From a virus, in IMG/VR virus record IMGVR_UViG_3300017730_000001, positions 50,387 to 114,386 of that record: a stretch of DNA of 64,000 bases, one strand, 5' to 3'. Numbering within the stretch: position 1 is the stretch's first letter; each line of letters opens with the position of its first letter. This document shows, in pieces, positions 1 through 64,000 of this stretch. Made by a program: the position numbers and the translations under genes. The notes beneath the pieces were generated by a model. The model saw only the letters and a program-made list of their open reading frames with translations. It searched no databases and was not told the DNA's origin.

Positions 1-373
1 CGTTAGTCATTACTTCATATGTGACAACATTGCCCTCTAAACTAAATGAACCAAATCTAACTGAACCGTCATTCGAAAACATAGACTCAACCAATTGTTT
101 TGCCATTTGAGCATAAATTCGTGATTCTAAATTACGAATAAATTTGGCCATGGTTGTATTGTCTTCTGCCCTTTCAGCTGCCTTTCTAGCAGATTCAAGT
201 GCATCTTCTATTTCTTTTTTTCTTGTAAACTCTTGGTTCTCAACGGTTAGGTAATGTGATGCTGTGCCTATTCCACTGAAACTAGGGTTTTTAAATTTAT
301 GTTTTATATCAGCCTGTACGCTTTCGCTAATACAGAATACTGAAACTAAGAATATGATTTGTAATAATTTCAT
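1..373 (-). CDS. csgF: CsgF-like curli assembly protein (3' end cut by window edge)
   Basis: The reading frame opens with ATG at 373 and is still open at position 1, giving 124 codons. It starts with a signal peptide of about 21 residues (MKLLQ..., hydrophobic core IIFLVSVF, ending SVQA). The mature part has the CsgF pattern: FKNPSF near its start, then a helix FIRNLESRIYAQMAKQLVES and a C-terminal strand region GSFSLEGNVVTYEV. CsgF is the periplasmic/surface cap of the CsgG pore of type VIII (curli) secretion. It overlaps the preceding gene by ATGA, so it is translationally coupled to two small membrane proteins and lies under the late promoter at 929-936. A CsgG gene would be expected beyond the left edge. 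The family call rests on motif recognition, not a search. Confidence 0.8.
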   Translation of the reverse strand, partial: MKLLQIIFLVSVFCISESVQADIKHKFKNPSFSGIGTASHYLTVENQEFTRKKEIEDALESARKAAERAEDNTTMAKFIRNLESRIYAQMAKQLVESMFSNDGSVRFGSFSLEGNVVTYEVMTN

Positions 374-627
374 TTCTTTTTCACCTCTTCCTTTTTGGCA
401 TTCTCTTTCATCTCTAAAACTACATCTACTTTTTGTTGTAGTCTTATTAAGTCTTGGTCTAACATTCTTGTTTGGTCTATTACTTTAATTAATTGAAAGT
501 GCATTTTTTCAATTTCGGGTTCTAGTTTTTCACCTACAAACCACCAAATGTAATATATGAAATAACCGAGTCCTACTGCCATCACAATGGGAAATCCGAA
601 ATCGGAGATTAATTGTGCAATGTCCAT
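370..627 (-). CDS. small protein with one membrane segment and a coiled coil
   Basis: 85 residues: an N-terminal hydrophobic segment (about residues 12-32, FPIVMAVGLGYFIYYIWWFV), then an amphipathic helix with coiled-coil character (IEKMHFQLIKVIDQTRMLDQD...) and a very basic tail (KKEEVKKK). It resembles its upstream neighbour in architecture, so the two may be paralogues or a hetero-oligomer. It overlaps csgF (ATGA) and ends the upstream gene's unit, so it is a late gene. Holin-like proteins of BhlA type share this architecture, and a role beside the CsgF secretion pore is also possible. Neither is shown by the sequence. Confidence 0.75.
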   Translation of the reverse strand: MDIAQLISDFGFPIVMAVGLGYFIYYIWWFVGEKLEPEIEKMHFQLIKVIDQTRMLDQDLIRLQQKVDVVLEMKENAKKEEVKKK

Positions 628-923
628 CAGTCTCTCCTGACATCGAGCTTATCATCTTCTATGAAGTTTTCAGCTCTCGCAATTCTCTCTATGTCTGGTC
701 TCAACTCTAAAGCACTTGATACAAGTAAATCTATCTTAATCATTTCGTTAGACATTGTTCTTGCTCGATTTTCTAAAGATTTACAGAACATTGTAAGTGT
801 GGAAATAGAATCAACTACACCCTCAAGTATCTGTTTAATAACTATGAATATAAAGAACCCCATTACTACTGAACCAGCAATCGGAGCACCCACTTCACCT
901 ATTAGATTAAAAATCTCTTCCAT
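627..923 (-). CDS. small protein with one membrane segment and a coiled coil
   Basis: 98 residues with a hydrophobic segment near residues 12-32 (GAPIAGSVVMGFFIFIVIKQIL), followed by a long polar helix (SISTLTMFCKSLENRARTMS...) and a charged C-terminus (DKLDVRRD). It is the first gene of the unit that ends in csgF. The late promoter TATAAATA ends five bases before its ATG and no Shine-Dalgarno sequence lies between, so the message is probably leaderless. Function unknown; holin-like or secretion-related roles are both compatible. Confidence 0.75.
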   Translation of the reverse strand: MEEIFNLIGEVGAPIAGSVVMGFFIFIVIKQILEGVVDSISTLTMFCKSLENRARTMSNEMIKIDLLVSSALELRPDIERIARAENFIEDDKLDVRRD

Positions 924-928
924 ACTGT

Positions 929-936
929 TATTTATA
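929..936 (-). promoter_or_regulatory. late promoter TATAAATA, leaderless spacing
   Basis: A perfect T4-type late box on the minus strand, followed by ACAGT and then the ATG at 923. In T4 the box lies at about -13 to -6, so transcription would begin at or within a base of the start codon. It drives the two TM genes and csgF and lies just downstream of a terminator hairpin. Confidence 0.75.
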
Positions 937-959
937 CAAATTGTCTTTTCCTAAGGGCT

Positions 960-988
960 AAAAAAAAGGGACTCTAACGAGTCCCTTT
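960..988 (-). terminator. rho-independent terminator
   Basis: Minus-strand stem GGGACTC / GAGTCCC with loop GTTA, flanked by pairing A/T bases and followed by eight T. It ends the transcript of the 109-residue protein gene at 1011-1340 and insulates it from the next late promoter at 929-936. Confidence 0.85.
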
Positions 989-1010
989 CGTGTCCTGGTA
1001 GGACTAATAA

Positions 1011-1340
1011 TTATTCTTCTTCGGTATCATCACCATCAGAATCATTATTATTTTTCAGTTGCGAGTGTATTTCGGTAATTACAGCTGCTTTCGAACCACT
1101 TCTTTTTACTTTCAGTGATTTTTTATCAGCAAGTTCTAATAGTTGAACTTTAGTTAATGTCTTAAGTTCAGCCTTAGATGTAATACCGTTATTGTTTTTA
1201 TCTGCAACAACTTTTGGTTTCACTACTCTTGGTTTTCTAACCGGAGGTGGAGCCACCGTTGTTGTAGTTGTTTCGTTATCTCTATTGAAATAAGCGTAAA
1301 CAATAACAAATAACACTACAATTGCAATTGCGTATTCCAT
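1011..1340 (-). CDS. membrane-anchored protein with a Rho-N/SAP-like helix domain
   Basis: 109 residues. Residues 1-18 form a hydrophobic anchor (MEYAIAIVVLFVIVYAYF), followed by a Thr/Pro/Lys linker (TTTTTVAPPPVRKPRVVKPK). A C-terminal helical module then carries the pattern LTKVQLLELADKKSLKVKRSGSKAAVITEI, like Rho N-terminal, HeH or SAP folds that bind nucleic acid, and it ends in an acidic tail. Shine-Dalgarno TAGGAG precedes the ATG and a sigma70-type promoter lies at 1370-1398. A small anchored DNA- or RNA-binding protein is my inference. Confidence 0.75.
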   Translation of the reverse strand: MEYAIAIVVLFVIVYAYFNRDNETTTTTVAPPPVRKPRVVKPKVVADKNNNGITSKAELKTLTKVQLLELADKKSLKVKRSGSKAAVITEIHSQLKNNNDSDGDDTEEE

Positions 1341-1369
1341 AATATACTCCTATCAAATTATGAGACTCC

Positions 1370-1398
1370 AGTATATCGAAGTTTCGTGTATTTGTCTA
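1370..1398 (-). promoter_or_regulatory. sigma70-type promoter
   Basis: Minus strand TAGACA, 17-base spacer, TATACT, followed about 25 bases later by Shine-Dalgarno TAGGAG and the ATG at 1340. This is an early-type promoter for the anchored Rho-N-like protein gene. Confidence 0.6.
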
Positions 1399-1417
1399 GG
1401 GGGTTTTATAGAACTTT

Positions 1418-1591
1418 TTAGTCCTTTGCTTTACCAACATTTAATGCGACCCAATCAAGTACTTTGTAAGCTTTCTTGACTATGCCATCATCAACTGGTG
1501 TAGGTGTAAGAGCTGCAATTAATGATGCACCCATTACTAACCAGGGTAACACTTGTACCCAAGCAATTATCCATTGAAGAAATTCCAACAT
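1418..1591 (-). CDS. 57-residue membrane protein
   Basis: A short frame from ATG at 1591 to TAA at 1418, with Shine-Dalgarno AGGAG 8 bases upstream. The product starts MLEFLQWIIAWVQVLPWLVM and has a hydrophobic first half (one membrane segment to about residue 28), then a short helix (DDGIVKKAYKVLDWVALNVGKAKD). It fills the gap between regA and the 109-residue gene and is preceded by a late-type box overlapping the regA stop codon. Function unknown. Confidence 0.7.
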   Translation of the reverse strand: MLEFLQWIIAWVQVLPWLVMGASLIAALTPTPVDDGIVKKAYKVLDWVALNVGKAKD

Positions 1592-1627
1592 ATAATACTC
1601 CTGTTATTAATTGATTTATAACAGAGG

Positions 1628-1635
1628 TATTTATG
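1628..1635 (-). promoter_or_regulatory. late promoter variant CATAAATA
   Basis: A late-type box overlapping the last codons of regA, 36 bases upstream of the ATG at 1591; the Shine-Dalgarno AGGAG lies in between. Confidence 0.5.
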
Positions 1636-2041
1636 ATATGTTAGTGCCTATTGAGTACTTTTGTGTGAGTTTCCACTGTTGTTTCTCTTTGTAAGGTATA
1701 ACCTTAATCTGAGAAAGTGGTGCTCTAGGTTCTTCAATTCTCTTTGGGTCAAGTACCTTGACAAGACTCCATTGTCTCAATAAATCGATTATGGTGTTGC
1801 GCCTTGCAACATCTGATTCGTCAAAGTTTGATTGTTTACCATCGAGTTTGAATAACTCTTTGAAGTGGACAATGTAATACTTGCCCCTTTTGTGTAGTAT
1901 GTGACATGACTGAAAAAGTTCTTTTTCTTTTCTTGACGCTACGCCAATTCTAGATAGGGTTTCTCTTATCTTTAAGAAGTCGTCCTTTTCAGGAAATGTT
2001 ATTTCTACTAAATCTTTTACTGATTCTAAATTGTCATCCAT
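1631..2041 (-). CDS. regA: RegA translational repressor
   Basis: The protein follows T4 RegA along its length: EITFPEKDDFLKIRETLSRI, then SCHILHKRGKYYIVHFKELF, the DGKQ segment, and the C-terminal WKLTQKYSIG. RegA binds the translation start regions of early phage mRNAs and represses them, including its own and the clamp and clamp-loader messages in T4. I chose ATG 2041 (MDDNLES...), because GGAAAGA lies at proper distance and the frame upstream has only TTG and GTG. It overlaps the end of gp62 by eight bases, the T4 order 44-62-regA. Confidence 0.93.
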   Translation of the reverse strand: MDDNLESVKDLVEITFPEKDDFLKIRETLSRIGVASRKEKELFQSCHILHKRGKYYIVHFKELFKLDGKQSNFDESDVARRNTIIDLLRQWSLVKVLDPKRIEEPRAPLSQIKVIPYKEKQQWKLTQKYSIGTNIS

Positions 2042-2426
2042 TATTCTTTCCACCAATTTTCATACTGTCTTTCAAGTCACGATACTGTTTATCATTTAAA
2101 AGTTCTAGATATTCTTTGGCTCGTTGTGAGGATACACCAAAGGCGTTCTTCACTGTATCTAATTTCTTACTCTCGTAAGGTTTATGCCATTTCGAAAATC
2201 TCTGCCTTTTTCTAAGAGTATTTATGAAAAACAAGTATTGAAGACGACCCTCAGTCGAATGTCTGGTGTTCATCTCGTTTACTAGAAAGACTGCATCTTG
2301 GTGGTAAGATAATGCCTTATTGATTAGGAAAGGTTGATATGCTTTCTCTTCGATATCATCAACCATGATATCTTTTTTGTCGTAAGAGACCGACTTAACG
2401 AAGTCGAATGGATTTCGTTTTGCCAC
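2034..2426 (-). CDS. 62: clamp loader small subunit gp62
   Basis: 130 residues beginning MAKRNPFDFVKSVSYDKKDI, typical of gp62 of marine T4-like phages, with a middle section YQPFLINKALSYHQDAVFLVNEMN and a basic region RKRQRFSKWHK. With gp44 it forms the ATP-driven loader that places the gp45 clamp on DNA. The start is GTG, directly after the TAA of the preceding gene. It is shorter than T4 gp62 (187 residues), as usual for these marine relatives. The position between gp44 and regA supports the call. Confidence 0.88.
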   Translation of the reverse strand: MAKRNPFDFVKSVSYDKKDIMVDDIEEKAYQPFLINKALSYHQDAVFLVNEMNTRHSTEGRLQYLFFINTLRKRQRFSKWHKPYESKKLDTVKNAFGVSSQRAKEYLELLNDKQYRDLKDSMKIGGKNNG

Positions 2427-2687
2427 TTAAGTGTTTCTTATGTAAGAGTCAACTAGTGCTTGACCAGTGAGAGCTTCACCAAAGTAAATAATCTCACCAC
2501 TTGACTTTATTGTTCTTTGCACAACACCGTTGTTATATTCAATGTCCATCACTGAACCATCATTGTTTCTGTTGTCGTACCACATTGAAGTAAAAGAATG
2601 TGCATGAATAGATTTAACACCACTTGACCATTTCTCTGCTTCTAATAACAGTCTTTGTCGTTCTACTCTCTCGTTATGTTCTGTCAT
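2427..2687 (-). CDS. hypothetical protein, 86 residues
   Basis: A soluble small protein with a charged N-terminal helix (MTEHNERVERQRLLLEAEKW) and a beta-rich remainder (IHAHSFTSMWYDNRNNDGSV, then VQRTIKSSGEIIYFGEAL). I do not recognise a family. It lies between gp44 and gp62, its start overlaps a 37-codon frame, and its stop abuts the GTG of gp62, so it belongs to the early replication operon. Confidence 0.7.
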   Translation of the reverse strand: MTEHNERVERQRLLLEAEKWSSGVKSIHAHSFTSMWYDNRNNDGSVMDIEYNNGVVQRTIKSSGEIIYFGEALTGQALVDSYIRNT

Positions 2688-2787
2688 TGTCTCTACTCTC
2701 CCGCCATATTTTATCGGCTTGTCTTTGTAAACTTTTCTCTAAGTGGTAATCAAACCATCTTGCTAACCATTGTCTTAATTTACCCAT
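2674..2787 (-). CDS. candidate 37-residue basic peptide
   Basis: ATG at 2787 overlaps the TAA of the upstream membrane protein (TAATG) and the frame ends 14 bases inside the next gene. The peptide (MGKLRQWLARWFDYHLEKSL...) is an amphipathic basic helix with four Trp. Tight stop-start coupling on both sides supports translation, but there is no homology evidence. Confidence 0.45.
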   Translation of the reverse strand: MGKLRQWLARWFDYHLEKSLQRQADKIWRESRDNDRT

Positions 2788-3203
2788 TATGCTTCTTCGT
2801 TTGGATTCCAGATTGTTAGGTTTTTAGTTTTAAGTCTATTTACAACTAACTTATATCTACTTCTCTCTTCTTGCCATTCTTTTAACCAATTAGAACCATC
2901 TCTCTCTGCATCAATAAAGATTGCATTGGTAAATGCCAAAGGTAATAGAATTGCACAATGTATAACAATACTTGCTACTGTATTGTAGTTAAAGAAACCT
3001 AGATAGTTTGCCGCCAAGAAACCAAAAAACACTGACCATACAGTAAACAACACTAACATAAAGTAAGTTTGTAAACTTGGGTCAGGTATATACTTTAAAG
3101 GATTGTATCTTACATCCATAACTCTTCGCCACCCATTCACAAGGGCAAATGCAGTTCTTCTGAATAAACTTGGTTTTTTCATCATTGGTTGAATCTTACT
3201 CAT
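2787..3203 (-). CDS. membrane protein, 138 residues
   Basis: Two hydrophobic segments are visible, at about residues 49-71 (MLVLFTVWSVFFGFLAANYLG) and 79-98 (ASIVIHCAILLPLAFTNAIF). Both ends are polar and basic (RRTAFALVNGWRRVMDVRYN; NWLKEWQEERSRYKLVVNRL). Shine-Dalgarno GGAG precedes the ATG. It lies directly downstream of gp44 in the replication operon, a position often filled by small unknown genes in T4-like phages. No function can be assigned. Confidence 0.75.
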   Translation of the reverse strand: MSKIQPMMKKPSLFRRTAFALVNGWRRVMDVRYNPLKYIPDPSLQTYFMLVLFTVWSVFFGFLAANYLGFFNYNTVASIVIHCAILLPLAFTNAIFIDAERDGSNWLKEWQEERSRYKLVVNRLKTKNLTIWNPNEEA

Positions 3204-3204
3204 T

Positions 3205-3300
3205 TCATTCTCCGTTAAATCGTATGTATTCTTTTATCACATGAAGTCCTACTGACAACCATGTAATTACTATTAGACTCCATATAAGTATTTCAATCAC
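3205..3300 (-). CDS. candidate 31-residue membrane peptide
   Basis: GTG at 3300 overlaps the gp44 stop (GTGA) and the frame ends in TGA at 3205 just before the next ATG. The product MIEILIWSLIVITWLSVGLH... is one membrane helix with a charged tail. It fills an otherwise empty 93-base gap with exact coupling to both neighbours, which is why I list it. Confidence 0.4.
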   Translation of the reverse strand: MIEILIWSLIVITWLSVGLHVIKEYIRFNGE

Positions 3301-4241
3301 TTAAATCTACACTCTGACATAATCTCGGTGAGACATGCAGTGAAGTTGATTTCTGAGTCCATTGCAAATGCAGCCTTGTATTGATAATCAGCAATGAACA
3401 AAACAGCTGCAGGTATAGAACTTGGTTCTAATCTTTGTTCAAGTGCATCGAAAACTTTACGATATAAACCATTGAAATCATTATCAGAATTCTGAGCAAC
3501 CCATTTTCTCATGGCAGTCCAGTTTTTCTTTTCAATCATATCAATGAGAGGTGTAAGTTTTTCTTCTGATAATGTCGCTAGTAGACCACTATCGATTACA
3601 CCACTTGCACCATATCGTTGTACTTCATTGATGCATCGTCTGAAATCTGGAAAGAACTTTAGTATAAGTTCTACTAATACCTTTTCATCATACTTGATAC
3701 CCTCATTGTCACATATAGATTTTAATCTATCAAGACCACCCATTGCGAGTTTTTGTTTCTCACTCTTAGGTATAGAAAAATCGATTACAGTACATCTACT
3801 ATGTAGAGGTGCAATGATTCTATTCTTGTAATTACATGTAAAGATAAATCTACAATTACTTGAGAACTCTTCTATGAAGTTTCTCAATGCCGGTTGAACT
3901 GAATCAGCAGATATATAATCTGCCTCATCAAGAATGACAACTTTAGGACCACCGGCAAGAGATACAGTAGATGCAAAGTTTTTGATTTTAGTTCGCAAAG
4001 TGTCGATAAGTCGGCCTTCGTCACTGCCATTGATAACAATGAAATCAGCGCCTAACTCATTACAGAGTGCCTTAGCGACGGTTGTTTTGCCTGTTCCCTG
4101 TGAACCACAGAGCATCAGATTTGGTATTTCGTTATTAGAAACAAACTCTTTGAATGTTTTCTTAACGCCTTTTGGTAGTATAGTATCGTCAATGATAGTG
4201 GGACGATACTTTTCTACATATAAAAATTCATTTGTATTCAT
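3297..4241 (-). CDS. 44: clamp loader large subunit gp44 (AAA+ ATPase)
   Basis: 314 residues from ATG 4241 (MNTNEFLYVEKYRPTIIDDT), which aligns with the start of T4 gp44; an in-frame TTG at 4256 also exists. Walker A GSQGTGKT lies at about residues 46-53 and Walker B VVILDEAD near 106. The arginine-finger SRC motif (PLHSRC) and a C-terminal collar domain are visible. It forms the gp44/62 loader that opens and places the gp45 sliding clamp. It lies just downstream of gp45, separated by a structured 115-base leader. Confidence 0.95.
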   Translation of the reverse strand: MNTNEFLYVEKYRPTIIDDTILPKGVKKTFKEFVSNNEIPNLMLCGSQGTGKTTVAKALCNELGADFIVINGSDEGRLIDTLRTKIKNFASTVSLAGGPKVVILDEADYISADSVQPALRNFIEEFSSNCRFIFTCNYKNRIIAPLHSRCTVIDFSIPKSEKQKLAMGGLDRLKSICDNEGIKYDEKVLVELILKFFPDFRRCINEVQRYGASGVIDSGLLATLSEEKLTPLIDMIEKKNWTAMRKWVAQNSDNDFNGLYRKVFDALEQRLEPSSIPAAVLFIADYQYKAAFAMDSEINFTACLTEIMSECRFK

Positions 4242-4260
4242 AATTAAAGAGAACAAACCC

Positions 4261-4325
4261 CTCCGAGTGTTCGTGTATTAGACCATTGATGATGAGATTC
4301 TAATACTCCCATGAAAGTAGCGGAG
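4261..4325 (-). promoter_or_regulatory. structured leader of gp44 mRNA
   Basis: The gp45-gp44 gap holds an eight-base-pair stem, GTATTAGA / TCTAATAC (4275-4282 with 4299-4306), with a 16-base loop. An outer pairing CTCCG / CGGAG (4261-4265 with 4321-4325) encloses it. The outer strand CGGAG runs directly into GGGG, the best Shine-Dalgarno-like sequence upstream of gp44, so folding could hide it. Translational control, perhaps through RegA, is inference. Confidence 0.45.
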
Positions 4326-4355
4326 ACTGGCGCTGTTTCACACATAATATATATG

Positions 4356-5021
4356 TTAAGCGCTGTAAGAACTATCTGGTTCTAAAGCAATAAAGTACTC
4401 TAAATCTACATCTTTATTCTTAAAGTGTGAGATGCCTTTAGAAGATACTGCAACTGTATAGTTGCCATCTAAAACTTTCAAGTTCTCAATCTTGAAGTTC
4501 ATTGTGAATGTTGCACCATTGCCTTCGCCTACAGTTCTACTGAATGTATTTGAAGTTGTGTTCTTTTTATCAGTCACTTGCATCTCGATTTTAGTACCAT
4601 CGGATGTAAGAACTAAATCATTTACACCTAATACTGAAGCTGCCTTTTGCAATTCAGTTAGAAGTGTAGAAGTTAAGTCAATACTAATCTCTGCATCTGG
4701 CATGGTAATCATCTTCTCTGGTGAAGTGACCATACCCTCTGAGGCATAGAAATATGTTAGAGATGTATCAGCATCTGCAATCGCCAACGAAGCTTCGTTG
4801 AAGTTGAAGTCTGGATTCTCCATTAGACTTGTTGCACCTAGAAATTCTACTAGATTGTAGATACTAAATGACTTGTCGAATGTTTCTGGTATCGTTGCGA
4901 CTGCCAGTATATTCTTCATGTTAGATATCGTCTTAAGTTGATTACCTGAATCAACTTTGATACCTGAATTAATAGTAGCGAAGTTTTTTAATATCGCCTT
5001 TGTTTCACTTGAAATTTTCAT
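4356..5021 (-). CDS. 45: sliding clamp gp45
   Basis: 221 residues, the usual length for gp45. It starts MKISSETKAILKNFATINSG, the conserved gp45 opening helix, and continues with the two-domain clamp pattern (NPDFNFNEASLAIADADTSL, then FKIENLKVLDGNYTVAVSSKG, ending DLEYFIALEP). The trimeric clamp tethers DNA polymerase and, in T4, also activates gp55-dependent late transcription. The gene has a strong Shine-Dalgarno (AAAGGAGACAAG) and overlaps the DUF3310 gene end by ATGA. Confidence 0.92.
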   Translation of the reverse strand: MKISSETKAILKNFATINSGIKVDSGNQLKTISNMKNILAVATIPETFDKSFSIYNLVEFLGATSLMENPDFNFNEASLAIADADTSLTYFYASEGMVTSPEKMITMPDAEISIDLTSTLLTELQKAASVLGVNDLVLTSDGTKIEMQVTDKKNTTSNTFSRTVGEGNGATFTMNFKIENLKVLDGNYTVAVSSKGISHFKNKDVDLEYFIALEPDSSYSA

Positions 5022-5353
5022 TTCTTGTCTCCTTTATAGCCTGCTTCTTCAAGCATTAATTTATCGTGATTGTTCAATGCAAGGAATCCATAATGAATTA
5101 CCTTTAAAAGGTCGGCACGATTTTTCCCACCTTTTTTGCCGTATCGTTGGGCATACTTTAAAATATTCCCAATACAGAAACCTTCACCGTGTCCTGCATC
5201 CATAATGAATTCAGTTGCCTGATATTTGTTCAGACTGTAGTGTTGGTCATATGTTGAGTCTACATAAGAAGAGAACTCCTTTAGAAGTTCTCCCTCATTG
5301 TATTTGTAGTCAATACCACTTTTGGTGTTAGTTGACTTAGTAAATAAACCCAT
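5018..5353 (-). CDS. DUF3310 (SaV-like) protein
   Basis: 111 residues from ATG 5353, one base after the TAA of the CobS-like gene; two more upstream in-frame ATGs lie inside that gene. The core NKYQATEFIMDAGHGEGFCI, then NILKYAQRYGKKGGKNRADL and LKVIHYGFLAL, is the DUF3310 pattern found in many phages and often placed near nucleotide or DNA metabolism genes. The biochemical role is not established. It is coupled to gp45 by ATGA. Confidence 0.8.
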   Translation of the reverse strand: MGLFTKSTNTKSGIDYKYNEGELLKEFSSYVDSTYDQHYSLNKYQATEFIMDAGHGEGFCIGNILKYAQRYGKKGGKNRADLLKVIHYGFLALNNHDKLMLEEAGYKGDKK

Positions 5354-5354
5354 A

Positions 5355-6587
5355 TTAATCATTATACTCTGAAGACTCTGAATCGTCAACAGGGTTTTCT
5401 AAATGAACACCATCGTCAACTTTGGTGTAGAGGTCTAGAACAGCATTTCTAGTTTCTTCATCGAATCTTGAAATACACATTGTAATCGCCTTGAGTTTGT
5501 CACCAAACATCTTGTAAGCACTGACAATGTGAACAAGTCTTCTTGTTGTAATCACATCATCAATGGCGCCTTCATAATAAGTTTTTCTGATTATGTCAGC
5601 CCAATCAACTAGTTTCTTAACGAAGTCTTCATCGACATCGCCAGTCAAAGCCATTTCTTGTTTCAGAATATTTCTCTCAGTAGTCACTGGTGGATATTCT
5701 TGTTGCATAGTGATAGCGAATCTTTCAAGCATCGCCTCATTCATGATTTGAGTACCAATGAACTTGCCATCTTCAGACCCTTGGCCCTTGGTGTTGGCAG
5801 TAGCGACAACAGTAAACCCTGGTGTCGGTGTGACCCACTCACCAGTTTTCTTGATAAGGTAACCTTTGCCCTCAAGAACTGATTGTAGACACATCATTTT
5901 GTTAGACCCTAAGTCTACTTCGTCAAGAAGTAATACAGCGCCTTTTCTCATTGCCTTGATAACTGGACCTTCTCTGAAGATGATGTTACCATTCTGCAAA
6001 GTGTGACCACCCATTAGGTCGTCTTCGTCTGTCTCAATAGTGATATTGACTCTGAAGAGTTCTCTATTCAATTGAGCACAAGTTTGTTCAATCATTAATG
6101 TTTTACCATTACCTGAAAGACCAGTCACAAAGAAAGGGAAGAACATTTTAGATTTGATTATGTTCTTGACATCTTTAGCATGACCAAACGGTACATAGTT
6201 TGGCATTTTTTCTGGAATGATTTTTACATTATCATCAATCATGTTGACCGAAGCAGTAGCAGCGGCAACTGGCATTTGTTGAACTTGAGGTGCAACTTTT
6301 GGAACTGTTAAAGGTTCTGGTTTAGAAACTGCAACAGTCGTACCGTTATTATCAATCGCAAGGATTGGTGTTAGATTGAAAACAGCACCATCTTTAAAAT
6401 TGTACCTGTTTGATTTCAACCAGTATGGAAAATGGCCCAATGAATTGAACTGCTCTTTCGAGAATTGCAATTGATTCGGATATTTCTCCTTTAATGCCTG
6501 AATGAATTCTTTCCTGTCAGGTGTCAGGTGGAAATTTTTATCTCCCAGATTTATCGACTCTGTTGGGTCGTATGTCCACTTACTCAT
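5355..6587 (-). CDS. cobS: CobS-like AAA+ ATPase
   Basis: 410 residues. The N-terminal 130 residues hold a small helical CobS-type domain and a Val/Pro/Gln linker. The AAA+ module carries Walker A GLSGNGKT (about 156-163), Walker B VLLLDEVD (218-225) and sensor motif VATANT (261-266), as in the CobS/MoxR branch. In bacteria CobS works with CobT in cobalt chelation for cobalamin. In marine T4-like phages the pair is widespread but its substrate is not proven. A sigma70-type promoter lies at 6630-6659, and GGAG precedes the ATG. Partner of the VWA protein at 6895-9273. Confidence 0.88.
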   Translation of the reverse strand: MSKWTYDPTESINLGDKNFHLTPDRKEFIQALKEKYPNQLQFSKEQFNSLGHFPYWLKSNRYNFKDGAVFNLTPILAIDNNGTTVAVSKPEPLTVPKVAPQVQQMPVAAATASVNMIDDNVKIIPEKMPNYVPFGHAKDVKNIIKSKMFFPFFVTGLSGNGKTLMIEQTCAQLNRELFRVNITIETDEDDLMGGHTLQNGNIIFREGPVIKAMRKGAVLLLDEVDLGSNKMMCLQSVLEGKGYLIKKTGEWVTPTPGFTVVATANTKGQGSEDGKFIGTQIMNEAMLERFAITMQQEYPPVTTERNILKQEMALTGDVDEDFVKKLVDWADIIRKTYYEGAIDDVITTRRLVHIVSAYKMFGDKLKAITMCISRFDEETRNAVLDLYTKVDDGVHLENPVDDSESSEYND

Positions 6588-6629
6588 AATTTGTCTCCGT
6601 TAAAGTAGTTTTATTTCTCATCAGTTATT

Positions 6630-6659
6630 ATCCTATCAAAAAGTTAGGGTCATTGTCAA
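6630..6659 (-). promoter_or_regulatory. early sigma70-type promoter (copy 1)
   Basis: Minus strand TTGACA, 18-base spacer ATGACCCTAACTTTTTGA, TAGGAT. The predicted start is about 36 bases before the ATG of the CobS-like gene. Nearly identical to the elements at 9280-9309 and 9528-9557. Confidence 0.75.
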
Positions 6660-6661
6660 CC

Positions 6662-6895
6662 CTATTCAATTTCTTTTAGTAATCTTTCCATGTCAATTGC
6701 AATAGAGGTCTTCTGACCTTTTCTCATTGTGGTGTATGAGTCGTTGTTAACCCAAAACCTAAATGCCTTACATTCAACCTCTTCTTCGCCACAAGCCTTT
6801 TGCCTAGGGCAATCAAACTTTACGCAAGGTCCTTTACCGACCTGTTGTATGGCGTCTTGAAATTTATCAATATTAATAGTACCTATCATTTCCAT
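6662..6895 (-). CDS. small Cys-rich protein, 77 residues
   Basis: The product has four clustered cysteines (GPCVKFDCPRQKACGEEEVE followed by C), spaced like a small metal-binding knuckle, and a beta/alpha C-terminal half ending ERLLKEIE. The ATG overlaps the TAA of the VWA gene by one base, so it is coupled to that gene and lies between the CobT-like and CobS-like genes. A zinc- or metal-binding accessory is inference only. Confidence 0.7.
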   Translation of the reverse strand: MEMIGTINIDKFQDAIQQVGKGPCVKFDCPRQKACGEEEVECKAFRFWVNNDSYTTMRKGQKTSIAIDMERLLKEIE

Positions 6896-9273
6896 TATGC
6901 AATCTCCTTTATAAATTCGTTAGTTAGAAATCTTGATGTTGACTTGCCTTTCTGATTTCTTTTGAAAGCGGCAGTCACTCTGTTTTTGTTTGCACCAATG
7001 AACTCTTCGCCAAGTTCATCTTCGCCTGTCGTAGCAAGATTAGATGCAGTGGTCAAGAACAATTTGTTGTAACCCTTGGTGTCAACTACTACACCTGATT
7101 TTCTCATATCTCTCCACAACCCATCAACTTCTTCCCAAAAGTTTGGTATAATGTATTCACCCATTTGTTGAAAGTCTCTTTTCTTGGTGAAGACAAAGTA
7201 ACCAGTCACGGTCACATTACAAGTTTCTGATAACCACTCTAAGATGTTTTGAGTTTTCTCGAAGTCGTTTCTACCATATCTTGAATTAGTCGTGTAAAGG
7301 AAGTTCTTGTTGATGTATGGGTCAATGAAACTTCTCTCTCTCTGAGCAGACCAGTAGTAATCATCGCCTGCCTGAGCCTTATAGTCAGCAGACTCAACTT
7401 CTGATTCGTCAAAGAAGTCACTTCTGAAACTGAACCCATCGGTGATGATTGTTAGAATTGATTTCTCAATACCATACTGTCTGTTGAACTCTGGTAAGAA
7501 TTTTCTCATAGCAACTAAACATTCGTCAAGTGGTGTACCACCCAATCTGTAATTATCAGGACAGCAGTATCTTGAGAATCTTGAATCACCCCAATATGAA
7601 GTACCTGATTCCCATTCTTGAATAGAACTGAATACTGAATTGTACTCTTCGATTAGTTTCTGACCTTTCGGTGAACCAGCCCAGCAATCATGAAGTTCAT
7701 TGTGCATGTACCCAACAAGGATACAAGATAAGTAATCTAACATCTCTGAATATTTTCTATTAGATATTTCGTTAGACATAATCTCAACAAGTTTTGCCTT
7801 GCCACTTGAGTAGTCATATCTGTCTTGTCTTACAATAGAATCTGAGAAGAGATATACTCTGTAAGGAATGTTTACTTTTCTACAGAACTCTGAAAGTATA
7901 ATTGATTGTTCTAACATGTCAGCAGCTTCGTTGTGAATAGAACCAGACCAGTCAAGTAAAACATTGACACCATGGTTCTTGCCATCTGGAATGTAAGTGA
8001 CTCTTTTGAAGATATCATCTACAATCTGATACTTAGCAAGTCTATTCATATCAAGGTCACCACTAGTGCCTGTATATGCCTTTGCACTTCTATGTGCATT
8101 TTGTCTTAACTCAAACTCTTTTGCCATATGGGCAACAATCTTTTTGTTTTTGTTTTGAAGATGTTTTCTGTAATGTTTACCAAGAACTAAAGTATTACTT
8201 CTCTCGTTGACAGTTTCTTGTTTTCTCTCTTCAGTGTAGTATCTTGGGTCTTCTTTTATCAACTTGTCATAGTCAACACCAGCAAACCAACTCTGCCAAT
8301 CAGATGTAATTTGTTTGTTGTCATAAATCATTGCATCTATATCAGTACTTTTGAATCTAGTTCTCAAATCAATATTAGTTTTGATGTTTGCCTTTTCGTC
8401 AACAAAATCATCTTCATTATTATGTGCATAGTGTTCAGTGATTGACTCTCTGGCGCCATCTAATTCATCATATTTGCCATCGAACTTGCCACCCTTGGCG
8501 CCAGATTCTACAAGAGTCTCTTCAACTTTATCACCCTCTTCTTCTATGTCACCCTCTGTATTTGATTTGTATTCTTCTTCTTCACTCTCTGGTTCATCAT
8601 CTGACTCTTCACCACTCATTGGAGATGATTCAGTCTCGTCTTCTTCATCGCCATCTTCTGATTCAGGTATTTGCATCTTAGAAAGTTTTTCGTCTTCTTC
8701 ATCTCTCTCTTCATTTTCTTTAGAGTATTCGTAGATTGAATTTGCACATTCAACAACTTCTTCCCAAGTCTTACAGTCTTCTGCCATTTGCAAGAATTCT
8801 TGTTCGGTGTCATTTAGTTTGATGTTGACTCTAGAACCACACTTAGTAATAAGATTGATTTTGTCAATCAATGCAAGTTCTTGTAAGTTTCTACCCTTGA
8901 TGCCGAAGAAGTTTTTTTCCATAAGTTCATTGTATGCCTTAAAGAAAGAAGTTCTCAACCCTTGATATTTTTGTTTGATTGCCTTTTCGATTCTCACATC
9001 TTCTACAACATTAAGATAACCCTTAAGAGTTCTATTCTCAGTTAGTGTAGAGTGAAGTCCCTCGTAAGGAGTATTCAGTGCATGACCAACTTCGTGTCCC
9101 ATGAACAAGTCATATAGTTCAGGAGAAATATCATCTTTGAAAGTAGGACAAGCAAGTACCCTATTCTTAACATCAAAGTATGCAGTCGGTATTTTTTTAT
9201 GTACAATCGTAAGATTTTCTGTTGCCATTAATCTTGCGAGAGAGTCTTTTTGGTTTTTAAGTTTTTCTGTCAT
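6895..9273 (-). CDS. cobT: CobT-like VWA protein with an HExxH site
   Basis: 792 residues in three parts. Residues 1-190 carry HEVGH (60-64) followed by a helix with NVVEDVRIE, the layout of a zinc metallopeptidase fold. Residues about 190-260 are a strongly acidic Glu/Asp/Ser linker typical of CobT. The C-terminal half has a VWA domain with the MIDAS motif DWSGS near residue 441. CobT-like VWA proteins partner CobS-type AAA+ ATPases, and the CobS-like gene is downstream. The HExxH part suggests protein or complex remodelling rather than classical cobalt chelation; that is inference. A promoter -10 lies seven bases before the ATG. Confidence 0.82.
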   Translation of the reverse strand: MTEKLKNQKDSLARLMATENLTIVHKKIPTAYFDVKNRVLACPTFKDDISPELYDLFMGHEVGHALNTPYEGLHSTLTENRTLKGYLNVVEDVRIEKAIKQKYQGLRTSFFKAYNELMEKNFFGIKGRNLQELALIDKINLITKCGSRVNIKLNDTEQEFLQMAEDCKTWEEVVECANSIYEYSKENEERDEEDEKLSKMQIPESEDGDEEDETESSPMSGEESDDEPESEEEEYKSNTEGDIEEEGDKVEETLVESGAKGGKFDGKYDELDGARESITEHYAHNNEDDFVDEKANIKTNIDLRTRFKSTDIDAMIYDNKQITSDWQSWFAGVDYDKLIKEDPRYYTEERKQETVNERSNTLVLGKHYRKHLQNKNKKIVAHMAKEFELRQNAHRSAKAYTGTSGDLDMNRLAKYQIVDDIFKRVTYIPDGKNHGVNVLLDWSGSIHNEAADMLEQSIILSEFCRKVNIPYRVYLFSDSIVRQDRYDYSSGKAKLVEIMSNEISNRKYSEMLDYLSCILVGYMHNELHDCWAGSPKGQKLIEEYNSVFSSIQEWESGTSYWGDSRFSRYCCPDNYRLGGTPLDECLVAMRKFLPEFNRQYGIEKSILTIITDGFSFRSDFFDESEVESADYKAQAGDDYYWSAQRERSFIDPYINKNFLYTTNSRYGRNDFEKTQNILEWLSETCNVTVTGYFVFTKKRDFQQMGEYIIPNFWEEVDGLWRDMRKSGVVVDTKGYNKLFLTTASNLATTGEDELGEEFIGANKNRVTAAFKRNQKGKSTSRFLTNEFIKEIA

Positions 9274-9279
9274 GTTTAT

Positions 9280-9309
9280 ATCCTACTAAAAAGTGAAGGT
9301 CATTGTCAA
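9280..9309 (-). promoter_or_regulatory. early sigma70-type promoter (copy 2)
   Basis: TTGACA, 18-base spacer, TAGGAT on the minus strand. The -10 ends seven bases before the ATG at 9273, so the message would have almost no leader. The same bases (TAGGA) could serve as Shine-Dalgarno in a transcript coming from the promoter at 9528-9557. Confidence 0.7.
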
Positions 9310-9312
9310 CCC

Positions 9313-9501
9313 CTACAGGTTGTCTACTGTTGATTCGATACTGTTTACGATTGATTCGATTGAACCCACATCACTTTCAAGTGAACTGACTTTGGAATCT
9401 ATACTGTCTATTAAAGATTCTAATTGATTGAGCTTGCTCTCAAGATTGTCTCCAATCTCTATGAGTTTATTCATTATTTGTGTTTCTGTTGGATGTCCCA
9501 T
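9313..9501 (-). CDS. 62-residue coiled-coil protein
   Basis: The sequence is a run of heptads (LESLIDSIDSKVSSLESDVG, then IESIVNSIESTVDNL), so it should form a parallel coiled-coil bundle. Shine-Dalgarno GGAGAAG and its own early promoter precede it. No membrane segment and no known function; it is the first gene of the early unit leading into the CobT/CobS genes. Confidence 0.7.
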   Translation of the reverse strand: MGHPTETQIMNKLIEIGDNLESKLNQLESLIDSIDSKVSSLESDVGSIESIVNSIESTVDNL

Positions 9502-9527
9502 TTCTTCTCCTTTTTTGATTCAGGAGT

Positions 9528-9557
9528 ATGGTAACAAAAAGTTAGGGTCGCTGTCAA
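9528..9557 (-). promoter_or_regulatory. early sigma70-type promoter (copy 3)
   Basis: TTGACA, 18-base spacer GCGACCCTAACTTTTTGT, TACCAT on the minus strand, with a predicted leader of about 20 bases before the ATG at 9501. It lies immediately after the 2OG oxygenase gene. Confidence 0.7.
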
Positions 9558-9560
9558 CCC

Positions 9561-10196
9561 CTAGGTATTTCGAATATTGTCTTCGTTTAGATTTAGGTCA
9601 TCGACTGGATATAAAGGCATGGTTCTATCGATGTCTGTGGTGAACCACATTGCGACTGTATGTCGTGGGTGTCTTCTAACTTTCTCAACACCATGTGGAA
9701 TGTAGATGCCTTGAAATAAAAGGCCTGAACCTGTTTCTGGTTCGTATACTTCTCCGTCTGGTATATAAGTTCTACCACCCTTAAAATTATCATTGAGATA
9801 AAGAATACAAGTCCATTCTCTAGCAGGTTTCTCTTCGTGTGTTCCGGCGTTCATCTGTTGATTTGAATATGTATCTAAATGTGGTGCTTGAACTCCGCCT
9901 ATTGGCCATTCATTAATACCCACCATTTCAGGAAATACAACTTGGTCTGATATCTTTCTTATTTCGCCTATGAGATTGACCATGACTTCGGCAATCCATT
10001 TTCTTATTAAATTATTCTGAATATGCATAAGTCTGATACCTGTGTAATCAGACCCATCACCAATTGCTGTTAAGTGTCTATGACTCTTGTGAAACTCTAT
10101 CATCTGTTGACACTGTTCCTGTGTCATTAGATTCTGAATCATCTTTGGTGGATTGCATTTCTTGGAAGTATCTTGCGAGTGCAATTCTTCTTTCAT
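9561..10196 (-). CDS. 2OG-Fe(II) oxygenase, prolyl-4-hydroxylase type
   Basis: 211 residues as drawn. Iron ligands of the family are visible: H106-L-D108 (APHLDTY) and H168 (YIPHGV), with Arg 175 or 178 (RRHPRH) as 2OG-binding candidate; the strand order CILYLNDNFKGGRTYIP fits the double-stranded beta-helix. Such enzymes hydroxylate protein side chains or nucleobases; the substrate here is unknown. The start overlaps the deformylase gene by over 100 bases; internal ATGs at residues 19 and 24 would shorten this but not remove it. One of five such enzymes in the window. Confidence 0.85.
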   Translation of the reverse strand: MKEELHSQDTSKKCNPPKMIQNLMTQEQCQQMIEFHKSHRHLTAIGDGSDYTGIRLMHIQNNLIRKWIAEVMVNLIGEIRKISDQVVFPEMVGINEWPIGGVQAPHLDTYSNQQMNAGTHEEKPAREWTCILYLNDNFKGGRTYIPDGEVYEPETGSGLLFQGIYIPHGVEKVRRHPRHTVAMWFTTDIDRTMPLYPVDDLNLNEDNIRNT

Positions 10197-10713
10197 ACTC
10201 TAACCTCTTCTTTCTTTCTTTTACTCTTGCCTTTTGAGCTCGTTCAAGTTTTAATCTAGATGCTCTCTGTAAAAATAGTATACCGTTCAAGTGGTCAATT
10301 TCGTGTTGAACACATCTTGCACCTATGCCTTCTAGTACAGCACTTTTCTCTTCACCTGTTTCATCTTGATATGTAAATTCGATTGTCTTTGACCTTTTAA
10401 TCATTAAGAATAAATCTGGAAAGGATAGACAACCCTCTTTCATTAAGTCCGTGTCTTGAGATACTCTAGTCAACTTAGGGTTGAAATAAGGAAGAACTTT
10501 AGACTCTTCGTCACCCTCGTGCATAGTTCTCATAACAAACAATCTATACGGTAAACCAACTTGATTTGCCGATAGACCTAAACCACCAAACTTCTCCATT
10601 GCTTCTGCCAAGTTCTTGGTAATTTCTGCTGGGTCTTCTGGTGGATTTTCAAAGTCAAACTCCGGAGGTGGAGTTCTTAATACTTGTGATGCTTCTTCTA
10701 TTAATTGATACAT
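10078..10713 (-). CDS. def: peptide deformylase
   Basis: 211 residues. The three catalytic motifs are present: GLSANQVG (46-53), EGCLSFP (93-99) and QHEIDHLNG (136-144). The Cys and two His bind the metal and the Glu is catalytic. The enzyme removes formyl groups from new proteins, and phage versions are common in marine T4-like viruses. A basic C-terminal extension (RASRLKLERAQKARVKERKK) and a Ser/Asp tail exceed the usual phage length of about 130-150 residues; the tail overlaps the next gene. A late-type box lies five bases before the ATG, inside the end of gp46. Confidence 0.9.
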   Translation of the reverse strand: MYQLIEEASQVLRTPPPEFDFENPPEDPAEITKNLAEAMEKFGGLGLSANQVGLPYRLFVMRTMHEGDEESKVLPYFNPKLTRVSQDTDLMKEGCLSFPDLFLMIKRSKTIEFTYQDETGEEKSAVLEGIGARCVQHEIDHLNGILFLQRASRLKLERAQKARVKERKKRLEYERRIALARYFQEMQSTKDDSESNDTGTVSTDDRVSQES

Positions 10714-10718
10714 AGTTT

Positions 10719-10726
10719 TATTTATG
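10719..10726 (-). promoter_or_regulatory. late promoter CATAAATA, leaderless spacing
   Basis: CATAAATA, then AAACT, then the ATG of the deformylase gene. The box overlaps the stop codon of gp46. There is no Shine-Dalgarno in the gap, so leaderless initiation is predicted if the box is used. Confidence 0.6.
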
Positions 10727-12440
10727 AAATTGCGATACGGCTGAAGTTCTTGTGTTTCTCAAATCGAACCACTTCTTCAAACTTATCATATAGTTGGTCT
10801 CCTTTATGGGAGATAATAAATGCATTTGTCTTCTCATTCAGTGAGTTCAGTAATTTCAAGAAATCATCTGTACCCTGGGAATCTAAAGAAGAATCAAACA
10901 CCTCGTCTAGTATAAGTATGTTGGTGTTTACTGAGTTTTTAATTCTTGCGACTGCTCTCCATGTGAACAACAACGAAAGGTCAATTCTCATCTTCTCTCC
11001 TTGTGAGAAGTTATCATACTTAAACACATCTCTAAATCTGGACTTGATTGTTTCTTCGAATGATTCATTCAATTCAAATCCAACATAGAATTCTAAATTT
11101 GCAAGATACTTGTTAATCATCTTGTTCATTACTGGTACATACTGTTTGATGATTCTTTGTCTTACACCTTGGTCTCTCAATAGAGTTGTTGCAAGGTCAA
11201 AGTAATGTTGTCTATCTGTTAGACTTTCTTTCTTAGTATGTAGTTTATCTAAATCATCTTCAGCACTTGTAAGTCTATCACTTACGCCAGAGTCAGCATT
11301 AATCTCACTTTGTAAATCCTTTACTTCGCCATTGAGTTTTTCTATGTACTTCTGATTAGATAAAACTTCTGTTTGATGTAATCCAATCTTTCTTTGAATC
11401 TCTTCTATTTCTCCGATGACTGTTTGTATTTCCGCCATTCTATTTCTGGATGCTTCAATGGTTTCTCCAATTGAAAGAACTGCCGTCTTGAGCTCTGCAA
11501 CCTTATCTGATTTTTCTTTAATGCATTTCGTCTTGTGGTCTTCATCTAATCCTTGTTTACATACTGGACAATCATCGTTGTTTTGATAGAACTCAATTTC
11601 TTTAAGTGCCTTTTTCTGAGAATCTTCAAGTCTCTTCTCTACATCTAAAGCTTGTTTGAGTCTATCTCCTTGTGGGTCTCTATCTGATATGGACTTCTGT
11701 TTATCTTTTACTTCGCCTTGTTTTACACCAATACTTTTCATAACAGAATTTATGTTATTCTGAGTTTCTTGTATTGTATTTTCATACTTCGCAATCTTCT
11801 TGTCACGATTCTTTTGTAGTAGACTCATCTGTTCATTAAGACCACTAATTCTTTCTTCTAGTAATTCTGTTTCGTGTTTAGTTTCTCTGACATCTATATT
11901 GTGTTGGGTGACTTTCTTCTTAAGTATATCTTGCATGGTAGAGAAGATACTAATGTCTAGTAAGTCTTCTACTAGTCTTCTTCTCTCTACTGACTTCAAC
12001 TGCATAAAAGGAGTAAAGTTAGCAGAACCCAATACTGCAACTTGAGTAAATGAACGAAAGGACATCTTTAGAATGTTCTTCTCTAAGTGTTCTTGATAAT
12101 CTCTAACTGTTGCATCTTGATTGAGCATTGTACCATTGACATATAACTCAAACTTATTTGGTTTAGCACCTCTTATAACTTTGTATGATTTTCTACCAAC
12201 TGTAAATTCTATCTCTACTAATAAGTCTTTCTGATTAATAGAGTTTACTAATAGGTCTTTTTTTAGATTACGAAATCCTTTTCCATATAGAACAAAACAT
12301 AATGCATCTAATAAGGTAGATTTACCTGCACCATTGTCTCCAACAATTAATGTTGTTTGCGACCTGTCTAGGTCAAAGTTTGTAAATGTGTTTCCAGACG
12401 ATAACAAATTCTTGTATCGTATCTTAGTAAAATTAATCAT
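10722..12440 (-). CDS. 46: recombination endonuclease subunit gp46 (Rad50/SbcC-like)
   Basis: 572 residues. Walker A VGDNGAGKST lies at about 33-42. Two long coiled-coil arms flank a zinc hook CPVCKQG near residue 290. The C-terminal ATPase half has the signature FSQGEKMRIDLSLLFTWRA and Walker B LILDEVFDSSLD. With gp47 it forms the nuclease complex that degrades host DNA and makes 3' ends for recombination-dependent replication. The ATG overlaps gp47 by four bases. Confidence 0.95.
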   Translation of the reverse strand: MINFTKIRYKNLLSSGNTFTNFDLDRSQTTLIVGDNGAGKSTLLDALCFVLYGKGFRNLKKDLLVNSINQKDLLVEIEFTVGRKSYKVIRGAKPNKFELYVNGTMLNQDATVRDYQEHLEKNILKMSFRSFTQVAVLGSANFTPFMQLKSVERRRLVEDLLDISIFSTMQDILKKKVTQHNIDVRETKHETELLEERISGLNEQMSLLQKNRDKKIAKYENTIQETQNNINSVMKSIGVKQGEVKDKQKSISDRDPQGDRLKQALDVEKRLEDSQKKALKEIEFYQNNDDCPVCKQGLDEDHKTKCIKEKSDKVAELKTAVLSIGETIEASRNRMAEIQTVIGEIEEIQRKIGLHQTEVLSNQKYIEKLNGEVKDLQSEINADSGVSDRLTSAEDDLDKLHTKKESLTDRQHYFDLATTLLRDQGVRQRIIKQYVPVMNKMINKYLANLEFYVGFELNESFEETIKSRFRDVFKYDNFSQGEKMRIDLSLLFTWRAVARIKNSVNTNILILDEVFDSSLDSQGTDDFLKLLNSLNEKTNAFIISHKGDQLYDKFEEVVRFEKHKNFSRIAIS

Positions 12441-13504
12441 AGATAGTTATGTTCTTCAAGTGCTTCATTATACAACGAAGTCATTAATTCGAGAAGTGGT
12501 TTTTTCTGACCTTGTATCTCAAGACCGTCTACATACTTCTCTAATATTGTAAGAGTGTCTTCTACACCCTCAATATCATCATCGTCCATTAAGTCCATAT
12601 GTTTGTGGTCATCTACAACTACAACATGCAAAGGATTAGCAGAATGTAATTTATCGACCATCGAATCGAACCAGTATGGATTGTCTTTGTTTACTACGAT
12701 AACTTTACAGAATTTACCTGTGTACTTTGAATAATCTTTATTACTGATTGTTTCAAATGTCTCTTTACTATCATCGTAAAATACTTTCTCGAACATCGTC
12801 AAAGGATTGTGTATTGGTTCCATCTCTCTAGTTTCAGTATCAAAGATATGGAAGTATTTGTTATCTCCATAATCTGACCATGTGAATTCCATTTGAGAAC
12901 CTAGATACTTGATGTTCTTAACTTCAGACTTTTGATGAAAGTGACCACTATAAACTTTATCAAATCGTTTTAGATATGTGTGGTCTAGACCATGTTGACA
13001 TGTCATGCCTGGCATCATCAATGCACCTTCAATTTCAAAGTGACCCATACATGTATCTGCATTTGCACTGAGTAGAAAATCTATACTATCGGCATAGTTC
13101 TCATTATTAATCCAAGGAACAAGTGCGAGATTAACTCCGTCAAATTCTTTTACAATGGGATGATGTATGATATTAATCGAATCACTTTCGAATAGTAATA
13201 ACTCTGGTGCATTTACTTCATTCGTATTCTTATAGTAGACATCATGATTACCCAATATCAAATCCATAGAGATGCCTCTCTCTAACATTGGATTGATGAA
13301 GTGGTCTCTATTTGCTTTTAGAGAGGCGAAGTTTACAAACTTTCTTCTGTCGAAGTAATCGCCCAAGTGTAATATGTGTTTGATGTCGTGTTCATCTAAG
13401 TATGGGAAGAATACTTCCTCATAGAATCTGCCTTGATATTTGGACATCTCCAACATATCGCCACGAACACCAGCATGTGTGTCGTTAAGAATCGCTATTT
13501 TCAT
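12437..13504 (-). CDS. 47: recombination endonuclease subunit gp47 (Mre11/SbcD-like)
   Basis: 355 residues with the calcineurin-type phosphoesterase motifs in order: NDTHAG (7-12), LGDYFDRR, LGNHDVYY, GHFEIEG and YSGHFHQK, which coordinate two metal ions. It is the nuclease partner of gp46. It overlaps gp55 upstream and gp46 downstream by four bases each, so 55-47-46 is one coupled operon as in related marine phages. Confidence 0.95.
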   Translation of the reverse strand: MKIAILNDTHAGVRGDMLEMSKYQGRFYEEVFFPYLDEHDIKHILHLGDYFDRRKFVNFASLKANRDHFINPMLERGISMDLILGNHDVYYKNTNEVNAPELLLFESDSINIIHHPIVKEFDGVNLALVPWINNENYADSIDFLLSANADTCMGHFEIEGALMMPGMTCQHGLDHTYLKRFDKVYSGHFHQKSEVKNIKYLGSQMEFTWSDYGDNKYFHIFDTETREMEPIHNPLTMFEKVFYDDSKETFETISNKDYSKYTGKFCKVIVVNKDNPYWFDSMVDKLHSANPLHVVVVDDHKHMDLMDDDDIEGVEDTLTILEKYVDGLEIQGQKKPLLELMTSLYNEALEEHNYL

Positions 13505-14043
13505 TCAGTAAATTTATCCAGACCTTTTTCTTTCTTTGTTTTTTCTCTTTTGGTTTTTCGTGGTTGATACTCAACATGATTCATGTTGTCTTGCATCCAC
13601 TCTACATTGGTATTGACCATTCCAGTTGTATCGCCGTCTATGGAATCCAGTGTTTCTTGTGTTATGTCTGATATGACTTGTTGCTTAATGTAAACTTGTT
13701 TCTTTTCTTTCTGTATCCTTCTTAAGAAAGCGTAGTAGCAAATTTGCGTTATATAAGCAAAAGCATTGTTTGATTTTTCTACATTGAAGTTTTTGATATA
13801 CTGTATGCAATTTTCTATGCCATCGCATATCATTTCATCTCTGTAGGTGTAGTTTATGAAATTTGGTCTAGTAGATAGTCGAGTAGCAATCTTATAGATA
13901 CACTCTCCTATGTAGTTTGACATTTGTGGAGGGGTTCTACCCTCTTCTTCGGCGAGTTTTACACTTGCGTTGAACTCGGCGACAGCTGCTGTGAACTCTT
14001 TGTTGTTGACATAGTGTTCTTGTTGTTTTGCGTTTTTTGCCAT
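13501..14043 (-). CDS. 55: late transcription sigma factor gp55
   Basis: 180 residues, close to T4 gp55 (185). The sigma region-2-like part is visible: CIYKIATRLSTRPNFINYTY, then RDEMICDGIENCIQYIKNFN and NAFAYITQICYYAFLRRIQK. gp55 directs host RNA polymerase to TATAAATA promoters, which occur throughout this window. In T4 it needs the gp45 clamp and gp33 for full activity. The gene has a TATAAT element nine bases before its ATG. Confidence 0.93.
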   Translation of the reverse strand: MAKNAKQQEHYVNNKEFTAAVAEFNASVKLAEEEGRTPPQMSNYIGECIYKIATRLSTRPNFINYTYRDEMICDGIENCIQYIKNFNVEKSNNAFAYITQICYYAFLRRIQKEKKQVYIKQQVISDITQETLDSIDGDTTGMVNTNVEWMQDNMNHVEYQPRKTKREKTKKEKGLDKFTE

Positions 14044-14052
14044 GATGTACTT

Positions 14053-14115
14053 ATTATACTAGGTTAGTTGTTGTAAGGATAGTGGTTTTTTAAGTTAATT
14101 AATTTTAAATTAATT
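14053..14115 (-). promoter_or_regulatory. candidate gp55 promoter with upstream inverted repeat
   Basis: A TATAAT hexamer (14053-14058) sits nine bases before the gp55 ATG with no clear -35. About 40 bases further upstream is a perfect inverted repeat with 9-base arms AATTAATTT / AAATTAATT and one base between (14097-14115). This could be a regulator site or an AT-rich upstream element. The rest of the gap to 14158 shows nothing else. Confidence 0.4.
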
Positions 14116-14158
14116 TCAAAACCCCCTTGTGGGAATCAGGAATAGTATGTTAAGATAA

Positions 14159-14335
14159 CTATGTCGCCAGGGTCAGGATCCATATAAGAAGTAATCCTGG
14201 TATAACAGTAAAGATACTCCCTACCAATATTGCAATTATCAATACATTTAGATAGGTTACAGCAAACTCGTCTTCCTCTTTTCCTAATCCTAGTAAAAGT
14301 TTAAGAGTTGTTCTAAAATACGATACTATTGACAT
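14159..14335 (-). CDS. 58-residue membrane protein
   Basis: ATG 14335 to TAG 14159. The product has a basic amphipathic start (MSIVSYFRTTLKLLLGLGKE) and a long hydrophobic half (LNVLIIAILVGSIFTVIPGL followed by LLIWIL), one or two membrane segments. It overlaps the upstream 68-residue gene by 23 bases. Last of four small membrane genes between the 155-residue gene and gp55; function unknown. Confidence 0.65.
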   Translation of the reverse strand: MSIVSYFRTTLKLLLGLGKEEDEFAVTYLNVLIIAILVGSIFTVIPGLLLIWILTLAT

Positions 14336-14519
14336 AAAACATAACTAACATCATTCCAAATACGACTATCTGTATGACGGCGGGTATGACTACGAAAAGT
14401 TTCATAGCATCAAAATCCCCTTTCATAAAGAAATCATCTTCGTGCCACTTCTGAACTTCTTCAGGAGTTGCATCTCTATTTTTATTTAGTGCGAGTGGAA
14501 GTTGGTGTTGATAACTCAT
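14313..14519 (-). CDS. 68-residue membrane protein
   Basis: The N-terminal half is soluble (MSYQHQLPLALNKNRDATPE, then EVQKWHEDDFFMKGDFDAMK), and residues 41-68 form a membrane segment (LFVVIPAVIQIVVFGMMLVM). The ATG overlaps the TGA of the 32-residue gene (ATGA). It is the largest of the small membrane-gene cluster. Confidence 0.7.
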   Translation of the reverse strand: MSYQHQLPLALNKNRDATPEEVQKWHEDDFFMKGDFDAMKLFVVIPAVIQIVVFGMMLVMFYVNSIVF

Positions 14520-14614
14520 TGTGGTACTAGTGATACGATTGATATAATAAAGACGAACAGAAGTGTTGCCACCTCTGTTGCGTCCTTAAGTTTTTCTGTG
14601 GTTCTCTTTGACAT
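14516..14614 (-). CDS. 32-residue membrane peptide
   Basis: ATG 14614 to TGA 14516, coupled by ATGA to the next gene. The peptide MSKRTTEKLKDATEVATLLF has a polar N-terminus and is followed by a hydrophobic helix VFIISIVSLV. Its position, overlap and architecture match its neighbours in the cluster. Confidence 0.55.
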   Translation of the reverse strand: MSKRTTEKLKDATEVATLLFVFIISIVSLVPQ

Positions 14615-14616
14615 TC

Positions 14617-14778
14617 TTACACGATGCCTTTCGACATGAATATAATAATCCAAGGTAATAAAACAGGAAGAGTCAATAGTGTCATAAACTCAATTGCTTC
14701 TATGATGCTGGGTAGCACTTCTTTCAGGTCTTCGAATCGTCCCACCATGCTCTTCGCAATTCTAATTGCAGTTGACAT
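14617..14778 (-). CDS. 53-residue membrane protein
   Basis: ATG 14778 to TAA 14617, with Shine-Dalgarno GGAG 8 bases upstream (CTGGAGAAACCATG). It has an amphipathic N-terminal half (MSTAIRIAKSMVGRFEDLKE) and a membrane segment (FMTLLTLPVLLPWIIIFM). First gene of the four-gene membrane cluster, with a late-type box upstream at 14844-14851. Function unknown. Confidence 0.65.
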   Translation of the reverse strand: MSTAIRIAKSMVGRFEDLKEVLPSIIEAIEFMTLLTLPVLLPWIIIFMSKGIV

Positions 14779-14843
14779 GGTTTCTCCAGTTTAATAATAT
14801 TAATAATAATGATAAATGCATATAACTACTCGTTATACGCACT

Positions 14844-14851
14844 TATTTAGT
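14844..14851 (-). promoter_or_regulatory. late promoter variant ACTAAATA
   Basis: A late-type box in the gap between the 155-residue gene and the small membrane cluster, with a 65-base AT-rich leader that contains the Shine-Dalgarno CTGGAG. Confidence 0.5.
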
Positions 14852-14863
14852 TAAATTGAAAAC

Positions 14864-15331
14864 CTAATGAATTGTTTTTTCGATATCGAAGTCTTCATCG
14901 AAATCTTCAAGTTCTTCTTCAAAGGCAATGTCTTCTCTATATGAAGTCATCATCTCTTGCATCTTTCTTTGTAGGTTATCTCTTACTTTATTCTCTTCTG
15001 CTGTTGCAAGTGGCACACTCTGATTTTCAATCATATCGAACCATCTTGCCGATGCATTATCATAATAGGGAATAAATTGTGGGTTCATAGTATTTCTATG
15101 AACAACCTCAGTCTTAGGTAATTGTACTCTCTCATCTGAACTCAAGGGTGAGTATGGATAGAAAACTGCATTTGTTTTTGCAATTCCTGGTATGAGAGAT
15201 AATTGACATATCATGGGTAAAGTTATTTCTAAGTAATCACCACAATCCTTTGTCATACCGACAAGTTCTGTACTGTCTTTGAGTCTTATAACTTCGTATC
15301 TACTTGGTGTTAAATCTGTTGGTCTTGTCAT
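14864..15331 (-). CDS. hypothetical protein, 155 residues
   Basis: A soluble protein whose N-terminal half is beta-rich with a small-barrel look (YEVIRLKDSTELVGMTKDCG, then DYLEITLPMICQLSL). A helical middle (RDNLQRKMQEMMTSYREDIA) leads to a very acidic tail (FEEELEDFDEDFDIEK). The start overlaps the end of uvsW by four bases (ATGA). The N-terminal part recalls Sm-like folds, but that is weak. No function assigned. Confidence 0.7.
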   Translation of the reverse strand: MTRPTDLTPSRYEVIRLKDSTELVGMTKDCGDYLEITLPMICQLSLIPGIAKTNAVFYPYSPLSSDERVQLPKTEVVHRNTMNPQFIPYYDNASARWFDMIENQSVPLATAEENKVRDNLQRKMQEMMTSYREDIAFEEELEDFDEDFDIEKTIH

Positions 15332-16758
15332 TTAAGGTCAAATTGTTTTAGTTCGTAAGAAAAGTTCTCCTCATTGTATATATTTATCCTTTCCTTAAGG
15401 TGGTTTAGCGTATGATTTTCACATTGTAAATCATCTGCAATATCAAATAACCTCATCTCAGTCTTACCTTCTGCCTTACGAAGACCACGACCAATAGACT
15501 GTAAGTTTCTTATTCTTGATTTTGACGGTGATGCGAATACTACATTATCTATCTTCTTAATGTTTACGCCTGTTGAGAATGTTCCGTATGACGCCAGTAT
15601 GACATTATCACTTGCCTTTTCTACGACTTCTCTTACATTCTCTCTATCTTCTACATCTGTACCACCGAATACATAATGTAGTTTATCTCCTAATCTATCA
15701 AACATTTTTTTATGTAGTAAGACTCCATGTTTCTCTACATACTGAAACAACACTAAAGTATTACCTTTCAGTGAATATACTAGATTACATATAAATTCAT
15801 TTCTATTTTCATGCGATACTAAGTAGTCCATCTCATCTTGATAGGACATTTTCTTTTGTTTAGTATGACGGAGTATGACACAATCAATATTCAAATTTGC
15901 AATTGTGCCTTCTTCCATGAGTTGGTATGACGATACTACTTTCTTTACAGGACCAAATAGTCCTTCTAGTTGTAATCTATGTACTTCTGTTCCGTCTAGT
16001 GTACCTGTTAGACCTATTCTGATTGCAGTAGTTTTCATCTTCTCTAAGATGCCTTTGAGTGTTTGTGCCTTGAATAGATGTGCCTCATCTCCGATAACCA
16101 TATCGAATGATTGCATTACTTCTTTAGGTGCCTTGGCGAAACTCTGCCATGTTGTGACTGTAATTGGTGCATCGAATACTTCTTGACCACTATATATTTT
16201 GCATACTCTTTCTTTATATCCATATTCTTCAAAGTCTTTCGCCATTTGTTCTACGAGTGATGTAGTGGGTACAATTATGATTGTTTTCTTATCATAGTAT
16301 CTTGCCAACATATAGATGATTAGAGACTTGCCAGACGCCGTAGGAGACAAAAGAAGTTGTCTACCATACTGTATTGCAGTTTTAAATGCTTCGAGTTGGT
16401 AATCTCTAGGATTAAAGGGTAAGTCAAGGAGGTCAATCCATTCGTTTATCTTATTCGACTCATCTCTTTCTTTTACTCCTATTACATCTTCTATGCCTTC
16501 GAAGTCGAATCCTCTTTCTCTACAAAACTCGTCAATGTAGGGTAGTAGACCTATGTATATCTTCTGAGTTTTTAGAGAGAAAAGTCTTACTTTACCATCC
16601 CACCATTTGTTTTTGTATGACGGCATGAACTTGGCGCCAGGTACAGTAAATGAAAAGAAATCGTATAAGTCTCTTGCTAGACCTTTATCACAATTTACTT
16701 TGAGAAAACATTCATCTACTTTAGAAACAGTGACTAGATTAGACATAAGGATTGCCAT
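15328..16758 (-). CDS. uvsW: UvsW helicase
   Basis: 476 residues, superfamily 2. The N-terminal DNA-binding part holds the strand-rich segment FMPSYKNKWWDGKVRLFSLK. The helicase core has Walker A SPTASGKSLI (near 136-145), DEAH box VIGDEAHLF, motif III LTGTL and motif VI QSIGRGLRK. UvsW unwinds R-loops and branched DNA and moves replication from origin-dependent to recombination-dependent mode. It overlaps the upstream 2OG gene by 20 bases; an internal ATG (MSNLVTV) at 16746 is an alternative start. Confidence 0.95.
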   Translation of the reverse strand: MAILMSNLVTVSKVDECFLKVNCDKGLARDLYDFFSFTVPGAKFMPSYKNKWWDGKVRLFSLKTQKIYIGLLPYIDEFCRERGFDFEGIEDVIGVKERDESNKINEWIDLLDLPFNPRDYQLEAFKTAIQYGRQLLLSPTASGKSLIIYMLARYYDKKTIIIVPTTSLVEQMAKDFEEYGYKERVCKIYSGQEVFDAPITVTTWQSFAKAPKEVMQSFDMVIGDEAHLFKAQTLKGILEKMKTTAIRIGLTGTLDGTEVHRLQLEGLFGPVKKVVSSYQLMEEGTIANLNIDCVILRHTKQKKMSYQDEMDYLVSHENRNEFICNLVYSLKGNTLVLFQYVEKHGVLLHKKMFDRLGDKLHYVFGGTDVEDRENVREVVEKASDNVILASYGTFSTGVNIKKIDNVVFASPSKSRIRNLQSIGRGLRKAEGKTEMRLFDIADDLQCENHTLNHLKERINIYNEENFSYELKQFDLK

Positions 16759-17428
16759 GAAACCAACTGACTAAAGATATTCTAGTACCTCTGGTAACTG
16801 GTGTGACTTGATGATGCACAAAAGAAGGAAATACTATTAGACTTCCTCTTTCTTTACCACTAAAGGGTACTGTTTTAATATAATCGTCTACTGATACACT
16901 CTGAAGATTTTCATTATTTCTTAACAAATCAAACATGCCCTTTGGTTCTATCCATTGAAAGTTTCCACCTTCATAATCATCCGGACTAGATAATTGAATT
17001 GTAGAACTTAACTTTCTATAACGACCACCATGAGATTGTTCTGAATCTCCTGAATCTGTATGCCATGTATAGAAGTCTCCTTGTACTCGTGCTTCTGGTC
17101 TATGCCTATATGTTGTGTATTGATGATGTTCTACATAATCCCATTGATGCAACCAATCTGCATCTACTGATGCCATGTTAATGCCATCTTCAATTTTTTT
17201 GGCAAGGTCTTCTGGAAACTCTTCGTGTATTAACCATCTGATATCTGATTGTCTGATACTATCATCAATCGTGCCTTGTTCTTGTACATCTGGCGCATCT
17301 AAATCGTCTGTTCTTTGACCTACACCGCCAATGACTTCTTCATATCTATTTGCAAATTGAACTATTCTATCGCACTCATGTTCAGTGAAATAACTAGGAT
17401 ATATCATTGCATAGTTTCTTAGATTCAT
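16739..17428 (-). CDS. 2OG-Fe(II) oxygenase, PKHD type
   Basis: 229 residues with the family core H123-T-D125 (TWHTDSGD), the loop LSSPDDYEGGNFQWIEPKG, a distal His at 205/206 (FPSFVHHQVTP) and Arg 216 (RISLVSWFHG) for 2-oxoglutarate. This is close to bacterial PKHD-type hydroxylases and common in marine T4-like phages. The substrate is unknown. The ATG overlaps the end of uvsY by one base, so it sits in the uvsY-2OG-uvsW operon. Confidence 0.9.
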   Translation of the reverse strand: MNLRNYAMIYPSYFTEHECDRIVQFANRYEEVIGGVGQRTDDLDAPDVQEQGTIDDSIRQSDIRWLIHEEFPEDLAKKIEDGINMASVDADWLHQWDYVEHHQYTTYRHRPEARVQGDFYTWHTDSGDSEQSHGGRYRKLSSTIQLSSPDDYEGGNFQWIEPKGMFDLLRNNENLQSVSVDDYIKTVPFSGKERGSLIVFPSFVHHQVTPVTRGTRISLVSWFHGNPYV

Positions 17429-17871
17429 TATTGACCTGCCATAAATTTACGCCACTCGATTGTATTCTTAATAGTTTGATGTCTCCAAGTGATATTATCC
17501 ATGCATCTTTTTATAAAGTCTACAGTCACTTCTAAGTAATCAATCTTTGCCTTAAGTTTAACTAAATCTTCATCAGCGTTAAAAAAGTAATTGAAATCGT
17601 TCTTCATTATTTTAAGACCATCGAATGGGTCTGTTTGCCAACCAAGTTCTTGTATCTTATCATCGTCAAGTTTTCCATTGAACCACATCCACTTATACTT
17701 AAGTAGTTGATTGTAGTCTTGGTTGTATTTCTTTAACAGTAAGATTTTACTTGTTAATAAGTCGGAATACTTTGCGTGTAGTTTGGGAACATGTAAAGAT
17801 GCTGTATCTAATTCGATATCATCTATCTCACAATCCTTCACCCATTGTTCTTTCAATTGTTCTAAATTCAT
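17428..17871 (-). CDS. uvsY: UvsY recombination mediator
   Basis: 147 residues (T4 UvsY 137). It starts MNLEQLKEQWVKDCEIDDIE, matching the UvsY N-terminus in spacing. It continues with the helical pattern LHAKYSDLLTSKILLLKKYN, then LKYKWMWFNGKLDDDKIQEL and VDFIKRCMDNITWRHQTIKN, the conserved C-terminal half. UvsY loads the UvsX recombinase onto gp32-coated single strands. A 16-base palindrome overlapping a TATAAT lies directly upstream. Confidence 0.85.
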   Translation of the reverse strand: MNLEQLKEQWVKDCEIDDIELDTASLHVPKLHAKYSDLLTSKILLLKKYNQDYNQLLKYKWMWFNGKLDDDKIQELGWQTDPFDGLKIMKNDFNYFFNADEDLVKLKAKIDYLEVTVDFIKRCMDNITWRHQTIKNTIEWRKFMAGQ

Positions 17872-17883
17872 AATATACCATTA

Positions 17884-17899
17884 TACACCATATGGTGTA
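17884..17899 (-). promoter_or_regulatory. 16-bp palindrome upstream of uvsY, operator-like
   Basis: TACACCATATGGTGTA is a perfect palindrome. On the minus strand its last bases run into TATAAT, a candidate -10 located eight bases before the uvsY ATG. The arrangement suits a dimeric repressor site; a small hairpin in RNA (six pairs, ATAT loop) is the alternative. It fills the gap between the tail-tube-like gene and uvsY. Confidence 0.45.
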
Positions 17900-17902
17900 A
17901 AA

Positions 17903-18448
17903 TTACGAGGTGGTTTTAATTTCGTAATACGAGAATCTAAACGATACAGATACTATTGCCGGTTCGGCATCTGCACCAGATTCTAATTCAATTGACCCCA
18001 ATGATACAGGAAATGCATCATGGAATCTTATGTACCTGTTGGGTACATTTTTGTTTGTGTTTATCACTAATGTGATATCTGAGTATTGATTTCTATCATT
18101 GTCGATAGATGCAAGTATGTTAGTTCTATTCACAGCAGTATCAGTGTATGTGCCATACAATGCTGGGTCATTCAAAGGAACTATAGAGTCTATCCAATTG
18201 TATATCTCTGAGAAGTTCTCTAAGTCTTCGTCAACAATGAATGATACTTCTAATGTATCAAATGATGCCTTATCTCCTGGAAAGAAAGCATCTAGACCAA
18301 CACCTGCTGATTGAACAGTTTCGCCAAATTGAACACCTGGTATGTTTACTGTTCTAACATAATACTCTACAGTAGGAACTTTATCTATGAGTAGTCTAAA
18401 GTTATTTCTGTTTAGTATTGACTTGTTTATATCTGTTTTTATACCCAT
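17903..18448 (-). CDS. tail-tube-fold virion protein (gp3- or gp54-like candidate)
   Basis: 181 residues. The opening NRNNFRLLIDKVPTVEYYVR, then TVNIPGVQFGE, and the middle LEVSFIVDEDLENFSEIYNW resemble proteins of the phage tail-tube fold, including tube initiator and terminator proteins of T4-like phages. The length is near T4 gp3 (176), and marine relatives often carry such a gene between gp23 and uvsY. I cannot separate gp3 from gp54 or another tube-fold protein by eye. A late box ends five bases before its ATG. Confidence 0.7.
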   Translation of the reverse strand: MGIKTDINKSILNRNNFRLLIDKVPTVEYYVRTVNIPGVQFGETVQSAGVGLDAFFPGDKASFDTLEVSFIVDEDLENFSEIYNWIDSIVPLNDPALYGTYTDTAVNRTNILASIDNDRNQYSDITLVINTNKNVPNRYIRFHDAFPVSLGSIELESGADAEPAIVSVSFRFSYYEIKTTS

Positions 18449-18453
18449 AATAC

Positions 18454-18461
18454 TATTTATG
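18454..18461 (-). promoter_or_regulatory. late promoter CATAAATA, leaderless spacing
   Basis: CATAAATA, then GTATT, then the ATG at 18448. It directly follows the terminator hairpin at 18464-18487. Confidence 0.75.
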
Positions 18462-18463
18462 CG

Positions 18464-18487
18464 AAAAGGGGACCGAAGTCCCCAAAA
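18464..18487 (-). terminator. rho-independent terminator with UUCG loop
   Basis: Minus strand GGGGAC-TTCG-GTCCCC followed by TTTT. The UUCG tetraloop is extra stable. It ends the 72-residue gene just before the next late promoter. Confidence 0.8.
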
Positions 18488-18489
18488 GT

Positions 18490-18708
18490 TTACTTCTCGT
18501 TTACAAACTCATTCAATTCACTTGCAACAGAAATTATCTCCTGTGCATCGATTGATTTTGTTGGTAAAGGTTTCTTATCATCTGGATGATTATCGTTGTG
18601 CGAGTAAACCGCATCAATCTTCCTTTGTAAGTTTTCGATTAGTATGGATTGCGCCATACTTAGTAAATCGGCTCTTATTTCATAACCGCTCTTTCCTTGA
18701 TTTGCCAT
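18490..18708 (-). CDS. conserved small protein downstream of gp23, 72 residues
   Basis: A soluble helical protein starting MANQGKSGYEIRADLLSMAQ and continuing SILIENLQRKIDAV. I recall this kind of protein next to the capsid gene of marine T4-like phages, but no function is known. It has a strong Shine-Dalgarno (GGAGGAAAAT) and its own transcription unit, bounded by a late-type box at 18759-18766 and a terminator at 18464-18487. Confidence 0.75.
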   Translation of the reverse strand: MANQGKSGYEIRADLLSMAQSILIENLQRKIDAVYSHNDNHPDDKKPLPTKSIDAQEIISVASELNEFVNEK

Positions 18709-18758
18709 ATTTTCCTCCGTGTGTGTGTGTTTATGACTGTATCTTTATGATACAATAG

Positions 18759-18766
18759 TATTTAGT
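18759..18766 (-). promoter_or_regulatory. late promoter variant ACTAAATA
   Basis: The box lies five bases after the gp23 terminator and 50 bases before the ATG at 18708. The leader contains a CA-repeat (CACACACAC) and then GGAGG. Confidence 0.55.
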
Positions 18767-18771
18767 GCGCT

Positions 18772-18800
18772 AAAAAAAAGGGTCTCGAAAGACCCTTTTT
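18772..18800 (-). terminator. rho-independent terminator after gp23, UUCG loop
   Basis: Minus strand GGGTCT-TTCG-AGACCC followed by eight T. It lies 28 bases after the capsid gene, so it should end the major late head-gene transcript. Confidence 0.88.
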
Positions 18801-18828
18801 AATTCGATTAAAATCGAAACTACTAAGT

Positions 18829-20142
18829 TTACAGGATATTTGAAACTGCAATCTTTCTGTAGTATTGGTTTACACCAGCAGTACTTGACAAAGCGTCTGA
18901 AGGAGTAGCACCTACGAATGGATTTGCAACCATACCGTATCGTGTTTTGAAACCAATTTTCGGTTGGAATGTGTTCTCGCCAACTGCACGAACCATTTGT
19001 AATGGAACATACGGACAATAGAACATACCAGCGTCATAAGGGTTACTTCCTCTATAACCTACTGTCATGTAGTCTGACCCAGCATATGGGTCGATGTATA
19101 CTTTAACTCTTCCGTTTAGAAGACCAGCAAATGTATTGCCAGTATCGTCAACATTTAAAGAAGTTGAAAGTGCTGGAGCGTAATCTAATACGCCTGCCAT
19201 TGAAAGAGCAGATGCAACATCACTAGAACATAGAATAAAGTTACCTTTACCTCTTCTTGTTTCTTTTGCAATCTTGTTTGATTCTCTTTCGATTTGGAAT
19301 AATAAACCTTTGAACTTTTCAACTGACCATCTTCCGTTAGCGTCAACATCTAAGTTGAATGTACCAGCAGATGCAGTGCCTTCAGCACCAGTTTTTGCTT
19401 GTACATTTACACTTCTTACTACTTCCCTGTTGATTTCAGCAAGGATTTCAGAAGATAAGATGTTTGCTAACTCAGACTCAGCGTCAAGACCGTGGATAGC
19501 TTTTAAGTCTTGTGCAAGTTCTAGAGTGTATTCTGCTTTTAATGCTCTGGATACAGCTGTCACTGTTGATTTCTCAATTGTGAAAGACATTTCAGCGAAT
19601 TCATTTGTAGTTGCATCGCCTAATGCTTCAGCTTTATCTGTGCCCATACCAGTTGGAGTTGCATTTTTATATGCATTTGAACCGGCAAATGGATCGCCCT
19701 CTCTAGCACTGTATAATCCAGACTCACCGTCAACTCTTCCATGGTCGTGTGAAGCATCTTGTACTTCGTTTACGCCCATAGCTTCTGTTGATTGAAGTCT
19801 AGTAGCACCTGTAGGGTAATCTTGATATCTTGCTTTCATAGCGAAGATAAGTCCTGTAGGACCAGTCATCGGTTGAACACCGCAAATGTCGTAAGCAACG
19901 AGATTTGGCATAGCTCTACGCACTAAACTAATTAGGATTGGATCCCAGTTAGAAATGGCAGAACCAGTAGCATTTAAAGGTGCAGCTTCTGAAAGAGTAG
20001 CTCTATCTTCGTTTAGGGCTTTCTCTTGGTTTTCAAGAATTACTGCTGTGACTGCTCTTTTGTAGTTGTCTTCGATTTTTGGCAAATCGGAGTGCTCTAG
20101 AATAGGGCTCCACTTTTCTTGTAAGTTTTCTGATAAAAACAT
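18829..20142 (-). CDS. 23: major capsid protein gp23
   Basis: 437 residues. The N-terminal 60-70 residues (prodomain) include ITVILENQEKAL-like AVTAVILENQEKALNEDRAT. The mature start region follows (GSAISNWDPILISLVRRAMP), with the gp23 signatures YDICGVQPMTGPTGLIFAMK, FAEMSFTIEKSTVTAVSRAL, ELANILSSEILAEINREVVR and FVGATPSDAL. It assembles as hexamers of the head and is cleaved by gp21. Shine-Dalgarno AAAGGAAAT precedes the ATG. It is transcribed from the gp22 late promoter and ends in a strong terminator. No separate gp24-like vertex gene is seen. Confidence 0.97.
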   Translation of the reverse strand: MFLSENLQEKWSPILEHSDLPKIEDNYKRAVTAVILENQEKALNEDRATLSEAAPLNATGSAISNWDPILISLVRRAMPNLVAYDICGVQPMTGPTGLIFAMKARYQDYPTGATRLQSTEAMGVNEVQDASHDHGRVDGESGLYSAREGDPFAGSNAYKNATPTGMGTDKAEALGDATTNEFAEMSFTIEKSTVTAVSRALKAEYTLELAQDLKAIHGLDAESELANILSSEILAEINREVVRSVNVQAKTGAEGTASAGTFNLDVDANGRWSVEKFKGLLFQIERESNKIAKETRRGKGNFILCSSDVASALSMAGVLDYAPALSTSLNVDDTGNTFAGLLNGRVKVYIDPYAGSDYMTVGYRGSNPYDAGMFYCPYVPLQMVRAVGENTFQPKIGFKTRYGMVANPFVGATPSDALSSTAGVNQYYRKIAVSNIL

Positions 20143-20170
20143 TTTTATTTCCTTTAAATAACCTTAGGGT

Positions 20171-21550
20171 TTATCCCAAAGGTTTAAGTTTACTAATAGC
20201 AGAAGCGTACTGATTCATTGCAGGGTCAAGTCTGACTTCATTCTCTTCTGAGAAATCACCAGTTCCTTCTTCTACTACAGTTTCTTCTGCGATGTTTTCT
20301 TCTTTTGGAAAGTAAGCGTTCTTTAGTTCTTCAACTTTATCACTAAAGTCTTCAGCACTAACGAAATCTACACCTTCTGCAAGAGAAACCATCTTCTCTG
20401 TTTGTGATTCAGATAGGTCTTTACAGGCCTCTGAAATCACGGTGCCTCTTTTGAGTTGGTCGTTCTCTGCAACAACTTCCATATTTTTAGATACTTCGTT
20501 GTCTAGTTTCTCTTCCATCTCATCAAGACGATTTGCGAGTTCATCAATAACATTGTACTTATCTTCAGGCACTTCAACATAATGTTCTACGAACAATGCT
20601 TTCATACCTTCGATGAAGTTTTCTGTCATTTCTGACCTCAAACCTCTCTCAATTGCAAGTTCGTTTTCTTTCGTCCACTCTTCTGCACAATACGATAGAT
20701 ACTTATCAACTGCTTCTGTTAGGTCGCCTTTGACAGTTTCTACTGAGGTTTTTAAATTTTCTGAATAAGTTGTTTCTAACTCTTCTTTTATTTCTGCAAC
20801 TTTTGAAGTGACAGCAGCCTTAAAGATAGTTCTTGCCTTTTCAGAATTTTCTTCTGATAAGTCTAGAGCTTCTGAAATTTTTGATAGGTCGTCCTCTATC
20901 TCCATTTCAACGAGGTCTGAATCAATTTCTGAGGATTCTTTTACTTCTTCCTCATCATCTTCATCTTCATCATCTTTTTCGTCTTCTTTCTCTTCTTTAG
21001 TCTTAGCTTCAATAATTGAATTGTAAGTTTCTTCGACTGTTTCTTCGTCTGAACTCTTTAAGAATTCTACGATGTTTCTCGCAATCTCTGCTTTAGTCAA
21101 GGATTCGTCAACCTTCTTTGAGTCTTCGTCTTCATCTTCATCGTCAACTTTCTTCATTTCTGAATACATTGCTGATAAATCTGATTTACTCATATCCTTC
21201 ATAGCGTTGACCATAGCCTTGATAGTTTGCATCTTAGAAGGTTTCTCTGATTCGGAAACTTCTTCTTCTTTAACATTCTTCAACTTAGGTTGCTTCTCGG
21301 CAGGAGATTCGCCTTTCTGTTGTGGATCACCACTAACTTCTTTGGTTCCTTTCTCTGCGCTCTTAACTGATGCAACTGCTTTGTCAACAGGATTTTCTTC
21401 TGGTTTGACGACTTCAGCCTTACCACCATCTATTTTGGCGGCATCGGATGAACCTTGCTTAACAGGTTTTGAGTCACCTTTTTCGGCTTTCGAATTCGGC
21501 TGCATAGCCTCTGCGATTGCCTGTTCTAGGTTTTTTTCTAAATCTGCCAT
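20171..21550 (-). CDS. 22: prohead scaffold protein gp22
   Basis: 459 residues, very rich in Glu, Lys, Asp and Ser, with long acidic stretches (residues about 150-220) and predicted coiled coils, including RLDEMEEKLDNEVSKNMEVV. This composition and the position directly before gp23 define the scaffold core that is degraded by gp21 during maturation. It is longer than T4 gp22 (269), because of a low-complexity N-terminal half (Lys/Pro/Ser/Glu). A perfect late promoter lies 35 bases upstream with Shine-Dalgarno AGGAG. Confidence 0.9.
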   Translation of the reverse strand: MADLEKNLEQAIAEAMQPNSKAEKGDSKPVKQGSSDAAKIDGGKAEVVKPEENPVDKAVASVKSAEKGTKEVSGDPQQKGESPAEKQPKLKNVKEEEVSESEKPSKMQTIKAMVNAMKDMSKSDLSAMYSEMKKVDDEDEDEDSKKVDESLTKAEIARNIVEFLKSSDEETVEETYNSIIEAKTKEEKEDEKDDEDEDDEEEVKESSEIDSDLVEMEIEDDLSKISEALDLSEENSEKARTIFKAAVTSKVAEIKEELETTYSENLKTSVETVKGDLTEAVDKYLSYCAEEWTKENELAIERGLRSEMTENFIEGMKALFVEHYVEVPEDKYNVIDELANRLDEMEEKLDNEVSKNMEVVAENDQLKRGTVISEACKDLSESQTEKMVSLAEGVDFVSAEDFSDKVEELKNAYFPKEENIAEETVVEEGTGDFSEENEVRLDPAMNQYASAISKLKPLG

Positions 21551-21585
21551 TTTTTTCTCCTGTTTGAGTTTTAGCTTAACTCTTT

Positions 21586-21593
21586 TATTTATA
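21586..21593 (-). promoter_or_regulatory. late promoter TATAAATA for gp22-gp23
   Basis: A perfect late box between the gp21 stop and the gp22 ATG. The leader is about 35 bases and ends in CAGGAGAAAAAAATG. Confidence 0.85.
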
Positions 21594-21595
21594 TA

Positions 21596-22249
21596 TTATA
21601 GGTTCTCTACGAACTTTTTCCACATGTTTAATTTGGTTTCTTCAAGTTTATTCATCTTTGCAGTCCTTAATTTGTTCTGCATAACTTCGATGTCTTGTGC
21701 TTTCAGTACACCAGATTCATAGACCCATTCTACACCTTCCATGATTCCTTCAACGAAGGCTTCTGGTGCGGAGGGGTCTGCAACGATATCAGCTGCGGTT
21801 GCAAGTTGAAAATCGCCTTTAACATATTGGGCACCACCTCTTTGTTCGAGCGAACCCAAACCTCTTGATGATACGCCAAGTTTTGCACCATCATTAATCA
21901 AATTTCTTACGATTTGACCGTTTGGGGTGCTTAAAATTTTTGCTCTTCCCATGAAATTAGAACCATCTTCTTCTAATTTTGTTATCATGTGAGATACTTT
22001 GTCTAAATTGATTGTTGGTCCGTCAGGATGTCCTAACTCACCAAATGCTCGTCCTTTCTCAACGAACTCTTTACAGTAGCGGTCTACTTCTTTTTTCATT
22101 ACTTCTTTAGGATAAACTCTGCCGTTTCTGTTTTTAATGTCGGCCTGCATGAATACACCTTCGATGAAGTAATCTTTCTCGCCCTTTTCGTTTTCTTCTA
22201 CGATTACTGGTTCAATTGCGTAATCAACAAATTCAGATATTAGTTTCAT
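21596..22249 (-). CDS. 21: prohead protease gp21
   Basis: 217 residues. Catalytic His in FGELGHPDGP (near residue 74) and catalytic Ser in LGVSSRGLGS (near 126-130) match the T4-type prohead serine protease (herpesvirus-assemblin fold). The N-terminal part IKNRNGRVYPKEVMKKEVDR is also characteristic. It cleaves scaffold and gp23 prodomains before packaging. Its start overlaps the preceding gene by 17 bases; Shine-Dalgarno AGGAG. Confidence 0.95.
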   Translation of the reverse strand: MKLISEFVDYAIEPVIVEENEKGEKDYFIEGVFMQADIKNRNGRVYPKEVMKKEVDRYCKEFVEKGRAFGELGHPDGPTINLDKVSHMITKLEEDGSNFMGRAKILSTPNGQIVRNLINDGAKLGVSSRGLGSLEQRGGAQYVKGDFQLATAADIVADPSAPEAFVEGIMEGVEWVYESGVLKAQDIEVMQNKLRTAKMNKLEETKLNMWKKFVENL

Positions 22250-22541
22250 TTATAACTCCTAAAATTTCTTCTAATGAGATGTCTTCTTCATTCATTTGTT
22301 TCATTACCATTTTAATATTCTTCATCTCTTTTTCAGCTTCTTTCATGTTTCTGTATGGGTCTCCCATTGAGACTGTATTAACATAAACATGAATCTTGCC
22401 TCGTTTATCTTCGCCGAATCTTATGTCCAGTGTTTTACTGCCTACTTTTTCAGTAGACTTCTTAACTTCTTTCTGTCCTGACGGAAGTTTAAACTTCGCC
22501 TCATTAAGAATCGTTGTTATCTGGTCCCAAGTTTTCGCCAT
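22233..22541 (-). CDS. prohead-region protein, gp68-like by position
   Basis: 102 residues, basic and helical with a beta centre (DIRFGEDKRGKIHVYVNTVS) and a C-terminal helix (MKEAEKEMKNIKMVMKQMNE). It sits between the 60-residue gene and gp21, where T4 has core proteins 67 and 68. The role in the scaffold core is inferred from position alone. It overlaps the genes on both sides. Confidence 0.6.
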   Translation of the reverse strand: MAKTWDQITTILNEAKFKLPSGQKEVKKSTEKVGSKTLDIRFGEDKRGKIHVYVNTVSMGDPYRNMKEAEKEMKNIKMVMKQMNEEDISLEEILGVINETNI

Positions 22542-22686
22542 TCATCCAATCAACTGACATTTCGACTCTTTTCATGTCGACCTGGTCAGCAGCCTTTTGT
22601 TTGATACCCTTGAAAATAGAATCTTGAGCATCTTGTAATTTACCGGACTCTATTTGGTCCACTATGTTTTTTGCTATTTCTGACAT
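22504..22686 (-). CDS. small prohead core protein, gp67-like by position
   Basis: 60 residues: MSEIAKNIVDQIESGKLQDA, then QDSIFKGIKQKAADQVDMKR, then VEMSVDWMN. The pattern of an amphipathic helix with an IxSGxLxxAxxxI turn is typical of small core proteins located after the portal gene in T4-like phages. The ATG overlaps the portal stop by one base. The assignment is by position and style. Confidence 0.6.
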   Translation of the reverse strand: MSEIAKNIVDQIESGKLQDAQDSIFKGIKQKAADQVDMKRVEMSVDWMNGENLGPDNNDS

Positions 22687-24215
22687 TAAAAGTCTTCTCC
22701 TTCTTCACTATGTCCCTCTGAATCTATTTCGCCTTGTATTCTAGCGATATCATCTTCTGAGAAACGAAGTATATGTTTTCTGACATAATCGTCTGAAAAA
22801 TACTTACCAATAAATGATTCTGCCTGTGAAAGAATATCTAATCTTTCTCTGATAATCTCTCCCTCTTTTAACTCTTGGAAGTGATTGTCTGTTGCAAAAT
22901 CATAATGTATAAAATCTTTCATTGCATCAAACTCAGCGCCTGATACAATATTTTTTAGAACCATTTGAGTTCTAAGTAAATCAGTAAAGAGTCTTGCAAA
23001 CTTAGTTTGTAGTCTCTTAGTGAACTTATTAAATTTAAGTTCATCTCTACTAATTTCTGATGCCCTACCCATGTTGAAACCATTATCTGCTTCAAGTCTA
23101 GATGTAGGTACATTGAGAGAACGATATAGTTTCTTTTTAAAGTATTCTATATCTTCTATCTCTGCAAGGTTCTGACCACCTGGTAGTGTAGTAATCTCTG
23201 TTCCTCTACCACCTTCTCTTCTTGGTAACCAAAAGTCTTCTAACATTGACATGTGGCGTCTATCATCTTTGATTTCGCCTGTGTCTGCATTGTAAACAAG
23301 TTTATTTCTATACTTGTTCATTGTATCTGCAAGGTATTGTTCTGCCTTTACTTTAGGTAAATTACCAACATCAATATAGAAGATTCTTCTTTCTGGTGCC
23401 CTTGATATTCTGTAAATAACAAGTGCATCTTCCATCATTGATAACTGATTTGCAGTCTTCAATGCCTTATGCAAATATCCGATTACAACATTCTTTGTGT
23501 AATCTAACATACCAGAAGTAGTATAACTTACTGCCTCTGGTGCAATCTTAACTGTGGCGCCTTCATTTGCGACACCTTTGTCGAATCGTTTGTCGTTAAA
23601 CATATAGAATTCTTCAACTTTTTTGATTATATCTATTTTCGTTTTAGTGTCTTTTTCTTTTTCGACATTACGAACTTTCTTAATCTTTAATGGGTCAACA
23701 TTTCTAATGTCAACCATGCCTTGTTGTGGTCTTTTAGAATCTACAATCTTATGAAAGTAAATACGACCATCAACATACCATTTACGGAATAGTTCATGTG
23801 AATTTTGATGGAATTTCATCAAGGTTAGAATCACCTTGAATTCTTCGTGCATCTTTTGTTTGATGCTGTCGGACAATTCTACATCTCTTAAATCTAATGA
23901 GACTACTCTATCTTGGGTATCTGAAACTATACATTCATTTACTATATCTTCGATAGCAATATCACATTCTGGCACAAGAGATGTCTCTCTGTATCTTCTA
24001 ATGAGTGCGACCTCATTCTTGATACCTCCTTCCATATCAACATAGGAACCATATGCCCCACCTGATATGAAACCACCTGGCGACTGTTGAACAATGGGAG
24101 TTCCATCATCCTCGGCCGGTGCTACAAAAGAAGTCGCTGACTTCTTCTGTATATCTACATCTCGTAATTCGTCTTTCAACCCCTTACGATTTATTTCAAA
24201 CCCAAAAATATCCAT
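22686..24215 (-). CDS. 20: portal vertex protein gp20
   Basis: 509 residues (T4 524). It starts MDIFGFEINRKGLKDELRDV and carries the portal signatures RYRETSLVPECDIAIEDIVN, LVYNADTGEIKDDRRHMSML, EDFWLPRREGGRGTEITTLP, GGQNLAEIEDIEYFKKKLYR and VPTSRLEADNGFNMGRASEI. This dodecamer is the DNA entry channel and head-assembly initiator; the region is the one used as a marine phage marker. A late box ends five bases before the ATG, without Shine-Dalgarno. Confidence 0.97.
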   Translation of the reverse strand: MDIFGFEINRKGLKDELRDVDIQKKSATSFVAPAEDDGTPIVQQSPGGFISGGAYGSYVDMEGGIKNEVALIRRYRETSLVPECDIAIEDIVNECIVSDTQDRVVSLDLRDVELSDSIKQKMHEEFKVILTLMKFHQNSHELFRKWYVDGRIYFHKIVDSKRPQQGMVDIRNVDPLKIKKVRNVEKEKDTKTKIDIIKKVEEFYMFNDKRFDKGVANEGATVKIAPEAVSYTTSGMLDYTKNVVIGYLHKALKTANQLSMMEDALVIYRISRAPERRIFYIDVGNLPKVKAEQYLADTMNKYRNKLVYNADTGEIKDDRRHMSMLEDFWLPRREGGRGTEITTLPGGQNLAEIEDIEYFKKKLYRSLNVPTSRLEADNGFNMGRASEISRDELKFNKFTKRLQTKFARLFTDLLRTQMVLKNIVSGAEFDAMKDFIHYDFATDNHFQELKEGEIIRERLDILSQAESFIGKYFSDDYVRKHILRFSEDDIARIQGEIDSEGHSEEGEDF

Positions 24216-24220
24216 AATTA

Positions 24221-24228
24221 TATTTATA
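24221..24228 (-). promoter_or_regulatory. late promoter TATAAATA, leaderless spacing
   Basis: TATAAATA, then TAATT, then the portal ATG. This places the portal start codon at the expected transcription start. Confidence 0.8.
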
Positions 24229-24260
24229 ACACCCTAAATGGTGCTATTTTCACTTTATTT

Positions 24261-24758
24261 TTAAAGGACTCTTTCCCAATGCGAATACTGGAATTCAACA
24301 TCAAATGTCTCCAATGTGTCAACTGTCTCATAAGATAAGTCAATCGCACCAATACTAGTTGGAAACATGTTAAAGAATTCGTATCTCGCAAGGACGGAAT
24401 CATCTTTGTTTAATTGTTCAACAAATGCTCTGTCTACTAAGTAGTCAAGGTTTGTTTGTCCTTCACCACTGTCTAAGTCTTGAATGTCTGTTTGCCATCC
24501 TTCTAGTGCAGTTCTTGCTGAGAATTCTACATCATTAATAATTGTCACGGTCCAAGGTTCGAATGTTCTATCTCCTGCGAGTTTTAAAACATGTCCTCTG
24601 AACTGTTGTTCAACAACACCTAATGTAGCAGCAGGAATCTGTGCTGATTGACATAAGAATTCAATCTTATTACCTGTTCTAGGTATAAAAACTCTAAAAC
24701 GGTTAGCTCTTGGGCCACCACCTAGAAGTTGTGCTTTGAATTGGTCTATACTTGCCAT
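24261..24758 (-). CDS. 19: tail tube protein gp19
   Basis: 165 residues, the T4 gp19 length (163). The pattern RANRFRVFIPRTGNKIEFLC, then QSAQIPAATLGVVEQQFRGH and FEPWTVTIINDVEFSARTAL, is standard for T4-type tube proteins that stack as hexamer rings inside the sheath. It follows gp18 with 11 bases between them and has Shine-Dalgarno GGAG. Confidence 0.95.
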   Translation of the reverse strand: MASIDQFKAQLLGGGPRANRFRVFIPRTGNKIEFLCQSAQIPAATLGVVEQQFRGHVLKLAGDRTFEPWTVTIINDVEFSARTALEGWQTDIQDLDSGEGQTNLDYLVDRAFVEQLNKDDSVLARYEFFNMFPTSIGAIDLSYETVDTLETFDVEFQYSHWERVL

Positions 24759-24769
24759 CTAATTACTCC

Positions 24770-26773
24770 TTATACTGCGCCGTAAATTTCTTCAAACTGA
24801 ACACCACTTCTAGCAGCAACAAAGTTTAAAGTTATGTAGTTAATTGATTTAGAAGGTTTCAAGAAGATAGAACATACAAATTCGTTTCTATCTTGTACAG
24901 CGTCTGTATTGTTTGTTTCGTCACAAACGACTGAGAAATCTACTAATCCTCTTCTGTTTTTAACATCTCTTAAGAAAGGTTCTACAGCAGCCCTAAATTG
25001 AGCCCTTGTGAATGAATCGTTGAATTCAAACAATTGAGCCTTAGCAGCAGTTGAAATTGCCTTTTCTAAAGTGATGAATAGTCTTCTTACATTTATTCTA
25101 TCAAATGCGGAAGGTGATGTTAATGCAGTCTTATCTCCAAATAGTACTGTTCCCTGTCCTGGGAAGGTAACTACTGGATTAATTCTTGCACGATATAGGT
25201 CATCTCTACTTGACTGTTTCGGATTGAAAGCAAGTTTAGTGATACCTAAGTATTGTCCTCTTGAGAACCCAGCAGGCGAGAACCATGGGTCTTGAAGTAA
25301 GTCACTTCTTGCCATAATTCCAGCAGTGTGTCCACATGCAGGTACCCAACAATATTTGTCATTGTACTTCTCGTATTGATAAGTCCAACCACTGTCGAAT
25401 ACTGCGTAAGAACTAGATGTGCATGATGCGTAATCTGCCTTAACATTTGTTGATTGTGTTGACTCACTTGATACGCCAACTACTGAGGCTCTTCTTGGAG
25501 ATGCAACTACTAAACAGTCTTTTCTATTTTCTGCAATCTGTATTGCACTGTTTACTAGTGAATTGTGGTCTGCAAGAGTATCTTGAGCACCCTCTGAACC
25601 ACCCCCAGCGTCACTGGATGTTGACCCAACGACTAAGAAAGCCATATCTATTGTTTCTGCATCTGAGAAATGTTTGTCCCATGCATCGGTCTTTTGACCA
25701 ACTGTTGGGTTTGCACGACCATCTGCACCACCTGTTAGTGATGAGATTTCAGGAAGAGCAGGTCTTGTGAAGACATTACCGACTGCAGCCTGTAATGTTC
25801 TGTTTTCTGCGACTGTTAAGTCTGTTGCAGTTGAGTGACCTGACCACCAAACATACTTTGATTCTCTTTCGATTACATCTTTGTAGTAGTTTGAATTACC
25901 TGTAGAATTCTTTGCATCTGACCCTAGTGATACGAATGAGAATGACTCTAACACAGCGCCTTTAGTGCCTGTGAATAGACCATCTTCATCTTCAACAACA
26001 AGGTGAATCTCATCATTTACTGCGCCAACTAATGTGGCCCCTGCTGATGTTCCTGGTGCTTTGTCGAATAATGCGTAATGTTCCCAATATCTATCAACTG
26101 ATTCATCATCAACAACAGCACTTGTAAGACCAGTACCTTCTGGTTGATTTAATGCCTTAAATGTCAATGTGTTTGTTGAAATACCAACTACTTGATAATG
26201 AGTCGTGTGATTTGCGAACTTAATGATGTCGCCAATTATAACAGCGGCGCCTGAATCTACTACAACTGATGTAGCACCAATTGCGTAGCCTGACCCATTG
26301 TTGACTGCGGTAGCAGCGTCATTGAAATATGCGTTTGAAGAAGCACACATGTGAACTTTAATAGAATTACCTAAAGCCCCAGCGTGTCTTGCAACCCACT
26401 TACCGACTGTACCTGCTGCCCCACCTGATTTATAGGTGTTTACATAGTCGTCTGAATTTTTTAATAATGTTGCTGAGTTTCCTGTTTGGTTTGCGTTGAA
26501 TAAACCAGTGTTAGAAATTCTAACTACTGATAATGAAGAACCATATCTCAAGAAAGACTCGGCAGTGTAGAAGTCTTCAACAGAGGCGTTATTGTCTGCT
26601 GGTTTGTAGAATTCTTCAACTAGTTGTTGTCCATCTGAAACTGTTTTTACTTCATCAACAGGTCCCCATTGGAATACGCCAGCGAATCCACCTCTTGTTG
26701 AGGATACTGCTGGAACAACATTCGATAAGTCAATCTCTTTGACCTGAACGCCTGGTGAAACTTGAAATGCCAT
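24770..26773 (-). CDS. 18: tail sheath protein gp18
   Basis: 667 residues (T4 659). N-terminus SPGVQVKEIDLSNVVPAVSS, then TRGGFAGVFQWGP. The C-terminal sheath domain is conserved (VLFGDKTALTSPSAFDRINV, RRLFITLEKAISTAAKAQLF, then EFNDSFTRAQFRAAVEPFLR). It forms the contractile sheath around the gp19 tube. Two perfect late boxes in tandem lie about 50-65 bases upstream, fitting very high expression; Shine-Dalgarno AGGAGAAAAG. Confidence 0.97.
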   Translation of the reverse strand: MAFQVSPGVQVKEIDLSNVVPAVSSTRGGFAGVFQWGPVDEVKTVSDGQQLVEEFYKPADNNASVEDFYTAESFLRYGSSLSVVRISNTGLFNANQTGNSATLLKNSDDYVNTYKSGGAAGTVGKWVARHAGALGNSIKVHMCASSNAYFNDAATAVNNGSGYAIGATSVVVDSGAAVIIGDIIKFANHTTHYQVVGISTNTLTFKALNQPEGTGLTSAVVDDESVDRYWEHYALFDKAPGTSAGATLVGAVNDEIHLVVEDEDGLFTGTKGAVLESFSFVSLGSDAKNSTGNSNYYKDVIERESKYVWWSGHSTATDLTVAENRTLQAAVGNVFTRPALPEISSLTGGADGRANPTVGQKTDAWDKHFSDAETIDMAFLVVGSTSSDAGGGSEGAQDTLADHNSLVNSAIQIAENRKDCLVVASPRRASVVGVSSESTQSTNVKADYASCTSSSYAVFDSGWTYQYEKYNDKYCWVPACGHTAGIMARSDLLQDPWFSPAGFSRGQYLGITKLAFNPKQSSRDDLYRARINPVVTFPGQGTVLFGDKTALTSPSAFDRINVRRLFITLEKAISTAAKAQLFEFNDSFTRAQFRAAVEPFLRDVKNRRGLVDFSVVCDETNNTDAVQDRNEFVCSIFLKPSKSINYITLNFVAARSGVQFEEIYGAV

Positions 26774-26823
26774 ACTTTTCTCCTGTTAATGTATTTTTAC
26801 ATTGTAAAAGTTGTTTACACTTT

Positions 26824-26839
26824 TATTTATATATTTATA
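26824..26839 (-). promoter_or_regulatory. two tandem late promoters TATAAATA for gp18-gp19
   Basis: Two abutting perfect boxes (26824-26831 and 26832-26839) just after the gp17 stop codon. Such a doubled box appears nowhere else in the window. Confidence 0.8.
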
Positions 26840-26843
26840 ATAT

Positions 26844-28427
26844 CTAAGAACCCTTAGAGTACCATCTGTCGCCACTAGCGTCAACAAATGATTCGACTTC
26901 GCCTTGGTCCCCAAATACTCCCGCTGGTAACATGTCATCCTCTATCATTTTCTGTTGTTCAGAATATAATAAATCTTTAACAGCGGTGTCTGTTAAGTGT
27001 GTGAAGAACTCTGTGGTTACAAACCACGCAAAGAGTACACAATTCATTACCATGTCGTCATGATAACCTCTGTCTGCCTCGAATGAAGAACCTTTATTAA
27101 CAAATGTCATAAGTTCTGTAATCGTTGCTCTATCTACTACAGATAGTCTGTTTTCTTCTAGTAGTTCCTTTAAAGTGGAACAACCAACTCTCTTAATCTT
27201 TCTAGACATTGTGATACCAATGTCTTTCGCATGTGTCATACCTTGCACAAAGACATTTGGATATTCTATGTCATAGTGCAATTGTGTAGCGACCATTGAA
27301 CCCTCTGCATTGTTTTCTATTATTACAAGTGCTTCATTATATCTACTACAGTACTTATTTATTAAATCCGGAAACAGCATGGGGCTAATCATGTTATCTC
27401 TGTATGTACAAACCTGTTTAAATGGTCTTTGAGACACATCAAAGATACTAAAAGTAGAATAGTCGAACCCTCTACCTTGTGATACATCAACGGTTACAAC
27501 ATAGTTATGGTCTTGTTTTGGCGTATCATATACTATTAAACCATCTTTTTTCCATTCGCCATCTACTGCTCTCATACCCAATAATGTATCTGCATTGATA
27601 AGAGTATTACCAGTACCTAAGAAACTGTTGCCATATTCTTGTTCAAACTGTGCCTCTGAGGTGTTTGCAATAGTCTGTTTCTTCCACTCTTCATCACGAC
27701 CTGGTACATCTTGCCAACCAATAGTGAATGATTTATACTCTGATTGGTCATGTATAGCACTTTCGTATATCTTATGAAACATATTACCCACACCATTTGC
27801 AGTAGATGTGATAATAACTTTTGAATCTTTACCAGATGTGACAACAGGATATGTAGCAGTATAAAATGTCTCTGCATCTTCTACGAAAGCAAACTCATCA
27901 AGGTACAACATGTTAATTGACATACCACGAATGGACGATGAAGATGTGGCAGCTGCGACCAGTTTACTATCATTGCCGAACTCGATGTTTCCTTTGTTTA
28001 GAATCTTTACGCCTGGTTGTAAGAAGAATGGCACGGTCTCCAACATGGTTACAATACGAGACACCATCTCTCTGGCAATCGCACCTTTGTTCGCCAGAAT
28101 CGCTGTGGTGACTTCTGGAGTGAACAATAGATACCATAAAAGATATGCACATGATGTAATTGATTTACCACTCTGTCTGGCGGCAAGAATGACACTAAAT
28201 CTATTGTCATTAAAATGATTTATGAGTTTATCTTGATATCCACGAAGTTTAAACGGTACTAGACCTTCATCTAGTGATATAATCTGACAATAATTTTGTA
28301 TAAAGTGGCAAGGATCCTCAGAACATTTTTGATATTCTGCTATCTCTTCTGGTGTATACTTTGTTTCTACACCTGCTCTTTTGATTAAATTGTTACCTAA
28401 GTAACCTTCGTTCTTCGCTTGAACCAT
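26844..28427 (-). CDS. 17: terminase large subunit gp17
   Basis: 527 residues. ATPase: Walker A LAARQSGKS (81-89), Walker B MLYLDEFAFVE (about 173-183), coupling motif IITSTANGVG. The C-terminal RNase H-like nuclease starts TVDVSQGRGFDYSTFSIFD, with later acidic residues IENNAEGS and HDDMVMNCVLFAW. It packages DNA into the prohead and cuts concatemers. It is shorter than T4 gp17 (610) at both ends. gp16 ends three bases upstream of it. Confidence 0.97.
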   Translation of the reverse strand: MVQAKNEGYLGNNLIKRAGVETKYTPEEIAEYQKCSEDPCHFIQNYCQIISLDEGLVPFKLRGYQDKLINHFNDNRFSVILAARQSGKSITSCAYLLWYLLFTPEVTTAILANKGAIAREMVSRIVTMLETVPFFLQPGVKILNKGNIEFGNDSKLVAAATSSSSIRGMSINMLYLDEFAFVEDAETFYTATYPVVTSGKDSKVIITSTANGVGNMFHKIYESAIHDQSEYKSFTIGWQDVPGRDEEWKKQTIANTSEAQFEQEYGNSFLGTGNTLINADTLLGMRAVDGEWKKDGLIVYDTPKQDHNYVVTVDVSQGRGFDYSTFSIFDVSQRPFKQVCTYRDNMISPMLFPDLINKYCSRYNEALVIIENNAEGSMVATQLHYDIEYPNVFVQGMTHAKDIGITMSRKIKRVGCSTLKELLEENRLSVVDRATITELMTFVNKGSSFEADRGYHDDMVMNCVLFAWFVTTEFFTHLTDTAVKDLLYSEQQKMIEDDMLPAGVFGDQGEVESFVDASGDRWYSKGS

Positions 28428-28430
28428 ATT

Positions 28431-28826
28431 TTAGTCTTTGTTCTTCTTAAGGAACTTTTGTAATTCAGAAGTTGACCCAACATACAAATGATTGTGTTGT
28501 TGTCCTATCTTCTGTTGTTCTTCGCCCTCTAACTTCTTCAATTTACTCTGTAAATCTATAAGTTTCTCTGCTGTTTCACCTACTGTTTTAATTAACTGAC
28601 CTGCAACTTCGTATGCACGAGGGTGTTCTGTTTCTTTTGATAATTGTAGTATGCCTTCGATTGCATCTTGTCCTCTTTCTACGAGTCCATACAGATTTTC
28701 TCTAGCGTATTTGTAATCTGTTTCCATGTTCTCATGTCGAGAAGGAAGTTTAACTATCTTTGTTTCTTCTTTGATGTCCGATTCTATATTTAAAAGGTCA
28801 TCTAATTTTTCATCTATATCATTCAT
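28431..28826 (-). CDS. 16: terminase small subunit gp16
   Basis: 131 residues with the gp16 helical core ENLYGLVERGQDAIEGILQL, then SKETEHPRAYEVAGQLIKTV and a coiled coil to the C-terminus (LIDLQSKLKKLEGEEQQKIG). It recognises DNA and regulates gp17. It overlaps the 2OG gene upstream by four bases (ATGA). Confidence 0.9.
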   Translation of the reverse strand: MNDIDEKLDDLLNIESDIKEETKIVKLPSRHENMETDYKYARENLYGLVERGQDAIEGILQLSKETEHPRAYEVAGQLIKTVGETAEKLIDLQSKLKKLEGEEQQKIGQQHNHLYVGSTSELQKFLKKNKD

Positions 28827-29323
28827 GTTATTGCCTCGAAATAGTCTATATTCAGTACATGTCTATATTTTTTACTACATGTATTGGTTGTACCTGTGTG
28901 TTGTGTATGTCCATCAAACATCAATATTCTATTCGCAACACTATCAATACATTCTATTTCATCTGATTCTTTTAGCATAGTATATCCATTATTTGTATTT
29001 AAGTATAACAATGCAGTTTTTAAATTTTTTGGTGCAGTCTCAATGTCCACATGAAATTCATTTTTTATAATTGTATCAGTTCTTGGCAACATATTAAGTT
29101 TACATCGCACTAAAGAACAAACATTTAATTTATCTAATAATGGTTCAATCCACTCATATGCATCACTCTGAGGTTGATTGTCAAAGTATAATGCATGTAC
29201 AAATTGTATCTCATCACCATCTCTATTGACTGTATTTAAAAAATATGGAAAAGTTGGATGAGTAAATTTATCTACTAGTTCATTAAAGTAGTTTTGGTCT
29301 AATGCATTATCTATTATTTTCAT
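28823..29323 (-). CDS. 2OG-Fe(II) oxygenase between gp15 and gp16
   Basis: 166 residues. Ligands H91-V-D93 (NEFHVDIETAP), a distal His at 139 or 142 (DGHTQHTGTT) and Arg 154 (YRHVLNIDYF) define the jelly-roll oxygenase. The short length means only the catalytic core. Codons are noticeably AT-richer than in its neighbours, and it interrupts the otherwise canonical 15-16-17 order, both consistent with late acquisition. It is coupled to gp16 by ATGA. Substrate unknown. Confidence 0.8.
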   Translation of the reverse strand: MKIIDNALDQNYFNELVDKFTHPTFPYFLNTVNRDGDEIQFVHALYFDNQPQSDAYEWIEPLLDKLNVCSLVRCKLNMLPRTDTIIKNEFHVDIETAPKNLKTALLYLNTNNGYTMLKESDEIECIDSVANRILMFDGHTQHTGTTNTCSKKYRHVLNIDYFEAIT

Positions 29324-29338
29324 CTATTTCATTCATAA

Positions 29339-30376
29339 TTAACTATTGTCTTCTTCACTGTAATCATCTTTGACACCATCGTCATAGAAAGATACATTCT
29401 CTGCAACAACGAAAGTATCGTCTGCATCGACTGAACCAACAAAGAGTAATTTATTACTAGCATCGGTCATGTTCACAGCAGCCGAAACTGTTATTTGTTC
29501 TCTGTTAGTTGCAATTGTGGTTATTGTGGGATTGGTATCTAAGTTGGTACCAAATACTTCATCTCCTACACTTATCTTACTATTTATTGCACTAGGGAAG
29601 GTGATTATGTTTAGGTCACTTACTGCATTTGATAACTCTTGGAATGCAGGTTCATAGTGTTTAACTTCTTTAACAAGTCCTGATACACCTATATTTGATG
29701 ATGTAAATGTTTTATTGCCATCTCCAATATAAGTTCTTTCAATAACATTCTTAATGATATTGCCTGTATAGATAGGACCAAAGAAGTATGTCTTCATTGT
29801 AAAGTCTAAAGTATATTCTATAACTCTTCTATCTTCCATTGAACCCTCATAGTCATCTTGAAATGATACTGAGTTTAATATTATGGGTACATCTCTATGG
29901 TCTGCCATATCATCAACCATCTTCATGGTGACTGTATATTCTGGTTGAAAGTAAGGTAGTATCTGTTCTACGATTTGCAATGCATCATTCATATTCTTAG
30001 TTAGAATAGTTAATGTGAAGTTTAGATTGTAAGGTGCAGGTGCGTATTGAAAACCTTTTTTACCATTTGTTTCCATTATAGGTTTGACTGCCCTTATGAG
30101 TTTGTTCTGTTGTCTCTGTACATCATATTCAAAACCTGTCAATTCAAATGCCATCCTTGGCAACGATATTGCACTCCTATTTCTATCTGATAGATTCGCC
30201 TCTTCAGCAATTCTATCTAAAAACTTTTGTTTAGGACCATATGATATTGGTACCATAGGAGAAGATAAGACTGTTCCGTCTGATTTGATTTTCTTGAATT
30301 GAATGTTATTAAACATTGTACCAAATACTGATACGCATCGTTTAATAGTTTCATTGTAAAAATATGTACCGAACAT
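29339..30376 (-). CDS. 15: tail sheath terminator/stabiliser gp15
   Basis: 345 residues (T4 272). The start MFGTYFYNETIKRCVSVFGT, then MFNNIQFKK, and the downstream SYGPKQKFLDRIAEEANLSD and YTLDFTMKTYFFGPIY are gp15 signatures. It forms the hexameric ring closing the tail top and joining it to the neck. The extra length lies in a beta-rich C-terminal part. The ATG overlaps the gp14 stop by one base. Confidence 0.9.
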   Translation of the reverse strand: MFGTYFYNETIKRCVSVFGTMFNNIQFKKIKSDGTVLSSPMVPISYGPKQKFLDRIAEEANLSDRNRSAISLPRMAFELTGFEYDVQRQQNKLIRAVKPIMETNGKKGFQYAPAPYNLNFTLTILTKNMNDALQIVEQILPYFQPEYTVTMKMVDDMADHRDVPIILNSVSFQDDYEGSMEDRRVIEYTLDFTMKTYFFGPIYTGNIIKNVIERTYIGDGNKTFTSSNIGVSGLVKEVKHYEPAFQELSNAVSDLNIITFPSAINSKISVGDEVFGTNLDTNPTITTIATNREQITVSAAVNMTDASNKLLFVGSVDADDTFVVAENVSFYDDGVKDDYSEEDNS

Positions 30377-31227
30377 TATGGTTCACCAAATGGGTTTGTT
30401 TCTGATAAGTCTAAGTATGATGAATCTTTATTCTCAAAGTCTAAGTTCTGAGCGGCTGCATCATTGTTGAATGTCATTCTATCGTCTATAGATGAGATAG
30501 TAAATGTTGCGCCATTGGCACCATTTAATACATCGCCAACTTGTAGTGTTGTTGTGATATCTTTTGCGAGAAGTTTACTTGTCGGTTGATTCCAAGATAC
30601 AACTTCTGCAACAACTGTACCATTGAGTGCGAGAGTTTCATTCGCAATATAGTCTGTTGCATTACCATTGTTCATTGTCATATTCAATGAGTATGCTTGT
30701 TCATCTTCTATCAAGTCTATGTCACCAATTCCAGTATCGAAATCTTCTTGACTGTATTCAAACAGTTCACATCTTAGTTTAAATACAAACAGTTTACCTA
30801 CTTGATAGAAAGGGTCTTCATGTTCTACAAATTTAATTTCAAACATAGAACCACTAAGAGGGAAGTAGATTAAATCTCCTTCGTTTGGTCTAAATGATGT
30901 TGCGAGATTTGAGTCTAGTGAGATGAATCTTTCCCAACTTCTTAATGATATAACAAAGGTCGCCTGGTCTCTAATCTGTAAACCAAACTTAGACATAAGG
31001 TCGCCTTCGCCTTCGAAACCATCTGTATTCTCAATGTACATTTCAACTGAGTATGCATCACCAAATTTAGATTGCACATCTTCATTGAGTATACTATCCT
31101 CTTCGATAACTTGTCGAGGTAGATACATTGTCTCGTGACCATACATTCTTAAAGACTCAACAACTAAATCTTCATAGAGATGTTGTTCAGAATTTACTGC
31201 ATGATTAAAAAATACATTTGTTGCCAT
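30376..31227 (-). CDS. 14: neck protein gp14
   Basis: 283 residues (T4 256). MATNVFFNHAVNSEQHLYED followed by LVVESLRMYGHETMYLPR is the conserved N-terminus of gp14; LMSKFGLQIRDQATFVISLR and EHEDPFYQVGKLFVFKLRCE also match. With gp13 it forms the neck between head and tail. It lies seven bases after gp13. Confidence 0.92.
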   Translation of the reverse strand: MATNVFFNHAVNSEQHLYEDLVVESLRMYGHETMYLPRQVIEEDSILNEDVQSKFGDAYSVEMYIENTDGFEGEGDLMSKFGLQIRDQATFVISLRSWERFISLDSNLATSFRPNEGDLIYFPLSGSMFEIKFVEHEDPFYQVGKLFVFKLRCELFEYSQEDFDTGIGDIDLIEDEQAYSLNMTMNNGNATDYIANETLALNGTVVAEVVSWNQPTSKLLAKDITTTLQVGDVLNGANGATFTISSIDDRMTFNNDAAAQNLDFENKDSSYLDLSETNPFGEP

Positions 31228-31233
31228 AATTTA

Positions 31234-32049
31234 TTAGCCCATCATGTCCATGGGTAACATGTCATGATTTAGTCTTGCCTCTTCTTCGAGTCTTGTTATT
31301 TCTTCTTGTGCCTCTTGTTTCATCTGTTGTCCATCTAGTGTCACACCACCTGGTAATGCGATACCTGAGAATTTAGATAAGTTCTCTCCCCACTGATATT
31401 TACATAATGCAGTTGCATATTTTTTTAACCACATGTCATTGTATACATCTGTAAAGTTATTTGGGTCTATCTTTCTATAACATTCAATAACAATATACTC
31501 ACCTTCATGTACAAAGTTTGAGTCCATGTGTAAGTATAATCTGTTTTGATGTTGATTGTAATTGATTGGTGTTCTACCAATAAGAATGTGATTCATTGTT
31601 TGAATCTGTTGTTGAACCATTTCATAGTGCAACATGTTAGTAGCGTTCATACTATATAAATCATTTAATCTTAACTGATATCTAATGTCCCACATGTTGA
31701 GCGCTGACTTATCATTGAATGGAAATATGTTCATAACTGCCATAACAAACTCTGGAAGAACAATGTAATTTTGTTGTTGTTTGAATTGTTCGTCTGTATA
31801 TGCGTGAGTACCAGCTGCGCTTTCAGTGAATGATTCATCACTCTTCATTGTTTGTTTTTTGGTACCTGTCATCTGATGTTTTAGATAACATTTAATCGTT
31901 CCATCGTAATGATAATTGTAGAAGTATTGAAGTGCTTCGTCTATTCTATCATCAAACTGGTCTTCATCGATGTTGATTTCCAGAACAGGTGCAACAAGTT
32001 TTCTTTTGATGTACTCTTTGAATGTTGCTTTACTGTTTGGAGTTGCCAT
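31234..32049 (-). CDS. 13: neck protein gp13
   Basis: 271 residues (T4 309). The start FKEYIKRKLVAPVLEINIDE, then DQFDDRIDEALQYFYNYHYD, and the later LYLHMDSNFVHEGEYIVIEC plus KIDPNNFTDVYNDMWLKKYA match gp13. It is the first neck protein to bind the filled head. A late promoter with a 24-base leader and Shine-Dalgarno AGGAAA precedes it. Confidence 0.92.
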   Translation of the reverse strand: MATPNSKATFKEYIKRKLVAPVLEINIDEDQFDDRIDEALQYFYNYHYDGTIKCYLKHQMTGTKKQTMKSDESFTESAAGTHAYTDEQFKQQQNYIVLPEFVMAVMNIFPFNDKSALNMWDIRYQLRLNDLYSMNATNMLHYEMVQQQIQTMNHILIGRTPINYNQHQNRLYLHMDSNFVHEGEYIVIECYRKIDPNNFTDVYNDMWLKKYATALCKYQWGENLSKFSGIALPGGVTLDGQQMKQEAQEEITRLEEEARLNHDMLPMDMMG

Positions 32050-32073
32050 AGTAGTATTTCCTGTTTATACTAC

Positions 32074-32081
32074 TATTTATA
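32074..32081 (-). promoter_or_regulatory. late promoter TATAAATA for gp13-14-15
   Basis: A perfect late box between the 86-residue gene and gp13, with a conventional leader of about 24 bases. Confidence 0.8.
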
Positions 32082-32087
32082 TGAATT

Positions 32088-32348
32088 CTAATCTTGGAAA
32101 AAAGTTTTTGTTTGTAGTCTATCTATCTTCTCATCTATACGCTCTATAGAATCGATAATTCTCTGAAAAGACTTCTCCATCTGTTCTCTAGTGACATAAT
32201 CCTTGGCGATTTCTTCTCTTGTTTTATTGATAAGAATATCCATTCTCTTTTGTTCAGCAAAGATTCCTCGAATCATCCATCCGACAGGAACTACTACAAC
32301 AGTAAGAACAATATTCCAAAGTAAGTGTGGGTCTATGACTATATCCAT
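32088..32348 (-). CDS. 86-residue protein with one membrane segment and a coiled coil
   Basis: Residues 8-29 are hydrophobic (LLWNIVLTVVVVPVGWMIRG), followed by a long coiled coil (EQMEKSFQRIIDSIERIDEK) and IDRLQTKTFFQD. The architecture matches the two small proteins at 370-923 and recalls holin-like proteins. A late box ends exactly five bases before its ATG. Function unknown; a late membrane role is inferred. Confidence 0.72.
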   Translation of the reverse strand: MDIVIDPHLLWNIVLTVVVVPVGWMIRGIFAEQKRMDILINKTREEIAKDYVTREQMEKSFQRIIDSIERIDEKIDRLQTKTFFQD

Positions 32349-32353
32349 ATTGT

Positions 32354-32361
32354 TATTTATG
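32354..32361 (-). promoter_or_regulatory. late promoter CATAAATA, leaderless spacing
   Basis: CATAAATA, then ACAAT, then the ATG at 32348; no Shine-Dalgarno in the gap. Confidence 0.7.
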
Positions 32362-32368
32362 AATATGA

Positions 32369-33079
32369 CTACTGTATCAACTTACCAAATCTATCTGTTC
32401 TGAACACTAAACCCATGTTTTCTTTATGCCATTCTTCGCCATTCTCTTCAATAAGAGTTTCTCCATCGGGATGTTGAATCTCTATATTAAACGATATACT
32501 ATATCTATCTTTATCTGTCGTGTTTGGTTCAACCATATGCATGGTGCCACTAGGAAATAAAAGTATGTCTCCAGTTTTTGGTTGCCAACCCCAAGATTCT
32601 TCCATTCTAGGTGAAGATAGAGCCATTCCAACATAGTGTTTAGTTGTTTCTATAAACTTAATATCTCCCTCGTCTCCGTCTGCCCTAATATAACATGCAC
32701 CAGAATAAGTACAACCATTATGTAAATGTGGTGCATTATATCCACCTGGATAGTTTATGTTTCCCCATGAGTTATGCATAACACATTGAGCAGTTCCTTT
32801 TTCAAATCCACAATAACCCATAATCTCTTCCGTCACTGTTCTTTTAATTTGTCTCATCAACTTATTGAATATGGGATTGTTATCGATACCATCGTTTGAT
32901 TGCCAACCGAGACCTTTATTAGACCTTCTTCTACCTTCACGGTCTCTAGTTCTCATAGCGTCCATTTCATCCTTCAACATTTGAAAATACTCTGGCGTCA
33001 ATCCTTCCACTTTGTCTTCTGGATTATATAACCATTCTCTAATACAAATTACTGCTGGACTAAATAATTTAATCGCCAT
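32369..33079 (-). CDS. 2OG-Fe(II) oxygenase, TIGR02466-like
   Basis: 236 residues. The family layout is clear: SWGNINYPGGYNAPHLHNGC with H118/H120, a middle YSGACYIRADGDEGDIKF, then TGDILLFPSGTMHMVEPN with H181, and R192 in DRYSISFNIE. This type (putative phage 2OG oxygenase) is frequent in marine T4-like viruses. The first member of the usual HxD pair appears as HLH, which needs checking. It overlaps the upstream 278-residue gene by 11 bases. Confidence 0.88.
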   Translation of the reverse strand: MAIKLFSPAVICIREWLYNPEDKVEGLTPEYFQMLKDEMDAMRTRDREGRRRSNKGLGWQSNDGIDNNPIFNKLMRQIKRTVTEEIMGYCGFEKGTAQCVMHNSWGNINYPGGYNAPHLHNGCTYSGACYIRADGDEGDIKFIETTKHYVGMALSSPRMEESWGWQPKTGDILLFPSGTMHMVEPNTTDKDRYSISFNIEIQHPDGETLIEENGEEWHKENMGLVFRTDRFGKLIQ

Positions 33080-33905
33080 CTATTTCTCCTTTATGAAATG
33101 GACACTCTGGTGGAGGTTCCATTTCTTTGAAATTCTTACCTTTTTGTTTCCAATGTCCTTCACTTCTATATGCACCCATATTGTTGGGTTTCTCTTTTAA
33201 TAGTTTATCGTACTTCTCTCTGTTTACTTGGTCCATGCTAGGAAGTTCTTGTACTCTTTCTTCGGTTCTATCTTTGTGCCATCCAGCAGTGTCTTTTAAC
33301 TGATAAGTCGATACCCATTCTTCTCTTTTAAAAGGTATAACTTGAACTAGGGGAGTTCCTTTTGGTATAACAAACGAATGACTAACTTTAGGATAGAAAA
33401 TAATTTGTGAATTGTCTTGATTGATATTAAAGTCATCTGTATCTATAACACCTTGCCATGTTGCAAAATGATTGTTTTGAAATAAAAAGGGGTCTAAATA
33501 GAAACAAGAATAACCTTTTGGCGTTATTATATTCCAAGCATTTCTCATTTTAAATGCATCTTTAATTGGACCTTCTTCCCCCAAATAACTGAATGAGTGT
33601 GCAAACTGAGCTGCAGGATGAGAAGGAGATGCTTGAGATTGTGAAACCTCTTTGCCAAATTCTTGAGTATATGTTTTGCCGTTATCAAAAACAACTTCCA
33701 TATCTCTATTTGCAAGAATATACCAACCAGATTTTAACCAATCATCCATTGCCGGACAAGCACGAATAGTCTGTATTCTTTGTCCTCTATCGTGTTGAAA
33801 GACTTTCATCTTTTTCCACCAATCAGGACTTAACGATTTAGCAAGAACTGGTTTCCAGTCTCTAAGACTCTCTTCGTTAAATGTAGTGAAATCTATCGTT
33901 GGCAT
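33069..33905 (-). CDS. conserved phage protein, DUF6065-like (unsure)
   Basis: 278 residues, soluble, rich in Trp. It has the segments IQTIRACPAMDDWLKSGWYI, then LANRDMEVVFDNG, then IIFYPKVSHSFVIPKGTPLV followed by QVIPFKREEW. The last part looks like a beta-sandwich edge, as in cupin-related folds, and the whole recalls DUF6065 proteins. It sits between two 2OG oxygenases and overlaps both, so the three may act on one substrate. Not an oxygenase itself: no HxD triad is seen. Confidence 0.65.
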   Translation of the reverse strand: MPTIDFTTFNEESLRDWKPVLAKSLSPDWWKKMKVFQHDRGQRIQTIRACPAMDDWLKSGWYILANRDMEVVFDNGKTYTQEFGKEVSQSQASPSHPAAQFAHSFSYLGEEGPIKDAFKMRNAWNIITPKGYSCFYLDPFLFQNNHFATWQGVIDTDDFNINQDNSQIIFYPKVSHSFVIPKGTPLVQVIPFKREEWVSTYQLKDTAGWHKDRTEERVQELPSMDQVNREKYDKLLKEKPNNMGAYRSEGHWKQKGKNFKEMEPPPECPFHKGEIDGD

Positions 33906-34611
33906 TATATAATTCTTCCTTATCTACTAGTTCTATCTCGTCACCCCTAAGTACGATAGAACATCTATCTGCATATCGAGCTCGTTCTGTTGGTGCATCT
34001 GCACCATGTGGTATTCTTCCATCAAACATTAACAATCTGTTTGGTTTAAACTCTATACTTCCTATAGAATGTTTTTCTATGTGTTCTTCTCTTCCATCTA
34101 AACCGGCTTGATAAACACCTTTATCATAAAATCTTAAATCTCCACCCCATGCAGGATTCCAGAATTTATTGTAGTAATATAGAAATGATAGGTTCCATTC
34201 ATCTTGTTCATCACAATCACAATGAGTTGTACCATGTTGACCATGAGTTTGAGAATTGGTTCCCATATACTGAAATCTTTTCCATTTAAAACCAAAGTCT
34301 GTACATATTCTTCTGTTCAACCATCTAGCGTGTTCTACACTTTCGGTTGTTTCTCCATATTCCATTTCTGGATTACCATAATCATCTGTTTTAAAGAATG
34401 ATGCACCCCAAAGTTGATGATGAGGTAAACCTGTGGGATGTTGTGCGTTTACTTGATTTTGTTTAGCCCACCTAGGACCTTCAGAAGTTTTACGATGAAT
34501 CCATCGATGTATAGAAGTCTCTAAGTAATCATCGATTACATAGACTTTATTTCCTAAAGGAAAGTCTTTAATAGTAAAAGGTTTATCTACCTTGACTATT
34601 TCTAGGGACAT
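33877..34611 (-). CDS. 2OG-Fe(II) oxygenase
   Basis: 244 residues. H130-C-D132 (GTTHCDCDEQ), a central sheet LSFLYYYNKFWNPAWGGDLR, a distal His 202 (GRIPHGADAP) and Arg 212 or 216 (ARYADRCSIVL) give the full iron and 2OG site. MFDGRIPHG is the typical turn of prolyl-hydroxylase-like phage enzymes. It overlaps the downstream gene by 29 bases. Substrate unknown; sugar or protein modification is possible given the neighbouring glycosyltransferase. Confidence 0.85.
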   Translation of the reverse strand: MSLEIVKVDKPFTIKDFPLGNKVYVIDDYLETSIHRWIHRKTSEGPRWAKQNQVNAQHPTGLPHHQLWGASFFKTDDYGNPEMEYGETTESVEHARWLNRRICTDFGFKWKRFQYMGTNSQTHGQHGTTHCDCDEQDEWNLSFLYYYNKFWNPAWGGDLRFYDKGVYQAGLDGREEHIEKHSIGSIEFKPNRLLMFDGRIPHGADAPTERARYADRCSIVLRGDEIELVDKEELYNANDRFHYI

Positions 34612-34614
34612 AAA

Positions 34615-35166
34615 CTACTCTATTAATGCTTTTTGTGGAGGTGGGAATCTATTAATATATTCTTCTACATCTGGAAGTAAATCTTCTCTAGTTGATTTTA
34701 CATCATTCATAACATTTACATAGATGTTCCACAGTACATCATAGTATTCCAATACTCTTCTTGCATCTGACCTTAAAGGATGATTTGAACCATCTCTACC
34801 TGCAGCCATAACATCTACCAGACTTTCAAATCCATAAGATTGAATTTGTTGGTCTAAGTAATTTCTACCAACATCATTAATTTGTTGACTGTATTGATTG
34901 GATAATGTCACATCGGAAGGTGGAACAGAATTTTCAATGTAGTTTTCGATTGCATCTAACTCAACATCTGTTAATGAAATTTTTTCTTGTTCATCAAACT
35001 GAACATTGTCTTTCCATTCCATAATCTTGACTTCGATGTCATCATAGATAAGAACATCATACTCAAACCCCAAATTAGGTTTATCGACATTATCATGTCT
35101 CCATTCTAGGCCATTTGGTTTTCTAATAGTGAGATGACCATTCTCACAATAAATTAACATATTCAT
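34615..35166 (-). CDS. tail-region protein, chaperone-like by context, 183 residues
   Basis: The N-terminal half is beta-rich (MLIYCENGHLTIRKPNGLEW). The C-terminal half is helical, with SYGFESLVDVMAAGRDGSNH and PLRSDARRVLEYYDVLWNIY. This half resembles small phage proteins located near tail-fibre genes that may assist assembly. That assignment is weak. Shine-Dalgarno GGAG precedes the ATG, and it follows the glycosyltransferase fusion in the same unit. Confidence 0.6.
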   Translation of the reverse strand: MNMLIYCENGHLTIRKPNGLEWRHDNVDKPNLGFEYDVLIYDDIEVKIMEWKDNVQFDEQEKISLTDVELDAIENYIENSVPPSDVTLSNQYSQQINDVGRNYLDQQIQSYGFESLVDVMAAGRDGSNHPLRSDARRVLEYYDVLWNIYVNVMNDVKSTREDLLPDVEEYINRFPPPQKALIE

Positions 35167-35180
35167 AACAACTCCATAAT

Positions 35181-36728
35181 TTAGTTTTGATGTTTGTTTT
35201 TAAATCTTTCATACATATTTAGGTGTTCTATTTCAGAAGTATCCATACCTTCAATCCAAGGACCGCCTCTAGTATAATGTATAGCACAAGCACGCCACTT
35301 TTCTTCCTGTGTATCATGCCCCTCAGTTATAACATACCATTCTGGTATTTCTGATATCTTATCTGTCCATTCAAATTGATGTAGATATTTACCACTTTCA
35401 GTATTGATAACTTCTGGTGTAAGTTTTTTACAGTCTTCATGACCATTATTAAATATCATTAATGATGACCAAAGTTTTTTAGGATAAGATACATTCTTTT
35501 CACCGTTAAATTTTGTTTCAGCATAAGTATCAAAATCATACTGAACACATGCAACTGCATCATCTAAATCTAAGTAGTAGAACATTGGTAAGATACTTTC
35601 ATTGAATAGTATATCATCATCAATAAAAATACTAAATCCTTCATAGTTTTCTAAGTAAGGAATTAAGAATCTACTATATGTGAACTCTGTTGATTGAGCT
35701 GCATACTCTCTATTATACTCTGGAATCTTTGATATGTCAAGAAACTTTATCTCAGGAGTCCAATCTCCTAATATATCATGTACATCACCACGACCTGCTC
35801 CAAATAATATACTACTCTTAAGACATTTAGCACTTAGTTCTGCAATGTCTTTGTGTCTACTATCATATCCGACATAGATTGTCAAGGGTTTGCCAGCAGA
35901 AAGTTTATTTACTTTTTTATTGAAGTCTGTCACATCTCCTCTGAAGTTCATCTTCAATAAGTCACTATGTATTTCTAAATATCCACGAGTGAATGAAAAC
36001 GACATTGAGTAGTGGGCTGCATTTCTTTCTACAAGTTGCGACTTCATTTCCTCAATCATTTCATCTATGGGTGTTTCTGGAAGAGGTATAGCATCGTGGT
36101 CATCCCATATCCATAAATCTAAGTCTGGGTCATCCATAGTTTCGAAAACACCTGAACGAACAGAACCTGGATGTATAGATAACTGATACATTCGTTCATC
36201 TCTGGAGTTCATACCTGCTGTAGCTACAGTACCTTGAATTGCATTCCATAGACCTTCTTTTCTGATACTATCGACTAACCAATGTGCCTTTGCACCATGA
36301 TAATATACAGCATTAAGACTACCATCTTGTTGTTCGCTTAACTTAGTACCTGTAAATTCTTCTATCTTTTGATATTCATCATTTGAATTTTTAAAATCCA
36401 TACCTGCAATTCCTGGTTTTGGATTTTCGGGTGGTGCAGTGTATCCTTTAGAAAGAAAGTAATGATATGCCCATGAATGAGATTGTAGTTTGTTCCAACC
36501 AAGAAACTTTTGTTCCTTGATTAACTTAGTCATATCACCCCATTTGACCTGTTTTAATTTTCCTGTTTTGTTCGCTGTCACCCATTTTAAAGATTTATAT
36601 GCTTCTGTTTCTTTATAATCTTTTGATACATCAAAAGAACCCAACTGAACATGTGTGTTCTTATCTGTTGGATCCCAATCTTTGAGAAGTTCCTTTGTGT
36701 GCTCGAGTGAGTCTGATTTTACGCTCAT
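35181..36728 (-). CDS. two-domain protein: ParB/Srx-like N-part and glycosyltransferase
   Basis: 515 residues. The N-terminal half has YYHGAKAHWLVDSIRKEGLW, then YQLSIHPGSVRSGVFE, reminiscent of ParB/sulfiredoxin-like folds seen in phage proteins. The C-terminal half is a glycosyltransferase of GT-A type: YVGYDSRHKDIAELSAKCLK at the nucleotide-sugar site, SIFIDDDILF as the DxD metal motif, and a late acceptor region KKLWSSLMIFNNGHEDCKKL. It likely transfers a sugar to a phage or host target. Leader with AAGGAA and a late-type box at 36756-36763. Confidence 0.75.
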   Translation of the reverse strand: MSVKSDSLEHTKELLKDWDPTDKNTHVQLGSFDVSKDYKETEAYKSLKWVTANKTGKLKQVKWGDMTKLIKEQKFLGWNKLQSHSWAYHYFLSKGYTAPPENPKPGIAGMDFKNSNDEYQKIEEFTGTKLSEQQDGSLNAVYYHGAKAHWLVDSIRKEGLWNAIQGTVATAGMNSRDERMYQLSIHPGSVRSGVFETMDDPDLDLWIWDDHDAIPLPETPIDEMIEEMKSQLVERNAAHYSMSFSFTRGYLEIHSDLLKMNFRGDVTDFNKKVNKLSAGKPLTIYVGYDSRHKDIAELSAKCLKSSILFGAGRGDVHDILGDWTPEIKFLDISKIPEYNREYAAQSTEFTYSRFLIPYLENYEGFSIFIDDDILFNESILPMFYYLDLDDAVACVQYDFDTYAETKFNGEKNVSYPKKLWSSLMIFNNGHEDCKKLTPEVINTESGKYLHQFEWTDKISEIPEWYVITEGHDTQEEKWRACAIHYTRGGPWIEGMDTSEIEHLNMYERFKNKHQN

Positions 36729-36755
36729 AATATAGTTCCTTAATTTCTACACTAA

Positions 36756-36763
36756 TATTTAGT
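36756..36763 (-). promoter_or_regulatory. late promoter variant ACTAAATA
   Basis: A late-type box in the short gap before the glycosyltransferase fusion, 27 bases from its ATG. Confidence 0.5.
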
Positions 36764-36765
36764 GA

Positions 36766-38232
36766 TTAGGAATTAACAGGTGTTCCTGGCCATGTTTGTG
36801 ACAATGAACCATCCCAACGGATAACAGGTGTTTGACCTTGTCTAGCATATGTACTAGGTGACCTATGTTGATAAGTCGTTGGTGTCTGACCTTGTCTAGC
36901 ATATGTAGAAGGACTTCTATGTTGATAAGTCGTTGGTGTTTGACCTTGTCTAGCATATGTAGAAGGACTCTGATGTTGATATGTAAGAGGTGTCTGACTA
37001 TTTGCAGGATTTCTGTAAGTAAACGGACTTCTATGGTCATATGTTAAAGGAGACCTGTGGTCATATGTCAACGGACTTCTATGGTCATATGTAAATGGAG
37101 TCTGATTATTTCTTATAAACGGATTCTGAGCATTTACAGGATTCTGATAGTTCGCTGTTGTTTGTCTGTTTCTAATATTAGGTTCTTGTTGAGCTCTAAT
37201 ATTAGGTTCTTGTTGTGACCTTATGTTTGGTTCTTGAGCATTTCTAATAAACGGATTTTGTGCATTAGCAATATACGGAGATTGTGCATTTCTAATATTA
37301 GGTTCTTGCGTTACCGTTTGACCTGAACGAATATTAGGTTCTTGTTTTGCCCTAATATTAGGTTGTTGAGCATTACTAGGTGATTGAGCATCTCTAATAT
37401 TAGGTTCTTGTTGATTCTTAATAGTAGGTTGTTGAGCACTCTGCTGTTTGTTTCTAATATTAGGTTCTTGTTGTGACCTTATGTTTGGTTCTTGTGCTGA
37501 CTGTTGCGCTGAACGAATATTAGGTTCTTGTTGTGACCTTATGTTTGGTTCTTGTGCATTTGAAGTGGTTTGTGCGTTTGCAATATAAGGTGTTTGTCTG
37601 TTTCTAATATTAGGTTCTTGTGCATTTGCAGTGTTTTGTCTGTTTGCAATATAAGGTGTTTGTGCATTTCTGATATTAGGTTCTTGAGCTGCACTAGCCC
37701 CTTGTGCATTAGCAATGTAAGGAGTCTGAAAGTTTCTTATATTTGGTTCTTGAGCAGACTGTTGAGAATCTCTTATATTAGGTTCTTGTTTGTTCTTAAT
37801 TGTAGGTTGCTGAGCATTACTAGGTGACTGAGCATCTCTAATATTAGGTTCTTGTTGGTTTCTAATATTAGGTTGTTGTATGCTTCTAATATTGGGTTGC
37901 TGATTGTTCCTTATATTAGGTTCTTGATTATTCGCAATGTATGGACTCTGGAAAGTATAAGGTTGTTGACCAGTATAAGGAGTCTGACCATTCTTAATAG
38001 TAGGTTGTTGATTATTTCTAATATTAGGTTGTTGATTATTCGCAATATAAGGACTCTGGAAAGTATAAGGAGTCTGACCAGTATAAGGAGTATGACCAGA
38101 TGCAATATATGGCGACTGATATGTAAATGGTTGTTGACCAGTATAAGGTTGCTGGCCATTAGCAATAGACGGAGTTTGCACATTAGAAGTGCTTGGCGAT
38201 TGAGCGATGCCAATTAGAGGTTGCTGTGGCAT
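36766..38232 (-). CDS. octapeptide-repeat virion protein (488 residues)
   Basis: Almost the whole protein is a tandem array of eight-residue units ending in proline: first the IANxQxP and YTGQxP types, then mostly NIRNxQEP and NIRSQQEP, then TYDHRSP and TYxRQGQTP types, with a short tail WDGSLSQTWPGTPVNS. No cysteine, no globular domain and no signal peptide are visible. The composition is Gln/Asn/Pro/Tyr/Arg-rich. Location among fibre genes suggests a virion filament; that is inference. Shine-Dalgarno GGGAG. The DNA is a 24-base minisatellite. Confidence 0.8.
   Translation of the reverse strand: MPQQPLIGIAQSPSTSNVQTPSIANGQQPYTGQQPFTYQSPYIASGHTPYTGQTPYTFQSPYIANNQQPNIRNNQQPTIKNGQTPYTGQQPYTFQSPYIANNQEPNIRNNQQPNIRSIQQPNIRNQQEPNIRDAQSPSNAQQPTIKNKQEPNIRDSQQSAQEPNIRNFQTPYIANAQGASAAQEPNIRNAQTPYIANRQNTANAQEPNIRNRQTPYIANAQTTSNAQEPNIRSQQEPNIRSAQQSAQEPNIRSQQEPNIRNKQQSAQQPTIKNQQEPNIRDAQSPSNAQQPNIRAKQEPNIRSGQTVTQEPNIRNAQSPYIANAQNPFIRNAQEPNIRSQQEPNIRAQQEPNIRNRQTTANYQNPVNAQNPFIRNNQTPFTYDHRSPLTYDHRSPLTYDHRSPFTYRNPANSQTPLTYQHQSPSTYARQGQTPTTYQHRSPSTYARQGQTPTTYQHRSPSTYARQGQTPVIRWDGSLSQTWPGTPVNS
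36790..38180. repeat. 24-bp coding minisatellite, array 1
   Basis: Degenerate 24-base units (some of 18 bases) encoding xxxxxQxP octapeptides, such as NIRNAQEP and TYDHRSPL. Units are similar to those at 39050-40240, 48100-49020 and 49680-50480, so the arrays can recombine with each other. Confidence 0.85.
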
Positions 38233-38272
38233 TAGATTTTACTCCCTAATCTTAATTTAATTATCATCTTCA

Positions 38273-39055
38273 TTATTTTTGCCCAATTGGTAGACCTTGG
38301 TTGTTAAAGTTATGTGCTAACATTCCATTAACAAAGAAGTTCGAGTTATCTTCAATATCAGTTAAGTTATAAACTTCCATTTCTGAATGTTCTTCTACTG
38401 ATACTATCTCTAGTCCCATTTCATCTTGTCTATCAAACATTATTCCATCTAACATACTGAATACACTATCTCCAACTGTAAGTTCATGTGTTTCTATATC
38501 TTCCATCCAACTATGTTCTTTGACTGATTTCTCAACATCAAATGCACCCCATTCGCCATTTGGTAGCATCAATGGGTGAGTATCAGTCATCTGTAGAATT
38601 CTACCATCTGAGAATGTTATATCCCATATAGAACTGATTGGTTGAGGATTAATTTGTTGTATTCTCTTAGGTTCAAGTAATTTAGTACTTTCGTTCCAAG
38701 ACATGACCCATTGACCAATAACACATGACTCGATAGGTGCATGTGAACCATCGCCTAACCATATCATTGAACCTGGAGCGAAGCAACCTCCGCCTCCTCC
38801 TCCACCACCAAAGGTAAACGGATTTCTGTATCCATAAGATGCAGGAGACTGATTGTTTGCAATCGAAGGCGTTCTATGTTGATAAGTGAAAGGATTTCTT
38901 CCACTAAATGGGTTTCTAGCAGAGTTTGGTTGTCTTGCCTGATAAGTGAACGGTTGTCTTGCACTAAATGGTTGTCTAGCACTATTCGGTTGTCTTGCCT
39001 GATATGTACTAGGTGACCTGTGATTATATGAACTAGGCGACCTATGGTCGTATGT
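38273..39055 (-). CDS. C-terminal part of a repeat protein with a Hint domain, other frame
   Basis: This frame continues the octapeptide repeats of the gene upstream after a +1 shift (FTYDHRSP..., ARQPNSAR...). It then has eight glycines (38786-38809) and a Hint domain from Cys at 38783-38785 to His-Asn at 38309-38314, about 159 residues. Hint motifs: CFAPGSMIWLGDG (block A), DTHPLMLPNGEW (block B), VYNLTDIEDNSNFFVNGMLA followed by HN (blocks F/G), tail FNNQGLPIGQK. The open frame extends to 39310, but that upstream part is an out-of-frame reading of repeats. The nucleophile Cys after poly-Gly suggests thioester formation and cleavage. Confidence 0.75.
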   Translation of the reverse strand, partial: TYDHRSPSSYNHRSPSTYQARQPNSARQPFSARQPFTYQARQPNSARNPFSGRNPFTYQHRTPSIANNQSPASYGYRNPFTFGGGGGGGGCFAPGSMIWLGDGSHAPIESCVIGQWVMSWNESTKLLEPKRIQQINPQPISSIWDITFSDGRILQMTDTHPLMLPNGEWGAFDVEKSVKEHSWMEDIETHELTVGDSVFSMLDGIMFDRQDEMGLEIVSVEEHSEMEVYNLTDIEDNSNFFVNGMLAHNFNNQGLPIGQK

Positions 39056-40376
39056 AAAATGGTTGTCTTGCACTAAATGGGTTTCTAGCAGCGTTAGGTT
39101 GTCTTGCCTGATATGTACTAGGTGACCTATGTTGATATGTACTAGGCGACCTATGGTCATATGTATATGGTGACCTGTGATTATATGTAGTAGGTGACCT
39201 ATGGTTGTAAGTAAACGGATTACGATATGTAAACGGTGACCTATGGTCATATGTAAATGGTGACCTATGTTGATAAGTAAACGGACTTCTATAAGGTGAC
39301 CTATGGTCATATGTACCAGGTTGTCTATTGTTGTAAGTACTAGGATTCTGGTAAATACTTGGCGACTGATGCTGATAACTACTAGGTTGTCTGTTCTGAT
39401 AGGTACTCGGATTCTGGTAAATACTTGGCGACTGATGCTGATAAGTACTAGGTTGTCTGTTCTGATAGGTACTTGGATTCTGATAGATACTCGGTGACTG
39501 ATGTTGATAAGTCAACGGACTTCTATGCTGATAAGTGAACGGACTTCTATAAGGCGACCTATGGTCATATGTCAACGGACTTCTATGGTCATATGTAAAC
39601 GGACTTCTATAAGGTGACCTATGGTCATATGTTAAAGGAGACCTGTGATTATAAGTAAACGGATTACGATATGTAAACGGTGACCTATGGTCATATGTAA
39701 ATGGTGACCTATGTTGATAGATGAACGGACTTCTATAAGGAGACCTATGGTCATATGTATTAGGTTGTCTATTACTATATGTAGAAGGTGACCTATGGTC
39801 ATATGTAAATGGTGACCTATGTTGATATGTCAACGGACTTCTATGTTGATATGTCAACGGACTTCTATGATTATATGTAGAAGGATCCTGATATGTTCTA
39901 GGGTCTCTATATGTAGAAGGTGACCTATGTTGATATGTGCCAGGTTGTCTAGCATTTCTAATATTAGGTTCTTGTTGTGACCTAATATTTGGTTCTTGTT
40001 GATTTCTAATATTAGGTTCTTGTGCATTTACTGGATTTTGATAAATCGCAGGTTGTCTTCTATCTCTAATATTAGGTTCTTGTGCATTAGCAATATAAGG
40101 ATAAGGATTCTGTTTGTTTCTTATATTAGGTTCTTGTGCATTAGCAATATAAGGATAAGGATTCTGTCTGTTTCTTATATTGGGTTCTTGTGCGTTTGCG
40201 ATATAAGGATAAGGTTGTTGAACACTCTGTTGTCCAGAAGCATTATTCCAACCGGTAGGCGTCTTTACATAAATCTGGTCTGCAGCTTTCCATGTGCCTG
40301 AGTCTGTTTTTACCCATGCACCTCGGGTTGCATTCCAACCGGTTGGTGTTTTTACCTTTTGTGAGCCTGTCGCCAT
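39042..40376 (-). CDS. octapeptide-repeat protein, N-terminal part of a probable 700-residue fusion
   Basis: 444 residues as read. Residues 1-50 form a small module with repeated VKTPTGWN / VKTDSGTW strands (MATGSQKVKTPTGWNATRGA). Then come octapeptides: QEPNIRN type first, then long runs of TYDHRSPF, TYQHRSPL and YRSPFTYQ. The frame ends within four codons of a TTTT run at 39056-39059, where TTT would keep it open into the Hint part. Read through, the protein would be about 700 residues. Shine-Dalgarno AAGGAC, late-type box at 40403-40410. Confidence 0.8.
   Translation of the reverse strand: MATGSQKVKTPTGWNATRGAWVKTDSGTWKAADQIYVKTPTGWNNASGQQSVQQPYPYIANAQEPNIRNRQNPYPYIANAQEPNIRNKQNPYPYIANAQEPNIRDRRQPAIYQNPVNAQEPNIRNQQEPNIRSQQEPNIRNARQPGTYQHRSPSTYRDPRTYQDPSTYNHRSPLTYQHRSPLTYQHRSPFTYDHRSPSTYSNRQPNTYDHRSPYRSPFIYQHRSPFTYDHRSPFTYRNPFTYNHRSPLTYDHRSPYRSPFTYDHRSPLTYDHRSPYRSPFTYQHRSPLTYQHQSPSIYQNPSTYQNRQPSTYQHQSPSIYQNPSTYQNRQPSSYQHQSPSIYQNPSTYNNRQPGTYDHRSPYRSPFTYQHRSPFTYDHRSPFTYRNPFTYNHRSPTTYNHRSPYTYDHRSPSTYQHRSPSTYQARQPNAARNPFSARQPFYIRP
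39050..40240. repeat. 24-bp coding minisatellite, array 2
   Basis: 24-base units with a higher-order 66-base unit (22 residues, SPSIYQNPSTYQNRQPSTYQ followed by HQ) repeated three times around 39340-39510. Several copies differ by only one or two bases. Confidence 0.85.
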
Positions 40377-40402
40377 ATTATATAGTCCTTAAAATACTAT
40401 TC

Positions 40403-40410
40403 TATTTATT
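40403..40410 (-). promoter_or_regulatory. late-type box AATAAATA
   Basis: A weak variant of the late box, 26 bases before the repeat-Hint gene ATG, overlapping the end of the 884-residue gene. Confidence 0.35.
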
Positions 40411-43063
40411 AAGAGTAAAGAACCCATAAATCGCCAACTGCGCCATCACTTCCGCCTGGTGCTGATGTTGACTGATATATGTTTCTCGCTGTGCCACCAC
40501 TGTTTGTTGCATTTGTAATTGTCAATGCGCCAGTGTTTACTGCACTTGGGGTAATCGTTAAATCACCTGTTGATGCACCTGTAAATGTTCCTGTTCCGAA
40601 TGTGACTGCATCAGCACTTTCATCCCAACCAATAAATACATTGGCATCACTTCCTCTTTCGATAACAAAACCTGAATCGCCTGAAGCAGAACCACTATTA
40701 CCTGTCCCTAACTCTATAAGTTGGTCTTCGATAGTTGTATTTGTTGCCGAATTGGTTACTGTTGAACCATTAACTGTTAAGTCGCCTGTGAGAACTAAGT
40801 TTCCAAATTGAACATTACTTGATGTTCCAACTGCCTGTCCAATAGAGATTGTTGCGGTTGCACCTTCTCCAGAACCACTTACTGAGACACCAGTTCCTTG
40901 ACTTACACCTGCAATATAATTACCTGTTGTGTCTGTTCCAAGTGCGACTGAGTTAGCAGCGACTGTAGTAGAGATACTAACATCACCTAAATTGGTCATT
41001 GTAGCAGAACCTGTCACATCGCCTGTCAAGGATATTGTTGGGTCACTAACATTCAAATCAATTGTGCCATCTGCATCTTGATATGTTGCAGTAATACCAC
41101 TTTCAGTATTACTTGAGAACATCGCCCCAGCGATATCTTGTACATTCTCTGTTGATAATTGAGTGTTAGTTGTTGTGACTGAACCACCCAATGCAACTGA
41201 TTGACCATCAATTGTTATCGTACTATTAGCAAGTTTTGCGTTTGTAATTGAACCTGCAAGTTTGGATTGATTGATTGACCCTGCCAACATGGCATTAGTA
41301 ATGTCGTTATCACCAATAACAAAGTCAAGATTACCATTTGTATCATCGTATGATACTGAGATACCTGTTTCGGTACCATCTAACATACCACCAACAATGT
41401 CTTCGACTTGTTCTGTTGTTAATTGTGTATTTGTTGTAGTTATATTACCACCAAGTGATACTGCTGTACCATCAATAGTGATTGAAGAATTAGCAAGTTT
41501 TGCGTTTGTAATACCACCTGCAAGTTTGCCTTCATTGATAGACCCTGCCAACATGGCATTTGTGACACCAAGTGCTTTTACTTGAACTGCATCTGAATCT
41601 AATTCGATTGAACTATCGTCAACCCCTACTGCAAGAACACCACTTGAGAATGAAAGACCATTACCAGCGACTGAAGAAGACAATGCGATATCATTTGCGT
41701 TTGCAGTAATACCGTCTCCCCCAATAACATTAACTGTCACATCACCAGAAGTTCCCCCACCAGTCATACCAGTTCCAGCAACTACTGAAGAAATATCACC
41801 AGCATCGTTTGTGAAACTAATTACACCAGTTGAACTGTTGTATGATAAGTCACCACCAGCAGATATTAAACCTCTAACATGTGATGTTGATACTGCAAGG
41901 TCGATTGCACCATCGTTTGCATCGTCATAAGATGCAGTAAGACCTGTATGTGTACCATTGGTTGCAATTTGAGCACCAACTGTATCTTGTATATTCTCGT
42001 AAGGTACTCTAATCTCTAAACTTCCATTTGCATCGTCATATGTCATAGCGACATTGACACCAGAAGTTAGTAGAGCATCTACTCTATCGTCTACTCTTTC
42101 GTTTGTGAAGTATAGGTTACTTGAACCTTCTGTAATCTCGTCTGTATTATCTTTACCTGCAACTGAAGAGTCTACATATGCCTTGATTGATTGTTGCGTT
42201 GCAAGATGAGTATTACTATTAGAAGCCATATTGTCTTGGTCTAAGACAGCAGTACCCGAAACTGTTCCATTTAGAATTGGAGTCGTTATTGTTTTGTTTG
42301 TTAAGTTTTGTGCAGTAGTTAAATCTGCTGTTATCGAAGTATCGATTGTCACATCGTTTGCATTTGCGATAAGACCATTACCTGCAACAACATTTACAGT
42401 GACATCGCCACTTGTTCCGCCACCTGTTAGACCAGTTCCTGAGACTACACTTGTTATGTCTCCAGTTGGAACTGTTGCAACTTGAGCGTCAACATATGCT
42501 TTAACTGATTGCTGACTTGGAAGTTTAGTAGCACTATTACTAGACATATCATCTTCATCAACTAATGCGTTTGTAATTCTTGCATCTGCTCTTGTATTTG
42601 TGAAGTATAAATTACTTGAACCTTCTGTAATCTCGTCTGTATTGTCTTTTGTTAGAATACTTGCATCTACATATGCTTTAATTGATTGTTGAGTAGCGGC
42701 ATGAGTTGCTGAGTTTGAAGACATGTCATCTTCATCTTTGAAGTTGACTGCAATATCGTCTGCATTTACAGTAATACCTGTACCAGCACCAATGTTTAGT
42801 GTTGCATCACCTGAACTTGCAGTACCAGTTAAACCAGCACCAGCGTTCACACCTGTGATGTCACCTTGTTGTCCGTTAATTGTTAGTGTGCCAGCAGCGT
42901 CATCATATGTTAATGAGATACCTGTTCCAGCAGTTAGTAGAGAATCAACTCTATCGTCAACTGCCTCGTTGACAGCGGCGCCAGTAATTAAACCAGCAGA
43001 TGTTATGACCTCAGTAGTTCCTACTGTTAGACCATTTTTGATTATGAAATTTTTACTTGTCAT
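40409..43063 (-). CDS. tail-fibre-like virion protein, 884 residues
   Basis: A beta-rich, Ser/Thr/Asn/Asp-rich protein made of repeated modules: DDMSSNSATHAATQQSIKAY followed by VDASI; EITEGSSNLYFTNTRADARI; TSVVSGTGLTGGGTSGDVTV. These occur in fibres of marine T4-like phages and in many phage host-contact proteins. The end VGDLWVLYS is typical too. It starts ITSKNFIIKNGLTVGTTEVI, like the 72-residue gene upstream, and overlaps that gene by one base. Distal fibre or baseplate decoration is inferred from module type and position. Confidence 0.8.
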   Translation of the reverse strand: MTSKNFIIKNGLTVGTTEVITSAGLITGAAVNEAVDDRVDSLLTAGTGISLTYDDAAGTLTINGQQGDITGVNAGAGLTGTASSGDATLNIGAGTGITVNADDIAVNFKDEDDMSSNSATHAATQQSIKAYVDASILTKDNTDEITEGSSNLYFTNTRADARITNALVDEDDMSSNSATKLPSQQSVKAYVDAQVATVPTGDITSVVSGTGLTGGGTSGDVTVNVVAGNGLIANANDVTIDTSITADLTTAQNLTNKTITTPILNGTVSGTAVLDQDNMASNSNTHLATQQSIKAYVDSSVAGKDNTDEITEGSSNLYFTNERVDDRVDALLTSGVNVAMTYDDANGSLEIRVPYENIQDTVGAQIATNGTHTGLTASYDDANDGAIDLAVSTSHVRGLISAGGDLSYNSSTGVISFTNDAGDISSVVAGTGMTGGGTSGDVTVNVIGGDGITANANDIALSSSVAGNGLSFSSGVLAVGVDDSSIELDSDAVQVKALGVTNAMLAGSINEGKLAGGITNAKLANSSITIDGTAVSLGGNITTTNTQLTTEQVEDIVGGMLDGTETGISVSYDDTNGNLDFVIGDNDITNAMLAGSINQSKLAGSITNAKLANSTITIDGQSVALGGSVTTTNTQLSTENVQDIAGAMFSSNTESGITATYQDADGTIDLNVSDPTISLTGDVTGSATMTNLGDVSISTTVAANSVALGTDTTGNYIAGVSQGTGVSVSGSGEGATATISIGQAVGTSSNVQFGNLVLTGDLTVNGSTVTNSATNTTIEDQLIELGTGNSGSASGDSGFVIERGSDANVFIGWDESADAVTFGTGTFTGASTGDLTITPSAVNTGALTITNATNSGGTARNIYQSTSAPGGSDGAVGDLWVLYS

Positions 43064-43281
43064 TAGATAGTGCCTCCATCAATGGTGGCGTTAGATAGTC
43101 TCGTATCAAATGAAGAGTTGAATCTTGAAGTAGTCATATACAGGTTAGTTGAACCTTCTGTTATATCGTCTGAATCCACATTGGATAACGCACCTGGTAC
43201 GATTTTTCCACTTGAATTTATGACTTCAGATGACCCTACTGATAACCCATACTCGATTACAAATGTTTGTGTTGTTGCCAT
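43063..43281 (-). CDS. 72-residue fibre-associated protein ending IDGGTI
   Basis: The start MATTQTFVIEYGLSVGSSEV matches the N-terminus of the 884-residue protein (NFIIKNGLTVGTTEVI), followed by a single DDITEGSTNLYMTTSRFNSS module and the end IDGGTI. It looks like a short stand-alone copy of fibre modules. Shine-Dalgarno AAAAGGA; late promoter at 43323-43330. Confidence 0.7.
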   Translation of the reverse strand: MATTQTFVIEYGLSVGSSEVINSSGKIVPGALSNVDSDDITEGSTNLYMTTSRFNSSFDTRLSNATIDGGTI

Positions 43282-43322
43282 TGCTTGTGTCCTTTTGTAA
43301 AAGTATTAGTAATTAATACTAT

Positions 43323-43330
43323 TATTTATA
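43323..43330 (-). promoter_or_regulatory. late promoter TATAAATA
   Basis: A perfect late box with a leader of about 41 bases before the ATG at 43281. The surrounding gap 43282-43390 holds nothing else that I can see. Confidence 0.75.
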
Positions 43331-43390
43331 GATTGGTGTCGTTCTAAAGACCTCATTTTCCCTAATAAAATTCAATTAGTTATAACTATT

Positions 43391-44209
43391 TTATACAGCG
43401 TGGTCTATTCGCTTAAAATTATAAACTGTGGAGTTTGTACTGGCAGAAGTGACTCTCAATCTGAGATTGCCCGAGTTGATATCTACTGAGAAACTTCCTA
43501 ACTCACTAGATGTACCTTGTAGGACTGTACCAAACTGCGTTATACTTGCGTTAGTACCGTCGTGTATTACATGAACCTCTGTTATCTCATAATCACCACC
43601 AGTAGCGTCTGAGACTGTTATAGTATACTTTGCACCTCTATAACTTGCAATCGCCATTGTATCTAAATTTGTGATAGTAGTCGATGTTGTAGTCACTGTA
43701 CCAGAAGTAAGTCCTGAACCAGCATCTTGAAAAGATAAAGTACCAGAACCATTAGTCATTAAGACTTGGTTGTTAGAACCATCTGAAGTTGGATATAATA
43801 ATCCACCTGCTGTTAGTGTTGAAGAAGTTAAATCTCCAAGTTTTAAATCAGCAAGTGCATAACCAGAACCACTAGTATTAACTGTAGTTCCTGGTTCTAC
43901 CTCTAAACCATCGAATAATGTCCATGTAGAATCCGATGCATCTCTGAATAGACCTGTGTACTCAGATGCACCACCATCTGATAAACCATCGTTGTAGTTT
44001 CCGTAGAAACCAATATCGATTAGGTCTGAACTAGTATTTTGATTTGCGAACTCAAACATTGAGTCGCCAACAGATGTCGTTGTAGAATTGACTGTTAAAG
44101 TTGTCCCTGTAACCGTTAAGTCACCTGCAACTGTTAAATCGCCATCTACTTGGGTGTTTAGTTTTGACTGTACACCTAAATCTGCGAAAAATTTTACTTT
44201 CGATGCCAT
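43391..44209 (-). CDS. fibre-like virion protein, 272 residues
   Basis: N-terminal part VKFFADLGVQSKLNTQVDGD, then LTVAGDLTVTGTTLTV, a beta-helix-like fibre motif. The middle has SDLIDIGFYGNYNDG. The last 90 residues form a domain shared with the next two genes (YRGAKYTITVSDATGGDYEI, then TEVHVIHDGTNASITQFGTV, ending in LRVTSASTNSTVYNFKR). This C-terminal domain probably decorates the virion or contacts the host. A late box ends five bases before its ATG. Confidence 0.78.
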   Translation of the reverse strand: MASKVKFFADLGVQSKLNTQVDGDLTVAGDLTVTGTTLTVNSTTTSVGDSMFEFANQNTSSDLIDIGFYGNYNDGLSDGGASEYTGLFRDASDSTWTLFDGLEVEPGTTVNTSGSGYALADLKLGDLTSSTLTAGGLLYPTSDGSNNQVLMTNGSGTLSFQDAGSGLTSGTVTTTSTTITNLDTMAIASYRGAKYTITVSDATGGDYEITEVHVIHDGTNASITQFGTVLQGTSSELGSFSVDINSGNLRLRVTSASTNSTVYNFKRIDHAV

Positions 44210-44214
44210 GGTGT

Positions 44215-44222
44215 TATTTATG
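44215..44222 (-). promoter_or_regulatory. late promoter CATAAATA, leaderless spacing
   Basis: CATAAATA, then ACACC, then the ATG at 44209. It directly follows the terminator at 44239-44269. Confidence 0.72.
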
Positions 44223-44238
44223 TAATTTATCTACCGAC

Positions 44239-44269
44239 AAAAAAAAGGGGACTCTAAAGTCCCCCTTTT
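44239..44269 (-). terminator. rho-independent terminator
   Basis: Minus strand GGGGGACT-TTAG-AGTCCCC followed by eight T, 20 bases after the 136-residue gene. It separates it from the next late unit. Confidence 0.85.
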
Positions 44270-44287
44270 CATAATATATTACTGAAT

Positions 44288-44698
44288 TTAAGCTTCGACT
44301 GTAGTTCTGTTAAACTTAATAACCGTTGAGTTTGTACCCGCCGGTGTACATAGTAGTCTAACATTGTCTCCATTAATGTCTGCATCAAATGTCGCTAAGT
44401 TAGTATCTTTAAGCGTTCCGTATTGTGTTAATGTCACGGTAGAACCGTCATGTACTAACATTATCTCTGTTGAGTGGAAATTACTTCCCTCTGACATCGC
44501 CACGATATATCTCGCAGCTCTATAGGTAGCATGAGCAAAGTTATCAAGTGAGAATTCAGTAGTAGCAGTTTTAGTGATACCACCTGTTGTTGTATTCTCG
44601 TCTTGAATCTCTTTACCTGTTTCTATTCTATCTGTACTAGAGTTATAAGACATGTGACGGATGAATTCAGCGAGTTTAAAACTTCTTGTTATAGCCAT
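44288..44698 (-). CDS. virion protein made mainly of the shared C-terminal domain, 136 residues
   Basis: Residues 1-45 are a polar start (MAITRSFKLAEFIRHMSYNS); the rest is the shared domain (ATYRAARYIVAMSEGSNFHS, then TEIMLVHDGSTVTLTQYGTL, then NVRLLCTPAGTNSTVIKFNR). This is the domain seen at the end of the neighbouring 272- and 274-residue proteins. Shine-Dalgarno GGGGGA. It ends at a strong terminator. Confidence 0.75.
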   Translation of the reverse strand: MAITRSFKLAEFIRHMSYNSSTDRIETGKEIQDENTTTGGITKTATTEFSLDNFAHATYRAARYIVAMSEGSNFHSTEIMLVHDGSTVTLTQYGTLKDTNLATFDADINGDNVRLLCTPAGTNSTVIKFNRTTVEA

Positions 44699-44709
44699 TT
44701 TCTATCCCC

Positions 44710-45534
44710 CTATGATTGTCTTATTTGGAAAGTATTAACCGTTGTGTTGGTGTTAGCAGGTGTACATAAGAGTCTCATGTTTCCTGAATTAACATCAGCT
44801 GTCAACGAAAATAATGAAGCAGTACTGAATATATCGCCATATTGAACGAAATATGCATTGGATCCATCATTGATTAATAATACTTCGGCTGAATGTGTTC
44901 CTGCACTCGCATGAGTGGCAGTAATAACATATTTAATACCTTTATTAGATACTGCATTACTTGATAATACTTGATTAGCAGTAGTTGCACTAAAGACACT
45001 ATTTGTATAGTATCCTTGTACTAAATTAGCAGCGGTAACTGCTACTACTTCTAATGTATCACCTGCAATTGCATTTTCTTCCAGTGTGATTGTTGTGGTG
45101 TTGGTTGCAGTATAATCTGCACCAGCATCAACTAACTTAACACCATTAAGGAATACTTGTTCTGAACCTACAGTGTAAGACAATGCATTACTGTCATCAT
45201 CGTTACCTGTAAATACAGTTTGGTTACCCGAAACGGTGTATTTGTAAATTGAAACACCTGAACCACCTAAAGTTGCAAATGAAACTGTTCCTGAACCATT
45301 GGTTTGAAGAACTTGTCCATTTGAACCATCACTGGTTGGAAATGTTATAGCGTCATTAATCTGTAGAGATGTTGGGTTAGACCCAATCTCTACAACAGCA
45401 GCAGAACCATCATTCTTCTCGGTATAAAATCTACCGTGATAAGTATTGACAGCCAATTCCCCTAGTGATAAATCACCAGTACCAGGAACTGCGTTCTGAG
45501 TCGAACTTCTTTTAAACTGTATAACTGTTGCCAT
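44710..45534 (-). CDS. fibre-like virion protein with the shared C-terminal domain, 274 residues
   Basis: The start MATVIQFKRSSTQNAVPGTG, then DLSLGELAVNTYHGRFYTEK, is a common N-terminus of phage fibre and tail proteins. A middle module (VSGNQTVFTGNDDDSNALSY, then VFLNGVKLVDAGADYTATNT) is also found in the 809-residue gene. The last 85 residues are the shared domain (NKGIKYVITATHASAGTHSA, then EVLLINDGSNAYFVQYGDIF). Shine-Dalgarno AGGAG. Confidence 0.78.
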   Translation of the reverse strand: MATVIQFKRSSTQNAVPGTGDLSLGELAVNTYHGRFYTEKNDGSAAVVEIGSNPTSLQINDAITFPTSDGSNGQVLQTNGSGTVSFATLGGSGVSIYKYTVSGNQTVFTGNDDDSNALSYTVGSEQVFLNGVKLVDAGADYTATNTTTITLEENAIAGDTLEVVAVTAANLVQGYYTNSVFSATTANQVLSSNAVSNKGIKYVITATHASAGTHSAEVLLINDGSNAYFVQYGDIFSTASLFSLTADVNSGNMRLLCTPANTNTTVNTFQIRQS

Positions 45535-45571
45535 TTCTATCTCCTATTGAAAGTGTGTTAAAGAATATTAA

Positions 45572-47206
45572 TTAAAATGTTCCACCGTCAATAGCAGTAA
45601 TGGTAACTGCACCACTTGATACTGTAAAGTTAGCACTAGCAAAACTAGCGATACCTTTATTAGATGTCGTTGCATCTTCTCCAGTAATGGTTGCTGTACC
45701 ACCTGAGTACGCTACATCCATACCTTCGCCAGCAGCGACAATTACAGAACCTAAGTTAGAAGCAGTTGATACTTCAGCAGCAATCGTAATTGCACCTGCA
45801 CCATTAGTGATATCAATACCATCACCAGCAGTAAGAGTAGCAGCATCCATTAAACCTGAAGATGTGTCACCAATTAAGATTTGACCATCTGTAGGAGCTG
45901 AACCTGCATAACTGTCAATACTTCCACTCATACTTGCGTTAGCAAGAGTTAAGTTTCCGAATTTACCTGCCATAGCAGTTCCAGAGAATACTGAAGAACT
46001 ATCTGTTGCACTTGTTAGAGCGACAAAAGAACCATCTGTATCATCCATACCAAAGAAACCAATTTTAGCACCACCGGAGTTGTACTTAAATTTAATACCT
46101 CTGTCTAGGTTATCGTCTGAACTATCTGAACCAATTTCGAATACAGGGTCAGCGATATTTACTGTTGTTGAGTTTACTGTTGTTGTAGTACCATTAACTG
46201 CCAAGTTTCCTGTGACTGTTAAGTTACCAGATGTTGTTAAAGTTGCAGTTGTAATATCGTCTGATATTAAGTTTCCTGAAACTGTTAAGTTATTTGCGAC
46301 TGTCACATTGTTTGGAAGACCAACTGTTAAAGTTTGTCCTGACATTGATGTTTCAATCTCGTTTGCTGTACCAGCGATTGTTAGTGACTGAGAGTCTAAG
46401 TCTACTGCACCTGTTCCACTGTCACCAGCCATATCTAAGTCTGAAGCGGTTACACTACTGTCTACATATGCTTTTACTGATTGTTGAGAAGGAACTTTAA
46501 CTGCTGAGTTAGAAGCCATGTTGTCTTCGTCTACAAAGAAGTCAATCTTATCTAATGTCACATTACTATCTAAGATAGCTGCAGTATCTACTGCATCATC
46601 TGCTAATTTAGCAGCGTTGATAGCGTTGTTTGCGATTGTCATAACACCTGTGTCGGCCATAGTGGCGTCACCAGACATTACATTGTCAATCCATTTTGAT
46701 GTTCCTGTATCATATAATAACATCGCACCATCACCTGCGGATGTGATGTTTACATCACTACCACCAGCAAGGGTTGAAGTTGTTGAAGCGAAAGAAAGAT
46801 TTCCTGAACCATCTGTTGCTATAACTTGGTTAGCAGAACCGTCTGCGGTAGGCAGCGTGAAGGTTACTGAAGAACCAAGAGTATCTGCAGCTTTAAGACC
46901 AACGAAGTTTGTTCCGTTATCGGAATCTTCCATGATTTGTAAAGTTGCACCAGCAGTAGAACCATTACCAACTTTAAAGTTAGCAGGTGTTGCTGAAGAA
47001 CCAGCAAGCATATCAGTATAATACTTACCACCAATCGCATGGATTAGGGCTGTAGAATTATCTGAATCTACTGATTCGATGAATAGTTTAGCAGATGCAC
47101 CAGAATTACTTCTATCTTGTACATACGCCAATTCACCTTCCGATAAATCTGATATCGCCGGAGCAGATGCGCCTGTACTTCTTTTGATTTGAATTACTGT
47201 TGCCAT
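45572..47206 (-). CDS. fibre-like virion protein ending IDGGTF, 544 residues
   Basis: N-terminus MATVIQIKRSTGASAPAISD, then LSEGELAYVQD, like the gene downstream. Next come DEDNMASNSAVKVPSQQSVK followed by AYVDSSV, and a beta-solenoid-like stretch (LTTSGNLTVTGNLAVNGTTT), then TVNIADPVFEIGSDSSDDNL. The end is AIDGGTF, shared with the 80-residue gene. It has Shine-Dalgarno AGGAAAA and a 130-base structured leader behind a late-type box. Confidence 0.78.
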   Translation of the reverse strand: MATVIQIKRSTGASAPAISDLSEGELAYVQDRSNSGASAKLFIESVDSDNSTALIHAIGGKYYTDMLAGSSATPANFKVGNGSTAGATLQIMEDSDNGTNFVGLKAADTLGSSVTFTLPTADGSANQVIATDGSGNLSFASTTSTLAGGSDVNITSAGDGAMLLYDTGTSKWIDNVMSGDATMADTGVMTIANNAINAAKLADDAVDTAAILDSNVTLDKIDFFVDEDNMASNSAVKVPSQQSVKAYVDSSVTASDLDMAGDSGTGAVDLDSQSLTIAGTANEIETSMSGQTLTVGLPNNVTVANNLTVSGNLISDDITTATLTTSGNLTVTGNLAVNGTTTTVNSTTVNIADPVFEIGSDSSDDNLDRGIKFKYNSGGAKIGFFGMDDTDGSFVALTSATDSSSVFSGTAMAGKFGNLTLANASMSGSIDSYAGSAPTDGQILIGDTSSGLMDAATLTAGDGIDITNGAGAITIAAEVSTASNLGSVIVAAGEGMDVAYSGGTATITGEDATTSNKGIASFASANFTVSSGAVTITAIDGGTF

Positions 47207-47241
47207 TTTTATTTTCCTATAAAAATTAAATTAATTGTTGT

Positions 47242-47322
47242 GACTCAGCACTCCTGAGTCGTGAATACATAATATAAAACTGTCCTCTCACAATGAGGGT
47301 CGTTGTCTCACTGGTCGACAAC
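47242..47322 (-). promoter_or_regulatory. structured mRNA leader with three hairpins
   Basis: The 142-base gap between the 80- and 544-residue genes holds stems GTTGTC/GACAAC (47302-47307 with 47317-47322), CCTC/GAGG (47284-47298) and GACTCAG/CTGAGTC (47242-47260). No T-tract follows, so it is not a plain terminator. It lies between a late-type box and the 544-residue gene start. Confidence 0.45.
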
Positions 47323-47337
47323 CTTGATTTGTACTAT

Positions 47338-47345
47338 TATTTAGT
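47338..47345 (-). promoter_or_regulatory. late promoter variant ACTAAATA
   Basis: A late-type box just after the stop of the 80-residue gene, 131 bases before the ATG at 47206. Confidence 0.45.
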
Positions 47346-47348
47346 GTT

Positions 47349-47591
47349 TTAGAATGTTCCGCCGTCTATCGTAGTGGTGGTTGTCCACTTATCAGTTGAC
47401 TGGTCATATGAGAGAAGACCATCATCTGTTTCAGATGCGTTTACATCTGCAAGTTCATTGATAGATTTAGCAGATAAGTCTGTTGCACCGCCTGGGTTAC
47501 CAACAGTCACTTGTTTTGCTCTTAGATTTGTTGTGTTAGATAATACGCCACCTATGGTAGCGACTCTTGATACTACGCCTTTTATTGCCAT
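47349..47591 (-). CDS. 80-residue virion-associated protein ending IDGGTF
   Basis: MAIKGVVSRVATIGGVLSNT, then TNLRAKQVTVGNPGGATDLS, then SINELADVNASETDDGLLSY, ending TTTTIDGGTF. The INELADVNxxxxxDGxLLxYD module is common in phage fibre proteins. The ATG overlaps the stop of the 110-residue gene by one base. It may be a small fibre-tip or adaptor protein. Confidence 0.72.
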   Translation of the reverse strand: MAIKGVVSRVATIGGVLSNTTNLRAKQVTVGNPGGATDLSAKSINELADVNASETDDGLLSYDQSTDKWTTTTTIDGGTF

Positions 47592-47923
47592 TATCTGGTT
47601 ACTCCTGGTGTGACTATTGCTTGACCTTCTACAACTCTTGTTGTTATACCACCAGCACTTGTTATGTTCATATCATACACATATCTTCCAGGTTCTAATG
47701 CTGATGTTTGAGTATCAGTCAAAGATAATGTCACTTTACCGGTAACATTCTCATTACTGGTAGTGAATGTGGCAGATATGGTTGAAGAACCATAGGTCTT
47801 TCTTATTTGTCCTGCTGATGTATAACCAGAGAGATTTAAAACCTGTCCTGTTGAATCGGAAACATCTACAGCAACTTGAAAGTCTGTTCCCTGGTCGATA
47901 AATAAATTTGCGATTATAGCCAT
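47591..47923 (-). CDS. Ig-like virion protein, 110 residues
   Basis: A single beta-sandwich-like domain: MAIIANLFIDQGTDFQVAVD, then TGQVLNLSGYTSAGQIRKTY, then GKVTLSLTDTQTSALEPGRY followed by VYDMNITSAGG. This resembles small baseplate/fibre proteins with a BppU-like N-terminal fold in T4-like marine phages. A late-type box ends five bases before its ATG. Confidence 0.78.
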   Translation of the reverse strand: MAIIANLFIDQGTDFQVAVDVSDSTGQVLNLSGYTSAGQIRKTYGSSTISATFTTSNENVTGKVTLSLTDTQTSALEPGRYVYDMNITSAGGITTRVVEGQAIVTPGVTR

Positions 47924-47928
47924 ATTAC

Positions 47929-47936
47929 TATTTAGT
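47929..47936 (-). promoter_or_regulatory. late promoter ACTAAATA, leaderless spacing
   Basis: ACTAAATA, then GTAAT, then the ATG at 47923. The same five-base spacing is seen at six other genes. Confidence 0.65.
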
Positions 47937-47940
47937 CATC

Positions 47941-49035
47941 CTATTCGTCAAACGGCAAAGCAGGTACCTGATGAATTTTCTCAACTGTTGAACTATCTTT
48001 CTTAACAAAGACTTTAGTTGAAGCTTTTACAACACCATCACTATCTTTTATAAAGACTCCTTTCACTTTTGCAACTGGCGTTATTGGTCGATTAGAGTTC
48101 TCTGTTGCTTGAAATATAAACGGAGACCTGAATCCATATGGTTGTTGTCTGTTTTGTTGAAAACTATAAGACGCCTGACCTTGTGCAATATATGGTTGTC
48201 GACCAATAGTAGGATTTCTGTAAATAGAAGGACTTCTATATGAGAAAGGATATGTAAATGGTTGCCTTCTAATAACAGGGTCTTGTCTATTGTGAGTATT
48301 AAGATATTGTGCGTTATGTGCTGAAGGTGTTCTCTTATTTCTAATATTAGGTTCTTGTTGACTTCTAATATTAGGTTGTTGTTTATTTTTAAGCGCTTGT
48401 CTAATAGAAGGTGTTTGTGCGCTTCTAATATTAGGTTCTTGTTGACTCGCTGGTGTTCTTGTTATAGAAGGAGTTTGTTTACTCGCTTGATAAGCAGACT
48501 GTTTGTTTCTTATAACAGATTCCTGTTTATTTTTAATAGTAGGTTGTTGTTGATTTCTAATAAAAGGATTCTGCGTATTCGCTTGTGCATCTGCGGTGTA
48601 AGGACTTTGAGCGCTTCTAATATTAGGTTCTTGAGCAGTCTGTTGGGCGCTTCTTATACTAGGCGCCTGTTTGTCTCTAATAACAGGTTCTTGTGCGTTT
48701 GCAGTATACGGAGTTTGATGAGCTCTTTCAACCGGATTTTGTCTGTCTCTAATATTAGGTTCTTGTTGATTTCTAATATTAGGTTGTTGATTACTTTCCT
48801 GCTGATTTCTTTCAAACGGATGTTGTTTGTTTCTAATATTAGGTTGTTGATTACTTTCCTGCTGATTTCTTTCAAACGGATGTTGTTTGTTTCTAATAAC
48901 AGGTTGCTGTGCCTGATGCTGTCGATTTCTTTCAAACGGATGTTGTTTGTTTCTAATAACAGGTTGTTGCGCTGGTTGTTGCACCTGTGTAGCAATAGGA
49001 TGTTGGTATATGGATGGTTGTTGTCCTACTGGCAT
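47941..49035 (-). CDS. octapeptide-repeat virion protein, 364 residues
   Basis: Starts MPVGQQPSIYQHPIATQVQQ. The body is octapeptides of the QxPNIRN and QxPFIRN types, with a 20-residue higher-order unit KQHPFERNQQESNQQPNIRN. Later come IYRNPTIGRQP-type units. The C-terminal 60 residues form a non-repeat module (VAKVKGVFIKDSDGVVKAST, then KVFVKKDSSTVEK), similar in pattern to the VKT..GW module that starts the 39042-40376 gene. Shine-Dalgarno AGGAG. No membrane or signal segments. Confidence 0.8.
   Translation of the reverse strand: MPVGQQPSIYQHPIATQVQQPAQQPVIRNKQHPFERNRQHQAQQPVIRNKQHPFERNQQESNQQPNIRNKQHPFERNQQESNQQPNIRNQQEPNIRDRQNPVERAHQTPYTANAQEPVIRDKQAPSIRSAQQTAQEPNIRSAQSPYTADAQANTQNPFIRNQQQPTIKNKQESVIRNKQSAYQASKQTPSITRTPASQQEPNIRSAQTPSIRQALKNKQQPNIRSQQEPNIRNKRTPSAHNAQYLNTHNRQDPVIRRQPFTYPFSYRSPSIYRNPTIGRQPYIAQGQASYSFQQNRQQPYGFRSPFIFQATENSNRPITPVAKVKGVFIKDSDGVVKASTKVFVKKDSSTVEKIHQVPALPFDE
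48100..49020. repeat. 24/60-bp coding minisatellite, array 3
   Basis: Octapeptide-encoding units with a 60-base higher-order repeat. The block 48781-48837 is repeated base for base at 48841-48897, and a diverged third copy follows at 48901. Confidence 0.9.
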
Positions 49036-49041
49036 ATCACA

Positions 49042-50643
49042 TTACTCCTGGTTATTATCATCGTTTTCATCGTCTTCTGGTGCTTCGTTTTCGTAATACA
49101 GAGTCACTTTTAGCGATATTGTATGAGTTCCCATATTAGCATCTGGACTTGTAAATGTAAATGTATTAGTTGTCTCGTACTCCTTAACATCTCCACCGCT
49201 AGCATTATCACATTTCCACTTGGTAAAAGTACCATTAGTTGTACCAAAACTCCAAGAAGTGCTAGTTATTGCAGTGCCTGTAGAAATGTTTCCGCTCAGA
49301 GTACCCTCATTGAAGGTACTATGGGGTGAGGTAATTCTAGCAACAGAATAATTAGTTCCAGCATCGTCTATTTTGTATAGAAGAACAGCACTATTTGCAT
49401 TAATGCTTTGCTGCTGACCATTTTGAGTACCGCCGGTATTTGTTTCTTCCAGATATGCATCAGCATTCTGTCCAGGTGGTATACCATCAGATGAAGCATA
49501 AACATATACATTAACATCATTACTTGATTCAACACAATATAATACAATCCAAGGTTCTAGACCGCTATGGTCCACAACTGAAACCTCACAATGAACTTCA
49601 GTATATGGAGCAGTCGTAGTACCAATGTTTTGCGGTTGTAATTCACTAAAGATAAACGGTGTTCGTGCATTTCTTGAGTTTTGTGTATTAACAATTATTG
49701 GAGTTGTAAATGGTGACCTATGTTGGTAAATACTCGGCGATTGATGCTGATAAATTGACGGACTTCTAAATGGTGAACTATGCTGATAAGTACTTGGCGA
49801 TTGATGCTGATAAATTGACGGACTTCTAAATGGCGACTGATGCTGATAAGTACTTGGCGATTGATGCTGATAAATTGACGGACTTCTAAATGGCGACTGA
49901 TGCTGATAAATCAACGGACTTCTATGGTCATAAGTGTCTGGACTTCTATGTTGATAGATACTAGGTTCTCTATTATCGTATGTAGAAGGTGACCTATGGT
50001 CATAGGTAAATGGTGACCTATGTTGATAAGTAAACGGACTTCTATAAGGCGACCTATGGTCATATATTAAAGGTTCTCTATTTTGATATGTAGAAGGTGT
50101 TCGAGAAGGACTTTGGTGGTTATATGTTGAAGGACTTCTGTGGTCATATGTAAAAGGACTTCTATGTTCATATGTTAAAGGTTGTCTATTTGTATAGATG
50201 CTAGGCGTTCTAGTCTGAGTCGGTGTACGATATATCAAAGGACTTCTATGTTGATATGTAGAAGGTTCTCTATGTTGATAATTTAACTGATAAGTAAACG
50301 GTGACCTATGTTGATATGTCAACGGACTTCCATGTTGATATGTAGAAGGTGTTTGAATATTGTATATTGAAGGCGCCCTACTTGTGTATATAGCAGGCGA
50401 CCTGTGATTATAGGTTTTTTGTGCGACACCTTGAGCAATTATTGGATTTTGTGCATTACTAGGCGTCTGAACATTTGTAGGTGTTCTACTTTGATATGTA
50501 AATGGTTGTGTTCCTTGAGTAGTAACCTGATAAATTCTTTGTGCGATATTCGGTTGTTGACCGGCTGCAGGTACTCTGGCTAAAAAGGGTTGCTGAAAAG
50601 TTCCACCATTCTTATCATGTTTTATAAAAATATCGTCTGACAT
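49042..50643 (-). CDS. octapeptide-repeat protein with a C-terminal beta domain, 533 residues
   Basis: A short N-terminus (MSDDIFIKHDKNGGTFQQPF) leads into repeats from about residue 25 to 335: YQSRTP, TYNHRSP, TYQHRSP, TYDHRSP types, with a 20-residue higher-order unit SPFRSPSIYQHQSPSTYQHQ repeated three times. The last 190 residues are a non-repetitive beta-rich domain (PYTEVHCEVSVVDHSGLEPW, then NVYVYASSDGIPPGQNADAY, ending TISLKVTLYYENEAPEDDEN). It is the only repeat protein here with a large globular end, a candidate tip domain. Confidence 0.8.
   Translation of the reverse strand: MSDDIFIKHDKNGGTFQQPFLARVPAAGQQPNIAQRIYQVTTQGTQPFTYQSRTPTNVQTPSNAQNPIIAQGVAQKTYNHRSPAIYTSRAPSIYNIQTPSTYQHGSPLTYQHRSPFTYQLNYQHREPSTYQHRSPLIYRTPTQTRTPSIYTNRQPLTYEHRSPFTYDHRSPSTYNHQSPSRTPSTYQNREPLIYDHRSPYRSPFTYQHRSPFTYDHRSPSTYDNREPSIYQHRSPDTYDHRSPLIYQHQSPFRSPSIYQHQSPSTYQHQSPFRSPSIYQHQSPSTYQHSSPFRSPSIYQHQSPSIYQHRSPFTTPIIVNTQNSRNARTPFIFSELQPQNIGTTTAPYTEVHCEVSVVDHSGLEPWIVLYCVESSNDVNVYVYASSDGIPPGQNADAYLEETNTGGTQNGQQQSINANSAVLLYKIDDAGTNYSVARITSPHSTFNEGTLSGNISTGTAITSTSWSFGTTNGTFTKWKCDNASGGDVKEYETTNTFTFTSPDANMGTHTISLKVTLYYENEAPEDDENDDNNQE
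49680..50480. repeat. 24/60-bp coding minisatellite, array 4
   Basis: Units encoding TYQHRSPx and TYDHRSPx. A 60-base higher-order unit starts at 49741, 49801 and 49861; the last two share their first 49 bases. Confidence 0.88.
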
Positions 50644-50653
50644 ATTTTGTTCA

Positions 50654-53083
50654 CTATATTAAAAAGAAAAGATGACCTATCTCTTTTCCACTACCACTAG
50701 GAAGACCACTAGATAAATCTGAGTCTGTTATCACACTATAATCTAACTCTATGTCGTTACCATCTAGAGTGATACCATTACTCACTGAAGCTTCTAATGT
50801 TATCTCACCATCTGTAGTTGTATTAGTACCACCGTCTGGATTATCATTGTAGGTGAGTTTTATACCTTTATTTAGTTCAACATTTGCAGTACCATTTTGA
50901 GCTATTGTTCCATCACCACTTGCATCGAACTTAAATTGTTTAGCGACTCTGTTGTCTGTAAAGAACACAGCAGAAGCGTCTTCAGTTAAATTACTAGTAC
51001 TACCAGCTTGGTCACCAGGGTTCCAAGCAGAACCACTCCATATTAGTATTTGACCAGTACTTGCACCACTATTGACATTTGCTAAATCTTCTAAGTCGAT
51101 TGATGGTAAGTCTGATAGAGTTAAAGCAGTAAGAGTAGTTGCAATAGATACATTACCCTTTGCAGTCTGAGTCTGGGTACCAGTGACTGCACCTGTTAAT
51201 GTGAAAGTTGAATTTGCAATTGTTAAATCTATTGCACCATCGTTTGCATCGTCATAAGATGCAGTAAGACCTGTATGTGTACCATTGGTTGCAATCTGAG
51301 CACCAGTAATGTCTTGTACTTTCTCGGTGAGTGTGACATTTGACCATGAAGAACCAGTTTGAACTAAAATTTGGTCATTAGTATTGTTTGCATCTGAAAC
51401 ATCGTATAAGTCATTTAGAGCAAGTTCGGTAGAAGTAATATCTCCTTTAGTCAAAGCTCTAAGAGTAGTTGCAATTGTCAAATTACCTTTTGCAGTCTGA
51501 GTAGCAGTACCTGTGACTCCACCTGTTAATGTGAAAGTTGAATTGTCTACTACTAGATTTGTTTTGCCTGTATCATCGTTGTATGTGACTGATAGACCTG
51601 TTTCAGTATTACCAGCGAACATTGCACCAGCGATATCTTCAACTCTTTCTCGCATGGGTGTGTTTTCCCATTGGTCTGTGGTATCATTATACAGTAAAAC
51701 ATGGTCTTCTGCAAGCGCAATAGGATGGTCTACATTTGCAAGATAATCTATATTCTTTAATGCGATTCTAGCGTCTGCTCTTCCATCTGTATAATATAGA
51801 TTAGAATTATGTTCTGTTAAGTTTTGTGTTGTGTGGTTTGCAATACTTGAAACTGTACCAGTCAAAGAACCTGCGTTTGCATTACTGTCGTGGTCAGATG
51901 TTGTATCTAGTATTGTGTGAGTACCAGCAAAGTTTTTAATGTTATTAACTACAGAACTACCTGATTTGAATACTGAGTTAGTATCACCTGTTATATCATC
52001 GACACTTGTAATGTCGCCACCAGTGATATTCAATGTACCATCTGTTAGAGTTCCTACTGTTGCAGTTCCTGATACATTTGATAAGTTTGAATATACATTT
52101 GACCATCTCTTTGATGTTAAACCCAATGAATATGTATTAGTTGTTTCTGGTCTTAGATGAGAGTTTGCATAACCTGTGAATGTAATTGTATCACTAGCGG
52201 CGTTACCTAATGTTGTGTTTCCGTCTACTGTAAGGTTTGCATTTAAGGTTGTATTATCAACTACTTGAAGTGTTGATTGCATATGCACATCACCATCAAT
52301 GTCTACAGCATCTAAATGAGATGTACCATTTACATCGATGTTGCCTTCGATATCTAAGAATCCTGAGAATGTTCCGTTGACTGCGCCTGTTATAGAACCA
52401 CTGTTGATACTCATTGTAGAATCAGTGATAGTAGGTGCAGTTAGTGTCTTGCCTGTTGTGAGTAAGATATCATCTTCTGCAAATGTCTTACCTGCAAGTT
52501 GTATTGTATATCCAGATTCTAGTAGAGTTGTTGGTGATGAACTATCTCCATTTATAATAACACCGTTTGCATTGGTGTTATAGATTGTGTTCTCAACTGT
52601 TTTCTGGAAGAATGATGCAACTGAGTTTGCAATATTTGTTCCTACAAATGCACCAGTGTATGAGTATACATGAAGTCTATCGTTAGTAGACATTGCATTT
52701 GCTTGACCAGATGCATAAGTACCTGTTAGTGTGATACCCTCATGCGAACCTGTACCAGTAGGATTAGAAATAATGAAATCTACATCTTCTATCAAATGTC
52801 TTTCGTTTTTAAATACTTGAATCTTATCTTTTACAAAAATTAAGTTATTTGCAAACTCATCGTTACCTGTAAATAGTGTTTGGTTTGTTGATGCAACGAA
52901 TACGAACTCTTGGAAGAAAAACTGTTTGTCTTCTAAAACATTGACAGCATCAACTAGTGTTCCGTTGTTTCCAGATTTTAATCCTTCCCTTAGACCAGAA
53001 ACTTCACCCACATCATATGCGAGTTCGTTATAGGTAGTTCTAAAGTCTTCAATTGTTGCGAAGTTGTCTACTGTTTTAGCCAT
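50654..53083 (-). CDS. large fibre-like virion protein, 809 residues
   Basis: The N-terminal 200 residues (VDNFATIEDFRTTYNELAYD, then VFVASTNQTLFTGNDEFANN, then FIISNPTGTG) form a tail-attachment type domain. They are followed by beta-solenoid-like repeats (ATVGTLTDGTLNITGGDITS) and fibre modules NLTEHNSNLYYTDGRADARI and TGLTASYDDANDGAIDL. These modules are shared with the 884-residue gene. It overlaps the 73-residue gene by eight bases. Probably a long tail-fibre or baseplate protein. Confidence 0.8.
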   Translation of the reverse strand: MAKTVDNFATIEDFRTTYNELAYDVGEVSGLREGLKSGNNGTLVDAVNVLEDKQFFFQEFVFVASTNQTLFTGNDEFANNLIFVKDKIQVFKNERHLIEDVDFIISNPTGTGSHEGITLTGTYASGQANAMSTNDRLHVYSYTGAFVGTNIANSVASFFQKTVENTIYNTNANGVIINGDSSSPTTLLESGYTIQLAGKTFAEDDILLTTGKTLTAPTITDSTMSINSGSITGAVNGTFSGFLDIEGNIDVNGTSHLDAVDIDGDVHMQSTLQVVDNTTLNANLTVDGNTTLGNAASDTITFTGYANSHLRPETTNTYSLGLTSKRWSNVYSNLSNVSGTATVGTLTDGTLNITGGDITSVDDITGDTNSVFKSGSSVVNNIKNFAGTHTILDTTSDHDSNANAGSLTGTVSSIANHTTQNLTEHNSNLYYTDGRADARIALKNIDYLANVDHPIALAEDHVLLYNDTTDQWENTPMRERVEDIAGAMFAGNTETGLSVTYNDDTGKTNLVVDNSTFTLTGGVTGTATQTAKGNLTIATTLRALTKGDITSTELALNDLYDVSDANNTNDQILVQTGSSWSNVTLTEKVQDITGAQIATNGTHTGLTASYDDANDGAIDLTIANSTFTLTGAVTGTQTQTAKGNVSIATTLTALTLSDLPSIDLEDLANVNSGASTGQILIWSGSAWNPGDQAGSTSNLTEDASAVFFTDNRVAKQFKFDASGDGTIAQNGTANVELNKGIKLTYNDNPDGGTNTTTDGEITLEASVSNGITLDGNDIELDYSVITDSDLSSGLPSGSGKEIGHLFFLI

Positions 53084-53297
53084 GTAATTTCTCTACTATA
53101 TCTTTTAATAAGTCTTTAATTTCTGTTACCTCTTTCTTAAGAGTATTTATTTCATTCTTTTGAGTTTTTAAAAACTCTCTTCTTCTCATTGTCAACCTAT
53201 ACTGTTCTTCGTTAGTATTGATAATGGCATGAGAGGATTCATCCCTAATTAGGTCTGAAAATCCTTCCACTTTATGTACTATCTTACGCAAGAGCAA
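53076..53297 (-). CDS. 73-residue coiled-coil protein
   Basis: A basic N-terminus (MLLRKIVHKVEGFSDLIRDE) and a C-terminal coiled coil (NEINTLKKEVTEIKDLLKDI followed by VEKLHG). It overlaps both the 2328-residue gene and the 809-residue gene, so it is expressed between two tail proteins. It may help trimerise or attach them; no family recognised. Confidence 0.72.
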   Translation of the reverse strand: MLLRKIVHKVEGFSDLIRDESSHAIINTNEEQYRLTMRRREFLKTQKNEINTLKKEVTEIKDLLKDIVEKLHG

Positions 53298-56200
53298 TAC
53301 ACCTCAATGCAGTCACTAGTGGTACAATCGAAGTATTACTTGATTGACCAACTATCTTAACTACAAAACCTGTGAACTCTGGTAAACCTTCAGCAGTATA
53401 TTCGTACTCTTTAAAGTTTCTTGCATCTTTTTCGGTCACCACATCTGGATCCCCATTCGTATTGAAGTATTCAAACCCTAAGTCATCGATAGGTGTTGTC
53501 TCGTCATTCTTTAATATCTTAAACATGAATTTTAAATCAGATTCAGGTGGTCTATAGTTGTCTGCAATAACTTTCAATGTAGTTGCAGGATTCTTAAGAT
53601 TCACTTTTCTAGTGATATAGACCATGGCGTTATTATCGCCATCTGGATCAGTTGAAGGCACATGAATCATAGAACCAGTTGAACCACCAGGTAGGTCATT
53701 AGCAGAATCAATATTATTGATTCTATTCATGATACCCAAACAACCAATCGTACCAATATCAATTACTGGAGATAAGTTCTGGTTAGCACTAGTAAACTGT
53801 AATCTACATTCAAATGATTTATTATTTGTGCCACCAGTCTGTTCTTCTGATTCATTAATACTCGATGCGATAATACTAGGTCTTTCGAAATAGTTATTGT
53901 CATTTAATGTAATGAATTCATTCTTTGAGCGTAATGTAAATGTTGAATCTAAATTATTATCTTCAGGTGAATTAGTTCCTGTTCTTCTAACACTTGACAA
54001 TAATGTTGTGTCTTTATATGTTAAAGAAGGTATCATTGTATGCAATACATCATAGTACATGTTAGTAGTTGCATATGCTTGGTCACCACCAGCAATAGTT
54101 GATTCAACTGCATTGGTATATGATAAGTGATATGATGATAAGTCTGGTGTACATGCAAATGAGTCGATACCATAATTATTGATACTACTGAATACTTTAT
54201 TAATTGAATCTACAGGGAAACCACCCAATGTATCTCCAACACTTGATAATGTTATAGTTGCATTGTTTGAACCATCATAGTTATTAATAGTGATAGATTC
54301 GTTTGCAGTATAACCTACACCTGGGTCTTTGATTGTCACTGAACTAATTTGATTTCCACTATTAACTGTTATTGTATCAATCTTAAGTCCTGTACCAGTA
54401 CCACTGTAGGTATATCCTGTGGAATCCCAATTGGCGCCACTATTGTTATATGTACCAGCAGTTGGAGTTCCTGTTGTTGAACCTGCTACAGTTAATACAC
54501 CATTCTTCTTATCTCCTTCTACGCCATATATAACAACATTCGATTGATTGTCGTACATACCATGTGAGTAAGAGTATACTCTAAAGAATGATTGATTAGA
54601 AAAAGTTTCTATTGAATTATTCTGCAATTTCTTAGGTGGTAAATGTGCGTTGTTAAACACGATGTTTGCAGCTGTAGTTGTATTAAACTTAGCGACTCTC
54701 ATATTAAACTTCAAGTCATCTGTTTGTTCTGCTGTCCATGTAGATGCGTTCTGAGACATGAACAATGAACCAGCGTATGGTTGTCCTGATATTGTCTGTC
54801 CAGTAATTAAATCTGTTTCGCCCATTCTGGAAATGAAACACTCGTAATCTGTTGAGTTAGTATACACAACAAAACAATATTCATGTTTGTCTTCTAGGTA
54901 TACAGGTGACTCAAATGTAAATGTAGTTGCGGATGAACCATCATCTGAAGTATTGACTTCATCTGGATTCTTTGTCACAATTGAGAATGGTATAGTTGTC
55001 TGTCCTGGATATCCATTTATCATATTTCTGATTTCTACTGATACAGGTAAACTAGTTGCCTTACTCTTAAAGAATACATCTATAGATGTTAGGAACATAC
55101 CGCCATCAGATTCTACCATGAATGATTCTGCTAATGGGTCTTGCCAACCTCTTGGTTCTGCTGGAATATCAAAGTCAAATATTCTTCTGTCTTCTCTTGG
55201 AAGAACCATTAAATCAGCGGGTGGGAACCTTGGAGGTAATGGTACAGGAGGTGGTACAGGAACAGGCACCGGCGGTGTAGGCACAGGCACAGGTACCGGA
55301 ACTGGTACAGGGACTGGCACAGGCACAGGCACCGGATTCGGCACTGGCACATATACCGGAGTTGGTGGCATAGGTGGTGGTGTCGGTGGTATTGGTGGAG
55401 GCGGCGCAATAGGTGGTGGTGGGGGTGGTAATGAACCATCTCCTGTCACATTTAATCTTTCACCTCTTCTTGTAATTGTTCTTTCGCCTGATAATCTTTC
55501 TGTCACTACTCTACCATTTCTAGTAGATACTATTTCTGTTTGTGAACTATTTAAGAGACCTTGTGCTTGATAAATCTCTGCACCCATTGAATCTGGATTA
55601 CTTTGATTCGATGACTGAGATGTTATCTTTAATTCTCTTTGTCCTGTTGGGAATCTTTGGAAGTTGTCATTAGGTATTAAGAACTTACATTCTACTTTAC
55701 CATTACCATTTGTTTTTATTCCAACACCCTTGTTTGTTGTTCCGTCTTGTGAGAAGTCAGCACTACTAGGTGTGACATAACCATCTACTCTGATACCATC
55801 AAAGTATACAAAGTGTTTTGTGTTTGGTTTTAAGTTAGTTCCTACTGCTGTTATCTCTCTACTTCTAATGAAAGGTATAACACTGACACTAACAACTCTA
55901 TCATTTCTTGTTTCTACAAAGTCTTCAACTACTGAAGTATTAACACCTTGTCTTGATTGAATTTCTGGTGTTTCGGTAATCTCTGTTGTTATGATTGTAC
56001 CTTGAACCCATTCACCACCTTGAGCAGGGTCACCAGACCAATTGCCAGGAACAGCTGCATCTACTGAAGAACTAACTACGGTTGGTTCACCAACCCATGT
56101 TGTCTGCCAGTTATTCCATATTGTTCCAAGTGAGTTTTGATTCTCTGCAAGAACAGCGTCAAAGTTTACTTCTCTGTTGATTCTAACTTCTGGTAATTGT

Positions 56201-59200
56201 TCTGTATCATTCCATATATCAGAACCAGGAGTTAATTTGACATTACCTATAAATGCAAATACATGATATGGATTAACATTGACATGTCTAGATGCCTTAT
56301 CCTGATTTACATATGATACTTGTGAGTAAGGTAATGTAATTAAATCACCAGTCTGCTGATAACCAGTTGAACCAGATGCATTTAATTCTATATCAAAGAA
56401 GTTTGATACTGATTCTGGTCTTAATTGTCCCAATTTAGTATCTATACCAACATGATAATCAGGATGAGATACATCACCAATTTTGTGACCTCTGAAGTTA
56501 TCTACTAAGAAACCAGATTTGAATCTATCGAAACCTTGTGCATCTAATATCTGTTTTGTTTGTGTGTCTTTCTCTAATAAAGACAATGCAGTAATTCTTT
56601 CTAAGTTTGTGACTCTCTGATTGATTTTACCAATGTCGCCCATTGTAAATCTTCTGTAGTCTTTTGTTTTTACTTGTATTTGTTTTACATTTCTTGTAAA
56701 TGCAGGTATAAACAATTCGAACATTTCTAAAGAATCATCAATTGAATTTGGTCTTTGTGGTGTTAAGGTCGGATTACCTTGTGCAACTTCGAATTTACCA
56801 CTTCTATGTAAGAATACTTTATCGATTCTAGGCACATAGAACTCTATGTTTGACTTAATCATTGATGTTGGCAAAGGACATCTTGAATATGATGAATGTG
56901 CTGTCGTAATATCAGCAGTAGATACTCCTAATAGATTATCTCTAGAGGATTCAAAACTTCTTGCTTCATATGCAAATGGAGATATTAAGTGACCTGTACC
57001 ATCACCACTACTGTAGTCTGATACATCTAATATACTTGCAATATTGAATACATAACTCTGACTAACTAAATCTGCATTACCAAATAGTTGACCAACTGAT
57101 GGTCTAAAGTCTACTGCATCTGCAAGTTCAAATTGTCCATCTGGTTCAAAACCACCCAAGTCTACTTTGTTTGGTGAGAAGTTAGGAATGTCTTTATATG
57201 AAATACTATTTGTATATGAATTTACATCATAGAAATCACCAGAACCACCTACAAACATATCAAATAATACTGTTATTTGATTATTTGGTGTTGTCTGTCC
57301 TTGTTTTAAAATAAGTTTTGCGTGGTCATAATAACCATCTCTTTGACCATTGTCTAAAGAGTATCTATTTGTTATTTCAGGAGATTGAACTCCTAATGAT
57401 GTTATGGTTGCAATTCCACCTGTTGTTTCATCTACTACTGTTTCGCCTGCGGTAAACTTTTCGGTTCCTAAGTAGTAAAAATAACATGTTTGCGTATCAG
57501 TAAACTTCATAAGTTTAGCACGAACACCTGTTGTAGCACCTTTAATTATATTTCCTGTTGTACTTGTACCAGATGTTAGAGTTATAACTGCATTTGGTGG
57601 TGTTGCAACACCACTTGTATCTGTTCCTGGAACTGCCTCAAATATGCCTCTGATTTTGTATACATCTGAAACACCAAGAGATAGTTCTTTGTGGTCATAT
57701 GCAGTACCATAGAATGGATTATCTGCATGTGCATCGTTCTTAGTGAATCTTAATGCACGAAACTCTCTTAAGTTCTTTGATTTCGATGTTGGGTTAGTGA
57801 CACTAACTGTATATGTCGCCCTTACGATTGCACCATCGTCAGCAGCTGCACCCAATACAACTTCACCAGATGATGTATTGACTGAAGAGACATCATCGCC
57901 TCCTAATACTACACCATTAGCTCTTGTTGGACTTCCTGTCGCTTCTTTGACAATTGCGAACTGATAGTTGTCGTTGTTTTTTGGTTCAAATGATTCGTTT
58001 GCTTCTTTTGTGAGTGTTATCTCACCAGAAGTACCAACTTCAAATTCTTTTTGATACTTAACTGTAATCTCTGTAGGTGTTGATTTACTTACATGGTCTC
58101 TAGGGAATGCAAATACTGTAGAAGATTGGTCTTGATTGTAAAGTTTTGCTCTTCGTCTGAGTAGTCCAACTTGTTTAATGTTAGTTCCGGCAGCAACTAG
58201 TGTTGCATTTGAATTGTCTGTCACGGATGCAATAAGTTGTTCAGCACCATTACCATCTAAGACTATATCACCCTTTCTTAGTTCAGTCAAGAAATCAGTA
58301 CCAACACCTGTTAAAGCTGTACTAGTTATTGTTGTTAGACCCGATATAACTTTGTCGTTGTCTAATGCAATATTGGCAGTAAAGTTTTGTGTTCCTGTTG
58401 TTTCAGAAGACTTAGTTTGACCAACACTTCTTGCATCTTCTACTTGAAAACTACGAACAGCAGTAATACTAAAATCTACTTTTACTTTACCTGTTCCAGT
58501 TCCTGCAGCTGCAGCCGTGAAAGTAGAACCTACTGCGTATGTCTGACCAGAAGTGCCTGCGGCCGTATTCCACTGTGCTTGAGTTGTGTTTCCAAGTTCC
58601 GTTATTATATATGGAGTAGTTGAAACAAAACTTCCAGCATTGACTATAATCGTACCGCATGTACCTTGTCCCTTTAGTGAAAGGGTATCTGTTGTTTTGA
58701 ATGTACCAACAACATCATGTACCATAATATGATTGTTTGTAGTATCTGCATATGCAACAATACCTACTGCGCCAGATGCTGAACCTGTGACTTTATCACC
58801 AACTTTGAAGTTGTTTGTCGCAACTGTAGTACTTAACATTGTGAACATCTTGATATCAAATAGATATAGATTTTCAAAAGCAGTTGAGTGTTCGTCAATG
58901 TTTCTTACTCTTGCAAAACCGATATGACCAACTGTTGTTGTTGATCCAGTGCCTGCATATGCATTAAGTGTGCCTGGTGTTGCAGTTGCCTTATCAAATA
59001 GTTGAATTGCTTTATATGATTCTGTATTTGTGGAATCACCAAACTCTGGTTGACCATGTGAATCTTTAATTCTTAATTTGTTTCCTAGTCTTGCAGGTGT
59101 GTTTGCGTTTGTAAGCGCCTCTGTTGTTCTTGCCTTGTTTAATGTTAAATTCGTTGTGCCTGTTTTATCAATAGAGTAACCTTTAACATATGCTTTACCA

Positions 59201-60270
59201 GGAGAGACTTGCATAACAAATTGACTCTCATCTCCACCTTGATACGCTTCATAGAATCCTCTATTGAATCCGTCTAGTAAATGTTCTCTAAATGAATGTG
59301 TGAATTGTCGTATTACAAAATCACCATTCGCATCAAATGTTCTTTGTGCAAGTGTGTTTTCTATATGATTGTATACTGGTCTTTTTACTTCTAATTCTAT
59401 AACACCATTACTAACTCTTCCCAACTCTACAAAGTTTGTATCTGTTGTAGCAGTTAGTGCGAACTTAGCAAGTGTTAATGTGAACTTAAGTCTATCTGCA
59501 CCAGCAGCGTTTTCATTTGTTGTTCCTTGTGAATTGTCTAGTAGAGTTGTATCAGTACCAGAACCAACAAGTTCTTCTACAATGTCTAGACCAATTCTAT
59601 AAGAAGGTTTACCATTATACTTTTCTAATACAATTGTTTGTGCATCTACTTTGACGAAGTATCCTCTTAAGAATACAACACCCTCATTTATACTTGCAAT
59701 AGATGAACGGCCGACTGGTGAAAGACCAAGTGCAGCTACTTTGAATTCATTGTTATTTGATGCAGTGGTTATTGCACCAGCGGCACTAACATTAACTTCA
59801 CTTATCTCTTCAGAAGGACTAAATCTTTCTGAAGGATTTGTTGTTGCAGTTTCGTCTGTACCATGTTGTAAATATCTTACAATAATAGTTGCTAAATCTG
59901 TTCCTGTAGATGCAACTGTTTTTACTATCTCTGCAACGACTCCAGTTGTCTCTCCTTGAATTAGTTTACCTGTGAAACCACTTAGATATGTAGCGACATC
60001 AGCTGTTCCAGTAGAGTTAGGATTAGTTGCCTCGACTTTAACATATTCGACATCCATATCGATGTCTGTCTCTGCACCATTGACAATCGAACCCTCTTTG
60101 AACATGTGACTACCAAATTTTTGTATTTGGTTTTGTAAGATTGATTGTGACTGAGTTAGTTCTCTTGCCTGTAGGGGTCTACCTGCTCTGAAGAGTACTT
60201 TGTGATAATTGTTATCCTCATTGTAGTCATCGTAGTATGGTGATATATTTAAGTCTGTTTTTTCTGACAT
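53284..60270 (-). CDS. giant DUF4815 tail/baseplate protein, 2328 residues
   Basis: The N-terminus (NISPYYDDYNEDNNYHKVLF, then RAGRPLQARELTQSQSILQN, then QIQKFGSHMFKEGSIVNGAE) is the DUF4815 start found in tail proteins of marine T4-like phages. A proline-rich linker with PPPP and VPVP runs lies at about residues 1610-1687, between a structured N-terminal two-thirds and a C-terminal part with a jelly-roll look (QDPLAESFMVESDGGMFLTS, then IDVFFKSKATSLPVSVEIRN). Position next to the gp8-like gene suggests a baseplate-to-fibre connector, in the role of T4 gp9/gp10. Shine-Dalgarno AAGAAG. Confidence 0.85.
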   Translation of the reverse strand: MSEKTDLNISPYYDDYNEDNNYHKVLFRAGRPLQARELTQSQSILQNQIQKFGSHMFKEGSIVNGAETDIDMDVEYVKVEATNPNSTGTADVATYLSGFTGKLIQGETTGVVAEIVKTVASTGTDLATIIVRYLQHGTDETATTNPSERFSPSEEISEVNVSAAGAITTASNNNEFKVAALGLSPVGRSSIASINEGVVFLRGYFVKVDAQTIVLEKYNGKPSYRIGLDIVEELVGSGTDTTLLDNSQGTTNENAAGADRLKFTLTLAKFALTATTDTNFVELGRVSNGVIELEVKRPVYNHIENTLAQRTFDANGDFVIRQFTHSFREHLLDGFNRGFYEAYQGGDESQFVMQVSPGKAYVKGYSIDKTGTTNLTLNKARTTEALTNANTPARLGNKLRIKDSHGQPEFGDSTNTESYKAIQLFDKATATPGTLNAYAGTGSTTTVGHIGFARVRNIDEHSTAFENLYLFDIKMFTMLSTTVATNNFKVGDKVTGSASGAVGIVAYADTTNNHIMVHDVVGTFKTTDTLSLKGQGTCGTIIVNAGSFVSTTPYIITELGNTTQAQWNTAAGTSGQTYAVGSTFTAAAAGTGTGKVKVDFSITAVRSFQVEDARSVGQTKSSETTGTQNFTANIALDNDKVISGLTTITSTALTGVGTDFLTELRKGDIVLDGNGAEQLIASVTDNSNATLVAAGTNIKQVGLLRRRAKLYNQDQSSTVFAFPRDHVSKSTPTEITVKYQKEFEVGTSGEITLTKEANESFEPKNNDNYQFAIVKEATGSPTRANGVVLGGDDVSSVNTSSGEVVLGAAADDGAIVRATYTVSVTNPTSKSKNLREFRALRFTKNDAHADNPFYGTAYDHKELSLGVSDVYKIRGIFEAVPGTDTSGVATPPNAVITLTSGTSTTGNIIKGATTGVRAKLMKFTDTQTCYFYYLGTEKFTAGETVVDETTGGIATITSLGVQSPEITNRYSLDNGQRDGYYDHAKLILKQGQTTPNNQITVLFDMFVGGSGDFYDVNSYTNSISYKDIPNFSPNKVDLGGFEPDGQFELADAVDFRPSVGQLFGNADLVSQSYVFNIASILDVSDYSSGDGTGHLISPFAYEARSFESSRDNLLGVSTADITTAHSSYSRCPLPTSMIKSNIEFYVPRIDKVFLHRSGKFEVAQGNPTLTPQRPNSIDDSLEMFELFIPAFTRNVKQIQVKTKDYRRFTMGDIGKINQRVTNLERITALSLLEKDTQTKQILDAQGFDRFKSGFLVDNFRGHKIGDVSHPDYHVGIDTKLGQLRPESVSNFFDIELNASGSTGYQQTGDLITLPYSQVSYVNQDKASRHVNVNPYHVFAFIGNVKLTPGSDIWNDTEQLPEVRINREVNFDAVLAENQNSLGTIWNNWQTTWVGEPTVVSSSVDAAVPGNWSGDPAQGGEWVQGTIITTEITETPEIQSRQGVNTSVVEDFVETRNDRVVSVSVIPFIRSREITAVGTNLKPNTKHFVYFDGIRVDGYVTPSSADFSQDGTTNKGVGIKTNGNGKVECKFLIPNDNFQRFPTGQRELKITSQSSNQSNPDSMGAEIYQAQGLLNSSQTEIVSTRNGRVVTERLSGERTITRRGERLNVTGDGSLPPPPPPIAPPPPIPPTPPPMPPTPVYVPVPNPVPVPVPVPVPVPVPVPVPTPPVPVPVPPPVPLPPRFPPADLMVLPREDRRIFDFDIPAEPRGWQDPLAESFMVESDGGMFLTSIDVFFKSKATSLPVSVEIRNMINGYPGQTTIPFSIVTKNPDEVNTSDDGSSATTFTFESPVYLEDKHEYCFVVYTNSTDYECFISRMGETDLITGQTISGQPYAGSLFMSQNASTWTAEQTDDLKFNMRVAKFNTTTAANIVFNNAHLPPKKLQNNSIETFSNQSFFRVYSYSHGMYDNQSNVVIYGVEGDKKNGVLTVAGSTTGTPTAGTYNNSGANWDSTGYTYSGTGTGLKIDTITVNSGNQISSVTIKDPGVGYTANESITINNYDGSNNATITLSSVGDTLGGFPVDSINKVFSSINNYGIDSFACTPDLSSYHLSYTNAVESTIAGGDQAYATTNMYYDVLHTMIPSLTYKDTTLLSSVRRTGTNSPEDNNLDSTFTLRSKNEFITLNDNNYFERPSIIASSINESEEQTGGTNNKSFECRLQFTSANQNLSPVIDIGTIGCLGIMNRINNIDSANDLPGGSTGSMIHVPSTDPDGDNNAMVYITRKVNLKNPATTLKVIADNYRPPESDLKFMFKILKNDETTPIDDLGFEYFNTNGDPDVVTEKDARNFKEYEYTAEGLPEFTGFVVKIVGQSSNTSIVPLVTALRCIALA
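55205..55440. repeat. low-complexity Pro/Val-coding tract
   Basis: GGTACAGGC- and GGTGGT-like short repeats on the plus strand code, on the minus strand, for the VPVP and PPPP linker of the giant tail protein. GC content is clearly above that of its surroundings. Confidence 0.8.
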
Positions 60271-60304
60271 AGTTTAATCTTCTTTAAATTTAAGAATGTA
60301 AAAA

Positions 60305-60323
60305 GGGGGAGTTAAACTCCCTA
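60305..60323 (-). terminator. weak terminator after the gp8-like gene
   Basis: Minus strand GGGAG-TTTAA-CTCCC followed by CCTTTTT, between the gp8-like gene and the giant tail gene. A five-pair stem only, so partial read-through into the next gene is likely. Confidence 0.55.
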
Positions 60324-60325
60324 TA

Positions 60326-61828
60326 TTACATTTCAATAATTAGTTTAATATCTTCAATTTGGTCAGCGGCTCTTGAAACTGCGCCTCTATTTTCAACATA
60401 GAGAATTTGACCTGTAAATCTTTGCATTTCTGGATGAGCAGAAGAGACACCAGATGCGGTAACATCAGCAACTTTTGTGCCAGCTTTATAGACTTCATCA
60501 TCATTTGCAAATGCGATATATTCGCCACCTGAATTAGCAACAGGTAAGGTTTTTAGAGTATTACTTGTCTTAGATACAACTCTTACTTTAGCAGTGGTTG
60601 CTGATTCAGATGAAGCATCTGTAAGTAAGTCATCAACATTAATTGAAGAAGCATTATCAACTGTCAACATATTTGTTGCAGTCATTGTTGCATCTCCAGA
60701 AACAGCACCAGATGATGCTTTTACTGGATTCTTAATAAGACCAATTCTTCTGAAGTCATTGTCTGTTGGGAAATCACTAAACCCACCATCAAGACCTTCA
60801 CCAAACTCTAATCTAGAGTTTACGATTGCATAGTTACCACCCATTTCTTCGATAGGGTTAGCACCATGACCATTAATTGGCGACATTATAATATGAACTG
60901 TAGCACCTGAACCACCTGCAATACCTGAAACATTGGAGTCTAATGTAGGTAATGATGCTCTTTTATAACCTGTTCCCCAATAACTAGTACCAGAACGATG
61001 ATATGCTTGTTTTAAATTACCTGAAACGAAACTTAAAGTGACTTCTGCACCAGAACCATCTCCCTGTACAGGAACATTAACTGTAAATGTATTTGATGAA
61101 CCACTTGTGTAACCAGAACCGGCAGCGGTTACGACATAATGATAAACTGCGCCGTCTACGGCAGCGTTTTCAACATCCCATTGAGCAGAACCATCATCAT
61201 CAGCAGTTGAACCAAACCCACCATTTGTACCAGAACCTACTACAGCAGATTTAGCACCAAGTGATTTTACTGGTATAAAGTCGTTAGTGACAAACTTAAT
61301 AACATCTGAAGCGGTAACTGAGTACATAAATTTCCACATATATCCTAAAGATGCATTTGCATCTGCGGTCACTTCAGGAACTGTTGTTGAAATAGTTATT
61401 GGTTTAACTGTAGAATTTATAGTTGCACCATTTGAATCAACACCTGTTCTTAAACATTTGTATACTTTAAATTCGTCTGTAATTACATAACCTCTTCCAT
61501 CGAAGAAGTTAGATACATTTGTGACATTGGTTGTATTGGAAGCAGAATAGTTATCTCTGTATTCATCATACTTAGTACCATCTGTCCAATTATATCTTAC
61601 CAATCCATGTGAGATATCAGTTGAAGCGACTGCCTTTAGGGCAATCATGTCTTCATATACACCGATTTCTTCTGATTCTGAGTTTGCAGGAGGAGGTGGT
61701 TGTGTGTCATCTGCCCATGCATGTGAACGACCAATAAAGACATAGTTCTTTTGACCACTCTCTGAGAAGTCTTCAATGAACTGCCTTGCATTGTGCGTTC
61801 TAAATTTTTCTGTGATTATTGCTGCCAT
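60326..61828 (-). CDS. 8: baseplate wedge protein gp8-like
   Basis: 500 residues. It starts MAAIITEKFRTHNARQFIED, then FSESGQKNYVFIGRSHAW, and continues DGRGYVITDEFKVYKCLRTG and SLGYMWKFMYSVTASDVIKF. This pattern is what marine T4-like phages carry as gp8-type baseplate wedge protein. T4 gp8 itself is shorter (334), so the extra residues are probably inserted loops (Gly/Ser-rich about residues 200-330). It follows a late promoter and precedes the DUF4815 protein. The family is probable; the exact number is an inference from order. Confidence 0.65.
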   Translation of the reverse strand: MAAIITEKFRTHNARQFIEDFSESGQKNYVFIGRSHAWADDTQPPPPANSESEEIGVYEDMIALKAVASTDISHGLVRYNWTDGTKYDEYRDNYSASNTTNVTNVSNFFDGRGYVITDEFKVYKCLRTGVDSNGATINSTVKPITISTTVPEVTADANASLGYMWKFMYSVTASDVIKFVTNDFIPVKSLGAKSAVVGSGTNGGFGSTADDDGSAQWDVENAAVDGAVYHYVVTAAGSGYTSGSSNTFTVNVPVQGDGSGAEVTLSFVSGNLKQAYHRSGTSYWGTGYKRASLPTLDSNVSGIAGGSGATVHIIMSPINGHGANPIEEMGGNYAIVNSRLEFGEGLDGGFSDFPTDNDFRRIGLIKNPVKASSGAVSGDATMTATNMLTVDNASSINVDDLLTDASSESATTAKVRVVSKTSNTLKTLPVANSGGEYIAFANDDEVYKAGTKVADVTASGVSSAHPEMQRFTGQILYVENRGAVSRAADQIEDIKLIIEM

Positions 61829-61869
61829 TTTCTTTATAACTCCAAGTTATTTTTTATAATTCGTTCTAT

Positions 61870-61877
61870 TATTTATA
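61870..61877 (-). promoter_or_regulatory. late promoter TATAAATA for the gp8-like gene
   Basis: A perfect late box overlapping the stop of the large upstream gene; the 41-base leader contains Shine-Dalgarno TTGGAG. Confidence 0.75.
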
Positions 61878-64000
61878 ACAATGCCAAGGCACTATTTGTA
61901 ATATTTGATGAATTAACATAGGAACTAAATGCAATATTAGTTCTTCTTCTCTGTTTTTTATCTATCTCTTCGACATATAAAAGACCTGTCAGGTCACTCA
62001 TCTGTTTAATTGTTAGTCCGTCTTTTTCAGAATCTTCTGAAAGTAGACCACTTATGCCATCTTCTAATAAGATTTTGTCTTCTTCATTTGCACTAGAAGT
62101 CTCATCTAAGATATAATGAGATATCTTATAACAATTTTGGAATGCAATCTTATTTAGGGTTTTTAAAGTCGGACCAATTGGAATGAATGTATGTACCTCT
62201 TCGCCTGACTCTTCATCTACTATAGGAACACCATCTTCAAATACTATTCTAGAATTGTCTTCCATATACATGTAAGAATTGTCTAGTTCAATTGACCTTT
62301 CAGTCACAAAATACTCTCTAGTCTCAGGTACAGTTTCATCTTCTAGTAAGAAACTACCTGAACCATCTTCCATTAAAATCTTTTCACCATATAAGTCTCT
62401 ATCGAATGGATCGAATCTTACATAGTTTAAAGGTTCTTCGTTTAAAATCTTTGTGCCGTCTTCATGTATTAATACTTCTTCTGACGGATGCCAGAACTGA
62501 AATACTTTACCAGAGTCAGCAGGTCTTATCGCAACATTACCGTATTCACTTGTCAATGGAACATTTGAATTATTCACATAGTAATCGTGGTCGGCAGTGT
62601 CGAGATTTAATACAGTCACAGCGCCATCTCTTCTTGGAGATTTTTGTATGAATGTATTGAATTCTGTTATTGTTGGTCTTCTAATTGATGATACAGTACT
62701 TGGGTCATTATCTATTTTAGTATCTAATGCACTTGTTATAAACTCTTTTCTGTTTAGAATGTTTAAATGACCTGCACCCTTGTGTTTATCTGTTGATATG
62801 TTTGTACCTGATGCCTCACGATATTGAAGTATCATGTCTTGATTTTCTACTTCAGCAGAAGTTGTATGGAACAACATGAGAGTTTCTTTACTTAGATGTG
62901 CTACATTGTCTCTGGAGTCTTCATTTTCTAACAGATGACCGTCTTCAGTTAAAACTCTAACTGATTTATCTCTAGTAGATTCTTCGAACAACATATTGTC
63001 TGTTGGGTATGCCTGAATGACAATTGTGGGAACAAACTCTGTAGAAATAATTCCCATTTTGTTCTGTTCATTAACATCAAATGGTATTTCTTTAACACCA
63101 TCTAATGATGAACCTAGAAGTTGAGACTTGAGTGCAACCTCACCAAAGAATAAGTGACCTGATGGATGAACTAAGTCTTTAACTATAGAACGATACTTAT
63201 TGATTGACTCACCAACTTTAATAACATAAGAGTGAGACTGATAGAATTTACTATCTTGTATGTTTGCAACTTTAGAAGATAGATAACCTTTGTCACTTAA
63301 GAAACCATCGTTTATTAAACCTTCACCAGCAACTTTACCTCTTGCAGTATATGGGTCATTCTTAAGAATTAAGAAACTATCTGAACCCTCATAAGTTACC
63401 TTTTCATCATTGATGAACATACCCTTTAAGTTTTTATACTTGAGTATTTGTCTGATTGTATCGTAATTTTGAACTGTTGCAGTAGCACCAGAAATTACAC
63501 CAGTAATTGTTATGCCTTTGTTTAGATTACCTGATGGTGTAGTTATCAACATATTATGGAAAGATGTTGCTTCGTCTAATACTGCATCTGAATCAAACTT
63601 ACTACCTTGGTCTAGTAAAGTTACCTTCTCAATACCACCAATCCTAGATGACCATGCGAAGAACTTAGCACCTGTACCATCTGATACCTTGGCACTACTA
63701 CAAACTTTAGTTGTAGAAGAATTTCCCCCTACTATGTTTTCGCCATCTTGGAAAACACCAGTATCAGTACTGAATCTTTTAATTACGATTCTGTTCTTTT
63801 TCGGTTCTAGTCTTAAAATTGTACCTGTAGCGTTTGAAGTAGAACCTGTAATAGTTTCACCCTTTTGGAATCCTGTTGTATCTTTAAAGTATAGATAACC
63901 ACCTGGGAATGCTTGAGGCAGTGTTTCATATCCTGCACCACCACTTGTTATTTCGACTCGTCTTACTCTTTGGTCTGTTGATACAATTGAACCACCATCA
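61873..64000 (-). CDS. large virion structural protein, 5' end cut by window edge
   Basis: The frame is open from 64000 to the stop at 61873, about 708 residues of C-terminal part; the ATG at 63552 is internal, since in-frame coding (GGSIVSTDQRVRRVEITSGG, then FFAWSSRIGGIEKVTLLDQG) continues upstream of it. A short acidic hairpin motif with EDG recurs five times (LTEDGHLLENED, LIHEDGTKILNEE, LMEDGSGSFLLEDE, VFEDGVPIVDEE, LLEDGISGLLSED). It precedes the gp8-like gene, where a gp7-like baseplate protein is expected, but I cannot confirm that. Confidence 0.7.
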   Translation of the reverse strand, partial: DGGSIVSTDQRVRRVEITSGGAGYETLPQAFPGGYLYFKDTTGFQKGETITGSTSNATGTILRLEPKKNRIVIKRFSTDTGVFQDGENIVGGNSSTTKVCSSAKVSDGTGAKFFAWSSRIGGIEKVTLLDQGSKFDSDAVLDEATSFHNMLITTPSGNLNKGITITGVISGATATVQNYDTIRQILKYKNLKGMFINDEKVTYEGSDSFLILKNDPYTARGKVAGEGLINDGFLSDKGYLSSKVANIQDSKFYQSHSYVIKVGESINKYRSIVKDLVHPSGHLFFGEVALKSQLLGSSLDGVKEIPFDVNEQNKMGIISTEFVPTIVIQAYPTDNMLFEESTRDKSVRVLTEDGHLLENEDSRDNVAHLSKETLMLFHTTSAEVENQDMILQYREASGTNISTDKHKGAGHLNILNRKEFITSALDTKIDNDPSTVSSIRRPTITEFNTFIQKSPRRDGAVTVLNLDTADHDYYVNNSNVPLTSEYGNVAIRPADSGKVFQFWHPSEEVLIHEDGTKILNEEPLNYVRFDPFDRDLYGEKILMEDGSGSFLLEDETVPETREYFVTERSIELDNSYMYMEDNSRIVFEDGVPIVDEESGEEVHTFIPIGPTLKTLNKIAFQNCYKISHYILDETSSANEEDKILLEDGISGLLSEDSEKDGLTIKQMSDLTGLLYVEEIDKKQRRRTNIAFSSYVNSSNITNSALALL

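Follow-up and report, generated by a model that had tools for sequence, protein, structure and literature searches.

A bacterial-intein-like Hint domain is an optional part of the glycine tail of a phage fibre-region protein and probably removes itself

Reports of Hint domains from phages usually concern inteins within terminases, helicases or polymerases. A-type bacterial intein-like (BIL) domains were reportedly described by Amitai et al. in 2003. Their definition is reviewed in PMC7765530. They have a Hint fold, Cys1, a block-B His and a final His-Asn with no nucleophile at +1, as in the C. thermocellum BIL (PDB 2lwy), and they sit within variable parts of non-conserved proteins. Splicing at times without a +1 nucleophile has been reported for A-type BILs (PMC5874633), and likewise in Aranko 2013, so far as PMC7664689 cites it. 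The BIL2 domain of BUBL1 (PDB 6y75, 6tmm) is reported to attach a ubiquitin-like domain that ends in Gly to lysines through an isopeptide bond, without ATP (PMC8616854). Our search of the open-access literature for Hint domains in phage tail-fibre or tail-tip proteins found only intein papers. We analysed a Hint domain at the extreme C-terminus of an octapeptide-repeat protein, REP1, encoded in a 64,000-nucleotide stretch (the window) of the IMG/VR virus record IMGVR_UViG_3300017730_000001. Like the A-type BILs, it has the Hint fold, both catalytic ends and no +1 nucleophile and occupies a variable stretch of a non-conserved protein; it differs from them in lying inside a Gly-run of a phage fibre-like protein, in having Hint-bearing and Hint-less orthologues side by side, and in that its cleavage is predicted.

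On the minus strand, REP1 starts at 40376 with MATGSQKVKTPTGWNATRGAWVK and runs through octapeptide repeats, NPFTF, GGGGGGGG, a Hint that begins CFAPGSMIWLGDG and closes NGMLAHN, and FNNQGLPIGQK to a stop at 38273. Its parts are as follows.

40221..40376 (-), N-terminal domain of 52 aa, MATGSQKVKTPTGWNATRGAWVK...NNASGQ, common to Hint-bearing and Hint-less orthologues
39042..40376 (-), first open frame of 444 codons, N-terminal domain plus octapeptide repeats, cut off early by the frame break
39056..39059 (-), T-run frame break, four T against a shorter run in relatives (alignment)
38810..39055 (-), last octapeptide-repeat stretch, in the frame of ORF 38273-39310, closing with the aromatic NPFTF segment
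38786..38809 (-), eight-glycine run, residues -8 to -1 ahead of the Hint
38309..38785 (-), Hint domain, C1-N159, 159 residues, A-type bacterial-intein-like
38783-38785, 38576-38578, 38312-38314 and 38309-38311 (-), key codons for Cys1, block-B His70, His158 and Asn159
38276..38308 (-), C-terminal tail FNNQGLPIGQK, 11 residues, the would-be C-extein, with Phe at +1

Translation of 38273-38809 agreed with the original prediction, which had described octapeptide repeats leading to eight glycines, then Cys with a 159-residue Hint, His-Asn and Phe. That prediction had also treated 38273-40376 as one protein; in this contig a single extra T in the run 39056-39059 splits it into two overlapping ORFs, 39042-40376 and 38273-39310. 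Eight contigs with a 100% identical Hint and the other complete Hint-bearing relatives have one uninterrupted ORF (the frame is intact in L001-L007, L016 and other complete relatives), indicating that the break is an assembly or sequencing error or a mutation in this copy. Programmed frameshifting was rejected, since complete relatives are unbroken and the break comes down to a T run that differs in length by one base. A second broken orthologue, L396:5727-6581, has an in-frame stop codon within the repeats.

REP1 belongs to the tail-fibre region of an uncultured marine phage that is T4-like and related to Kyanoviridae. It had been placed in a virion region, and this holds for the neighbours, which have structural or tail-fibre matches; from these neighbours we infer a virion role for REP1 itself, whose own PHROG matches were weak and to families of unknown function only. 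The surrounding genes that bear on this setting are listed here.

44710..45534 (-), conserved neighbour with a segment common to annotated Pelagibacter-phage tail fibres, marking the module as a tail-fibre region
40409..43063 (-), upstream 884-aa protein with structural/tail-fibre PHROG matches (phrog_697, E 2.9e-18; phrog_24210 tail fiber, E 2.4e-9)
36766..38232 (-), REP2, a second octapeptide-repeat protein without a Hint, with a conserved C-terminus (ARQGxTPVIRWDG...WPGTPxxS) and a variable N-terminus
35181..36728 (-), glycosyltransferase family 8-like protein (PF01501, E 2.5e-5; phrog_28018), found after REP1-REP2 in the relatives examined

Two endonuclease V-like genes (phrog_274; 28823-29323 and 33877-34611) also lie in the structural region of the window. 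By capsid protein, the nearest cultured phages are Methylophilales phage Melnitz and Pelagibacter phages HTVC008M and Mosig (63-66%), and the Hint profile had no match in these three. The Hint family and the REP1 N-terminal domain were absent from 50,697 phage records, except for remote helicase-type inteins of Vibrio phages and one Ruminococcus phage.

The REP1 repeats are rich in Pro, Ser, Arg, Tyr, Gln and Asn, with a residue identity at lag 8 of 0.41 against 0.09 in shuffles and a TRF period of 24 nt. All 66 proline gaps are even (44 of 8, 15 of 6, 4 of 4 and 3 of 2 residues), a pattern suggestive of a beta-type or some other two-residue alternation. In REP2 the proline gaps are even in nearly every case, and the repeats of both proteins are nearly free of Lys and Cys. 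REP1 has a conserved N-terminus and a variable C-terminus and REP2 the opposite, as if 36766-40376 encoded one composite fibre. AlphaFold2 on the full-length protein left the repeats unresolved (pLDDT about 30) and gave the N-terminal domain, a probable anchor, short beta-strands at low confidence. Near these repeat genes lie the family 8-like glycosyltransferase (35181-36728) and a 2OG-Fe(II) oxygenase (32369-33079), and at L084:9009-10200 two 2OG oxygenases directly follow a Pro/Tyr/Asn-repeat gene with a poly-Gly Hint; modification of the repeats by such enzymes is possible. The same genome encodes a CsgG curli-type secretion channel (G000:C1:49394-50056, E 2.9e-56) about 330 bases outside the window start, as likewise reported for pelagimyophages and Melnitz (PMC9004378). 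Gln/Asn/Tyr-rich repeat proteins might be candidate substrates of this channel, although there seem to be CsgG phages that lack such repeats.

A profile search and an alignment of relatives had been proposed as checks of the Hint assignment. In Pfam, the C-terminal part of REP1 matched PF14890 Intein_splicing (E 3.4e-8, 33.9 bits, slightly below the curated 35.8) and PF01079 Hint (E 3.5e-5). AlphaFold2, run on an alignment of 23 Hints, predicted the Hint fold with confidence (pLDDT 85.7, pTM 0.83), and Foldseek searches of the PDB with this model retrieved the NpuDnaB intein 4o1r (E 2.2e-10) and BUBL1 BIL2 6y75 (E 5e-10), with TMt of 0.84 for both 6y75 and 2lwy. A profile of the 23 Hints ranked T. 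thermophila BUBL1 BIL2 highest (E 7e-21), then the C. thermocellum BIL (2e-15), with inteins at about 1e-11 and hedgehog at 6e-5 both behind the BILs.

To the 22 complete fibre Hints, which are 26-100% identical to that of the window, only nine positions are common without exception: C1, F2, I18, G61, H70, P71, W79, H158 and N159, which include the residues for an N-S acyl shift and for Asn cyclisation. The Cys and HN ends named in the original prediction are thus invariant, as is His70, and TxxHP is found in the 23-row alignment. All 22 have Gly at -1, and their +1 residue is F, Y, M, G or K, never Cys, Ser or Thr; the 4-29 residues that follow the Asn vary in sequence. Having a Hint fold, C1, a block-B His, an HN end and no +1 nucleophile, and being nearer to BILs than to inteins or hedgehog, the fibre Hint fits an A-type BIL by its sequence features. 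Of the two types that had been suggested, the bacterial-intein-like one is therefore borne out, with BILs as best profile matches and all residues for a Gly-Cys thioester conserved, whereas the hedgehog-type option does not agree with the HN end or with the far weaker match of hedgehog 1at0. A Hog domain has no Asn-cyclising HN and carries a sterol-recognition region after the Hint, where the fibre Hints end in HN and 4-29 residues. B-type BILs were set aside as they lack the intein-type C-terminal HN motif. A splicing intein would have Cys, Ser or Thr at +1 and a substantial C-extein in a conserved host protein, not a short variable tail. DnaB-type inteins (NpuDnaB 4o1r, SspDnaB 1mi8) have the fold and catalytic blocks A, B and F/G in common with the REP1 Hint, which lacks their +1 nucleophile, conserved enzyme host site, second extein domain and endonuclease. 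The earlier argument that a missing +1 nucleophile precludes splicing stands for canonical splicing but is too strict for A-type BILs, given the exceptions reported for them. BUBL1 BIL2, the best profile match, also works on a Gly-ending upstream domain, but REP1 lacks ubiquitin-like domains and any second partner domain following the Hint, and it has no known conjugation target.

A search with the N-terminal domain alone, together with three loci already known, gave 57 distinct complete REP1 orthologues. Twenty-two of these close with Gly-Cys-Hint-HN-tail, and about as many are Hint-less and stop at a like aromatic, Gly-rich segment, with ends such as FTYYFTFGGGNPPNVMEP (L393), YYYFSGGGGFFEP and YYFTGGGGNFCEP, where the Hint-bearing counterpart reads ...RNPFTFGGGGGGGG and then C1. 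The rest mostly have longer non-repetitive C-terminal sequences. All forms examined have a common gene order of structural genes, an 884-aa-type protein, REP1, REP2, glycosyltransferase, a 183-aa protein and endonuclease V, and the REP1 loci compared showed no acceptor gene or residue specific to the Hint. Three forms of an orthologous fibre with a like N-terminus and gene order, namely Hint-tailed, ending at the Gly tail or ending otherwise, are new here. A related trio from one small part of the neighbour-gene tree ends in YRFPYFFQSFGGGGTPNFQEP and a stop (L417), in YRFPYFYQNFQPTPNVSEF and a stop (L396, whose frame carries the earlier stop codon), and in YRFPYFYTNFQGGGGG, the Hint, FNSQETKTFEP and a stop (L415). 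By this sequence comparison, the Hint is lodged within the Gly tail. On a tree built from the neighbouring glycosyltransferase, at least five changes of the Hint label are needed, three or more of them forced by well-supported (starred) branches, and among 62 Hints the fibre Hints form one group (SH-aLRT 94, below the starred level, with several long branches). The repeated label changes and this grouping together suggest a single old Hint lineage, with several losses or exchanges at the one site. The idea that different Hints were recruited to it independently and more than once, raised by 26% Hint against 68-80% N-terminal identity, was left unsupported by the same unstarred grouping.

The best explanation, and in our judgement a fairly probable one on the residues and orthologues compared, is that the REP1 Hint cuts itself off and leaves a fibre with a poly-Gly end. 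Because Hint-less relatives stop at the same glycine tail, the Hint is most likely a removable end piece. Under self-removal, the conserved N-terminal domain would anchor hundreds of octapeptide-repeat residues that end in an aromatic, Gly-rich tail, into which the A-type BIL would be placed a few residues ahead of the stop. After translation the Hint would fold, and Cys1 with block-B His70 would capture the last glycine's carbonyl as a thioester, as the invariant residues suggest; water or a small thiol would then resolve this thioester by hydrolysis or thiolysis at the Gly-Cys bond. His158-Asn159 would probably cut as well, after Asn159, through Asn cyclisation. With the Hint departed, the fibre end would resemble what Hint-less orthologues get from a stop codon. 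We infer the cleavage and its timing, as well as the incorporation of REP1 into the virion, from these comparisons. As a best guess, the Hint may cap and solubilise the sticky aromatic/Gly terminus until folding or assembly; the solubility part is a guess because AlphaFold2 leaves the repeats unresolved. Against self-removal, conserved catalytic residues are expected for a useful domain and a tolerated passenger alike, and a shed piece of about 170 residues with no known job would be costly to keep.

The original prediction suggested ligation, with the released poly-Gly end joined to an amine on another virion protein. Worked out further, the Gly thioester would be attacked by a lysine or by the N-terminal amine of REP1, REP2 or some other protein, which would join fibres head-to-tail or to another protein. 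The closest solved relative of the REP1 Hint, BUBL1 BIL2, is a reported conjugator (PMC8616854); lysines hardly occur outside the N-terminal domain (5 in its 52 aa, against 0-4 in the 211-553 aa of repeats of Hint-bearing forms), so head-to-tail joining would be possible; and the C-terminus of REP1 and the N-terminus of the next gene product, REP2, are both variable. We nevertheless consider ligation unlikely, since Hint-less orthologues carry the same N-terminal lysines and already reach the Gly-rich tail without a thioester, and no gene accompanies the Hint in a gene order alike in all forms examined; Hint-less ends at the same tail and the lack of a Hint-specific acceptor favour plain removal. 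The specific form of this idea, that the poly-Gly thioester links the fibre to lysine residues in a different fibre subunit or in a virion protein as in Tetrahymena BUBL1, giving ATP-free covalent polymerisation of an appendage, is by analogy conceivable but quite unlikely; if true, it would be a phage counterpart of sortase-built pili. Splicing without a nucleophile could also yield a Hint-less-like product: Asn cyclisation would free the Phe amine of the short tail, which would attack the Gly thioester and become joined to the poly-Gly. Both reaction centres are invariant, such splicing is at times reported for A-type BILs (PMC5874633; Aranko 2013 as cited in PMC7664689), and a spliced L415 tail would read ...FQGGGGGFNSQETKTFEP, like ...FGGGGTPNFQEP of Hint-less L417. 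Yet the tails of 4-29 residues are unconserved and none of the 22 has a +1 nucleophile, though one mutation could supply it, which suggests that joining is not selected and makes this route improbable. Finally, the Hint might be retained uncleaved as a folded end cap or as a trimerisation or folding module of the fibre. Some REP1 relatives (L418, L427-L429, L444) hold non-Hint C-terminal regions at that position, indicating that it can hold a lasting end region, but for a purely structural role there is no need for C1, His70, His158 and Asn159 to stay unchanged down to 26% identity, while most other positions vary, and we regard retention as very unlikely.

The poly-Gly junction was rejected as a signature specific to REP1, as bacterial proteins and the tail-tip J and hub proteins of phages have it too. 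A DNA pattern scan of viral contigs (IMG/VR), which favours Gly-rich junctions by construction, yielded at least 61 J-like tail-tip proteins whose Hint lies close to the N-terminus, flanked by Gly-runs on both sides, and at least 19 C-terminal HN-ending Hints. In a viral sample drawn without a Gly condition, 8 of 16 C-terminal and 5 of 35 internal Hints had three or more Gly in the last eight residues. The Lambda-J-like proteins, such as L087:2064-5807 (FNIII-A_GpJ match, E 9e-36) and at least some 60 further loci (L052-L171), carry a Hint of about 130 residues after some 10-20 N-terminal residues, reading MTQAKYVAGAGGGGGG, then C...RVHN, then AGIGQRIVGAGGGG; self-removal there would set the N-terminus of the tail tip. 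Hub-like proteins in siphophage-type tail modules (L314:3205-4287, L347:2184-3221, L057:2141-3271) have a C-terminal Hint ending in HN followed by K, and L314 is baseplate-hub-like (PF09931, E 6e-4, under its cut-off). The REP1 Hint is like the J and hub Hints in poly-Gly directly ahead of Cys1, HN end and virion-tail context; it differs in its Phe at +1, where theirs is Ala or Lys/Arg, and the J-like Hint lies near the N-terminus with poly-Gly on both sides. Other viral proteins consist of two or more tandem Hints (L297, 925 aa; L291, 916 aa; L307, L309 and relatives), most of them ending in HN with K, R or another non-nucleophile at +1. Some bacterial proteins, from Elusimicrobia (L213, L249, L284), Leptolyngbya (L228) and Gracilibacteria (L177), have a hydrophobic N-terminal segment followed by poly-Gly, a Cys-Hint and HN, several with a second Gly-run and more sequence thereafter. 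A second, different Hint-like ending of phage proteins is a C-terminal domain of about 140 residues (L068, L077, L092, L125, L143, L157) that starts CFIAGTMI... after poly-Gly and has SGTH without an HN end; several copies follow VKVGGAWK-type repeats.

In REP1, the Hint is a standing, optional part of a fibre-type protein, with its catalytic set intact over deep divergence and natural Hint-less controls at the same locus, and the triplets of Hint-bearing and Hint-less orthologues make the cleavage question directly testable. If the Hint ligates, it would offer a new route to virus appendages that are covalently built, and would itself be a small natural Gly-thioester tool. Most likely, the removable end piece is a phage use of a known domain type, and if the Hint cuts, self-processing would join S74-type chaperones among the ways in which phages mature their tail proteins.
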